Virus record (IMG/VR): IMGVR_UViG_3300010153_003776
Coordinates: 1 to 38,735 of that record
Direction: 5' to 3' (one strand)
Length of the DNA: 38,735 nt
Source of the DNA: a virus
In this document: positions 1 to 38,735 of the stretch, one piece after another
Position numbering within the stretch: position 1 is the first letter of the stretch
How the letters are laid out: each line of letters opens with the position of its first letter
Position numbers and translations under genes: made by a program
Notes under the pieces: generated by a model
Told to the model about the DNA's origin: nothing
What the model saw: the letters and a program-made list of their open reading frames with translations, nothing else
Databases searched by the model: none

Positions 1-1173
1 ATGATATTTGATGCCGGACAGATGGAACGACTTCTCCATCATCTCGGCTTCGACCATTATCCGCGAGCAATAGGGAACCCCCGTCAAGAGTTCGTTCACA
101 CGACTGACGAAATTTATCCCCGGCTCAGAAAGTGGGATGGTGGCGAATCATGCTTCATCTCAACCGCAGGCTACGACAACATCGTCCATGAGGTCGGAGG
201 TAAGAAGGCCCCAAGGACCGTCGTCCATGAGATGACCTTCTTCGATTTCGACCACGAGACAAAACCGGAGAATGCGTTTGCTGATGCCCAGCGATTATCT
301 CAGTTCTTGCGGAAGATGGACATAGCACATTGGGTTCAGTATTCCGGGTCGAAGGGCTACCATTTGTTCATCATTCACAAACCGACCCGCTTCAAGTTTG
401 AACATACCGATGGTTCAGCGGACGCGCTCAAGACTCTCATCAATCAGACTCAGACTCACCTTTCGAAAACTCTCGGCTTGAACACACTCGACGAACAGAC
501 GACGGGGGACCCGAAGAGGCTTTGTCGAATTCCATTCACTCGCCATGTGAACAGGTTCGGAGATTCTTCGGGGCGAATTGCTCTTCCTGTGGAAGTGGAA
601 AAACTTGACGAAATCTCACACGAGGAAGTCGAGAAGTCAGCCTATCGAGCCCAATACTTTCTGCCGGACATTCCCGGTAGGAAAATTTCGCTTGCGGCGT
701 TTATCGAAGAACTCGGTATCGAACTCCACCGGCCCGAGACTCAGATTCGGGATATTATCGGCGTGGACTACGAGACATACGGCGGCGCTGATGTGTTCAT
801 GTCGAGTCTGAACTATCGCTGTCCCGGGGTGGTGAACGAACTCAAGAGAAGGAACCCACCACATAACGCAAGGGTTTTCAGCGCTCTCTTCGCCAAGTCT
901 TTGGGATATTCGCCCGACAAGTTTGAGGAAGTTTGGCAAGAGATGGGACAGACGGTCGGCTATGTGGACCTACACAATACCGAACATCGGCTCTATCAAA
1001 TCTCAACTCTCTTCGACAATCCTCGCTATCGCGCATTCCCGAATTGCACGACGCTCAAGAAGAAGGGCTGTTGTATAGGTGAAACTTGCCCGCGCTGGAA
1101 AGCGTTTATGGGGGTGGGCGAGCAGGTCCCTACAATCAAGAGAACATGGAGGAAGAAGCGTGCCAGCGAATAA
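1..1173 (+). CDS. Archaeo-eukaryotic primase, PriS catalytic domain fused to PriL-like Fe-S domain
   Basis: Synthesises primers for DNA replication. Residues ~1-200 look like the PriS catalytic core: FDFD at 81-84 supplies the paired metal-binding Asp, SGSKGYH at 115-121 matches the nucleotide-binding sGxxGxH motif, and D164 followed by RLCRIPFTRH (173-182) matches the third-Asp region usually followed by RLIRLPxSLH. The C-terminal half (~265-370) resembles the PriL C-terminal domain, with Cys274, Cys349, Cys357/358 and Cys363 spaced like its four 4Fe-4S ligands, a helical stretch after the first Cys and a tyrosine-containing segment before the last three. Archaea normally use two subunits; single-chain fusions are known, for example in Nanoarchaeum. 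The ATG is at base 1, so an upstream extension cannot be excluded. It overlaps the downstream nuclease gene by 14 nt. The primase call is firm; the PriL assignment rests on motif spacing alone. Confidence 0.88.
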   Translation: MIFDAGQMERLLHHLGFDHYPRAIGNPRQEFVHTTDEIYPRLRKWDGGESCFISTAGYDNIVHEVGGKKAPRTVVHEMTFFDFDHETKPENAFADAQRLSQFLRKMDIAHWVQYSGSKGYHLFIIHKPTRFKFEHTDGSADALKTLINQTQTHLSKTLGLNTLDEQTTGDPKRLCRIPFTRHVNRFGDSSGRIALPVEVEKLDEISHEEVEKSAYRAQYFLPDIPGRKISLAAFIEELGIELHRPETQIRDIIGVDYETYGGADVFMSSLNYRCPGVVNELKRRNPPHNARVFSALFAKSLGYSPDKFEEVWQEMGQTVGYVDLHNTEHRLYQISTLFDNPRYRAFPNCTTLKKKGCCIGETCPRWKAFMGVGEQVPTIKRTWRKKRASE

Positions 1174-2020
1174 GAAACCCCGATTCGAAAAGATACTCAC
1201 GACCGTTGAAACCCTTGCCGAGTGGGAGCAAGGGTCGCCGAACCTCGGTGAGATGTTGGGTATGTTCCGTTTTTTGAGCGCCCGAATAGAGGAAGAGATT
1301 CAGAACCCCGAAGTATTGAGCCCAATAGATTGCTACGATGTGCGACAGCGAATCGGAGAAAGAATTCTGAACGAAATGATGACTCGTCATCGGCGAGTGG
1401 ACCATCGAGAACATTGGACGATGCTCGGCTATCTCGGCGAATTGGGTTTTGAGGTAGTCCACCTTGATACGGGCGAGGGCGATATGAATACTCGCCGGGT
1501 CGCAATCGAAAGGAAGGAGGACGATTTGGTTCCAAGTCTTTTTGACGACAGGCGACTGAGGCAATTGAGCGCCATGCGCGAAGAGGCTGAGTTCTCGTAT
1601 CTCGTCGTCACGAAGTCCTACTCAGAAATCAAGAAGGGATTACAGGAGCGCCAAGTCTCAGACAAGATTCTGACTTCGTTCATCGCCAGCCTATGCGCGG
1701 TCGGCTACCCACCGGTTTTCATCGGCGACCGATACGACGCCTCTCAAGTTATTCATTCCATAGTCGGGAAGATTGAGGACGACAATCATCGTCTGTATAT
1801 TCCACGACCGAAGGGCGCAAGCCCGAATGCGTTTAGGGATGCGATGATTGAAGCGCTCCCCCGAATCGGAGCGAAGACAAGGCGCAAACTCGTCAAGGAG
1901 TTCGGCTCCATCTCCGGGCTATGCCAAGCGTCAGTCGAAGACATGGCGAGCATCGAGGGAATCGGCAAAGCGACCGCTGAGAAGATTCACAAATGTCTTC
2001 ATCAGAAGAATGGAAAATGA
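1160..2020 (+). CDS. XPF/ERCC4-family structure-specific nuclease with C-terminal HhH2
   Basis: Likely cuts branched or 3'-flap DNA during replication and repair. Residues ~85-205 form an ERCC4 nuclease domain: G107-D108, then VAIERK (114-119), D121/D122 and the DDRRLRQL segment (129-136). The usual signature is GDx(n)ERKx3D; here only two residues seem to separate ERK from the Asp preceding LV. Residues ~231-282 are a tandem helix-hairpin-helix domain (PRIGAKTRRKL, then ASIEGIGKATAEKI). No helicase domain is present, so it is of the short archaeal type. I start it at GTG 1160 because GGAGG lies 7 nt upstream; a longer GTG start at 1079 would add 27 residues shadowing the primase. It overlaps the primase gene by 14 nt and so is probably co-translated. 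No C-terminal PIP box is visible. Confidence 0.87.
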   Translation: MPANKKPRFEKILTTVETLAEWEQGSPNLGEMLGMFRFLSARIEEEIQNPEVLSPIDCYDVRQRIGERILNEMMTRHRRVDHREHWTMLGYLGELGFEVVHLDTGEGDMNTRRVAIERKEDDLVPSLFDDRRLRQLSAMREEAEFSYLVVTKSYSEIKKGLQERQVSDKILTSFIASLCAVGYPPVFIGDRYDASQVIHSIVGKIEDDNHRLYIPRPKGASPNAFRDAMIEALPRIGAKTRRKLVKEFGSISGLCQASVEDMASIEGIGKATAEKIHKCLHQKNGK

Positions 2021-2082
2021 TTGATTTTTGAGAAGAGGATTTTGGGGCGTCTTCATTAAGGCAGGTAGGCCGTTAAGCCAAT

Positions 2083-2160
2083 ATGCCCCCAAATGTCCTT
2101 GTTGTCGGATTTGATACTCGCGGGTCTAAGTTATTTTGCAGTTGCACTTCTATTCCATAG
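2083..2160 (+). CDS. Possible leaderless 25-aa ORF
   Basis: The ATG at 2083 sits 27 nt after the start of TTAAG in a promoter-like element (TTCATTAAG, 2052-2060), nearly the same distance as at the RFC-S gene. The ORF encodes 25 residues beginning MPPNVLVVGFD and containing a CSC motif. No homology is recognised and no second line of coding evidence exists. It could instead be the 5' end of a non-coding RNA. Confidence 0.22.
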   Translation: MPPNVLVVGFDTRGSKLFCSCTSIP

Positions 2161-2403
2161 GGGTGTTATTCAGACCGGGCTTTCTAACCCAGCCGCCGTG
2201 GTCGCTTCACTCGCCTGCTTTGTTTGCAGGTCCGTTCGCCACGAAACCCGTCGCTCTCCAAGGGGGCTTCCCCCTCAGAATGTTCTCATTCCTCTTCCCG
2301 GGGCTCGATGACCCCACCCGAGTCTCGCTCGGACATTTGATGGGAGGGGCTATCACTATATGAATGTTTTGGTTCTCTCAATGTTCCTGTTTATGTTCGA
2401 AAA

Positions 2404-2479
2404 CCGGAAATCCAACATCACTTGCACGGTAATTTGGGTTCGCTTGCATGGCCGTAATCCGGAAGCCGAACATCACTTG
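2404..2479 (+). repeat. Two 21-nt direct repeats, 55-nt period
   Basis: CCGGAAATCCAACATCACTT (2404-2423) and CCGGAAGCCGAACATCACTT (2459-2478) differ at three positions, and both are followed by G. The pair ends about 15 nt before the TATA box of the RFC-S gene, so it could bind a regulator or an initiator protein. Confidence 0.6.
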
Positions 2480-2490
2480 ACCGGAAGCGA

Positions 2491-2509
2491 TTTCATTAAG
2501 AAGGTGGGG
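2491..2509 (+). promoter_or_regulatory. Type A promoter of the RFC-S gene
   Basis: TTTCATTAAGAAGGTGGGG. The TATA-like TTAAG begins 28 nt before ATG 2524 and GGTGGGG begins 21 nt before it. This matches the leaderless arrangement seen at several other genes in the window. Confidence 0.65.
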
Positions 2510-2523
2510 ACGGAGTGGGGACT

Positions 2524-3546
2524 ATGTGGATAGAGTCGTTCAGACCTCAGACTCTTGACGACATTGTTGGTCAAGAACACATCACCCGCCGGATTCGATA
2601 CATGATTGACGAACTCCATCGAGAGGGGAATGATGGCGCGTGGCCACACATGATGTTCGCAGGTCCAGCCGGAGTCGGGAAGACTTCGATGGCTGTTGCC
2701 ATGATGCGTTCACTCTTCGGCGACGATTGGTCGATGAACTACATCGAACTGAATGCGTCTGACTCTCGGAGCATCAACGACATTCGTGGGGCCGTCAAGG
2801 ACTTCGCACGAAAGGGAGTCATGGGCGTCTATCTCGTGGATGGGAAGCCCACCGCAATTCCGTTTAATGTGGTATTCCTTGACGAATGCGACAACCTAAC
2901 TCCGGACGCACAGGCGGCACTTCGCAGAATCATGGAGCGATTCTCAAAGCAGACTCGGTTCGTTCTGTCGTGCAACTATCCTCACCAAATCATCGACCCC
3001 ATCAAAGACAGGTGCGCGTTCAGCGACACCCGGTTCACTCCGATACCAGCGAAGACAATCTATCGCGCTCTCAAGAATGTAGTCGAGAAGGAGGAAGTCG
3101 AGATAACGCCGGAGGCATTGAAGGCAGTTGCGAAATACTCCAAGGGTTCGATGCGGAAGGCGCTGAACTTTCTGTTCTCCGCAACAAGGGTCCCGGGCGA
3201 AGCCACGATTGAAGATGTGAAAGAACTCGTTGCCGAACTTGACGACGACAACATGAGACAACTTCTGAGCCTTGCGTATGCGGCGTCCGAGGCTGAGGGA
3301 ACGAAGCAATCGAACTATCTCCGTAAGTGCGATGAGATGGTGGATTCATACGGCGAGCGCGGGGTGAGCGGCGTGGAAATTTTGGACGCGATTTATTCCT
3401 CAGTGTCCAAAGATGAGCGGCTACCAGCCGGGGTTAAGCGAAATGTATTCAAACATCTCGGACAGGCCATCTTCCAATGTGCGGCGGCTCAAGACGATAT
3501 TCTCGCCGTGAAGGTCTTCGTAAGGAGGGTTGCGCTTGAGTCGTGA
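2524..3546 (+). CDS. rfcS: Replication factor C small subunit (clamp loader AAA+ ATPase)
   Basis: Loads the sliding clamp onto primed DNA. The N-terminus MWIESFRPQTLDDIVGQ is the RFC box. Walker A GPAGVGKT is at 47-54, Walker B FLDECD at 118-123, and the SRC-like motif with its Arg finger at 161-164 reads KDRC instead of the usual SRC. The collar-type helical domain fills ~230-340, a normal family length. I start at ATG 2524, not GTG 2515: the family begins MW.E.(Y/F)RP, and the ATG has the typical distance to the promoter. The partner large subunit is probably the gene at 8570; no sliding clamp gene is present here. The stop codon overlaps the next gene. Confidence 0.95.
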   Translation: MWIESFRPQTLDDIVGQEHITRRIRYMIDELHREGNDGAWPHMMFAGPAGVGKTSMAVAMMRSLFGDDWSMNYIELNASDSRSINDIRGAVKDFARKGVMGVYLVDGKPTAIPFNVVFLDECDNLTPDAQAALRRIMERFSKQTRFVLSCNYPHQIIDPIKDRCAFSDTRFTPIPAKTIYRALKNVVEKEEVEITPEALKAVAKYSKGSMRKALNFLFSATRVPGEATIEDVKELVAELDDDNMRQLLSLAYAASEAEGTKQSNYLRKCDEMVDSYGERGVSGVEILDAIYSSVSKDERLPAGVKRNVFKHLGQAIFQCAAAQDDILAVKVFVRRVALES

Positions 3547-3829
3547 GGGGAGAGAGTCACTACCGGAACGAAAGAAGATTGTGTTCCTCCATCGTGTTGG
3601 TAAATTATGGGACCGGGACGATAATCAACAAATCCTACAGACCGTGGTTGAGCGGCTTGAAATGGGAATCGCAACCTACGGTCATGGCTTCCGGAAGGAC
3701 GACGACACTCGTCAGTTCGGAACCGAGAAGGACACATGGGTTGAGATGGGATTAGAAGAGGCGCTTGACCTCAGTCTGTATCTGACTGCGGAATTGCTTC
3801 GCATGAAGGATGAACGGGCGAGAGAATGA
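3536..3829 (+). CDS. Small protein, possibly MazG/NTP-pyrophosphohydrolase-like
   Basis: A 97-residue acidic protein. Its C-terminal half holds a helix with EEALDLSLYLTAELLRM, resembling the ExxD helix of phage dNTP pyrophosphohydrolase-like proteins of the all-alpha NTPase superfamily, preceded by a YGHGFR segment as in such phage proteins. Only one acidic helix is visible, so the enzymatic role is tentative. The TTG at 3536 is preferred because GGAGG (3524-3528) lies 7 nt upstream; a TTG at 3530 is also in frame. It overlaps the end of the RFC-S gene by 11 nt and shares ATGA with the next gene, placing it in the replication operon, where clean-up of dNTPs would make sense. Confidence 0.7.
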   Translation: MSREGRESLPERKKIVFLHRVGKLWDRDDNQQILQTVVERLEMGIATYGHGFRKDDDTRQFGTEKDTWVEMGLEEALDLSLYLTAELLRMKDERARE

Positions 3830-4008
3830 GAGCGCATAGAAAACCCGGGGATGCGAAGAAGAGACAAGAGAGCGGGTTTGCTATGGCGAAATGGAGCAGG
3901 GCGCGACGAATGTGTCGTCAGTGTAGGAAGAAGAGGAACCTCGCTTGGGACCCGGAACATATTCTATGCTACGAATGCAAATACCCGAACGCTTCCGACC
4001 TTGCTTAA
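3826..4008 (+). CDS. Small zinc-ribbon protein
   Basis: A 60-residue basic protein with CRQC (30-33) and CYEC (48-51), a CxxC-x14-CxxC zinc ribbon, preceded by a Lys/Arg-rich N-terminus. Small ribbons of this kind usually bind nucleic acid or partner proteins; no specific function can be assigned. The start ATG overlaps the previous stop as ATGA. The TAA stop lies inside the TATA box of the PolB promoter. An internal ATG at 3883 would give a shorter form that keeps both CxxC pairs. Confidence 0.75.
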   Translation: MRAHRKPGDAKKRQESGFAMAKWSRARRMCRQCRKKRNLAWDPEHILCYECKYPNASDLA

Positions 4009-4018
4009 GTAGGTGGGG
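4005..4018 (+). promoter_or_regulatory. Type A promoter of the PolB gene
   Basis: TTAAGTAGGTGGGG. TTAA starts 29 nt and GGTGGGG 22 nt before ATG 4034, giving a predicted leaderless mRNA. Confidence 0.65.
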
Positions 4019-4033
4019 AACCCGTCTTCCGGT

Positions 4034-5917
4034 ATGGAGACTGAGCCGCACTTAATCGTCGATGTGTTCTATCGAGAGACTGAGCAACCGAAGTCACTCA
4101 CAACCTATCTCCGATTGAAGACCCTTGACGGTCAGACCCGAACCCTTGGCGTCACCAATTGCGTTCCGAGGTTTTGGACAGAAGTCAATCAAGGGACTCA
4201 GCCCAAAATGAAATCAATCACCGGCGAAGACCTTTGGGAAGTTCGCTGTGAACTGCCGTCAGAAATCAAGGGACTCGCCGCTGAGAACTACCCGCATTAT
4301 TGCGCCGATGTTCGTTGGGCGAATTTGGCCCGCTGGATTTACGGATGGACCACGGTTATTGAGGTCAATAGTTCGATTCAATGGAAGGAAGGAATTGGAA
4401 TCGGGAGAACCAAGGACATTCGACCAAGCGAAATCCCGCCCGACAAATTCGAACTTGATACGCTTTGGTTCGACATTGAGACTGAGGACTCGCTTGATAC
4501 GGAGGGGACCGATGGCAGAATAGTCAGTATTGCCTTCTTGCGTCCCGATGGAGCGCATGAAATCGGGACTTGCCACTCCACCAGCCCGAGGCAGGTGAAG
4601 CGCTTCATGCAGTCTCAGAAGGCATTGGAGAGCGTCGTTGAACACACGGAGCCTATACCTCCCGTGGAGGGTGATGTAATCGTTCAGAACTTCGACCAAA
4701 TTGACGAGGACGAAAGAGAGGCGCACCTCCTATGGTGGTTCCAAAGGCGGCTTGAGGAAATCAATCCCGATGTGCTGGCTGGTCAGAATATCAAGGACTA
4801 CGATATTCCGTATCTCATCAATCGGTGCAAGAATCAGAATCGGGCGATGCTCTCCCGGCACGGAGGCAAACCCCCCGTTCATCATCGCTACCCGGGAATG
4901 TGGATTCTCAAACAAAGAGTTCTGTTCGATTCAAAACTTGCCTACGCCGAGCAAGTTCGAGGGGCGGCGGCAACAACCGGCCGAGCATCCCTGTCGTGGA
5001 TGGCGACTTCGGAACTTGGCTACGGGAAGGTCCCTCGCACGCGCATAACAGAATTGATGAAGCGCGACCCAATGATGCTGGCTGTCTATAATGCGTGGGA
5101 TAATGTCTGTGCGGAACGGGTTTGCACCAAACTTGACCTCGTGAATTTCTATCTCATCAAGACCGGCTTTCACAATTCGACACTCCGGAATTCTCACACG
5201 AACATGATGTTGATTGAGGACATGATGGGACACCTTCTGATGGAAGAAGGCAAAGTCATGCCATCGGTTGCTGTCGTGCGCGAGAGAACCAAGGGCGAAA
5301 TCGAACAGGGCGGTCATGTGATGGATGCCCCGGTCGGCGTATGGAAGAACGCATTCGAACTTGATAACTCAATGGAATATCCATCAGCCATTATCTCGGG
5401 CAACTTCTCCCCCGACACGGCAGTCGAGCCCGCAGAAGAATATCCGTATGAGGTCACAATCACTCCGGCCGGTCGAGTCTATCGACGGGACTTTGAAGGC
5501 ATCATGCCCCGGGTTCTCCGGTCGCTTGCTGAACTCCGAAGGAAGACCCAGCAACAGATGAGGGAGACTGACGACCCAAACTTGGCGGCAGTTCTCAATC
5601 AGAAGCAACGGGTCATCAAGGAGAATATGAATTCGTGGTATGGTGTGCTGGGCTCGGGAACTACATCGAAGACGAAGGGCAGACCATTCCGTCTGACCGC
5701 ACCGGGCATCGGAAGTGATGTGACCGAGATAGCGAGAATTCACAACGATTGGAACAAGGACCATCTCAACAAATGGACACTCGGGTTTGATGAAAAACTT
5801 GGCGTGATGCCCCAAGGGTCAGAAGGCTTCCAACTGAAATTCACAACTCTCTATCAAGACACGGACTCGTGCAAGGTCGCAATCGAGAATCACGATGAGG
5901 CAGAAGAAGCCGTGTGA
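4034..5917 (+). CDS. polB: Family B DNA polymerase, exonuclease and palm part (ends at in-frame TGA)
   Basis: Replicative polymerase. The 3'-5' exonuclease motifs are present: Exo I FDIE with D147/E149, Exo II N252...Y256-D257, Exo III Y352...D356. Polymerase motif A is D444-NSMEYPS (an unusual version of DxxSLYPS), motif B K529...N533-SWYG, motif C YQDTDS with D609/D611. The reading frame then meets TGA at 5915-5917, but it continues open in the same frame through thumb-like sequence to 6628. The total would be about 863 residues, normal for the family. A single C-to-T change (CGA to TGA), sequencing error, readthrough or a true split gene are all possible. ATG 4034 is chosen over GTG 4013, which lies inside the promoter motif. 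TGA serves as an ordinary stop in many neighbouring genes. Confidence 0.93.
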   Translation: METEPHLIVDVFYRETEQPKSLTTYLRLKTLDGQTRTLGVTNCVPRFWTEVNQGTQPKMKSITGEDLWEVRCELPSEIKGLAAENYPHYCADVRWANLARWIYGWTTVIEVNSSIQWKEGIGIGRTKDIRPSEIPPDKFELDTLWFDIETEDSLDTEGTDGRIVSIAFLRPDGAHEIGTCHSTSPRQVKRFMQSQKALESVVEHTEPIPPVEGDVIVQNFDQIDEDEREAHLLWWFQRRLEEINPDVLAGQNIKDYDIPYLINRCKNQNRAMLSRHGGKPPVHHRYPGMWILKQRVLFDSKLAYAEQVRGAAATTGRASLSWMATSELGYGKVPRTRITELMKRDPMMLAVYNAWDNVCAERVCTKLDLVNFYLIKTGFHNSTLRNSHTNMMLIEDMMGHLLMEEGKVMPSVAVVRERTKGEIEQGGHVMDAPVGVWKNAFELDNSMEYPSAIISGNFSPDTAVEPAEEYPYEVTITPAGRVYRRDFEGIMPRVLRSLAELRRKTQQQMRETDDPNLAAVLNQKQRVIKENMNSWYGVLGSGTTSKTKGRPFRLTAPGIGSDVTEIARIHNDWNKDHLNKWTLGFDEKLGVMPQGSEGFQLKFTTLYQDTDSCKVAIENHDEAEEAV

Positions 5918-5965
5918 AAATTCACCGAGCAAGATGTAATCAATATCTCCGACCAACTCTCAATC

Positions 5966-6628
5966 ATGCTCAACGACACCTACGACGATTTCGTGAAGCA
6001 ATATCTCAATGTCGATAAGAACGAGTTTTTCCTCGTCAAGCGTGACGCCGCCTACGAACGCTACTTCTCTTGGGGAGTCAAGAAGCGATACGCCTACCGA
6101 CTGTTCGACGGAACTCAAGGACACCGAGGCGTGGAGATGCGCAGGTCGAGTGCGCCGACCGTAGTGAAGGAAGCCCAAGCCCGAATCTTCGACGCGATAC
6201 TCGATGGGGTCACACGAGAGGGCATCGTCAGAATCCTACGAACGATTCACAACGACATTATGGATGAAGAGATTACACCAGCAATTCACTTCGGGACTCC
6301 AATGGGAATGAAGACGAACACGACCCAGCAATTCAAAGCCGCCATGTGGAGCAACAAAAACTTGGGGACGGATTTCGATATTGGCGATAAGCCGGTGATT
6401 TATCTTGCTTCAAATACCCCCAAGGGTTTGCCTTCTAACAAGGTGGTCGCATTAGAATACTCGGAGAAGCCCGAAGACCACGGCGTCATCGTGGACAGGC
6501 AACGGTCATTCGACAAGCACTTCAAAGCGAGCGCGTCGTGGAAATCCATTCTGTCCGCATTCGGAACTTCATGGGAGAACGCATTGGCCGGGGTCCATCT
6601 CGGCAACTTCGACGGGTGGTTTGAATGA
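5966..6628 (+). CDS. polB: Family B DNA polymerase, C-terminal thumb part (same frame, downstream of TGA)
   Basis: This 220-residue stretch continues the PolB frame after the TGA at 5915-5917; 16 sense codons separate that TGA from ATG 5966. It contains WGVKKRYAY (residues ~36-44), the KKRY motif that follows motif C in archaeal and viral family B polymerases, and ends with thumb-like helices. No ribosome-binding site or promoter of the type seen elsewhere precedes ATG 5966, so independent translation is not obviously supported. Split PolB proteins with a C-terminal piece of about this size are known in Methanothermobacter, so a functional two-chain enzyme is conceivable. The end overlaps the next gene by ATGA. 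Confidence 0.85.
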   Translation: MLNDTYDDFVKQYLNVDKNEFFLVKRDAAYERYFSWGVKKRYAYRLFDGTQGHRGVEMRRSSAPTVVKEAQARIFDAILDGVTREGIVRILRTIHNDIMDEEITPAIHFGTPMGMKTNTTQQFKAAMWSNKNLGTDFDIGDKPVIYLASNTPKGLPSNKVVALEYSEKPEDHGVIVDRQRSFDKHFKASASWKSILSAFGTSWENALAGVHLGNFDGWFE

Positions 6629-7098
6629 CTAACCCGACGAACACAACCCAAGCGACGAGAATCTATCACGCCCTAAAGGGCGCTCCATTCAACATGACGC
6701 ATTGGCAAGCCGCATGGCTGATGAAGATGTTCTTCGCAGAACTGCCGGGCATGGAAGGGACTCTATGGAGAGAGGCGGCAAAGGACAGGGAGTATTGGCG
6801 ATTGGCTTCTGAGATTGTCGCCGCGCTGGCGATGCGCCGTGACCCGGTTCACTCGGGGAAGGTAATCCTCAACGAAATTTGGCCGCGTTATCCAAACCAA
6901 ATTCCCGAAGCAAGTTTTACGACAGCCAAGAGCGCAGTAAAGTTGGTTGCCGAGGCTATGGAGTTCAATACCCAACAGAAGAGGAAGTGTTTGCAGATTG
7001 TCGAACCGATTTTGCGGTGGGAACGAAAGCAAGCCGAACTCATGTGGGACGACCGAATGATTGCCTCATGGTTGAAAGTCAAAGGATTGAGGAAGTGA
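6625..7098 (+). CDS. Hypothetical protein, mostly helical
   Basis: 157 residues, not recognised. It begins MTNPTNTTQATRIYHAL and appears all-helical, with a Trp-rich segment (THWQAAWLMKMFF, ~25-37) and a basic C-terminus (LKVKGLRK). No Cys pairs, signal peptide or nucleotide-binding motif are visible. The ATG shares ATGA with the end of the PolB frame, so it is probably co-translated and may serve replication. It is the last gene of this operon, followed by a type B promoter. Confidence 0.75.
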   Translation: MTNPTNTTQATRIYHALKGAPFNMTHWQAAWLMKMFFAELPGMEGTLWREAAKDREYWRLASEIVAALAMRRDPVHSGKVILNEIWPRYPNQIPEASFTTAKSAVKLVAEAMEFNTQQKRKCLQIVEPILRWERKQAELMWDDRMIASWLKVKGLRK

Positions 7099-7109
7099 AT
7101 CATTGATAC

Positions 7110-7160
7110 ACCGGAACATTAATAAGCAACCTCGTGTTGGCTTAGACCGTAGGGTATAGC
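7110..7160 (+). promoter_or_regulatory. Type B promoter and 5' leader of the MoxR-type gene
   Basis: ACCGGAACATTAATAAG at 7110-7126 combines a BRE-like block with a TATA box; after 12 nt comes a 22-nt block (7139-7160) beginning GGCTTAGACCG. Both blocks recur identically, with identical spacing, at 9439-9489. Transcription probably starts near 7145-7150, leaving a leader of about 60 nt that ends in GGAG 8 nt before ATG 7208. Confidence 0.7.
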
Positions 7161-7207
7161 GGAGAACCGGCGAGCCCGACCAAAACGAAAAAAACGGAGA
7201 GAAAAAT

Positions 7208-8398
7208 ATGCAGTTAATAGATGCTATGAGAGATGCAGTAAGAGGCGCTGGTGGGCGCATATCGGAGGATGATTACATCACTTCGATTATGGACCAACTA
7301 ACCGCCGACGGAGGGTCGCCTGTTGAGCGGTCCATCCGTTCGAATGCGTTCGCCGCAGGGCGAATGAAGCAGGCAGGCGTGACGAGAGTCACCATCGGCG
7401 GAGGCGCTGATGTTGTGAAGGAAGTATGGATTCAGAAGATGGCAGACGACTTGCAGTCGTTCGGAGCCAGCAACGGCTCATCTTCGACCGGCGGTGGTGG
7501 CCACGCGGCTACCATCACAAATGCTACCGGACAGGTTTGGATGGGAATTCCCGTCGCAGACATTTCGACCTTTGACGACAGGACAGCCGCGCTTGTTCCA
7601 AAGACTTCACCCGGGTTCGTTGAGAGCCCCGGCGAGGAACTTGAGGGAATGGCAGACGCATTCATCGAGGGACTTCACATGATATTTGAGGGACCAAAGG
7701 GATGCGGGAAGACCATCGCAGTCGCACAGTTTTGCTTCAACACCCAACTGCCAATGTATAGGTTCAACTGCTCCGAGGGAATAACCGAGGACGACTTGGT
7801 TGGATGCAAAGAGGCAATCGCTGGGAACACAGTATGGGTTGATGGAATCATCCCTCGCTGGGCTCGCACCGGTGGAATCCTTTTCGCTGACGAATTCAAC
7901 GGCGCTTCGCCGTCCGTCATGCTATGGCTACACATGGGAATGGACTCGGGAACTATCCTTCTTCCAACAGGCGAGAAGATTGACCTTCACCCGACTTGCA
8001 GGGTCGTCGCGGCTATCAACCCGCCCGAGGACTACGCTGGGCTTGAGGAACTAAACGAGGCTACTCGTGACCGATACGCTCTCGGACTTGAGTTCGACTA
8101 CCTACCATCGGCAGATGAGCAGAATGTAATCATGGACCAATCCGGCAACTTCGACTCGGGCCTTGCTCGTGAGATAGTCACACTCGCTGGCGACCTTCGC
8201 AGACTCAAGAAGGACGGCTCGCTTGGGAAGGACTGTTCCACTCGTTCACTCGTGCAGGTAATGAAACTTGCAAAGAGGCAGAACCAAACGAAGGCAGTCG
8301 AGAGAGCGCTCATCAGCAAATACGACAGGCACGACAGGGAGAAGGTGCGCACAACAGCACGCGCTCGCCTTTCGAACTTCGGCGTCATCACGGCTTGA
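7208..8398 (+). CDS. MoxR/CobS-type AAA+ ATPase
   Basis: An AAA+ chaperone-like ATPase of the MoxR/CobS/CbbQ group, which usually remodels a protein complex together with a VWA-domain partner. The N-terminal ~125 residues are of unknown fold with a Gly/Ser-rich linker (~86-100). Walker A GPKGCGKT is at 162-169, Walker B LFADE at 225-229, sensor-1 Asn at 271 and candidate Arg fingers at 287/289 (EATRDRY). The VWA partner is encoded at 9512, with an RFC-L-like gene between. CobS-like genes also occur in tailed phages, so cobalamin synthesis is not implied. The gene has its own type B promoter and a ribosome-binding site (GGAG). Confidence 0.9.
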   Translation: MQLIDAMRDAVRGAGGRISEDDYITSIMDQLTADGGSPVERSIRSNAFAAGRMKQAGVTRVTIGGGADVVKEVWIQKMADDLQSFGASNGSSSTGGGGHAATITNATGQVWMGIPVADISTFDDRTAALVPKTSPGFVESPGEELEGMADAFIEGLHMIFEGPKGCGKTIAVAQFCFNTQLPMYRFNCSEGITEDDLVGCKEAIAGNTVWVDGIIPRWARTGGILFADEFNGASPSVMLWLHMGMDSGTILLPTGEKIDLHPTCRVVAAINPPEDYAGLEELNEATRDRYALGLEFDYLPSADEQNVIMDQSGNFDSGLAREIVTLAGDLRRLKKDGSLGKDCSTRSLVQVMKLAKRQNQTKAVERALISKYDRHDREKVRTTARARLSNFGVITA

Positions 8399-8414
8399 GA
8401 TAACCACTACAACA

Positions 8415-8429
8415 CCCCCGGACCGGGGG
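8415..8429 (+). terminator. GC-rich hairpin after the MoxR-type gene
   Basis: CCCCCGGACCGGGGG, a five-base-pair stem (or seven with a one-base loop), starts 17 nt after the stop codon. No T tract follows; instead come more G-rich and C-rich runs (8430-8468) that could extend the structure. A role in termination or RNA stability is inferred. Confidence 0.4.
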
Positions 8430-8476
8430 AGGGGAACCGGGGGAGTTCACTCTCCATCCCCTCTCCCACCGGCGGG

Positions 8477-8489
8477 TTAAATAGGTGGG
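8477..8489 (+). promoter_or_regulatory. Type A promoter of the PIP microprotein and RFC-L-like genes
   Basis: TTAAATAGGTGGG. TTAA begins 29 nt and GGTGGG 22 nt before GTG 8506, exactly the distances at the PolB gene. The geometry points to GTG 8506, and not ATG 8570, as the first start codon of the mRNA. Confidence 0.65.
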
Positions 8490-8505
8490 ATTCTGAGGTT
8501 GGCTT

Positions 8506-8586
8506 GTGCGGCAGACTACTCTTCACGAATTCGGTGCTGAGATAACCGGCGACAGGCAGGCGACACTCCATGAGTGGTGCAACTAA
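8506..8586 (+). CDS. 26-residue microprotein with two PIP-box-like motifs
   Basis: A short ORF starting at GTG 8506. The product reads RQTTLHEF near the N-terminus and RQATLHEW near the C-terminus, 15 residues apart. Both fit the clamp-binding QxxLxx(F/W) core of the PCNA-interacting peptide. Of the eight codon pairs in the two copies, five differ synonymously (CGG/AGG, ACT/ACA, CTT/CTC, CAC/CAT, GAA/GAG), two encode similar residues and one is identical. This pattern suggests selection on the protein. The ORF overlaps ATG 8570 of the RFC-L-like gene in another frame, so the two are likely translationally coupled. A frameshift fusing the peptide to the N-terminus of that protein is an alternative. 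PCNA binding is inference. Confidence 0.6.
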   Translation: MRQTTLHEFGAEITGDRQATLHEWCN

Positions 8587-9427
8587 TCTCTATGGTCGAA
8601 AGGCCGATTGGGACCCGCTGAAATCTTGGCTTGAAGCATGGAACAGCGGGAGCAGGCCCGAAGTCTATCCCTTCATCATCATAGGTGAATCCGGCTGGGG
8701 CAAATCCACTCTCGCGCATCGCATGAGTGAGGCCGTAGGCATGGCCCCGACTGCCAGCGACGGCGGGTTCCGAGATGGAAAACAATTACAGAAATGGTTC
8801 GGCCAAGTTCGAAGTAGGTCGTTCACCAACGAGATGCGCGTCGGGATTCTTGACGATGCGTCATTCCTTTCGTCCGCTGAGTGGAAACTTGTCGGCGAGC
8901 AGGTGAAGTTGAAGGCGTTCCCAATGGTCGTGTGCGTTCAGACCGACGCCGATATTCCTTGGCCAATTCGAAAGGGCGCGAGCATTCTCAAACTTGAGCA
9001 ACCGAAGCCGGAGTATCTTCATAGATTCTTAGAGACTATTGAGCCCGATAGGTCGGACCTTTGGACCATAGCGAATCTTGCGTCAAGTTTTCGACAGGCA
9101 GAACTGATTCTCAAAACGACACCCGAAGGATTCGTGGACAAGTTTGCGGACTCGTTCCAACAACGCATTCCATCTCGGACTCGTCATGCAGAAGTCGTCG
9201 CCATCTTGCAAGGCAAATACCCCGACACGAATTTCACTTCTCATCCTCTCGCAATTTTGCAGGCCGCGAATCACAATCATGCGGACCCGGAACAAGTCTC
9301 GGAAGCAATCGTCCTCCACGGAATGTCGTGGAAGACGGACCTATTGGAACCAATAGCCCGAGGATATTTGGTGAATCTCAGAACAAAAACTTGGGCTCGT
9401 CCTCCATTCAGAAAATTGAGAAGGTGA
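8570..9427 (+). CDS. RFC large-subunit-like AAA+ ATPase
   Basis: 285 residues. The N-terminus YGRKADWDPLKSWLEAW followed by IIIGESGWGKST resembles the opening of archaeal RFC-L (LKxWLExW, then Walker A). Walker A is G39-x4-G44-K45-S46 and Walker B ILDD at 93-96. The rest is consistent with lid and helical domains but is shorter than cellular RFC-L (usually over 400 residues) and lacks its C-terminal PIP tail; the upstream microprotein may supply that function. With the RFC small subunit at 2524 it could form a viral clamp loader. Another AAA+ role tied to the flanking MoxR and VWA genes is possible. It is translated from within the end of the microprotein ORF. Confidence 0.72.
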   Translation: MSGATNLYGRKADWDPLKSWLEAWNSGSRPEVYPFIIIGESGWGKSTLAHRMSEAVGMAPTASDGGFRDGKQLQKWFGQVRSRSFTNEMRVGILDDASFLSSAEWKLVGEQVKLKAFPMVVCVQTDADIPWPIRKGASILKLEQPKPEYLHRFLETIEPDRSDLWTIANLASSFRQAELILKTTPEGFVDKFADSFQQRIPSRTRHAEVVAILQGKYPDTNFTSHPLAILQAANHNHADPEQVSEAIVLHGMSWKTDLLEPIARGYLVNLRTKTWARPPFRKLRR

Positions 9428-9438
9428 ATATATTGAGG

Positions 9439-9489
9439 GACCGGAACATTAATAAGGAAGGACGGAGTGGCTTAGACCGTAGGGTATAG
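9439..9489 (+). promoter_or_regulatory. Type B promoter and leader of the VWA gene
   Basis: The same BRE/TATA block (9439-9455) and the same 22-nt block (9468-9489) as at 7110-7160, with identical spacing. The shared sequence suggests that the two partner genes are expressed in parallel. Confidence 0.7.
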
Positions 9490-9511
9490 CCCGACACCGG
9501 AGATGCGAGAC

Positions 9512-11704
9512 ATGGAGCAGATGATAGAGACACGAAAGGCCGATGACGCCGCTATGGATAGGGCGCTTGGCCGAAGAATGCTACACATCGGACGCATCAT
9601 GGCAACCGATTCACACGGAATGGGAACGAGAGTCAAGACCGTCACAATCGACACCGACGGACGGGCTTGCACTGATGGCGAGAATGTTTGGATTCCTTCC
9701 AGCATGGGGAAGACCCCGGAGCAGAATTTGATAATGCAAGAAGCAGTTCTCGCTCACGAGATTGCTGGCCACCACCGATACACGGACTTCACAGTTTGGA
9801 ACAACGAGGTCGTGAAGAAAATCAAGAACGGGACCGAGGACCCACTACTTCACCAATTCGTGAACTGCCTTGAGGACTCCCGAATCAATCACCTACTTTC
9901 ACAGGACTTCCCGGGTAGTGGGAAGAGAATGGACTACACTCACGCAGTCTTCATGGCCCGCCATAAGGCTCACACCACTGACCTATCTCCGCAGAAGCAA
10001 CAGGCGATGGTCGCTATGATGAGCGAGACAATCGCGCACGAGGCACATTGGTTCACCACGCCCGAGGTCGTCGCTTGGATGGACGAGAACAGGGCGCTCA
10101 TGCAGAACGCTTGCAGTCAGCCCGACACCCGTGGAGTTGTGAAGCAGGCAAAGAGAGTTCTCGCTTCTTTCAGAAAGGCATTCCCCGAGGAAGAGATGGA
10201 CCCTAACATGAACGGTGGCTACGACGGCAACGGCGGAGACAACGCTGAGGGAACCTCGGCCGAGATGGAGTCTCAGTCCGACATAGAGAGAGCGGCACAG
10301 GCCCAGCAACAGAACGGTGGAGAGCCCGAGAAGGTATCGAAGAACCGGTTCAACGACAAGAAGCAGAAACTTGAGAAGTCCCTTGACGAGCAGAAGGAGA
10401 ACCAACAGGGAGACAGTTCCCCCGGTGGCGAATCCAGCGATGCTGAGGGTGATGACCCGGATGGTGGACTTGGCGGCGACGAGGACGGCGAGGCTGACGG
10501 CGATGCAGAAGGTGGCATGGGCGGCGATGGCGACGGCGGCGAAGAAGCAGACGGAGCAGGCTCCGAATGTGATGGCGCGGCTGACGGCGAAGGCGACGGT
10601 GACGGTGGCGAATCCAGCGACGGCGAGGCCGACGGACAGGGCGACGAGAGCGACGCCAACAACGACGGCGAGGACGGATGCGGCGGCGAGGACTTCAATC
10701 CATTCGGCGACGCTGAGAACATGGATGACTTCACAGAACTTTGGGCAGACCTACAGGGCGACGCCCGGGCTTCGCTTGACTCGATGGACAGGGAGGCTCT
10801 TGACGAGCAAATCCACCACGAGGAAGATATGCAAAGGGCGCTTGACGAAGTGGAACACGAGAGAATATCCGTGGAGGGTCACTCCTTGGAAATCGTGGCT
10901 GGCGCAACCGATATGTTCCAATACGACTACGAACACAATTCTCATCAACTCATCAACGGCAACGAGAGATACAACGGAGTCAAGGAAGAGAACAGGTCCG
11001 GCATTCAGAACTTGGTGAACGAAATCAAGAGACAACTCAAAGGACGAAACTCCCGCATGGAGCGTGGACTCAAGAGAGGCCGCGTGACCAACAAGGACAT
11101 TTGGAAGGTGAACCAAACCGGAGCGAAGATGTTCCAGCGAAGAGCCATCCCGAAGAAGGTGGACGCTTCCGCAATCATCCTCATTGACTCGTCCGGTTCG
11201 ATGGGCGGCAGAAAGTCGGCTTGCGCGGCAGACGCGGCAGTCGTCTTCTCCGAGGTAATGCACGCAGTCGGTGTGGACTACGAGGTCATCGACTTTTGCA
11301 CCGGCCGAGGAACTACCATGAGAGTTCGAAAGGCGCTTGACTCCACACTCGGCGAGACTGAAAAGGCAGTCATCTCCAACCCAACTTCCGGAGGATGCAA
11401 CGCTGACGGATATGCGGTTCAGTGGTGCTTAGACAGGCTCCGAACACGACAGGGCGCGAAGATGCTCTTCGTCCTCTCGGACGGTCAGCCAACTGACGGC
11501 GGACCCGGTGGAATGCACGCAGGCGAATGGCTCAGAAAGGTCGTCGGCAACGCTGGAAAAGATGTGGCGCTTGCTGGCGTGGGCATTCAATCCGATGCAG
11601 TCACTTCCTACTACGACAATTGTATAGTCGTCAATGATGCCCGAGAACTTGCTGGAAAAATGCTTCCGGTGATGAGGGGAATGCTAAACAAAATCGTGGT
11701 CTGA
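9512..11704 (+). CDS. CobT-like VWA protein with HExxGHH metalloprotease-like N-terminus
   Basis: About 730 residues, numbered here from ATG 9503. The N-terminal part has HEIAGHH (85-91) followed by NCLEDSRI (~121-128), as in phage and CobT-like VWA proteins with a zinc-protease-like motif. Residues ~225-410 are an extreme Gly/Asp/Glu linker. The C-terminal VWA domain carries the MIDAS motif DSSGS (562-566) and LSDGQPTDGG further on. It is probably the partner of the MoxR-type ATPase at 7208, as CobS pairs with CobT. Metal chelation, proteolysis and assembly or disassembly of a complex all remain possible. ATG 9512 is preferred because GGAG lies 9 nt upstream; ATG 9503 is in frame. Confidence 0.87.
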   Translation: MEQMIETRKADDAAMDRALGRRMLHIGRIMATDSHGMGTRVKTVTIDTDGRACTDGENVWIPSSMGKTPEQNLIMQEAVLAHEIAGHHRYTDFTVWNNEVVKKIKNGTEDPLLHQFVNCLEDSRINHLLSQDFPGSGKRMDYTHAVFMARHKAHTTDLSPQKQQAMVAMMSETIAHEAHWFTTPEVVAWMDENRALMQNACSQPDTRGVVKQAKRVLASFRKAFPEEEMDPNMNGGYDGNGGDNAEGTSAEMESQSDIERAAQAQQQNGGEPEKVSKNRFNDKKQKLEKSLDEQKENQQGDSSPGGESSDAEGDDPDGGLGGDEDGEADGDAEGGMGGDGDGGEEADGAGSECDGAADGEGDGDGGESSDGEADGQGDESDANNDGEDGCGGEDFNPFGDAENMDDFTELWADLQGDARASLDSMDREALDEQIHHEEDMQRALDEVEHERISVEGHSLEIVAGATDMFQYDYEHNSHQLINGNERYNGVKEENRSGIQNLVNEIKRQLKGRNSRMERGLKRGRVTNKDIWKVNQTGAKMFQRRAIPKKVDASAIILIDSSGSMGGRKSACAADAAVVFSEVMHAVGVDYEVIDFCTGRGTTMRVRKALDSTLGETEKAVISNPTSGGCNADGYAVQWCLDRLRTRQGAKMLFVLSDGQPTDGGPGGMHAGEWLRKVVGNAGKDVALAGVGIQSDAVTSYYDNCIVVNDARELAGKMLPVMRGMLNKIVV

Positions 11705-11705
11705 A

Positions 11706-12023
11706 ATGTTAGTGAATGGAATTGGTGAGGAAATTCCCGAAGAGGGAACTGAGCGTCAGACGAAGTGCTGTCTATGCTCCGGGCCGTTGGGTCCGATTGC
11801 GCTTGATGGCCATAATCCGGCTCCGCTTGCTCGGATGCCCGACAAATGTTGTGATGATTGCAACATGACGAAGGTAATGCCAGCGAGATTTTCCAATTAT
11901 CAAAAACACTTGCCCTACACACCTCCCCATTCAACCGACAGCACGCTAAAATGGATGAGGTCGAATTGGCCGAAGGATTCGAAAAAGGCCGAGCAGTATA
12001 ACCCCCAATGGAGGAATTCGTAA
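11706..12023 (+). CDS. Zinc-finger protein
   Basis: 105 residues. The N-terminal half contains CCLC (21-24), then GHNPAP, then CCDDCN (48-53), the CxxC...GHN...CCDxCN pattern of a small zinc-binding family common in tailed phages, function unknown. The C-terminal half is polar. It starts one nucleotide after the VWA stop codon, and its TAA overlaps the next start as TAATG, so it belongs to the VWA operon. Confidence 0.75.
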   Translation: MLVNGIGEEIPEEGTERQTKCCLCSGPLGPIALDGHNPAPLARMPDKCCDDCNMTKVMPARFSNYQKHLPYTPPHSTDSTLKWMRSNWPKDSKKAEQYNPQWRNS

Positions 12024-13861
12024 TGTGGTCCACAGTGAATATGACTCGTGATATGAAGGCGGATAGAACCGCGTTCAACCGGGCTCACAATGCTCAGTTC
12101 TCAGCGTTCAACACGGCTTCGGGAACTCTCACTCAACTACTCAAATACGACCAAGACTTCGGACTTGGAATTTTTCCACGCGCTTCGACCGACCCAAATA
12201 CTTGGCGAAATATCACACGAGAGAACAAGGAACTGAACGCAGAAGTTCTGAGTCTATGCAGGTCAATAGTTCCGGAGTTCCGTGATAGCGTTCGCAAAAA
12301 AGGAAAATTCGGGAACGCTACGGAATGGCTCGCCACCCTTGCAAAGTTAGAATCCGATTGCCAGCGCACGAACTCCCTTGCTCAATTTCCTCACTACAAC
12401 AGATGGAAGAAGGCAGGTGCGCTTGATGGCTCATTCATCGTCCATGTGCTGTCTCAGCATCAGAAGAACATGGCGAAAATTACGGGTGCGCTGACGAGGA
12501 ACGCTTCGGGAGGCGGCTTGAATGGCAAACCTTGGCCGGAGTTGGGTGAAGGCAAATTCACTTGCCCGCTCATTCTCACGAGTTCGATGTTCGATACCCC
12601 AGCAGGGAAGAAGGCAAACTTCCCTAACGGAATAGGCCCGCGCTGGCAAATGATAGTTGATGAGATTACTCGTCATCCCGACAAATGGGAGTCGGGCTAC
12701 ATGGCGGCGGCAGTCACCAACACATTCCCACAGGGATTCACAAATTCAATTCCATTCGAGAACGGCGACCACGGCATCTATGAGGTATGGAGAGTTGTGA
12801 GGGGGCAAACCTCAGTCACCGATAAGCGAGATGTTTTGATGGTCCGGGTTGGTTTTTCGAACGGGCTCTATTTCGATAACGCAGATTATACAGACTCGGC
12901 TTCGGGTTCGACTCATCACCAAATTCAGAAAATTGGAATGGGCCGAAGGATGCACGGAACCAAGAGAACAAACTTGCTGACTCCCGATAAGCACGGTCGA
13001 GAGATGTGGGAATATAATGATTGCAACATGGACTTCGATACGAACGGTGTGAATAAGGATTGGATGCCCACAGGAAATCAGCAGGCTCAGTTCCTCGCTA
13101 ACAGTCCCGGCAACGAAGGACTCCACATATTCAGACTTCAACCAAACTTGGTCGAGATGCAAACCAAGAATCAGAATCCAATGGCGCTCAAAGCGAACTT
13201 CATCAAGGTCGGTGACTACATCGTTCTCATCAGCGCTACATCTCGGAACCACGCCCAGCAACGACTCCACGAAGAGAACATGAGAATCAAGACCGTCCCG
13301 TCCAGCACGAACGGGAATGTTCACGACTTCGTTATCACTTCCCCACGGGTGGGTTCGTTCCTTCATCTTCCGCAGATGCGGGTTGCGCTTGGACGACCCT
13401 ATCATCCCGAGCATGGAAAATATACAAAAACAGAATTCCCCTTTTCGTCACAAAAAGCAAAGGAGGCAATCGGCAATCCGAAGAAAGGAAAAGTCCGAAT
13501 GTTCGAACCGATGACCGCGACAGAACTTTTGACTATGGTGATGGGAATGCAGACAGCAACAAATGAAGGTGAAATAATGGAAGCAGAAACGATGGAAGAA
13601 CAGAAAGCGACGGAATTTATTCCGACATGGAAAGACAACAGACCGAAGAAGACCATCAGCAAGACGAAGGGAACTCCCTTCTTCACTGATGTTATTCGGT
13701 GCGTGGTGTGCAACGGACGGAACCTCGTTCGACTACCAAAAACACCACCCTATGAGAATGTGGAATGCGCCCACTGTGGCGCACCCGAAGGGGTTATAAC
13801 CATCCACTTGAACTCAGAATCCCCGGGAGTTGAGATAGCGGAACCGCAACCATTCCGCTGA
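12023..13861 (+). CDS. Hypothetical 612-aa protein with C-terminal zinc ribbon
   Basis: Not recognised. The first ~160 residues look helical; the middle (~170-470) appears mixed and rich in aromatic, Asn and Gly residues, with several Asp/His positions but no motif I can name. A Glu/Met-rich linker leads to a C-terminal zinc ribbon, CVVC ... CAHC (~565-590). It follows the MoxR/VWA genes and may be part of that system or its substrate. The start is set at ATG 12023 because GGAGG (12010-12014) is 8 nt upstream and TAATG links it to the preceding gene; ATG 12008 is in frame and would add five residues. Confidence 0.75.
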   Translation: MWSTVNMTRDMKADRTAFNRAHNAQFSAFNTASGTLTQLLKYDQDFGLGIFPRASTDPNTWRNITRENKELNAEVLSLCRSIVPEFRDSVRKKGKFGNATEWLATLAKLESDCQRTNSLAQFPHYNRWKKAGALDGSFIVHVLSQHQKNMAKITGALTRNASGGGLNGKPWPELGEGKFTCPLILTSSMFDTPAGKKANFPNGIGPRWQMIVDEITRHPDKWESGYMAAAVTNTFPQGFTNSIPFENGDHGIYEVWRVVRGQTSVTDKRDVLMVRVGFSNGLYFDNADYTDSASGSTHHQIQKIGMGRRMHGTKRTNLLTPDKHGREMWEYNDCNMDFDTNGVNKDWMPTGNQQAQFLANSPGNEGLHIFRLQPNLVEMQTKNQNPMALKANFIKVGDYIVLISATSRNHAQQRLHEENMRIKTVPSSTNGNVHDFVITSPRVGSFLHLPQMRVALGRPYHPEHGKYTKTEFPFSSQKAKEAIGNPKKGKVRMFEPMTATELLTMVMGMQTATNEGEIMEAETMEEQKATEFIPTWKDNRPKKTISKTKGTPFFTDVIRCVVCNGRNLVRLPKTPPYENVECAHCGAPEGVITIHLNSESPGVEIAEPQPFR

Positions 13862-13878
13862 TACAGGAGGAAAATGAT

Positions 13879-14352
13879 ATGGCAAAAAAGATACCCAAAC
13901 AATTGAGGAAGAGCATAATGAAGGCTCTCGTGAACACGAGTGAGCCGCTGACCGCAACGAACATCTCGGAGCGATTAGAGAACGACCCGGACTTGCCCAT
14001 GAGCATGAAGATGCCACCACGGAAGTTCACATTCACGATGAAGAAGTTCGCCCGAGAGGTTGGACTCATCAATCAGAATATCCTGTCCACGAACGGCTTG
14101 AGCCGACACGGCACGCCGAGGGTGAGAGTTGGCTATTCGCTACCGAGGACCGTCACCCTTGCAGAAGCAGTCGAGGCCGCTGGTGTAGTGGAGAAGTCCA
14201 CGACAGGGAAGAGGATTCTCACAATCAAACTTGACGAAGAGACAGCGAGAATTTTGGAGGCGACTTACGAAGGCACGCTCCAAGAGATAGTCGAGAGACT
14301 ATGCTTCATCGAACTTGAAGAAGCAGATGATGAAGAGTTCCCAACACCTTGA
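13879..14352 (+). CDS. Possible winged-helix protein with acidic tail
   Basis: 157 residues. The first ~70 contain helices with LTATNISERLE and KFTFTMKKFAREVGLI, which read like a winged-helix DNA-binding fold. The C-terminal half (~95-150) contains LTIKLDEETARILE and ends in a run of acidic residues. It may be a regulator or DNA-bridging protein. GGAGG at 13866-13870 gives a good site for ATG 13879. It lies in the same direction as the upstream 612-aa gene with a 17-nt gap. Confidence 0.68.
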   Translation: MAKKIPKQLRKSIMKALVNTSEPLTATNISERLENDPDLPMSMKMPPRKFTFTMKKFAREVGLINQNILSTNGLSRHGTPRVRVGYSLPRTVTLAEAVEAAGVVEKSTTGKRILTIKLDEETARILEATYEGTLQEIVERLCFIELEEADDEEFPTP

Positions 14353-14394
14353 CGGGTTCCATGCCCCAACCTCAAGAACCATAGGCAATCGCGT

Positions 14395-14940
14395 TTGGTT
14401 GTGAGTCGGTCGAGGCGCGTGACGGGTTCCTATTTGCAATTCCGCGACTACATCACGGCGTCAGACATTGAGACAATAATCGAACTCGGGAGCCGGGACG
14501 GCAAGGACGCCGTTCTTCTTCGTGATTCATTCGACGCGCAAGTTTTTTCATTCGACGGCAATCCAAACCAAGTTCGACTATGCCAACAATACCTCACTGA
14601 CCAAGCCGAAATTCAGTTCGTGCCGATGGACGCCGGAGAGGCGACCGACGCAGAAATCCCTCGCGTGCGCATAGACGAATGGTGTGAAGAGAACGGCGTC
14701 AAGCCCGACCTCATTTGCATGGACATTCAAGGGTCAGAAATGTCCGCCCTTCGTGGATGCGGCAAACTTCTCAAACACACTCGCCACATAATCTCCCAAG
14801 TTCAATTCAGCCGACTCAACGATACGGAAGTCATTCATTCTGATATTGAGGAATTTCTGAAACCCTTCGAGTTCGTTGAAGCCGCGGCTATTGGCGTCAA
14901 TAGTCACGAAGGAGTCAGTCTGTATTCTCGGAAGTGGTGA
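14395..14940 (+). CDS. FkbM-like SAM-dependent methyltransferase
   Basis: Up to 181 residues. IIELGSRDGKDA (~27-38) is the SAM-binding motif I, FSFDGNPNQV (~51-60) matches the FkbM motif that contacts the ribose, and LICMDIQGSEMSALRGCG (~106-123) is the typical FkbM mid-region. The family O-methylates sugars and small molecules, so a role in modifying glycans, perhaps those added by the glycosyltransferases of this virus, is plausible. No ATG is in frame: TTG 14395, GTG 14401 and GTG 14419 are candidates, and no ribosome-binding site or promoter decides between them. The frame is open back to the preceding stop. Confidence 0.82.
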   Translation: MVVSRSRRVTGSYLQFRDYITASDIETIIELGSRDGKDAVLLRDSFDAQVFSFDGNPNQVRLCQQYLTDQAEIQFVPMDAGEATDAEIPRVRIDEWCEENGVKPDLICMDIQGSEMSALRGCGKLLKHTRHIISQVQFSRLNDTEVIHSDIEEFLKPFEFVEAAAIGVNSHEGVSLYSRKW

Positions 14941-14970
14941 AAAACTTGCGCGACGCCAGCAAGGGATTTC

Positions 14971-14980
14971 GTGAATAACC
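14971..14980 (+). promoter_or_regulatory. TATA box before the membrane-anchored protein gene
   Basis: GTGAATAACC, centred about 25-27 nt before GTG 15000; a near-identical TCAATAACCCGG lies at the same distance before ATG 34745. It suggests another leaderless gene. Confidence 0.5.
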
Positions 14981-14999
14981 CAAAATGTGACCGTTCAGT

Positions 15000-15392
15000 G
15001 TGCGCATAATTCCGGAAGTGCAACCTCAACGACTGTTCGCAATACTGAGCGGGTCGTCGTTGATTGCGGCTTGTGTCTTCGCGTGGGTTCTGACTACGCC
15101 GACAATGGTCATCGTTCCGTGGGATGAGGGTCAGTGCTTTTGGTTGAATGGAACTGTCGAAGATAAGGAAGCCGAATGGAATGATAATGGCGGCGGCATG
15201 AATTACAGATTCCTCGTGAATGGAACAATCGACAACAATACGACATTCAAAGCATTCGTGCTGGGAGACAGAATGGATTACCTATTCGTCCCAATAGGGG
15301 CGCACTTTGAGGGTGAGATTTGCGATACGGTCCCTCTCAGACGGGCCGTGCTGAACGGAACGATACTTTTCATTGAGTGGTTAGGAAATTGA
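15000..15392 (+). CDS. Membrane-anchored protein with N-glycosylation sequons
   Basis: 130 residues. A hydrophobic segment at ~12-39 could be a membrane anchor or uncleaved signal. The remainder is predicted outside the cell (or on the virion surface) and contains N-x-T sequons at Asn 50, 74, 79, 80 and 119. Archaea N-glycosylate this motif, so the protein may be glycosylated. It has Cys 46 and Cys 108, which might form a disulfide. No homology is recognised. It starts at GTG 15000; an in-frame TGA sits just upstream and a TATA-like box lies at about -27. Confidence 0.7.
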   Translation: MRIIPEVQPQRLFAILSGSSLIAACVFAWVLTTPTMVIVPWDEGQCFWLNGTVEDKEAEWNDNGGGMNYRFLVNGTIDNNTTFKAFVLGDRMDYLFVPIGAHFEGEICDTVPLRRAVLNGTILFIEWLGN

Positions 15393-15395
15393 TAG

Positions 15396-15432
15396 ACCGA
15401 AACATTCATAAGTGAACACCCTCTCGCTTAGA
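15396..15432 (+). promoter_or_regulatory. Type B promoter of the 15.45 kb gene
   Basis: ACCGAAACATTCATAAG (15396-15412) is followed by CGCTTAGA starting 29 nt after the first A, the same spacing as at 7110 and 9439. A leader with AAGGAGG precedes TTG 15453. Confidence 0.7.
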
Positions 15433-15452
15433 ACAAGAAGGAGGCGAGAAAA

Positions 15453-15977
15453 TTGGCAACAATCACTACGCAAATTGACGAACAAACAACGAACGAAATC
15501 ACCCCGGGCTTGCCCGTGGGAGCAGGTGCGGTCCTAACGCAACTGTGCAGGCAATTGGCCGCACAGGACAGGGACTCAGCAAATGCGCTTGGAGAGGTAA
15601 TCACTTCTGAGGAAGTCTCTCTAACAGTCACCGACAACAACTCCGGTGCATCCATGACTGTGGACGCACGCAGGGCAACTGTCGGTTGCGACACCGAGCA
15701 GGCAGTATGGTCCAACATCTCCGCACCGCAGGCACTACGCATGGTCTTCGCTATGGCTGGCGCTATGGCTCCACACATGGAGGCTCACCTTGACTCAATG
15801 CTACAGGCAGTTGCAGACGGCGCGACTTGGGAGGATGCTTTCGAGGCAGTCACCGGTCACGCTCTTACAGACGACCGCCGAGAGGCGGCTGACGAGAGAG
15901 TTGCGTCCACACGCAGGTCCGTAATCACCGACAGGCGCGGTCGCCAACAGGCTTCCGGCGTCACCATCTCGAACTGA
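15453..15977 (+). CDS. Hypothetical protein, probably strongly expressed
   Basis: 174 residues, not recognised. The N-terminal ~85 residues alternate helical and strand-like segments (VSLTVTDNNSGASMTVDARR); a central helix runs ALRMVFAMAGAMAPHMEAHLDSML (~94-117, split here only by description), and the C-terminus is Arg-rich (TRRSVITDRRGRQQ). A type B promoter and a strong ribosome-binding site (AAGGAGG, about 8 nt before TTG 15453) suggest abundant product, so a virion or nucleoid protein is possible. No Cys pair or membrane segment is clear. Confidence 0.78.
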   Translation: MATITTQIDEQTTNEITPGLPVGAGAVLTQLCRQLAAQDRDSANALGEVITSEEVSLTVTDNNSGASMTVDARRATVGCDTEQAVWSNISAPQALRMVFAMAGAMAPHMEAHLDSMLQAVADGATWEDAFEAVTGHALTDDRREAADERVASTRRSVITDRRGRQQASGVTISN

Positions 15978-16008
15978 GACTTGAACGAAAAGGTCGCACC
16001 CTCACCGA

Positions 16009-16022
16009 CTAAATAGGTGGGG
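16009..16022 (+). promoter_or_regulatory. Type A promoter of the 16.04 kb gene cluster
   Basis: CTAAATAGGTGGGG. The TATA block starts 29 nt and GGTGGG 22 nt before ATG 16038, identical to the distances at the PolB and microprotein genes. Confidence 0.65.
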
Positions 16023-16037
16023 GGCGACCCCTTGTTC

Positions 16038-16241
16038 ATGGCGAACATGAAGTTCCGTGTCCGGGTGGACATGGGGGATGACGGCGTGGTGGACTTGACC
16101 GTGAGCGGCAACATTGGAGCCGCCTTGCGAGCAGGCTACGACGAATGCAAATCCCGCAGAACCAACCCGGTCAGCGTCACAGCGACGCAGGTAATCGACA
16201 TGGGAAAATGGGAAGCCACCACTCCGATTCGACCGGCTTGA
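16038..16241 (+). CDS. Hypothetical small protein
   Basis: 67 residues beginning MANMKFRVRVDMGDDGVVDL, likely a short beta-rich fold; no family is recognised. ATG 16038 is chosen over GTG 16017, which lies inside the promoter motif. It is the first of four small genes joined by 4-nt overlaps (to 17027), directly upstream of the collagen-like fibre gene. Confidence 0.68.
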   Translation: MANMKFRVRVDMGDDGVVDLTVSGNIGAALRAGYDECKSRRTNPVSVTATQVIDMGKWEATTPIRPA

Positions 16242-16450
16242 CTTTAGTCACGACGGCGCAGACGGGCGGTGGCAGGTTCCACTTCCATGACGACGATGAG
16301 CGGACGCTTTGCGGCCGTCCCATCACTGACGACTCCATCTCTCATAGTGGGGATTGGGTCGAGAGGCTTGCGGCTCGGGGAACATCGACAGCCATTTGCG
16401 CAAAATGCAGAAGGAAGCGCAGAACTGTAATGAACCCCGAGGTTGAGTGA
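16238..16450 (+). CDS. Small zinc-finger protein
   Basis: 70 residues from a TTG start that overlaps the previous stop as TTGA. It contains HFHDDDERTLCGR and, near the C-terminus, CAKCRRKRR; the pattern TLCG...CxxC occurs in small phage zinc-binding proteins of unknown role. A longer ORF from 16145 is open but would overlap the previous gene by about 100 nt, so I prefer the short form. Confidence 0.6.
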   Translation: MTLVTTAQTGGGRFHFHDDDERTLCGRPITDDSISHSGDWVERLAARGTSTAICAKCRRKRRTVMNPEVE

Positions 16451-16743
16451 GTATGCGAAGACGCATGATGTGGAAGGTAGGCACGGACGAAAATTTCTTA
16501 GTTGGTTTTGACGAAGACATGACCGAGCAGGCGCGGGTCAAAACCGGCGAGACAGTATGGACATTCAACTTCGTCAATTACGCTGGCGCTGGTCGGATTC
16601 GACTTGGCGTCGGGTGTGACTACAATCCCTTGCAGATGATTGAGGCCATGTGGGAACACATCGCATTCGGTGGGCTTGAGCCGACTCCGAATGTTCAGTT
16701 CAGTGAGGACGGGGCATTACCAAATTGGAAGGATTGGGCATGA
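16447..16743 (+). CDS. Hypothetical small protein
   Basis: 98 residues from GTG 16447 (GTGA overlap) or 96 from ATG 16453. It contains GETVWTFNFVNYAGAGRIRLGVG and CDYNPLQMIEAMW, and looks like an alpha/beta fold. The following gene product has a similar order of strands and a comparable PxEFIERL helix, so the two may be distant paralogues. No function is recognised. Confidence 0.65.
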   Translation: MSMRRRMMWKVGTDENFLVGFDEDMTEQARVKTGETVWTFNFVNYAGAGRIRLGVGCDYNPLQMIEAMWEHIAFGGLEPTPNVQFSEDGALPNWKDWA

Positions 16744-17027
16744 GTAATGGAGTTCTCTCCTTTGTCTTTGAAAGAGATGGCGCGACAATCATGCAGGCAT
16801 TCAATCCCGAATTGCAGATGATAGCCGAACTTGTCGAGAATGGAAATGATTGGACGCTCTTCATCGAAGACAAGGAATTCAATGTCGAAGGGCGCGGGTG
16901 CAAAGACCCGATTGAGTTCATTGAGCGATTAGTGTCTCCGCCCCGATTGGCAAGACCGACCGACCCTTGGCTTCTGAGATTCGTTCATGCGAACGGTGAA
17001 TCTTGGGAAGTATGGGCTGGCGAATGA
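16740..17027 (+). CDS. Hypothetical small protein, possible paralogue of the upstream gene
   Basis: 95 residues, ATG overlapping the previous stop as ATGA. It begins MSNGVLSFVFERDG and includes NDWTLFIEDKEFNVEG and DPIEFIERL, spaced like the strands and helix of the preceding product. It is the last clear gene before the fibre gene, so a tail-associated role is possible but not shown by the sequence. Confidence 0.65.
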   Translation: MSNGVLSFVFERDGATIMQAFNPELQMIAELVENGNDWTLFIEDKEFNVEGRGCKDPIEFIERLVSPPRLARPTDPWLLRFVHANGESWEVWAGE

Positions 17028-17125
17028 ATCAACAGACTGATGAACCGCCTTTGATGGTGTTTGAATCAGTTAGCCATGCCTATAACCCCCAACAAGAACA
17101 TTATCTTCGGGACGCAGGCCGATAG
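17024..17125 (+). CDS. Possible 33-aa ORF overlapping the fibre gene start
   Basis: The ATG at 17024 overlaps the preceding stop as ATGA. The ORF (begins [15 protein letters not shown]) runs 50 nt into the fibre gene in another frame. It may be translated only to carry ribosomes to the fibre start, or be chance. Confidence 0.25.
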
Positions 17126-20100
17126 GCTCGCAGTCAATCCCGACGATGAGCAGATGTTCCGTGATACTACGGCGGACGCCTTCTTCGTTGGAGCGGCGAC
17201 TTCCGATGTGGCCGGGGGTCACACTTTGGACGCACGAAAAATGTTCGAAGTCACAGCAAGTTTCAGCCTCACGAGAACGCAAGAAGGACAGGCTATTCGG
17301 CTCAATACCTCAACCGCTGGACAGATTCTCACGATTCCCAAGAACAGCGTGATTCCGTTCCCAACTCAGCGAACTCGGATTCCGGTTGTGAATGTGAATT
17401 CCGCGACTTGGACGATTGCCGGTGCTTCCGGCGTGACCATCCGGGGAACGACAAATCTCACCGCGTATGCTGGGTGCGACTTGTTGAAGATTAACACGGA
17501 TGAGTGGTTGGTCGTCGGGCGCTTGACGGGTGTTCAAGGAGATACCGGGGCGGCAGGTCCAACCGGACCCAGCGGACCACAGGGAGCGACCGGAGATGTT
17601 GGACCATCCGGACCGACAGGCCCGCAAGGAAATGTGGGTGGAACCGGAGCCACAGGTCCAGCAGGTCCCACAGGACCGACAGGAAGTGGAGGACCAACCG
17701 GCCCCAAGGGCGACACGGGTCCAACAGGCGCGACAGGCTCAACAGGATTAACCGGCCCGCAGGGCGTCAAGGGAGACACCGGCCCCACAGGACCTTCGGG
17801 TCCACAGGGTCCACAGGGTCAGACAGGGAACACAGGACCGGAAGGGCCACAGGGTCAGTTCGGTGGAGCCTCATTCGAATATCAGTTCGACACGACCACG
17901 ACAGACAACGACCCGGGGTCGGGGAATGTCCGCTTGAATAACTCGACGCAGAATACTGCGACTCACATCTATGTCGATAAGACCGATGTGAACTCGGTGG
18001 ACATTGACGACTACATGAGGACGATTGACGATTCGACCTCGACCATCAAAGGCCATGTGAAAATGAGCAGTAAAACTACACCGGCCGATTTCATCATGTT
18101 CTCAATCGGGGCCTTGACTGAACACTCGGGCTACTTCGATATTACAGTCACCGCGATTGATTCCAATGTTGCTACTCCATTTGGTGAGGACGAAAGACTG
18201 TTCCTCACTTTTGCCCGAACAGGCGACAAGGGAGATACGGGCGCATCCGGTCCCACGGGCGCTACCGGAAGCCAAGGACCCACGGGCGCGACAGGCCCGA
18301 CAGGTCCCATAGGTAGCACAGGACCAATCGGAGCGACCGGCGCTACCGGCCCCGTGGGTGCAACCGGTCCGCAGGGTGTGGTTGGTCCGGTAGGACCCTT
18401 GGGACCCACAGGCGGAACAGGTGCTACAGGCCCAACGGGACCACAGGGGAATGTTGGCCCATCGGGACCTCAAGGAACCAAGGGAGACACAGGCCCAACG
18501 GGTGCAACGGGTCCCACAGGAAGTCAAGGTCCAACAGGACCACAGGGAACCCAAGGACCGACCGGCCCACAGGGACCGACCGGAGATACAGGTCCCACCG
18601 GAGCGGCCGGACAGAATTGGGAAGGCGCTTGGGCGACGGGAACTGCGTATGCTAAGGACGATGGAGTCAGCCATCTCGGCTCTTCCTACATTTGCATACA
18701 GGCTCACACGAGTTCGGGGACCAACACGCCACCGAATGCAACTTATTGGAGTCTGACTGCGAGCAAGGGAGACACAGGAAATACGGGTCCTCAAGGACCA
18801 ACAGGAGCAACCGGACCAACAGGGTCGCAGGGAGCAGTTGGACCCGATGGACCTACGGGGCCGCAGGGAACTCAAGGGCCAACAGGGGCTACGGGTGCGA
18901 CAGGTGCAACAGGACCTAACGGACCTACAGGGCCACAGGGACCTACAGGGCCAAACGGACCAACAGGTGCAACGGGGGCAACCGGAGCGGCGGGACCCTC
19001 GGGACCCACAGGACCACAGGGAGTCAAGGGTGATACCGGCGATACCGGTCCGACAGGTGGAACCGGTCCGACAGGGCCGGACGGACCCGATGGCCCAACA
19101 GGACCTTCCGGACCAACAGGACCTCAAGGCCCGATTGGAGCCACAGGTGCAACCGGAGGTGCTGGACCTACAGGGCCGGATGGACCGCAAGGAGTTGCAG
19201 GCCCTACCGGACCGCAAGGCCCGATTGGGGTCACGGGAGCAACCGGACCTACAGGCGCGGCTGGACCTACAGGACCAACAGGTCCCCAAGGAGTCAAGGG
19301 CGATACAGGAGACACCGGAGGAACAGGACCAGCAGGGCCAACCGGACCAGCAGGGCCAACCGGACCCGGAGGTGCGAAAGGAGATACAGGAGATACAGGG
19401 GCTACAGGTAGTCAAGGGCCAACAGGACCCACAGGGCCGGATGGTAATTTTGGCGGTGCGGCGTTCAAGTATGATTTCGATAACACAACAACCGACGCAG
19501 ACCCCGGAGCAGGCAAGGTCCGATTCGATAACGCAACTCAAAATGTAGCAACAGGAATTTACATCGACGATTTAGACTTGGACGGTTCCGATATACAGGC
19601 GTTCATGCGCACGATAGATGATTCCACTTCCACCATCAAGGGCCATGTGAAGTTCACCAAGAAGAACGACACTTCCCGATTCCTACTCTTCACCATCTCC
19701 GCCTTGACCGAGAACACGGGCTACTTCGACATTACAGTCGCGGCCGTGGACTCGTCTTCGGCAACACCATTCGCTAACGGAGATGACCTCATTATCACAT
19801 TCGCAAGAACCGGCGACAAGGGAGACACAGGTCCGACCGGAAGTCAAGGTCCGCAAGGAACTCAAGGCCCAACAGGTCCGCAAGGAACTACAGGCGCTAC
19901 AGGTGCGACAGGCCCCGGTGGTCCTACAGGTCCGGACGGCCCGGATGGTCCCTCGGGTCCCTCGGGTCCAACAGGTCCTACAGGTCCGCAAGGAACTCAA
20001 GGTCCAACCGGAGACACGGGCGCGGCGGGTCCAGCGGGGGGAACAGGCCCAACCGGTCCCGGTGGTCCAACCGGTGCTACAGGTGCTACAGGTGCTACAG

Positions 20101-23100
20101 GCGCGGCGGGTCCAGCCGGACCTCCGGGTTCACAGGGCTCTCAAGGCCCGGCTGGTCCAACAGGTCCAACAGGGCCGGGAGGAACTGCGGGCGCGACAGG
20201 AGCAACGGGTCCAGCAGGCCCAACAGGCCCGAATGGTCCAACAGGACCGGGTGGGGCCAAGGGCGATACCGGAGATACAGGTCCAACAGGACCGGGAGGC
20301 CCAACAGGACCGGGAGGTCCAACAGGTCCGGATGGTCCAGCAGGTCCGCCCGGGTCAGCAGGTGCTACAGGTGCGACGGGTGCTACAGGTCCAGCAGGGC
20401 CAAATGGACCGACAGGACCAGCAGGTCCCACGGGTCCCGGTGGTGCGAAAGGCGACACGGGTGATACAGGACCCACGGGTCCAGCGGGACCGAATGGCCC
20501 AACAGGACCAACGGGGAGTCAAGGAATTCGAGGCGGCTTGAATTGGGAATTCTCAACAGCGACAACATCGGGTTCACCTTCGACCGGCGTCTTCAAATTC
20601 GACAATGCGACATTCGCGTCCGTCACGAAAATACGAATCCACCAAAATGATTCCGAGGGGACAGACCAAGAATCGTGGCTTGCGACATTTGACGATACTG
20701 CGGCAGGCGCAACTCTCGCCATTCAATCAGCATCTTCGACTGACGACTCAGTTGCCGTATTCTCAGTCACGAGCATAACCGATTCGGGAAGTTATTTCGA
20801 ACTTGTTGTGAGTGGTTTGAGCAGTTCCAGCACAGGAGTTCCATTTACGAACGGTGAAGATTGCGTCCTATTGGCTTCAATAGGTGGGACTACAGGTCCT
20901 ACGGGACCAACAGGTCCGGGTGGTCCTACAGGTGCAACCGGTCCCGATGGTCCGACCGGACCTTCCGGAAGTGCTGGCCCAACCGGCGCAACCGGAGCAA
21001 CCGGACCTTCCGGACCCGCCGGGCCGAGTGGACCGACAGGACCGGGTGGACCGACAGGAGCCACGGGTCCACAGGGCTCACAGGGTCCCAGCGGCGGAGC
21101 CGGTCCAGCAGGTCCACCGGGGACCACAGGCGCAACAGGACCAACAGGTCCCAATGGACCCGCGGGACCCACAGGACCCGGAGGCGCAAAGGGAGACACC
21201 GGGGACACGGGACCAACAGGCCCACAGGGCTCTCAAGGTCCGACAGGTCCGAATGGCCCGGCTGGTGCGAAGGGAGATACCGGAGACACCGGACCAACAG
21301 GGGGAGCAGGTCCCGCCGGACCAACAGGTCCCAGCGGCCCAGCAGGTGTAAAGGGAGATACAGGCGATACCGGCCCAGCAGGTCCCAATGGCCCATCCGG
21401 CCCGAGTGGACCTTCCGGCCCAACAGGAGCCACAGGAGCCACAGGGGCAACAGGTCCTACGGGCGCGGGTGGTGCGCAAGGTCCCGAAGGACCGGATGGA
21501 CCGGCTGGCCCGACAGGACCGAGTGGTCCGGGTGGCCCAACAGGAGGTCAAGGCCCAACAGGAGCAACAGGCCCAGCAGGTCCGACCGGTCCGAATGGAC
21601 CTACAGGTCCCACGGGTCCGCAAGGCTCGTTTGGTGGAGCCTCTTTCAAATACGATTTCGATTCCTCAACAACGAATTCAGACCCGGGAGCCGGAGATTT
21701 CAGATTAACCAATCTCGCTCTCTCACATCAAAATACTGCGACATATATCAATATAGACGATGTGGACGATGACGGCAACGACATTCAATCGTATATGCGA
21801 ACCATCGACGATTCAACTTCAACCATCAAGGGCCATGTGAAGATTTCAAACAGAACCGACGCAAGTCAATTCATCATGTTCACGATTTCATCCATGACTG
21901 AACAAAGCGGTTATTTCAGAATCGCAGTCGCCGTCATCGCTTCATCAGCCAACAATCCGTTTTCGAATGGTGAGAATTGCACGGTCACTTTCGCACGCAC
22001 GGGCGATAAGGGAGATACAGGACCTACCGGGCCACAGGGCTCACAGGGGAATGCGGGTCCAACCGGACCATCGGGTCCATCCGGAAGCCAAGGACCTACA
22101 GGTGCGACCGGCGCAACAGGACCGATTGGAAATAGCGGACCCACAGGTCCGAGTGGACCACCCGGAAGTCAAGGGCCGACAGGGGCTACAGGCGCTACCG
22201 GCCCGATTGGAAATTCCGGACCAGCAGGCCCAGCAGGTCCAGCGGGACCCAGCGGCCCGACGGGTGCAACAGGGGCAACGGGTCCTATTGGTTCTCAAGG
22301 AGGCGCTGGCCCACCGGGTCCAGCAGGGCCAAATGGTCCCAAGGGAGACACGGGTGATACAGGTCCGACGGGTCCTTCGGGTCCGACAGGTCCTTCGGGT
22401 CCGACAGGAGCAACAGGGGCTACGGGTGCAACAGGACCAATTGGAAATAGTGGACCAACCGGAGGTGCAGGTCCGCCGGGACCAGCGGGTCCTTCGGGTC
22501 CGACAGGTCCTCCGGGTGCAACAGGACCGATTGGAAATTCCGGTGGAAGTGGCCCTACGGGACCCACAGGTCCCACAGGAGCGACCGGGGCGACAGGACC
22601 CACAGGACCCACAGGTGCAGGTCCTACAGGCCCCACAGGTCCTACAGGCCCCACAGGGCCAACGGGACCTACAGGTCCGACCGGGCCTTCGGGCGGCGGT
22701 GGCGGTGGAGGATTCCAAGGAGCATGGTCCACCTCAACAACATACGCGGCGAATGAGATAGTCATTTACGAGAACTCGACCTACATCGCCTTGCAATCGA
22801 CACAGGGAGATATTCCGGGGTCGCAGGGAGCGAAGTTCGATTGGGCGACAATCGGTTCTCCGACCGGTTCGTATCTGATGATGAACGGTTCATGGAACGA
22901 CCCATACATCACAGCAAGTCTCAGAAATGGGTATCGTTGGAATTGGGGCGGGAATGTGAACTCCGTCAATAACACCGACACGGGCGGATATACTGCTCAC
23001 ACCTTACCTTTCAAATGCGAACTCTTGAAGGTCACGGCTTGGTTTGGGAATGTGGGTGCTGAAACCGGTTCGACAACATTCACGATGAAGGTCGTTAAGG

Positions 23101-23315
23101 ACGGGACGGACATTAACACGGACACGCTAACATGGTCTTCATCCAATTCGGGTGGGAACCCTTACATCAAAGTGTGGGGCTTTGCTCCGGGTGGGCATAC
23201 CTTCAACGCACATCAGACATTCAACCTACGAGTCACCACTCCATCCTCATACGGGTCCACAAGACAAATAGGCCGCGCCCGAATAATAGCGGTATTCAAA
23301 GTATTGGAGTGGTGA
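17076..23315 (+). CDS. Giant collagen-like fibre protein
   Basis: About 2,080 residues, a probable virion fibre. Numbered from TTG 17061: a non-collagenous N-terminal domain (~1-155) that could attach to the particle, then Gly-X-Y repeats rich in GPT, GAT, GPQ and KGDTGDT. These are interrupted by related beta domains at ~267-386, ~797-917 and ~1524-1648, which share [14 protein letters not shown] and end [11 protein letters not shown], and by a more diverged one at ~1155-1275. Two modules at ~517-567 and ~1883-1930 (GAW.TGT.Y...D.V) resemble carbohydrate-binding modules, and a C-terminal domain (~1930-2084) may act as a trimerisation or receptor-binding tip. One repeat break (GPTGAGPTG) lies near 22615. 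ATG 17076 is preferred, with a weak TATA-like TTTGATGG about 26 nt upstream. Many opposite-strand ORFs here are shadows. Confidence 0.93.
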
Positions 23316-23318
23316 TAG

Positions 23319-23969
<651 letters not shown>

Positions 23970-24122
23970 GATGCCGTTTAAGGCATCTCAAGTCATGTTT
24001 TGAGGCCATCCTAAGATGCAGTCTAAGGCATCTCAAGTCATGTTTAGAGGCCATCTGTGGAAAGGCCGTTTAAGCCATCTCAAGTCATGTTTAGAGGGCG
24101 TCTGTGATGCCTTCTCAAGTCA
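23970..24122 (+). repeat. Tandem non-coding repeats, 45-47 nt period
   Basis: Directly after the collagen-like genes. The core CTCAAGTCATGTTT occurs at 23987, 24032 and 24079, and a shorter CTCAAGTCA at 24114. Each unit also carries a (G)GCCATC(T)-type end, and the first two contain a dyad, GATGCC-GTTTAA-GGCATC (23970-23987) and its imperfect copy. These could be regulator or initiator binding sites, or structured 3' RNA. A related GGCCGTTAAGCC lies at ~2068-2079. Confidence 0.75.
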
Positions 24123-24240
24123 CCTACCTACCCGAATATCGCATTCTATTGTGCCGTATTATGGCAGTAGGAGCCAATTGGAGGATTTGCCGTCGAAATC
24201 GAGGTTGCGCTTGATGATGATACCCCCCCCTAAACTTTCG

Positions 24241-24261
24241 AAAGTCAATTCTGACTTTTTT
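24241..24261 (+). terminator. Hairpin followed by T tract
   Basis: AAAGTCA-ATTC-TGACTTT with following T residues: a seven-base-pair stem, four-base loop and T run. It is a plausible end for the collagen-like operon transcript. Confidence 0.5.
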
Positions 24262-24377
24262 CATAGGAAACGAAATTTCTGCAAACGCTTCTGACTATTG
24301 GGCTCAATATGTCCCTCTCTAATTGCAGGTAAGAGAAAAAACACTTGCGGCGGGCTGGCAAGTTTTCGATTCCACCT

Positions 24378-24404
24378 TTCGAAAGTCGAGTTCGGACTTT
24401 CGAA
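24378..24404 (+). repeat. Perfect 10-bp inverted repeat
   Basis: TTCGAAAGTC and GACTTTCGAA flank a seven-base spacer. No T tract follows, so an operator site is more likely than a terminator. Half of it matches the CTTTCGAAAG palindrome 140 nt upstream. Confidence 0.6.
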
Positions 24405-24448
24405 CCGACTTCTTCGCTAAATGCACGCCATAGAAGGAAGGAAGCGAT

Positions 24449-24739
24449 ATGCGAGGAAAATATACGAATGGAACGAAAACACATACCCGAGAGTATGAAC
24501 GAACGAAAAGAATGGAGGAACGAATGCGAATGCTGAATCAGATGTTGAAGAACGAGATAGAAAGGGAGGTGAATAAAGTGAATCAAAACTCATGCGCTAT
24601 ATGCGACAAGAGGGCGGAGCGAAAGCAACAGATTAGTGGCTGGGCTCTTCGATGTGTTGGCGCAACTGCGTCAGCCGCCTTTCATGTCGGTCTTACAGTC
24701 GGTGTGGTCTATGCTGTAATGCAGGGCAACCTCTTCTGA
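24449..24739 (+). CDS. Small membrane protein, possible dual start
   Basis: 96 residues from ATG 24449 (GAAGGAAGGAAG upstream): a highly charged N-terminal helix (~1-43), CAIC (~49-52), then one transmembrane segment near the C-terminus (GATASAAFHVGLTVGVVYAV). A second in-frame start, GTG 24578, has a strong GGGAGG site 8 nt upstream and would give a 53-residue form without the charged helix. Two products with and without a charged leader recall holin/antiholin pairs, but no lysis partner is seen, so this is speculative. Confidence 0.65.
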   Translation: MRGKYTNGTKTHTREYERTKRMEERMRMLNQMLKNEIEREVNKVNQNSCAICDKRAERKQQISGWALRCVGATASAAFHVGLTVGVVYAVMQGNLF

Positions 24740-24790
24740 GAACTTCCGTATAGGAGAACATTGATAGACGATGGTCGGTGAGACTACACC

Positions 24791-25906
24791 GTGAAGACGG
24801 CTCTCATAATGATTGTGAAGAACGAACAGACGAACATCGTCCGTGCTTTGGAGTCGGTGAAAGACCAATTCGAAGTCTTCGTTATCAACTACTCCGGAAC
24901 AGACGACGAGACTGTTGAGGTCGGGACCGAGTGGATGGAAGCACACGGGAAGGACGGAATGTGGATTTGCCCCGAATGGAAGGGAGCCGCGGACGGCTTG
25001 AATGCCTGTATCGAATTCTGTGAAAACTTGGAAGTCGATTGGATTCTTCGCATGGACGCAGATACCGTCTATGAGGGACCAACTCCGGATTTCGAAAACT
25101 TGCCCGAACTGTGCGACGCAGTTGAGGTGGACATTATCAGAACAGAAGGGTCGTTCATCGCATCTCGCCCTTGGTGGTTCAAACCAAATTGCAAATATCG
25201 CGGCGTCCGTCACGAAGGACTCTATGCCAACTACAGAATCAAGAACGAGGACATTTTCATTCGCCATCACGACGACAGCGGAGCCCGTCCTCGGAGCCCG
25301 GAGACTTATGCAGATGACTTTCACGCGATGGGCAACGAACTGCCTGTCGAATATGACGCAGATATGGCAAAGCGATACTGCTTCTATATGGCAAACTCAG
25401 CAAGGGACGGAGGCGACCTTTTCCAAGCCGCCCTTTGGTTCCGCATCAGAATGCTGATGGGTGGCTACGAGAGCGAGGTGCAGGTGGCGACAAGAGAACA
25501 CGCGCTCATCATAATGCAGGCTCCATTTTGGCTTGATGCGATTCATCAACACCCGACTCGCCCGGACATGGTGTTTTGGGCTCTCGCTACAGGCGACCAA
25601 TTTGGGACGCCATTCAAAGCGCAGGTGTTAGAGATAGCAGAACCGGACTCGTGGATTAGGGGTCAGATGTTTTGCCAAGATGAGTATATGTGGAAGGCAT
25701 TAGATTCGGTCGCCCTTGCTCATGGCGAACTTGGTCACATGGAAAACCACCAAGAATTGACCGAAGAGATTCTTTCGAAAAGAGAGGAATACGAGATTCC
25801 CGATGCAGATTTGGTCCGCCTATTGAGCCGCATAGGTCGTGACGATGAGGCTTCTCAGATACAAAAATCCCTTGCAGACCAGCAACAAGTTTTGGAGGAA
25901 GAATAA
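24791..25906 (+). CDS. GT2-family glycosyltransferase
   Basis: 371 residues. The N-terminus MKTALIMIVKNEQTNIVRALESV is a classic GT-A opening, cited here only by its first residues KTALIMIVKNE; the DxD-type motif RMDADT (~79-84) binds the metal and nucleotide sugar. The region after ~210 is helical, as in GT2 proteins with TPR-like C-termini. It could glycosylate the collagen-like fibres or another virion or host protein; the acceptor cannot be read from sequence. GTG 24791 is the likely start, with a weak TATA-like ATTGATAG 29 nt upstream. Followed directly by three small genes ending with the 2OG oxygenase. Confidence 0.87.
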   Translation: MKTALIMIVKNEQTNIVRALESVKDQFEVFVINYSGTDDETVEVGTEWMEAHGKDGMWICPEWKGAADGLNACIEFCENLEVDWILRMDADTVYEGPTPDFENLPELCDAVEVDIIRTEGSFIASRPWWFKPNCKYRGVRHEGLYANYRIKNEDIFIRHHDDSGARPRSPETYADDFHAMGNELPVEYDADMAKRYCFYMANSARDGGDLFQAALWFRIRMLMGGYESEVQVATREHALIIMQAPFWLDAIHQHPTRPDMVFWALATGDQFGTPFKAQVLEIAEPDSWIRGQMFCQDEYMWKALDSVALAHGELGHMENHQELTEEILSKREEYEIPDADLVRLLSRIGRDDEASQIQKSLADQQQVLEEE

Positions 25907-26077
25907 ATGCCAGCGAAAAAGAAAAAGACGACAGAAGAAGAATACAAAATGGACCCCGTTGCGAAATACCGGTTGGAGTCAATGCTAACTGATTACGGCA
26001 TGGCCCTTTTGGATAAGATGGACCCCGACGAACAGAAGGCGCTGTTGGAGTTGTTCGACAAGCGCCATTTCAATTGA
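25907..26077 (+). CDS. Small charged protein
   Basis: 56 residues, beginning MPAKKKKTTEEEYK and continuing as an amphipathic helix (EQKALLELFDKRHFN). Not recognised. The ATG follows the GT2 stop directly and GGAGG lies about 8 nt upstream, so it is co-expressed with the GT2 gene. Confidence 0.62.
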   Translation: MPAKKKKTTEEEYKMDPVAKYRLESMLTDYGMALLDKMDPDEQKALLELFDKRHFN

Positions 26078-26086
26078 GGCGGTTGG

Positions 26087-26218
26087 ATGAATGGTGACGA
26101 TGTTGAGCATTGGAGTCAAGAGCATTTTGCGAGATTGGCACTGTATCGAACAGTGGGAATGGCGGTGAACCTTTGTCTTTCTTTGATTCTGATAGCGAAA
26201 TTATTCGGGTGGGTGTGA
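26087..26218 (+). CDS. Small single-pass membrane protein
   Basis: 43 residues with a polar N-terminus (MNGDDVEHWSQEHFARLALY) and a C-terminal transmembrane helix (VNLCLSLILIAKLFGWV). Its stop overlaps the start of the oxygenase gene as TGATG, which fixes the start of the latter. It may anchor a partner at the membrane; no homology is recognised. Confidence 0.6.
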   Translation: MNGDDVEHWSQEHFARLALYRTVGMAVNLCLSLILIAKLFGWV

Positions 26219-26793
26219 TGCCGGACGAACCACAGTTGGTCGAATATCCTCAATGGCTCATGCTTGATGAAGCATTCTCGGTTGAGGAATGTGAGATAAT
26301 CAAGGAGCAGGCGAAGAAGCACGCGGCTCAAGTTCCAGCATCGACCTTTGGAACGCATGGTGACGAATTCCGGAAGACGAACATTCGCTGGCTGAATGAC
26401 GACGAGAAGTTCGGTTGGGTGCATCAGCGGTTCCGTGAGATAGCCTACGAAGTGAACAAGTTCTTCAAGATGCGACTAACAGAACTGCCTGCCATCCAAT
26501 TCACCGAGTATGATGGCGTGGGTTCGCATTACGATTTCCACGGCGACACGAATTGGAACGACCAAAGGGACACGCATAGGAAAATCAGTATTTGCATTCA
26601 ACTCTCCGACCCGAAGGATTACGAGGGAGGTAATTTCGAATTCGGTCAGTTAGAGCAACCGGACGAAACTCAGTTGAAGAGACAAGGGACAGCATTGACC
26701 TTCATCTCATATCACCCTCACGCGGTCAAGCCGATTCAGAATGGGGAGCGATACTCACTCGTTGGTTGGTTTGAAGGTCCAAGGTTTTCCTAA
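26218..26793 (+). CDS. 2OG-Fe(II) dioxygenase, prolyl-4-hydroxylase-like
   Basis: 191 residues. The double-stranded beta-helix core has Y98...G...Y105-DF-H108-G-D110, matching YxxxGxxYxxHxD with the iron ligands H108 and D110. The distal part HAVKPIQNGERYSLVGWF supplies the third ligand H168 and the 2OG-binding R178. Family members hydroxylate proline or other residues using 2-oxoglutarate and O2. Because the same virus encodes proline-rich collagen-like proteins, hydroxylation of their prolines is a natural hypothesis; P4H-like enzymes also occur in chloroviruses. ATG 26218 (TGATG overlap) is chosen over the open TTG at 26110. The stop overlaps that of the convergent minus-strand gene. Confidence 0.88.
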   Translation: MPDEPQLVEYPQWLMLDEAFSVEECEIIKEQAKKHAAQVPASTFGTHGDEFRKTNIRWLNDDEKFGWVHQRFREIAYEVNKFFKMRLTELPAIQFTEYDGVGSHYDFHGDTNWNDQRDTHRKISICIQLSDPKDYEGGNFEFGQLEQPDETQLKRQGTALTFISYHPHAVKPIQNGERYSLVGWFEGPRFS

Positions 26794-27047
26794 CCTTCAT
26801 CCATCCAAGCCATGAATGTTGATTCACTCTCTAACCGGTATATTCCCAAATTGTAGGTTTGCCGGTCTGTGGAACGCCGACGGGCGTAGCCGGGGGTATT
26901 GGAGCATAGATTCCCGATTTGTTGAACGCTGGTGAATGACCAATTCTTCGCGGCCATCCTTTCGCAGATTTGCTTCGCCGTTCGCCATTGACCATCACGC
27001 ATAATCTTAGTAATTCTCATTCGGACCAAATGGTTCCGCCGCCCCAT
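26790..27047 (-). CDS. Winged-helix DNA-binding protein, the only minus-strand gene
   Basis: 85 residues. RITKIMRDGQWRTAKQICERM followed by SVQQIGNLCSNTPGYARRR reads as a winged-helix domain: helix, recognition helix and wing. The motif QxGNLxSxxP is shared with the protein at 29393, so the two are likely paralogues. As the single gene transcribed against the rest, with its promoter near that of the plus-strand gene at 27128, it is a candidate transcriptional regulator. On its strand TTAATG (27078-27073) begins about 31 nt before its ATG. Its end overlaps the oxygenase gene by 4 nt. Confidence 0.72.
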   Translation of the reverse strand: MGRRNHLVRMRITKIMRDGQWRTAKQICERMAAKNWSFTSVQQIGNLCSNTPGYARRRSTDRQTYNLGIYRLESESTFMAWMDEG

Positions 27048-27097
27048 GTGTTCTTCCCTCCATAAACGGGCTCATTAAGGTTCGGACTCAGACAAAG

Positions 27098-27105
27098 TTA
27101 AATAC
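27098..27105 (+). promoter_or_regulatory. TATA box of the 27.13 kb gene
   Basis: TTAAATAC starts 30 nt before ATG 27128. It lies close to the divergent promoter of the minus-strand winged-helix gene, so a shared control region is likely. Confidence 0.55.
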
Positions 27106-27127
27106 TATTGATTGTTCGCTTTTATTG

Positions 27128-27271
27128 ATGCAGTTAGTATATTGCTACACGGAAGACGATGGGACGACCTATGCTCGGTTTTACGACGAGCAGAAGGGCG
27201 AGAATGTGATGGTTGAGTTCAATGACGGGACCGGAACATGGCTTGAATCGAGAGAATTGGCAATCTATTGA
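27128..27271 (+). CDS. Hypothetical 47-aa protein
   Basis: Begins MQLVYCYTEDDGTTYARFY and ends WLESRELAIY: short, beta-rich and acidic. The pattern resembles a small SH3-like barrel, but no family is recognised. The leaderless ATG sits 30 nt from the TATA box, and it diverges from the minus-strand gene. Confidence 0.62.
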   Translation: MQLVYCYTEDDGTTYARFYDEQKGENVMVEFNDGTGTWLESRELAIY

Positions 27272-27296
27272 TGTTAAGGACATTGATATTCCCAAA

Positions 27297-27310
27297 CCTT
27301 TATATGGGGG
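27297..27310 (+). promoter_or_regulatory. TATA promoter CCTTTATATGGGGG
   Basis: The same 14 nt occur at 34378-34391. Here the start is 44 nt downstream, so transcription near 27328 would leave a 15-nt leader containing GGAGAG before ATG 27343. Confidence 0.65.
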
Positions 27311-27342
27311 AACCCACTCGGTCAGTATAGGAGAGAGCGAGA

Positions 27343-27696
27343 ATGACCACCTACAACGGAGCATTGGGACGACGAATCACACGACAGGGCTTTGAGGCAC
27401 GCCGATTGATGGAAGTTTGCCCGGATTGGGACTTGAATGAGTGGGAGATGGGATTCATCGACTCAGTTGCAGGTTCGTTGAGCCGAGGATTCTATCCTTC
27501 CAACAGGCAGACCGAGGTCTTGAACCGAATCGTCGAGGCGAACGGAACCACATGGGCTCAAATCTCAACCGAGGCCCGAGCAATTCAGACCATCCAACAA
27601 CAAGAGGCATACATTCGCCGAATCAACGCACGCGGCTACGGAAGCACAGCACGCGCTGAGGCAATCATCACACAGGCACGCGAGGTCTTGAATTGA
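27343..27696 (+). CDS. Hypothetical protein with FxxSLxxxLSRG-type helical module
   Basis: 117 residues. Residues ~36-68 (GFIDSVAGSLSRGFYPSNRQ then TEVLNRI) match a helical module present twice in the last gene of the window, F..SL..Q...RG.LS.KQ..W.E.L. The C-terminal part is Arg/Ala-rich helix. Such modules occur in phage proteins of unknown function. The strong TATA and ribosome-binding site suggest good expression. Confidence 0.72.
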   Translation: MTTYNGALGRRITRQGFEARRLMEVCPDWDLNEWEMGFIDSVAGSLSRGFYPSNRQTEVLNRIVEANGTTWAQISTEARAIQTIQQQEAYIRRINARGYGSTARAEAIITQAREVLN

Positions 27697-27800
27697 GTCT
27701 GTGCCTTGCTGGCGAACCGCCCGTCTGTTGGGAATGCGATTTGCCGCATCCACATCACCATCCATTATGTTGCATGAGGGACGACAATGAAGAGGAATAG
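27693..27800 (+). CDS. Possible 35-aa zinc-binding peptide
   Basis: Starts at TTG 27693, overlapping the previous stop as TTGA. The peptide contains CWEC, a His-rich HPHHHP segment and LCC, enough for one zinc site. There is no other evidence, so it is tentative. Confidence 0.45.
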   Translation: MSLCLAGEPPVCWECDLPHPHHHPLCCMRDDNEEE

Positions 27801-27863
27801 TCACCACTCGAATTCGCGCTTGCGACAGGCACTATCCAATCTTCGATTTAGGAGGACATACGA

Positions 27864-28037
27864 ATGAAGTTCGCTGGCATCTTCCCGATTGAAATGTATC
27901 AGTTGCTCGGCATACTCGAATATGCGCACGCGAGGAAGGCAGAACTCAACGGCGACTTTGCTGATGAAGTTCCATCGTGGGTCGAAGGTGCGCTTGAAGC
28001 CTGTCCAGAAATGAAGGGTGACGATTGGCTATGCTGA
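27864..28037 (+). CDS. Hypothetical 57-aa protein
   Basis: Begins MKFAGIFPIEMYQLLGILEY and has a GDFADEVPSWVEGALEACPE segment typical of small helical proteins. The ATG has GGAGG 8 nt upstream. It overlaps the next gene by 7 nt. No function is recognised. Confidence 0.6.
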   Translation: MKFAGIFPIEMYQLLGILEYAHARKAELNGDFADEVPSWVEGALEACPEMKGDDWLC

Positions 28038-28180
28038 ACTGTGCGAAGTGTGGGAAGCCCGCACCAACATGGCAGTCCGAGGCGCACTTGGCGATTAAGG
28101 GAATTGTCTATCATATCGAATGCAATCCTAAGCCCTTGGGCAAATGGTCGCACTTCATCAAGAAGGACAGTGAAGAGTGA
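28031..28180 (+). CDS. Small zinc-finger protein
   Basis: 49 residues with CAKC (4-7), then His and HIEC, a plausible CxxC...HxxC site. Translationally coupled to its neighbours on both sides: 7-nt overlap upstream, TGATG downstream. Confidence 0.58.
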   Translation: MLNCAKCGKPAPTWQSEAHLAIKGIVYHIECNPKPLGKWSHFIKKDSEE

Positions 28181-28263
28181 TGTGGCGCTGGCTTGTGCCG
28201 TGGCCAATCTCAATTTTCCTGTGGGTATGGAATCGCTCAAATACCGGTGGCGAACTCGAATAG
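28180..28263 (+). CDS. 27-aa Trp-rich membrane peptide
   Basis: MWRWLVPWPISIFLWVW forms a hydrophobic, Trp-rich segment able to enter a membrane, followed by a polar tail. The ATG overlaps the preceding stop (TGATG). It is not recognised; it could be an accessory or toxic peptide, or chance coding. Confidence 0.42.
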   Translation: MWRWLVPWPISIFLWVWNRSNTGGELE

Positions 28264-28266
28264 ATT

Positions 28267-28410
28267 ATGCCGAGCAAAAGTCAGCGCTGGCCCGATTACA
28301 AATGTCGGGGCTGTGGTGAGAACATGGTCCGACGATACCATGACGGCAAATGTGGGAAGTGCTATCTCAAATGGAAGAGAGAACAGCGCCGGAAGGCTGG
28401 GGCTCAATGA
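28267..28410 (+). CDS. Small zinc-ribbon protein
   Basis: 47 residues. CRGC and CGKC form a CxxC-x12-CxxC ribbon in a very basic chain (KWKREQRRKAGAQ at the end), so nucleic acid binding is likely. Its stop overlaps the next ATG as ATGA. Confidence 0.6.
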   Translation: MPSKSQRWPDYKCRGCGENMVRRYHDGKCGKCYLKWKREQRRKAGAQ

Positions 28411-28502
28411 GAGATTCGACCAAGGTATTCTTGCAGGTTCTTCTTCTCTATCTCGTTCTCTTCACTTTGGTCGCTGTTGGCGGCTTGTTGAGTGGGTATT
28501 AG
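28407..28502 (+). CDS. 31-aa membrane protein
   Basis: MRDSTKVFLQVLLLYLVLF and then TLVAVGGLLSGY: nearly the whole chain is one transmembrane helix after a short charged start. ATGA coupling to the zinc-ribbon gene. Function unknown. Confidence 0.52.
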   Translation: MRDSTKVFLQVLLLYLVLFTLVAVGGLLSGY

Positions 28503-28505
28503 CCA

Positions 28506-28519
28506 TTCATATAGGTGTG
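28506..28519 (+). promoter_or_regulatory. Type A promoter of the 28.5 kb gene
   Basis: TTCATATAGGTGTG starts 29 nt before ATG 28535; the GGTG element begins 21 nt before it. Confidence 0.6.
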
Positions 28520-28534
28520 CGATAGGGTGTGGGT

Positions 28535-28717
28535 ATGAACAAATGCCCCGACTGTGAAGAAGAGTATGAGGTCAAGATGACTCCCAAGATGACCGAATGG
28601 TATCATCGTCAGACTTGCACGGCGATAGATGACGACGAGAGGAAGCGCAGGGCCGAGGCTGATGCTAAACATTTGGAGGAATGGCTCAGTGGGACTGCGC
28701 CGGTGGCTCGTTCATAA
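28535..28717 (+). CDS. Zinc-finger protein
   Basis: 60 residues. CPDC (4-7) and, 20 residues later, HRQTC give a zinc site; the remainder is an acidic and basic helix. ATG 28535 fits the promoter better than GTG 28529. Its tail overlaps the next gene by 29 nt. Confidence 0.7.
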   Translation: MNKCPDCEEEYEVKMTPKMTEWYHRQTCTAIDDDERKRRAEADAKHLEEWLSGTAPVARS

Positions 28718-29159
28718 AATTCTTGAGCGTCGGTTGAACCGTCGAATCAAGAGTTTGTCGAAAGCCGATGAATGTCCGGGGTGTGAACAACGAGGCCCTT
28801 GGCTGGCCGTGTTCATCCATCCTCTTTGCCCACCACATTTGAGGGGAGCAGACGGACGAGAGTGTGACTACTGTGAACAGATGCCAGCGTCAGTGAAGGT
28901 TGCCCGCTTGATGATGTTAGGGACGCTCGGCATTCCGCTCCATCCGGACATAATCGAGAATGTGAATAAGTGCGTCTTTGAGGACGCGGACCCACAGGCT
29001 ATGGCGCTCATCAATCACCTTCACGAGCAGATGGTGGAAGAGATGGGGGACGATTATGTCGATGGGATTCGGAAGCGTAAAGAACCGAACTCATCAGATG
29101 ATGAACTCCCCCTCGGAGGAACCACAGATGGCTGGCGTGAATGGGATATGGATAACTGA
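28689..29159 (+). CDS. Hypothetical zinc-binding protein
   Basis: 156 residues. A basic N-terminal helix (KILERRLNRRIKSL) is followed by CPGC, CPPH and CDYC, three possible zinc-ligand groups, then a helical region and an acidic C-terminus (SSDDELPLGG...). GTG 28689 has GGAGGA 8 nt upstream, which decides the start; the open frame begins at 28629. Overlaps the next gene by 32 nt. No family is recognised. Confidence 0.68.
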   Translation: MGLRRWLVHKILERRLNRRIKSLSKADECPGCEQRGPWLAVFIHPLCPPHLRGADGRECDYCEQMPASVKVARLMMLGTLGIPLHPDIIENVNKCVFEDADPQAMALINHLHEQMVEEMGDDYVDGIRKRKEPNSSDDELPLGGTTDGWREWDMDN

Positions 29160-29355
29160 CCAACAAAGCCTCGTCATTGACTCAATCGTGCGTTCACACA
29201 ATGCGGAGCGCTTGCGTGGAACAGGTGCAGTTCCTCACGAATGCCCTTGGTGTTATGAGTTCCTTATCGGTGAGAAGTTGAGGCATCATCTCATGTTCGA
29301 TTGCCAAATGATAGAGGCAGAAGCGAGAGCCGTTCTATTTCGACAAGAAGTGTAG
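29128..29355 (+). CDS. Small zinc-finger protein
   Basis: 75 residues. CPWCYEFLIGEKLRHHLMFD followed by C forms a C2H(H)C-type finger. ATG 29128 follows GGAGGA (29115-29120) by 7 nt, so the long N-terminal extension open back to 28978 is not used. Confidence 0.68.
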   Translation: MAGVNGIWITDQQSLVIDSIVRSHNAERLRGTGAVPHECPWCYEFLIGEKLRHHLMFDCQMIEAEARAVLFRQEV

Positions 29356-29363
29356 GCGCTCAC

Positions 29364-29378
29364 ATCATAAGGGTGGGG
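29364..29378 (+). promoter_or_regulatory. Type A promoter of the winged-helix gene
   Basis: ATCATAAGGGTGGGG ends 15 nt before ATG 29393, and GGTGGGG begins 21 nt before it. Confidence 0.62.
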
Positions 29379-29392
29379 CGCTACTCGTAGTC

Positions 29393-29866
29393 ATGGGCGG
29401 CGGTCGTAAGAGACAGGTCAGCGGTAGTAAGTGGTCTGACCGTCTTTGCGTTCAACTCGTCAAGGTCATGGTAGCGAATGATAACCGAGGAATGACCGGT
29501 GTTGAGTTGAGGCTTGAGTTGAAGAAGAGGACGAGGCAGATACCGACACCGAACCAACTTGGGAACCTACTTTCGAAGGCTCCCTACTTCGTCACTCACG
29601 GAACGAAATCGCATCGGTCAGTCGGTTCCGGTAATTCAGTGGTGGCCGTGTGGGAGTTCGACCATGAGAGTTGTTTGGCGCGTGGATGGCTGAACGACCC
29701 AATAGAGAATCGACACCTTGACGACCCATATATTCCGGGCGTGACGACGAATAGATACAGGCCGAATGGCGTTCTCGTTGGAGGTCCAAAGGATTGGTTG
29801 GCCAAAAAGGAAAATGACCGGAACCGTGAATTACCGGAGAAGGATGAGAAGGAATCTAATGAGTGA
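29393..29866 (+). CDS. Winged-helix DNA-binding protein
   Basis: 157 residues. QLVKVMVANDNRGMTGVELR followed by NQLGNLLSKAPYFVTHG is a winged-helix pattern shared with the minus-strand protein at 26790 (QxGNLxSxxP). A Gly/Ser-rich wing and a C-terminal charged tail (ENDRNRELPEKDEKESNE) follow. It may be a transcription regulator; it could equally be a structural DNA-binding protein. Overlaps the next gene by 8 nt. Confidence 0.7.
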   Translation: MGGGRKRQVSGSKWSDRLCVQLVKVMVANDNRGMTGVELRLELKKRTRQIPTPNQLGNLLSKAPYFVTHGTKSHRSVGSGNSVVAVWEFDHESCLARGWLNDPIENRHLDDPYIPGVTTNRYRPNGVLVGGPKDWLAKKENDRNRELPEKDEKESNE

Positions 29867-30395
29867 CGAGTTCTCAATGGTTCCTGTGCATGAAGATGAC
29901 CAAATAGTCAGATGGGTTGCATTGGGTCTGATTGACGGTCGCAAGGAAATGGAAATCAAATCAGAAGTTCAGAATATGCGAATCAACTCTCAACTCGACC
30001 GCAACGAGTGGAACGCTCTTATTCGACGGGGGCGAGAGCAGGCCGCGGAGATGACGAACTTCATCATGTCCAAGGCTGAACTTAGTTCGACAGACTATTT
30101 GCGCCTTGATTCATACCAGCGACGCAAGAGAATGATGGCGAGATTGGAAGGACTCATCAACTCAGCAGTTGAGCAGTCAGACTCAGTATCGAAGATGAAC
30201 TCAACATCGTTTATGATTGGCGGCTTGTTGAAGGCTCAGAACGATATGGATGCGTTCACAGGAGCAAAGGAAGCGGCTCCACAGGTTCAAATCAATATCG
30301 GCTATGACCCGATGGACCAATTCCGTGAAGTCATTCAATCCGAGAGTTCGAAAATTCTCGATGTTGAATATAGCGTCCGTAGTGAAGAGGAATAG
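29859..30395 (+). CDS. Helical protein, possibly small terminase-like
   Basis: 178 residues. It starts MSDEFSMVPVHEDDQIVRWV and is predicted helical throughout, with an HTH-like N-terminus (LGLIDGRKEMEIKSEVQNM) and a long central helix region of basic residues (DSYQRRKRMMARLEGLINSA). DNA-packaging small terminase subunits look like this, but no signature is decisive and no large terminase is in the window. ATG 29859 is taken because the longer open frame from 29766 would overlap the preceding gene by 100 nt. Confidence 0.6.
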   Translation: MSDEFSMVPVHEDDQIVRWVALGLIDGRKEMEIKSEVQNMRINSQLDRNEWNALIRRGREQAAEMTNFIMSKAELSSTDYLRLDSYQRRKRMMARLEGLINSAVEQSDSVSKMNSTSFMIGGLLKAQNDMDAFTGAKEAAPQVQINIGYDPMDQFREVIQSESSKILDVEYSVRSEEE

Positions 30396-30501
30396 AAGTC
30401 ACAGGTGACGGAAGATGGATGCGCTGTCTCTCATCATATTGAACTCAATAGGTCAATGCAGGTCAGCATGGAAGCGAAAGAAATCCCTTGCAGACCTCAG
30501 A

Positions 30502-30588
30502 CAAGTTTTCGAATCGACTTCTGAAACTTGATTGGGCCAGCCAAGTTTTCCAAGCACAGGAAAAAACTTGCAAGACAAAAACAAGTTT
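30502..30588 (+). repeat. Regular array of inverted CAAGTTT/AAACTTG sites
   Basis: CAAGTTT at 30502, AAACTTG at 30524, CAAGTTT at 30542, AAACTTG at 30564 and CAAGTTT at 30582, with spacings 22, 18, 22, 18. The alternating half-sites form two 29-nt inverted repeats in a 40-nt period. A CAAGTTTTCGA element also lies at 24359. Confidence 0.75.
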
Positions 30589-30805
30589 GACCCCCCCTGT
30601 AGGAATCTTAGATGTGTTAAGGTGAGGTATTGAGTTCAATAGAAATTCCAGCATATCGAAGATTGTTGCGTAGTTCATATACTCTCGAACCTATACATTC
30701 GGAGGGTCGGCGGTGTGGCCAAGTCATCCTTAGTGCAGAAAAGATACTTAGTGAGATAATGAAACATTGATGAATAGTCCCTACGAAAACTCGGATTAAT
30801 GATGG

Positions 30806-30857
30806 GGACATGAAGACAAACATCGCCCAGCCCAAGGGCGAATCCACAGAAATGTCC
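30806..30857 (+). ncRNA. Candidate structured RNA element
   Basis: An outer stem GGACAT (30806-30811) / ATGTCC (30852-30857) encloses an inner hairpin CGCCC (30824-30828) / GGGCG (30836-30840) with a seven-base loop. It may be a small RNA or part of the origin region; no promoter of the types seen elsewhere is obvious. Confidence 0.3.
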
Positions 30858-31127
30858 GGATAATTAACTCGGGTCTTGAACAGCAACAGTTCGAATCCTT
30901 GCGCAAGAACACTTCATCTCAATGTTTTGAAGTTCTCGCCGCTTGGTCCGGGGAATTGTTTTCGTCTTTTTCGTTAGACTGTTAGCCTTTGGACATACCC
31001 CACTCCAAAGATTACAGCACCATTCCAAAAATCATTTTACTTCTGAATAGGGACTCCATCGAGACTTGTCTAATATCAATATATCTTCATTTCAATAATA
31101 ATTAATTCAATTAGAGAGGGTATTGGG

Positions 31128-31162
31128 ACACACACACCTTAGCGGTCGTGAAGTGTGTGTGT
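31128..31162 (+). repeat. CA/GT inverted repeat (10-bp stem, 15-nt loop)
   Basis: Alternating ACACACACAC at 31128-31137 can pair with GTGTGTGTGT at 31153-31162. It stands at the end of an AT-rich tract and is followed by a C run. It could form a cruciform or an RNA hairpin. Confidence 0.6.
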
Positions 31163-31252
31163 GCTATGCACCCCCCGGGCAAGATTAATTCCAACCGGAA
31201 TTGAACTCCATAGGTTCAATTTTTTTCAGACTTGTTGGGGAAGTTCCACGAT

Positions 31253-31759
31253 ATGTCCGTCCGGAACCTCAATAAACCACGACTCTCACCCATAACTGTG
31301 CAGAAGACCTCAGACATGGAGTTCCAACCACTAACGCCCGCTGAAATATCAGCGATTGACCCATTCGTGGGATTGGGGGACAGGGTGGATTATCAGACCC
31401 GTTTTGTTATCTCCGCCTTCATCAAGAAGAAGGAATTCTTAGTGCTACGCAAGGAACTCAAGGCCAAGGCTGAGAGTATCGAGAAGCACCATTCAGAACT
31501 CAGTATGGTTCCCGAACCCAACCGTCCGCCGGAATGGATAGAGAACATGGGTCACACATCGCGGGAATTGAGCAAGGTGCGAATTGAGATTGACTTAGCG
31601 CTGTCGTCATCCGAGAGTGAGGACATGACGATAGCCAAGGTTCGAAAGGAACTCATTATGATTAACGAGATGCACCCTTCGGCTTGGCATACCACACAGG
31701 TTCTTTTGGACACCATTGAGATGGGTCTTAATCGACCGTTCCATCCATTATGGAAATAA
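31253..31759 (+). CDS. Hypothetical protein
   Basis: 168 residues from ATG 31253 (TTG 31232 is in frame upstream). It is mostly helical, with charged segments such as KKKEFLVLRKELKAKAESIE and SKVRIEIDLALSSSESED; coiled-coil character is likely. Not recognised. A GTTGGGG element, reminiscent of the type A promoter, lies 19 nt before the ATG; the TATA-like part is a T-rich tract and unclear. Confidence 0.65.
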   Translation: MSVRNLNKPRLSPITVQKTSDMEFQPLTPAEISAIDPFVGLGDRVDYQTRFVISAFIKKKEFLVLRKELKAKAESIEKHHSELSMVPEPNRPPEWIENMGHTSRELSKVRIEIDLALSSSESEDMTIAKVRKELIMINEMHPSAWHTTQVLLDTIEMGLNRPFHPLWK

Positions 31760-31784
31760 ACCCTTCATTGGACTGTCCGGTTCA

Positions 31785-32330
31785 ATGCCCTACAAAGACG
31801 CCGATAAGCGGAGGGACTACAATCGGCGTTATCAGAAGCGCTACTACAAACAGAACAAAGCGAAGCGCAAGGCCGAAGTTCGTGAGCGAAGGAAGTCTCT
31901 CCGTCGTTGGTATGCTGACTATCGGCGTGGGCTATCGTGCCAGCGATGTGGGTTGGCTGGGGATAATTGCCCTTGGTTGTTAGAGTTCCACCATCGACCC
32001 GAGGAAGACAAACTTGCCTCGGTCAGTTTCCTCGTGAACAATGGATATTCGATTGCTCGTGTTGAAGAAGAGATGGAGAAGTGCGATGTGCTTTGCGCAA
32101 ATTGCCACCGCCGAGAACACTACGAAGAATCTCTCGAACAAGGGTCAAGATTCGTAGCAACCGGTGGAAGGAAGACTATTGACCTCAATAGCCCGGACAT
32201 TATGGCTCACAATGTTCGTCGCAGAAGGAAAAAGCACGAAAAGGAACGAAGGAAGGTTCGTGAAATTCGCAAGGGGCAAATACCCGAAGGACATTCATTA
32301 CCCGGCCCGAACATTGATGAAGAGGAATAA
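31785..32330 (+). CDS. HNH endonuclease
   Basis: 181 residues. A very basic N-terminus is followed by CQRC (~53-56), then LEFHHRP with the catalytic HH pair, a NNGYSIARVEEEMEKC helix and CANCHRREHY, the CxxC...HH...N...CxxCH pattern of HNH nucleases. These act as homing enzymes, in DNA packaging, or against competing DNA. No intron or intein is visible next to it. ATG 31785 is preferred: TATA-like GGAAATAAACCC lies ~28 nt upstream and the longer frame from 31716 overlaps the previous gene. Confidence 0.85.
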   Translation: MPYKDADKRRDYNRRYQKRYYKQNKAKRKAEVRERRKSLRRWYADYRRGLSCQRCGLAGDNCPWLLEFHHRPEEDKLASVSFLVNNGYSIARVEEEMEKCDVLCANCHRREHYEESLEQGSRFVATGGRKTIDLNSPDIMAHNVRRRRKKHEKERRKVREIRKGQIPEGHSLPGPNIDEEE

Positions 32331-32360
32331 TTAATACCGGACCTCGGGGTCAGACCCTAC

Positions 32361-33659
32361 ATGGTCACAATCCTTTGGGGAGCAGAACAACCAATCAGAC
32401 CGACGGGGTATGGCGTCGTCACGAGGAATCTCGTCAAGCGACTCGTCGCCCGGGGCCACGAGGTTTTCGTCATGGGATGGGATTACAACGGCGAACCGAT
32501 GAAGCACGAAGAAGGATGGACGATGGTTCACGCAGGCGTGTCGGGGTTCGGTGGCGAGACAATCGCTGGGCCTAACTCTCCGACTATCCTCGACAAACAC
32601 ATTCACGAACTTGAGCCCGATGTATATTTGACTCTCAACGACCCGTGGTATTTGGGGAACGCAGTTCTCTCGACTAACCGCGCTGGCATTCCCTACATCG
32701 GCTACATTCCTGTTGATGGCTACCCGCTGGCGAGTGAATGGCGAGACATTCTCAAAATGATGCACACTCCACTGTGGATGAGCAAGTTTGGACAGGCGAC
32801 ATGGGAAGACTTCGTGCGCACGCATGGGAGCAAGGGTGATTGCGCCAAGGAACTCCAAGACGACCTGTTCGATAGATTCGATGCGCAGAAAACAGACATT
32901 CTCTATCATGGCGTGGACCTCGACATATTCAAACCGGTCACGGCCGAGAGGAAGAAGGAACTCAAGGCAGAATTGGGGCTCAAGTGCGATTTCGCATTCC
33001 TAAGCGTGGCACGGAACACAAATCGGAAGCAAATACCCCGGCTTCTTGAGGCATTCCGGAACTTCCTTGACCGTAAGCCCGAGGCAAGTGTGAAATTGGT
33101 TCTCCACTGTGGGGACCCGACGAACGAGTTCGGAATGGGCGGCTGGAATTTGCCTTCGCTTCTCTCACGCTACAAACTGACTAACCATGTTGTGTTCAGC
33201 GACAACTCATCGAATCCGTTGCTCGGAATTTCGACCGAGGATTTGGCGAGGTTGTATCAAGCGTGCGACGCTCATGTGATGGCGACCGGCGGAGAAGGCT
33301 TCGGAATACCAAGCGCCGAGGCGATGGCGTGTGGGCTTCCAATCATCCTCCCGATGAACTCGACCGGTCCCGAACTCGTCGGCGTGAACCAGCGTGGTTG
33401 GCTGGTGGAATGTTCGACGACCATCATGGGACCTCAGTGGGCTGTGAACATGGGGCTCGTCGATGTTGGCCGTCTTCGTGCGGCGATGGAGGAATGTTAT
33501 GACGACGAATCGCTTCGCTCCGCCCGAGGCTCCGCAGGGAGGAAGTTCGCCGAAGAGAACTTCGATTGGGATATATTGACGGACCAATTGGAAAAGATAC
33601 TCACGAAAGCGATTATGACCCCGCACCCCCTCGGTGGAAAAGCGAAGGGGGCGAGATAA
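32361..33659 (+). CDS. GT4-family (GT-B) glycosyltransferase
   Basis: 432 residues. The N-terminal Rossmann domain contains PTGYGVVTRNLVKRLVARGH (13-32 approx.), and the C-terminal domain has SVARNTNRKQIPRLLEAF, then GEGFGIPSAEAMACGLPII, the EX7E-type motif that binds the sugar nucleotide. The arrangement is that of group 1 glycosyltransferases. It may modify the collagen-like fibre, other virion proteins or host glycans. TATA-like AATTAATACC at ~32327-32336 lies about 30 nt before the ATG. The TAA overlaps the next gene as TAATG. Confidence 0.9.
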   Translation: MVTILWGAEQPIRPTGYGVVTRNLVKRLVARGHEVFVMGWDYNGEPMKHEEGWTMVHAGVSGFGGETIAGPNSPTILDKHIHELEPDVYLTLNDPWYLGNAVLSTNRAGIPYIGYIPVDGYPLASEWRDILKMMHTPLWMSKFGQATWEDFVRTHGSKGDCAKELQDDLFDRFDAQKTDILYHGVDLDIFKPVTAERKKELKAELGLKCDFAFLSVARNTNRKQIPRLLEAFRNFLDRKPEASVKLVLHCGDPTNEFGMGGWNLPSLLSRYKLTNHVVFSDNSSNPLLGISTEDLARLYQACDAHVMATGGEGFGIPSAEAMACGLPIILPMNSTGPELVGVNQRGWLVECSTTIMGPQWAVNMGLVDVGRLRAAMEECYDDESLRSARGSAGRKFAEENFDWDILTDQLEKILTKAIMTPHPLGGKAKGAR

Positions 33660-34012
33660 TGGGAGTCAAGCGCACCTGCGGCGATGCCGGACACACCTGC
33701 CGGATTCACGGACGCCGTTGCATCATCGCTACCGAATACGATGACGGGCGACAGATTTCGCTTCAAGCCGCTTCCGAGGTTCCCGAGGTTGCGAAGTATC
33801 TCACTCACGACGAGAAGTCCACTCACTTTTGCGACATTTGCTCAAGGGAGCGGAGAGAGGCACGCAACCCGGGCTTCTATCGCCAAGACCCACTCACCCA
33901 GCAGATTCTCCCCGAGTCTGTAATCACCAAGCGGCTCAAGCAAGAGGCCGCATCGAAAGCCAAGCGCGACAAGAAGAAGAAAAAAGCGTTCGGCCGTCGG
34001 GGCCGGAAGTAA
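33659..34012 (+). CDS. Basic zinc-finger-like protein
   Basis: 117 residues. C7, HTC, HGRRC and FCDIC supply possible zinc ligands in the first 60 residues, and the C-terminus is strongly basic (KAKRDKKKKKAFGRRGRK), consistent with nucleic acid binding. Coupled by TAATG to the GT4 gene. Function unknown. The longer frame from 33566 overlaps the glycosyltransferase gene. Confidence 0.7.
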   Translation: MGVKRTCGDAGHTCRIHGRRCIIATEYDDGRQISLQAASEVPEVAKYLTHDEKSTHFCDICSRERREARNPGFYRQDPLTQQILPESVITKRLKQEAASKAKRDKKKKKAFGRRGRK

Positions 34013-34408
34013 TTTTTCGGGAATTCTATCGTGGCACGGATTTAGACTACACCGCAATTTATTCTGTCCACCCCGACATACGCAATATCTCTCGGTAAAG
34101 AGCGCGGAGGGTCGGTCCATAATCGCCCCCTTTTGCGCAAGCGAGTTCTCCCAGCGGACTGTTGCTGAGAGTAAAGCCTCCCCCTCCATCATTTCCTTTG
34201 TTCAGATTAGGAGAGCATCCCTCATTACGGGGACTGACTGCCACCCTTCGATGTGGCCTCGCATAATTCCCGGGTGGCCGTAGCGACCCAAGAGAAGCCT
34301 CCTTCCCTCATTCTATCCGAGTGGGCTTCTATTAATAAAGGTTTCTATTGATACATGAGGACATTGAGAGAACAAAACCTTTATATGGGGGAAGCCCCTC
34401 GTCTGTTC
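34013..34408 (+). other. Non-coding region with possible hairpins
   Basis: No gene is supported in about 395 nt. AGAAGCC (34293-34299) and GGCTTCT (34324-34330) form a 7-bp inverted repeat with a 24-nt loop. TATA-like sequences occur at 34331-34341 and 34378-34391, the latter placed correctly for the next gene. C/T-rich stretches suggest structured RNA, but I recognise no class. Confidence 0.5.
34378..34391 (+). promoter_or_regulatory. TATA promoter of the DUF2958-like gene
   Basis: CCTTTATATGGGGG, identical to 27297-27310. The TTTATA starts 29 nt before ATG 34409, consistent with a leaderless mRNA. Confidence 0.7.
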
Positions 34409-34708
34409 ATGGCAAGACAGATGGCACTAACACAGGCTGAGAGAACCGCGCTACCAGCGCTATACACGACTGACGGACAGGGCGAAGACGCAATCGCACA
34501 GGTCCACTACTTCACACCGAGCATGGATTGGCTCGTGACCGAATACGATGGCAACGACACCATGTTCGGCTATGTTCTAAACCGCGCAACAGGCGACGGT
34601 GAGTGGGGATATATCAGCCTCAGCGAACTTTGGGCAACCCACGGTAGGTTCTGTGGAGTTGAGCGCGACTACCATTGGACAGCATCAGCAGTCCGCAACT
34701 ACTACTGA
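34409..34708 (+). CDS. DUF2958-like protein
   Basis: 99 residues. ALPALYTTDGQGEDAIAQVH, then WLVTEYDGNDTMFGYVLNRA and GYISLSELWATHG are the ordered signatures of DUF2958, a small domain common on plasmids, phages and integrated elements; its function is unknown. ATG 34409 is chosen by its distance to the TATA box; an in-frame ATG at 34355 would add 18 residues encoded by the promoter itself. Confidence 0.85.
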   Translation: MARQMALTQAERTALPALYTTDGQGEDAIAQVHYFTPSMDWLVTEYDGNDTMFGYVLNRATGDGEWGYISLSELWATHGRFCGVERDYHWTASAVRNYY

Positions 34709-34715
34709 AACAGTC

Positions 34716-34723
34716 AATAACCC
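34716..34723 (+). promoter_or_regulatory. TATA box before the 34.75 kb gene
   Basis: AATAACCC within GTCAATAACCCGG lies about 29 nt before ATG 34745, like the box before GTG 15000. Confidence 0.5.
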
Positions 34724-34744
34724 GGAAGGGCGCTTGACGGTTCA

Positions 34745-35026
34745 ATGACCGCAGGTAAGAGTCTCGCCGCTGGCAATAACTACATCTCCGTTGGACCCGT
34801 TGCACTTCTCGGCTTGACCGGGAATACCAGCAACAACGCCGCTACTGTAGCGCTCCACGATTGCGCCGCTATCGCAGACATAGCCGCAGGGAACAAACTC
34901 CACACCTACACTCTCAGAACAGGTTCAGTCTCCTACAACTACGAAGGACTCATGTTCCTCAAGGGACTTTGCGTCGTAGTCACGCTGAACTCGGCAACGG
35001 CCGACCTTCTCCTTGAGTTCAACTGA
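34745..35026 (+). CDS. Possible virion decoration-type protein
   Basis: 93 residues, Ala/Thr/Asn-rich and low in charge, with alternating beta segments (YISVGPVALLGLTG, LHTYTLRTGSVSYNYEG, VVVTLNSATADLLLEF). Small beta proteins like this often coat capsids or tails, but no specific family is recognised. It has its own leaderless-type promoter. Confidence 0.6.
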   Translation: MTAGKSLAAGNNYISVGPVALLGLTGNTSNNAATVALHDCAAIADIAAGNKLHTYTLRTGSVSYNYEGLMFLKGLCVVVTLNSATADLLLEFN

Positions 35027-35059
35027 ACATTGATAGGGGGAGTTCGCTTGGGCATTCCC

Positions 35060-35314
35060 ATGTGGAGTCTAACTGTAGTCGAAACTGATATGGGATGGAC
35101 GATAGCCACTGACGAACTTGCTGAGAAGCCGTGGGCAATCAAAGTGATTTCACAACCTCAACAACTCATAGATATGTTCCAGCATCTCGGATTCTCATGC
35201 GAATGCCATCCGATACGGGTTATGAACCTCAATAGGGAGGTCAGCCCTCAGATGTGGGAGATTGACTACGATTCTGACTCACCAAACGCAATTCGGATGA
35301 TTCTTGAGAGATAG
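35060..35314 (+). CDS. Hypothetical 84-aa protein
   Basis: Begins MWSLTVVETDMGWTIATDEL and contains CECHPIRVMNL; a mixed alpha/beta fold with no recognised family. ATG 35060 is preferred; upstream TTGATAGGGGG (~35029) may be its TATA box, about 31 nt away. The frame is open back to TTG 35030. Confidence 0.6.
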   Translation: MWSLTVVETDMGWTIATDELAEKPWAIKVISQPQQLIDMFQHLGFSCECHPIRVMNLNREVSPQMWEIDYDSDSPNAIRMILER

Positions 35315-35336
35315 AATCATTGAGAGGGGCGTGTCC

Positions 35337-35350
35337 TTCATATAGGTGGG
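35337..35350 (+). promoter_or_regulatory. Type A promoter of the AT-hook gene
   Basis: TTCATATAGGTGGG starts 30 nt before ATG 35367, and GGTGGG begins 22 nt before it. Confidence 0.65.
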
Positions 35351-35366
35351 CGTTAGAGTCGTTGAT

Positions 35367-36077
35367 ATGACGACTGAAAAGGCGACGCTACGACCGAGGA
35401 AGTGGATGAGATTCAAGACGCACTCATTCCAGCACTTCATCATGCAGGCAGGCAAGAATGGAATGCCTCGCGCACGGGTGGAGGCTGAGTGGCTTCCACG
35501 GCTCCCGCCTTCTCAGCAAGACAGGCTGACGAACTCCGAATGGGCTCATGTGAAGAAGTGGCTTGCGTCATTGGGCTACACCTACACCCGACGCTTCTAT
35601 TGGGTTCATCCTCACTTTCACAACAAGGAAGTTCCACTAATCCCACTACAGTTGGCCAACGACCCGGTTCCCGACATGATGCGAGGACCGTCATATCAAC
35701 CCGGCTTGAATATAGCCCGGGTGCTGGATGATATGGAGAACGACTACATCGAACCAGCGGTCGCTCCACCATCGGAGTTCGACCATCCTTCAATCGAGGA
35801 AGTGATTGAAGAGATGCAGAAGGAGAGTTCGCTTGGCTTCCCAATTGAGATAGCCGAACACACGAGAGAAGACGGCGCTGTTGTCGTGAAGGCTCATGTG
35901 CGCGGCGAACCGAAGAAGAAGCGCGGTCGTCCAAAGGGTTCCAAAGACAAGAAGAAGAGGAAGTCGAAGAAGTCGAAGAAGCAGACTTTCACCAACCCGG
36001 ATGATGGAAGTTCAAGAGTCAAGACGGTTCGGATTAAGGTTCCTCGTGGTGTGAAGGTGATGGTGGAATATGAGTAA
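35367..36077 (+). CDS. AT-hook DNA-binding protein
   Basis: 236 residues. The N-terminal ~75 residues look like a winged-helix domain (HFIMQAGKNGMPRARVEAEW, EWAHVKKWLASLGYTYTRRF). A linker leads to KKKRGRPKGSKDKKKRKSKK (~190-210), a canonical AT-hook (RGRP core) that binds the minor groove of AT-rich DNA. The last 25 residues are beta-like and basic. It may organise the viral genome or bind the AT-rich candidate origin. It heads an operon running to at least 37106; its stop overlaps the next gene by 8 nt. Confidence 0.78.
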   Translation: MTTEKATLRPRKWMRFKTHSFQHFIMQAGKNGMPRARVEAEWLPRLPPSQQDRLTNSEWAHVKKWLASLGYTYTRRFYWVHPHFHNKEVPLIPLQLANDPVPDMMRGPSYQPGLNIARVLDDMENDYIEPAVAPPSEFDHPSIEEVIEEMQKESSLGFPIEIAEHTREDGAVVVKAHVRGEPKKKRGRPKGSKDKKKRKSKKSKKQTFTNPDDGSSRVKTVRIKVPRGVKVMVEYE

Positions 36078-36276
36078 GAAATTTACAATCGTTTTTCGAT
36101 ACGATGTGGACGGCGAACGATGCGACCCTCCCCCTCATGTGGTTGAGCGGATATTGGCGGCGTCGAACTCGCTCCACGAAATAGGATTCGGGATGGAGGT
36201 CGTCTATGGCTACTCCGAGAATACTACCTTCGACTTGATGGATAAGGAGATGCGCGAGAATGAGCGAGACAACTGA
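36070..36276 (+). CDS. Hypothetical small protein
   Basis: 68 residues starting MSKKFTIVFRYDVDGERCDP, then a helix (VVERILAASNSLHEIGFGME). It resembles a ferredoxin-like alpha/beta fold; not recognised. Overlaps its neighbours by 8 and 17 nt. Confidence 0.65.
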   Translation: MSKKFTIVFRYDVDGERCDPPPHVVERILAASNSLHEIGFGMEVVYGYSENTTFDLMDKEMRENERDN

Positions 36277-36520
36277 TGAGGAATACGATAAGTTCCTTGA
36301 GGACACCAGCAGACCTCAGACGACTGCCGTGGAACTCGGCTCACATTATCTCAAACAAGGGAGAATGCACCGCGTTCCTTTGGAGTCGATTAAGGCTTGG
36401 CGCTATGTCGAATCACTTTTCACCTTGAACCCGGGCATGGAGATAGCGATTAAAAGGGTGGGGAACTTCCTTGAGATACGGAGGATTGAGGATGGAATTC
36501 CGGAACCCGCTTCGGACTGA
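36260..36520 (+). CDS. Hypothetical small protein
   Basis: 86 residues, MSETTDEEYDKFLEDTSRPQ, followed by a predicted helix and a beta hairpin (MEIAIKRVGNFLEIRRIEDG). No family is recognised. It overlaps the next gene by 29 nt. Confidence 0.62.
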   Translation: MSETTDEEYDKFLEDTSRPQTTAVELGSHYLKQGRMHRVPLESIKAWRYVESLFTLNPGMEIAIKRVGNFLEIRRIEDGIPEPASD

Positions 36521-37106
36521 ACACCTAATCCGTGTCCGCAATATCTATCGAAAACTCCGCGCCGACGAACCAAATCGGTTCGGTGGACTTCCGATGGGGA
36601 CCTCGTGGATGCGTATGCGTTATCTCCGGTCGGACACGATTCGCACGCTTGCGACGGCAACGATGGGCGACATTCCAACTCTTTCGATTCACCCGAGAGC
36701 ATTCGAGTGGAACCAGCCAATTTTGCTCAAGGGTTTGATTCGTCACGAAATGATTCACTTCGTCCTCGGTCCGGAAGCAGGTCACGGCGACCTATTCCGC
36801 TCAATAGAACAAGGGTGGGAGGAATTCGACGATTATGTTCACCAACGAGCAAAATTCGTTCGCGCTTTGGAAGTTGGAGCAAGAATAGATGGCAGACTGC
36901 ATCGCTACGAATGTCCGAACTGCGACAAAGTGATTCTCAAAGGCAGGCCGCTCAAGCCCGAATCCGCGTGCGATGACTGTTGCGGAATGTTTAATAATGG
37001 AGTTTGGTCAGAATCATTTGTATTGAGAAAGGTTAAGAAGGTGGGGAACGACGATGGGATTACAGGCACAGGGAATAAGGATGGCGCAGAAGATGAGCAA
37101 GAATGA
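36492..37106 (+). CDS. SprT-like zinc metalloprotease
   Basis: 204 residues. LIRHEMIHFVLGPEAGHGDL (~81-100) holds HExxH with the further GHG typical of SprT/Spartan proteases. A C-terminal ribbon, CPNC ... CDDC, is also typical of SprT-like proteins. Spartan cleaves DNA-protein crosslinks, so a role in clearing replication blocks fits the viral repair set. ATG 36492 has GGAGG 7 nt upstream, which decides against TTG 36471. The acidic Gly/Asp-rich tail overlaps the next gene's promoter. Confidence 0.87.
   Translation: MEFRNPLRTEHLIRVRNIYRKLRADEPNRFGGLPMGTSWMRMRYLRSDTIRTLATATMGDIPTLSIHPRAFEWNQPILLKGLIRHEMIHFVLGPEAGHGDLFRSIEQGWEEFDDYVHQRAKFVRALEVGARIDGRLHRYECPNCDKVILKGRPLKPESACDDCCGMFNNGVWSESFVLRKVKKVGNDDGITGTGNKDGAEDEQE
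37033..37046 (+). promoter_or_regulatory. Type A promoter inside the SprT-like gene
   Basis: TTAAGAAGGTGGGG. Transcription would start near 37062, leaving about 19 nt of leader before ATG 37081, so this mRNA is probably not leaderless. Confidence 0.55.
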
Positions 37107-37575
37107 AATAAAGCAGGCAACCCGTCAGAAGATTAGAGACTTCTTCAACACGAATGGTTGCACGATTGACGAAAAGAAAGCAGGTTCGGTGGATTACGAG
37201 GCAATCGGAATCTCCGGCTCCAACCAAAGAATCGGAGCGATTTACGGTTCCCGGGGTGGCGCTTGCGCGATTTGGGTCAAGGAAGAAGTGTGGGAGTCGC
37301 TACAGGCGGACGCACGCTACATTCACTTATTCTCCAAGGAATCCGGCCGTAAGGTGACTGATGTGAAGATGTTCGCTCGTGGGTTCCAATGGGCAATCCA
37401 CTTCTCGGGAACTGACGACGAGGCAATCATCCCCGTGTGCGAGGCCGCATTGAATGTGGGCTCCGGACGCTGGGAGAGAACTCAGAAGAGAAGGGCGACG
37501 GAACTTCGCAGGGCATCCGAGAGGGTTGAGCGCGAAGCCAAAATGGCCGAGAAGCGCCGTGACCCGTGGTCTTGA
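37081..37575 (+). CDS. Hypothetical basic protein
   Basis: 164 residues from ATG 37081 (ATG 37054 and ATG 37093 are also in frame). Helical N-terminus (SKNEIKQATRQKIRDFF), central beta-rich part (GAIYGSRGGACAIWVKEEVW), and an Arg/Glu-rich C-terminal helix (RRATELRRASERVEREAKMA). No family is recognised. The promoter lies inside the preceding gene. Confidence 0.68.
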   Translation: MAQKMSKNEIKQATRQKIRDFFNTNGCTIDEKKAGSVDYEAIGISGSNQRIGAIYGSRGGACAIWVKEEVWESLQADARYIHLFSKESGRKVTDVKMFARGFQWAIHFSGTDDEAIIPVCEAALNVGSGRWERTQKRRATELRRASERVEREAKMAEKRRDPWS

Positions 37576-37663
37576 AAAACCGGATAAGGTGAATCAATCC
37601 GCACTTGCGCGGACATTCAAGGAAGTTCGAGTTCTCAATGAAAGTGACTTCTCAATAGAAAGG

Positions 37664-37690
37664 TTCATAAGGGTGGGCATACTCGCTTAG
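37664..37690 (+). promoter_or_regulatory. Type B-like promoter of the last gene
   Basis: TTCATAAG starts 20 nt before CGCTTAG (37684), the same offset as at 15405/15425. GGTGGG is also present (37672), so this promoter combines both types. ATG 37695 follows 31 nt after the TATA start. Confidence 0.65.
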
Positions 37691-37694
37691 ATTA

Positions 37695-38735
37695 ATGAGT
37701 CAAAACATTGAGAGTCATGTGACGAACCTACGGGGCATCATCCAAAACTTGCCCGCTAAGAGCCAAAATTTTGCTGAGTCGTTGTGCAGGCAATTCGACA
37801 AGAAGGGGTCCTTGAGCCCGAAGCAGGTCTATTGGGTCGAGCGACTATACAACGAGAATAAGGGTCAGCCATTCTCGCAGGTGCGCATGGCGAATGAGCC
37901 AGCCGAGGTCAAAATTCTGAGAGAGCATGGCTCCCTTCTAATCAATCCGAAGAATCAGAAGTTCGCTAACGACTTGGTGAACCAATGGGACACCCGAGGA
38001 TTCATTTCACGCAAACAGCAATTTTGGCTTGAGAAGTTGAGCGAGATGGCATCCGAGGCCGCGGCTTCGATGCCTGTCGAGGTCGGCTTGACCGGCTACG
38101 GTGCAGTTTGCGAACTCATCGCACGCTCCGGAGACTCCGGGCAGAAGGCATTGAAGGAACCATCAGTCACTCTTTGGGTCGAATCACCCGATGGCCACAC
38201 TCACGAACTACGAGTTCGCCAGCCCGGCACTCGCAAGAAGGACAGATGCTTCAACGGCGCTGAGGAACTTGTCGTCGAAGAAGTCGAGAGGACTGTTCGC
38301 GCAGTCAGAACTCAGACCTTCCACGGACTCATCAACAAGACAGACAACTCCTACTACCACGCAAAGAACACACCAGCATGGGTCGTGGACGCGCTTGAGA
38401 ACTTCAAGACCGACCCAATTACCACTCTCGCTGAGATGGGCAGGCTGGCTGGCCGATGTGCCTTTTGCCAGCGTGCGCTTGACGATGAGCGCTCGACCGC
38501 TATGGGATATGGCCCGGTATGCGCAAAGAGATATTCCCTCCCTTGGTCACTCAAGACCGCACGCCCAATCATCGAACAGGTTCACGCGGCAGTCAATCTA
38601 AAGGCGCTTGAAATCAGACCCGGACTTTGGGCAGTCATCGACCTCGACACCAACACGATAGTCCAAACATTCGACACAATGCACCTCGCCAGCGCGGCTT
38701 GCGACGAATGGTCTAAGGTGGAGCATCAGCCCGAG
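37695..38735 (+). CDS. DUF6011-like protein with duplicated helical module (partial, runs off the window)
   Basis: 347 codons open to the end of the window with no stop. Two copies of a helical module lie at ~27-50 (FAESLCRQFDKKGSLSPKQ then VYWVERL) and ~95-118 (FANDLVNQWDTRGFISRKQQ then FWLEKL); a third relative is in the protein at 27343. Residues ~252-276 (GRCAFCQRALDDER then GYGPVCAKRY) match the DUF6011 zinc-binding signature found in phage and mobile-element proteins. Function unknown. The promoter resembles those of the MoxR and VWA genes, suggesting strong expression. Confidence 0.85.
   Translation, partial: MSQNIESHVTNLRGIIQNLPAKSQNFAESLCRQFDKKGSLSPKQVYWVERLYNENKGQPFSQVRMANEPAEVKILREHGSLLINPKNQKFANDLVNQWDTRGFISRKQQFWLEKLSEMASEAAASMPVEVGLTGYGAVCELIARSGDSGQKALKEPSVTLWVESPDGHTHELRVRQPGTRKKDRCFNGAEELVVEEVERTVRAVRTQTFHGLINKTDNSYYHAKNTPAWVVDALENFKTDPITTLAEMGRLAGRCAFCQRALDDERSTAMGYGPVCAKRYSLPWSLKTARPIIEQVHAAVNLKALEIRPGLWAVIDLDTNTIVQTFDTMHLASAACDEWSKVEHQPE

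Follow-up and report, generated by a model that had tools for sequence, protein, structure and literature searches.

The 26-residue open reading frame (ORF) that starts at GTG 8506 in a DNA stretch of 38,735 nt from an archaeal virus (IMG/VR record IMGVR_UViG_3300010153_003776, hereafter the window) is a real gene. Its product appears to be the smallest protein of a family that has not been described before and that is represented at the same position in about 10 virus lineages. The start codon and the C-terminal tail are retained in it, whereas the coiled coil is gone and the tail motif is present twice. On balance, and with modest confidence, we favor a reading in which this member of a coiled-coil/PIP-like-tail family aids the viral clamp loader by docking on the clamp, being co-transcribed and translationally coupled with an RFC-large-like subunit. 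The features discussed below are collected in Table 1.

Table 1. Coordinates of the microprotein gene, its motifs and its neighbors in the window
Feature	Coordinates	Strand	Basis and remarks
26-aa microprotein MRQTTLHEFGAEITGDRQATLHEWCN	8506..8586	+	GTG start; sequence, repeat analysis, positional homologues in ~10 virus lineages
PIP-like motif 1, RQTTLHEF	8509..8532	+	Sequence, repeat analysis; fused to start codon
PIP-like motif 2, RQATLHEW	8554..8577	+	Sequence, repeat analysis, tails of relatives
TATA-like TTAAATA (8477-8483, -29) and GGTGGG box (8484-8489, -22)	8477..8489	+	Apparent promoter of the microprotein/AAA+ pair; same box in nearly all relatives
Clamp-loader-type AAA+ ATPase (RFC-large-like)	8570..9427	+	PHROG, Foldseek, hhalign; no PIP tail
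RFC small subunit (RFC-S)/clamp loader	2524..3546	+	PHROG clamp loader, E 6e-50; GGTGGG box at 2503
MoxR/CobS-like AAA+ ATPase, upstream neighbor	7208..8398	+	Pfam AAA_5, E 1.5e-19, CbbQ_C; conserved in all relatives
VWA/CobT-like protein, downstream neighbor	9503..11704	+	Pfam CobT_C, E 2.4e-17; in most relatives
PolB reading frame	4034..6628	+	Pfam DNA_pol_B/exo; C terminus HLGNFDGWFE (6596-6625) at PIP-box position

The distance from the GGTGGG box to the start codon is 22 nt for the microprotein, 21 nt for RFC-S (ATG 2524), and 22 nt for PolB (ATG 4034). Three further starts in the window, ATG 16038, 29393, and 35367, lie 21 to 22 nt past such an element. Because several starts share this spacing, GGTGGG has the appearance of a functional leaderless-type promoter element in the window virus, possibly a virus-specific one placed downstream of TATA. 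The geometry described in the initial annotation, with TATA at -29 and GGTGGG at -22, is correct, and its box-to-start spacing recurs at both the RFC-S and the PolB genes; the one correction is that it points to ATG 4034, and not to GTG 4013, as the PolB start. TATA-like sequences followed by GGTGGG were located at window positions 2503, 4012, 8484, 16016, 29372, and 35345, in each case 21 to 22 nt before a start.

As the initial annotation had reported, the ORF encodes two QxxLxx(F/W) motifs 15 residues apart, and its end overlaps the start of the AAA+ gene (ATG 8570), by 17 nt. The motif pair by itself is uncommon but not decisive, since 6 of 300 Markov-simulated windows also contained two such motifs within 20 residues. 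The two 8-codon repeats were more informative about the peptide. They differ at 9 nucleotides but at only 2 residues, and when 9 substitutions were placed at random, so small a number of residue changes had P = 0.0009; one codon pair is identical and, as had been noted, five of the eight differ only synonymously. So few residue changes among nine nucleotide differences support selection acting on the peptide following an internal duplication. Motif 1 is probably the duplicate copy; motif 2 matches the C-terminal motif of the relatives (DRQATLHEW in the window versus DRMQKRIDSEW in the sister virus L031). A chance match, considered as a source of the motif pair, was ruled out by the relatives, the synonymous pattern, and the promoter spacing.

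The constraint between the repeats also bears on whether the residues matter at all. A leader peptide or upstream ORF, whose translation merely couples ribosomes to the AAA+ start, would fit the overlap and the leaderless start. Its residues would be irrelevant, however, which is at odds with the protein-level constraint between the repeats, with dN/dS values below 1 in the relatives, and with the conservation of the motif. We consider this explanation very unlikely.

The PIP motif is defined as Qxx-aliphatic-xx-aromatic-aromatic, and in archaea it lies at the extreme C terminus; among confirmed PCNA binders, one aromatic is missing in 43% and both are missing in 10% (PMC6881253). The window motifs have the glutamine and the aliphatic residue of positions 1 and 4 (QTTL and QATL). 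They do not have both aromatics, with F or W at position 7 and G or C at position 8. Because the second aromatic is missing, the motifs as read from the sequence are best named PIP-like rather than canonical PIP boxes.

Relatives were gathered by searches with the VWA and MoxR neighbors, which returned some 20 loci belonging to about 10 lineages. The locus order was MoxR, small ORF, AAA+, and in most cases VWA, and a small ORF occupied the slot at every syntenic locus with readable flanks. Its start lay 21 to 22 nt after a GGTGG[GA] box except in L040 and L053/L020, where the small ORFs were assigned by position and frame. The encoded proteins are 48 to 74 aa long and combine a heptad-patterned N-terminal helix with a C-terminal Qxx[LIM] tail. 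The heptad excess over shuffles was significant (P < 0.05) in 9 of 16 small proteins and marginal in the others, and the Pfam matches were mostly to generic coiled coils. In close pairs, dN/dS of the small ORF was 0 to 0.44, which indicates purifying selection. The initial annotation had looked to related genomes for conservation of both motifs. Position, promoter spacing, frame, and the Qxx[LIM] core are indeed conserved, but the two motifs are not a family rule: the relatives carry a single C-terminal motif behind the coiled coil, and the doubling is specific to the window virus. The window gene is a putative homologue of the longer members on the grounds of its position, the spacing from the promoter, its frame relative to that of the AAA+ gene, and its tail motif, the overall identity being too low for proof.

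A pattern search with the exact spacing of the doubled motif matched no other virus and recovered no second genome with the doubled form; pattern searching from the initial AAA+ alignment was precluded by its diversity. An RFC-S-based search for closer relatives yielded only the known sister virus and one fragment ending before the locus. No relative was found by a single-protein search with the window AAA+ or by scanning GTDB genomes with the VWA profile. Likewise, tblastn gave no match for two AAA+ homologues against GenBank phages or for the window AAA+ against the phage collection.

Loss of the coiled coil relative to the sister virus L031, whose MoxR is 72% identical to that of the window, could be taken to mean that the window gene is a nonfunctional, decaying remnant, and the PolB frame of the window virus also contains an in-frame stop. 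Against this stand a start codon at the exact promoter spacing, a frame that is open, and a motif that is duplicated and conserved at the residue level, so that decay seems highly improbable. The PolB stop is a TGA at 5915 to 5917; because the frame is uninterrupted at that place in the aligned relatives, we read it as an error in the sequence or as the mark of a gene that is broken or split.

The tails of the small proteins include QTTLMGWK (L048), QFTLHQF (L044), QKRIDSEW (L031), QRRIGDDF (L032), QRRIDGEY (L034), QRKLNDIY (L036), QRTLWSP (L020), QQTLIPPKQKRLF (L037), and QTTLIPRKQKTL (L046). Qxx[LIM] was present in the C-terminal 30 residues of all 11 lineage representatives, against a mean of 4.1 in shuffled sequences (0/5000 shuffles reached 11), and 8 of the 11 had QxTL (shuffle mean, 0.2). 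The full PIP-like form, with an aromatic at +6/+7, was present in six (shuffle mean, 0.5; 0/5000 reached 6). The relatives carry one aromatic at position 7 or 8, or none. Because the aromatic is missing in five of the representatives (those of the QQTLIPPKQKRLF type, and QRTLWSP in L020), these tails may bind a different partner.

By fold and sequence, the AAA+ protein encoded downstream is of the clamp-loader type. It matched a PHROG clamp loader (E 7e-5), and its AlphaFold2 model (pLDDT 79) had RFC, delta-prime, and T4 loader subunits as the top Foldseek matches. In VIA-align, RFC1/CTF18 large subunits came out on top, tied with other AAA+ proteins, with p97 and Vps4 scoring nearly equally; matches to PDB sequences were mostly small subunits. 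With hhalign, E was 1e-12 to gp87, the RFC-L-like protein of halovirus HVTV-1, versus 6e-7 to HVTV-1 RFC-S. Cellular archaeal RFC-L carries a C-terminal PIP in cis. The clamp-loader character that the initial annotation had given the window gene was borne out by these matches, as was the missing PIP tail: none of 18 AAA+ homologues had a PIP motif in the last 40 residues. The homologous gp87, which lies downstream of PolB, differs in being 417 aa long and in having its own QSVLDF tail, with no separate small PIP protein seen directly adjoining it. We also observed a common short motif at the C termini of HVTV-1 (L054) proteins, namely, RFC-L gp87 (QSVLDF), PolB gp91 (GVLSW), gp90 (DPLDF), gp99 (DVLGF), and gp69 (NVLEF), which is perhaps a mini clamp-binding tail.

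Pfam PCNA models gave no match in the viral records. The absence of a viral clamp, first suggested by this result, was overturned by a clamp-fold gene adjoining the AAA+ gene of L020. A protein of about 265 aa is conserved in six related genomes (L020:5691-6482, L031:646-1440, L052:862-1656, L032, L034, and L044). Its model (pLDDT 83.7) matched PCNA and beta clamps best in Foldseek (E 2e-10), and it is predicted to have a divergent, two-domain PCNA/beta-clamp fold that is invisible to Pfam and PHROGs. In L020/L053 the gene order is MoxR, small ORF, AAA+, clamp, primase, which places the small ORF/AAA+ pair beside the clamp. In the sister virus L031 the clamp lies one small gene before the primase. 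Since the clamp precedes the primase in L031, and the left edge of the window falls inside or at the start of the primase gene, we expect the clamp gene of the window virus just beyond that edge, outside the window. No clamp match was obtained in the L036 and L037-L043 clades, where the contigs are fragments.

The PolB proteins of the relatives end in a PIP box that matches the small-protein tail. Their C termini read QADMGDWFA, QADMGEWFT, QMSLDQWFQ, QVGLDEWFK, QVDLEDWFT, and TSTLDEWFS, and that of the window reads LGNFDGWFE. When 362 non-overlapping ORFs with lengths of 60 aa or more were scanned, only 10 carried a PIP-like motif among their 20 C-terminal residues: five PolBs, one member of the small-protein family, two primases, and two others that are most likely due to chance. 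By these counts, few proteins of these genomes have a PIP-like C terminus, and those that do are mainly replication proteins. Two further C termini were seen in these genomes. That of the primase (L032:1387-2565, L034:1615-2808, and window 1-1173) follows the conserved pattern xxxI[KN]R[KT]W[RS]K, with QPQIKRKWRKK in two viruses, and is possibly another clamp-binding tail. In one clade (L036, L038-L041, and L043), a protein of about 160 aa encoded upstream of RFC-S ends in KR[KR][ST][AP][FW], a conserved aromatic tail reminiscent of SSB-type tails.

The small protein could instead act as an adaptor, with a coiled coil and a conserved Q-x-T-L tail that contacts one of the AAA+ partners, either RFC-L or MoxR/VWA, and not the clamp. 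Its gene always lies between MoxR and AAA+, and the QTLIPxKQ[KR]xL tails of L037, L040-L043, and L046 have no aromatic anchors. Yet six lineages do have the aromatic, with tails that align with the PolB PIP box, and in L020 the small gene is coupled to AAA+/clamp rather than to AAA+/VWA. We regard an adaptor of this type as rather unlikely.

According to our preferred model, the small protein and the RFC-large-like AAA+ would be co-transcribed and translationally coupled, as the overlap and the promoter position suggest. The tail would dock on the sliding clamp, and the docked protein would help the viral clamp loader to capture or hold it, so that the RFC-L, itself devoid of a PIP, would receive a PIP tail in trans. 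In the relatives, the coiled coil would make the protein multivalent; in the window form, from which the coiled coil is gone, the doubled motif may keep two clamp contacts per molecule. Set only 15 residues apart, the two motifs probably could not reach two pockets of a single ring without strain, so that rebinding or an increase in local occupancy would be more likely than ring bridging. A more specific version, in which the PIP tail of the clamp loader has become a separate oligomeric microprotein, encoded in the same operon, that has shrunk here to a 26-residue, two-PIP peptide, with duplication replacing coiled-coil multivalency, is one that we put forward only tentatively.

The initial annotation had suggested the host clamp as the target. 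That proposal was not supported as stated, because the relatives encode their own clamp and their PolB has a matching C-terminal PIP box; the viral clamp is the likelier partner. A decoy that fills the PIP pocket of host PCNA and shuts down host replication, like p21 or TIP (the Thermococcales inhibitor of PCNA), would be consistent with the small size and the doubled motif. However, viruses of this group encode a clamp themselves, every relative has the small gene linked to the viral clamp loader, and a free PolB-type motif would block the virus's own clamp too, all of which makes host-clamp blocking decidedly unlikely.

TIP is the nearest functional analogue, being likewise very small (64 aa), archaeal, and directed at PCNA, with an arguable PIP (PMC4929162). 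It differs in being cellular and in having a PH-like domain, an N-terminal putative PIP, no coiled coil, and no known link to a clamp loader; the window protein has 26 aa and its relatives look like coiled coils, which sets them outside the TIP family. The QxxLxx(aromatic) core is common to the small proteins and the archaeal PIP-box proteins (PolB, RFC-L, Fen1, NucS, and NreA), and the Archaeoglobus fulgidus consensus peptide KTTQSTLDSFFK resembles NQTTLMGW and RQATLHEW (PMC4929162). In contrast to those proteins, the small family has one aromatic only, and the motif, instead of ending an enzyme, makes up nearly all of the protein or ends a coiled coil encoded separately. The replication module of Magrovirales (Aoguangviridae and relatives) likewise brings together PolB, primase, RFC-S, and a PCNA-type clamp (PMC10768690), and the ICTV profiles of this group that were consulted describe no small coiled-coil/PIP protein. 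The statement that no equivalent had been described agrees with our finding none in the open-access literature searched, although absence there is no proof.

These results indicate that very short leaderless genes of archaeal viruses, which are missed by annotation, can be found through promoter spacing and synteny. A useful by-product is the divergent viral clamp, which neither Pfam nor PHROGs detects. Both clamp loaders and sliding clamps are ancient, with a conserved composition. The virus may have moved the docking tail of its clamp loader into a separate tiny protein. If true, this protein would be a natural minimal clamp-binding peptide, and a loader whose docking tail comes from a separate, near-minimal gene would reveal the extent to which the machine can be dismantled.
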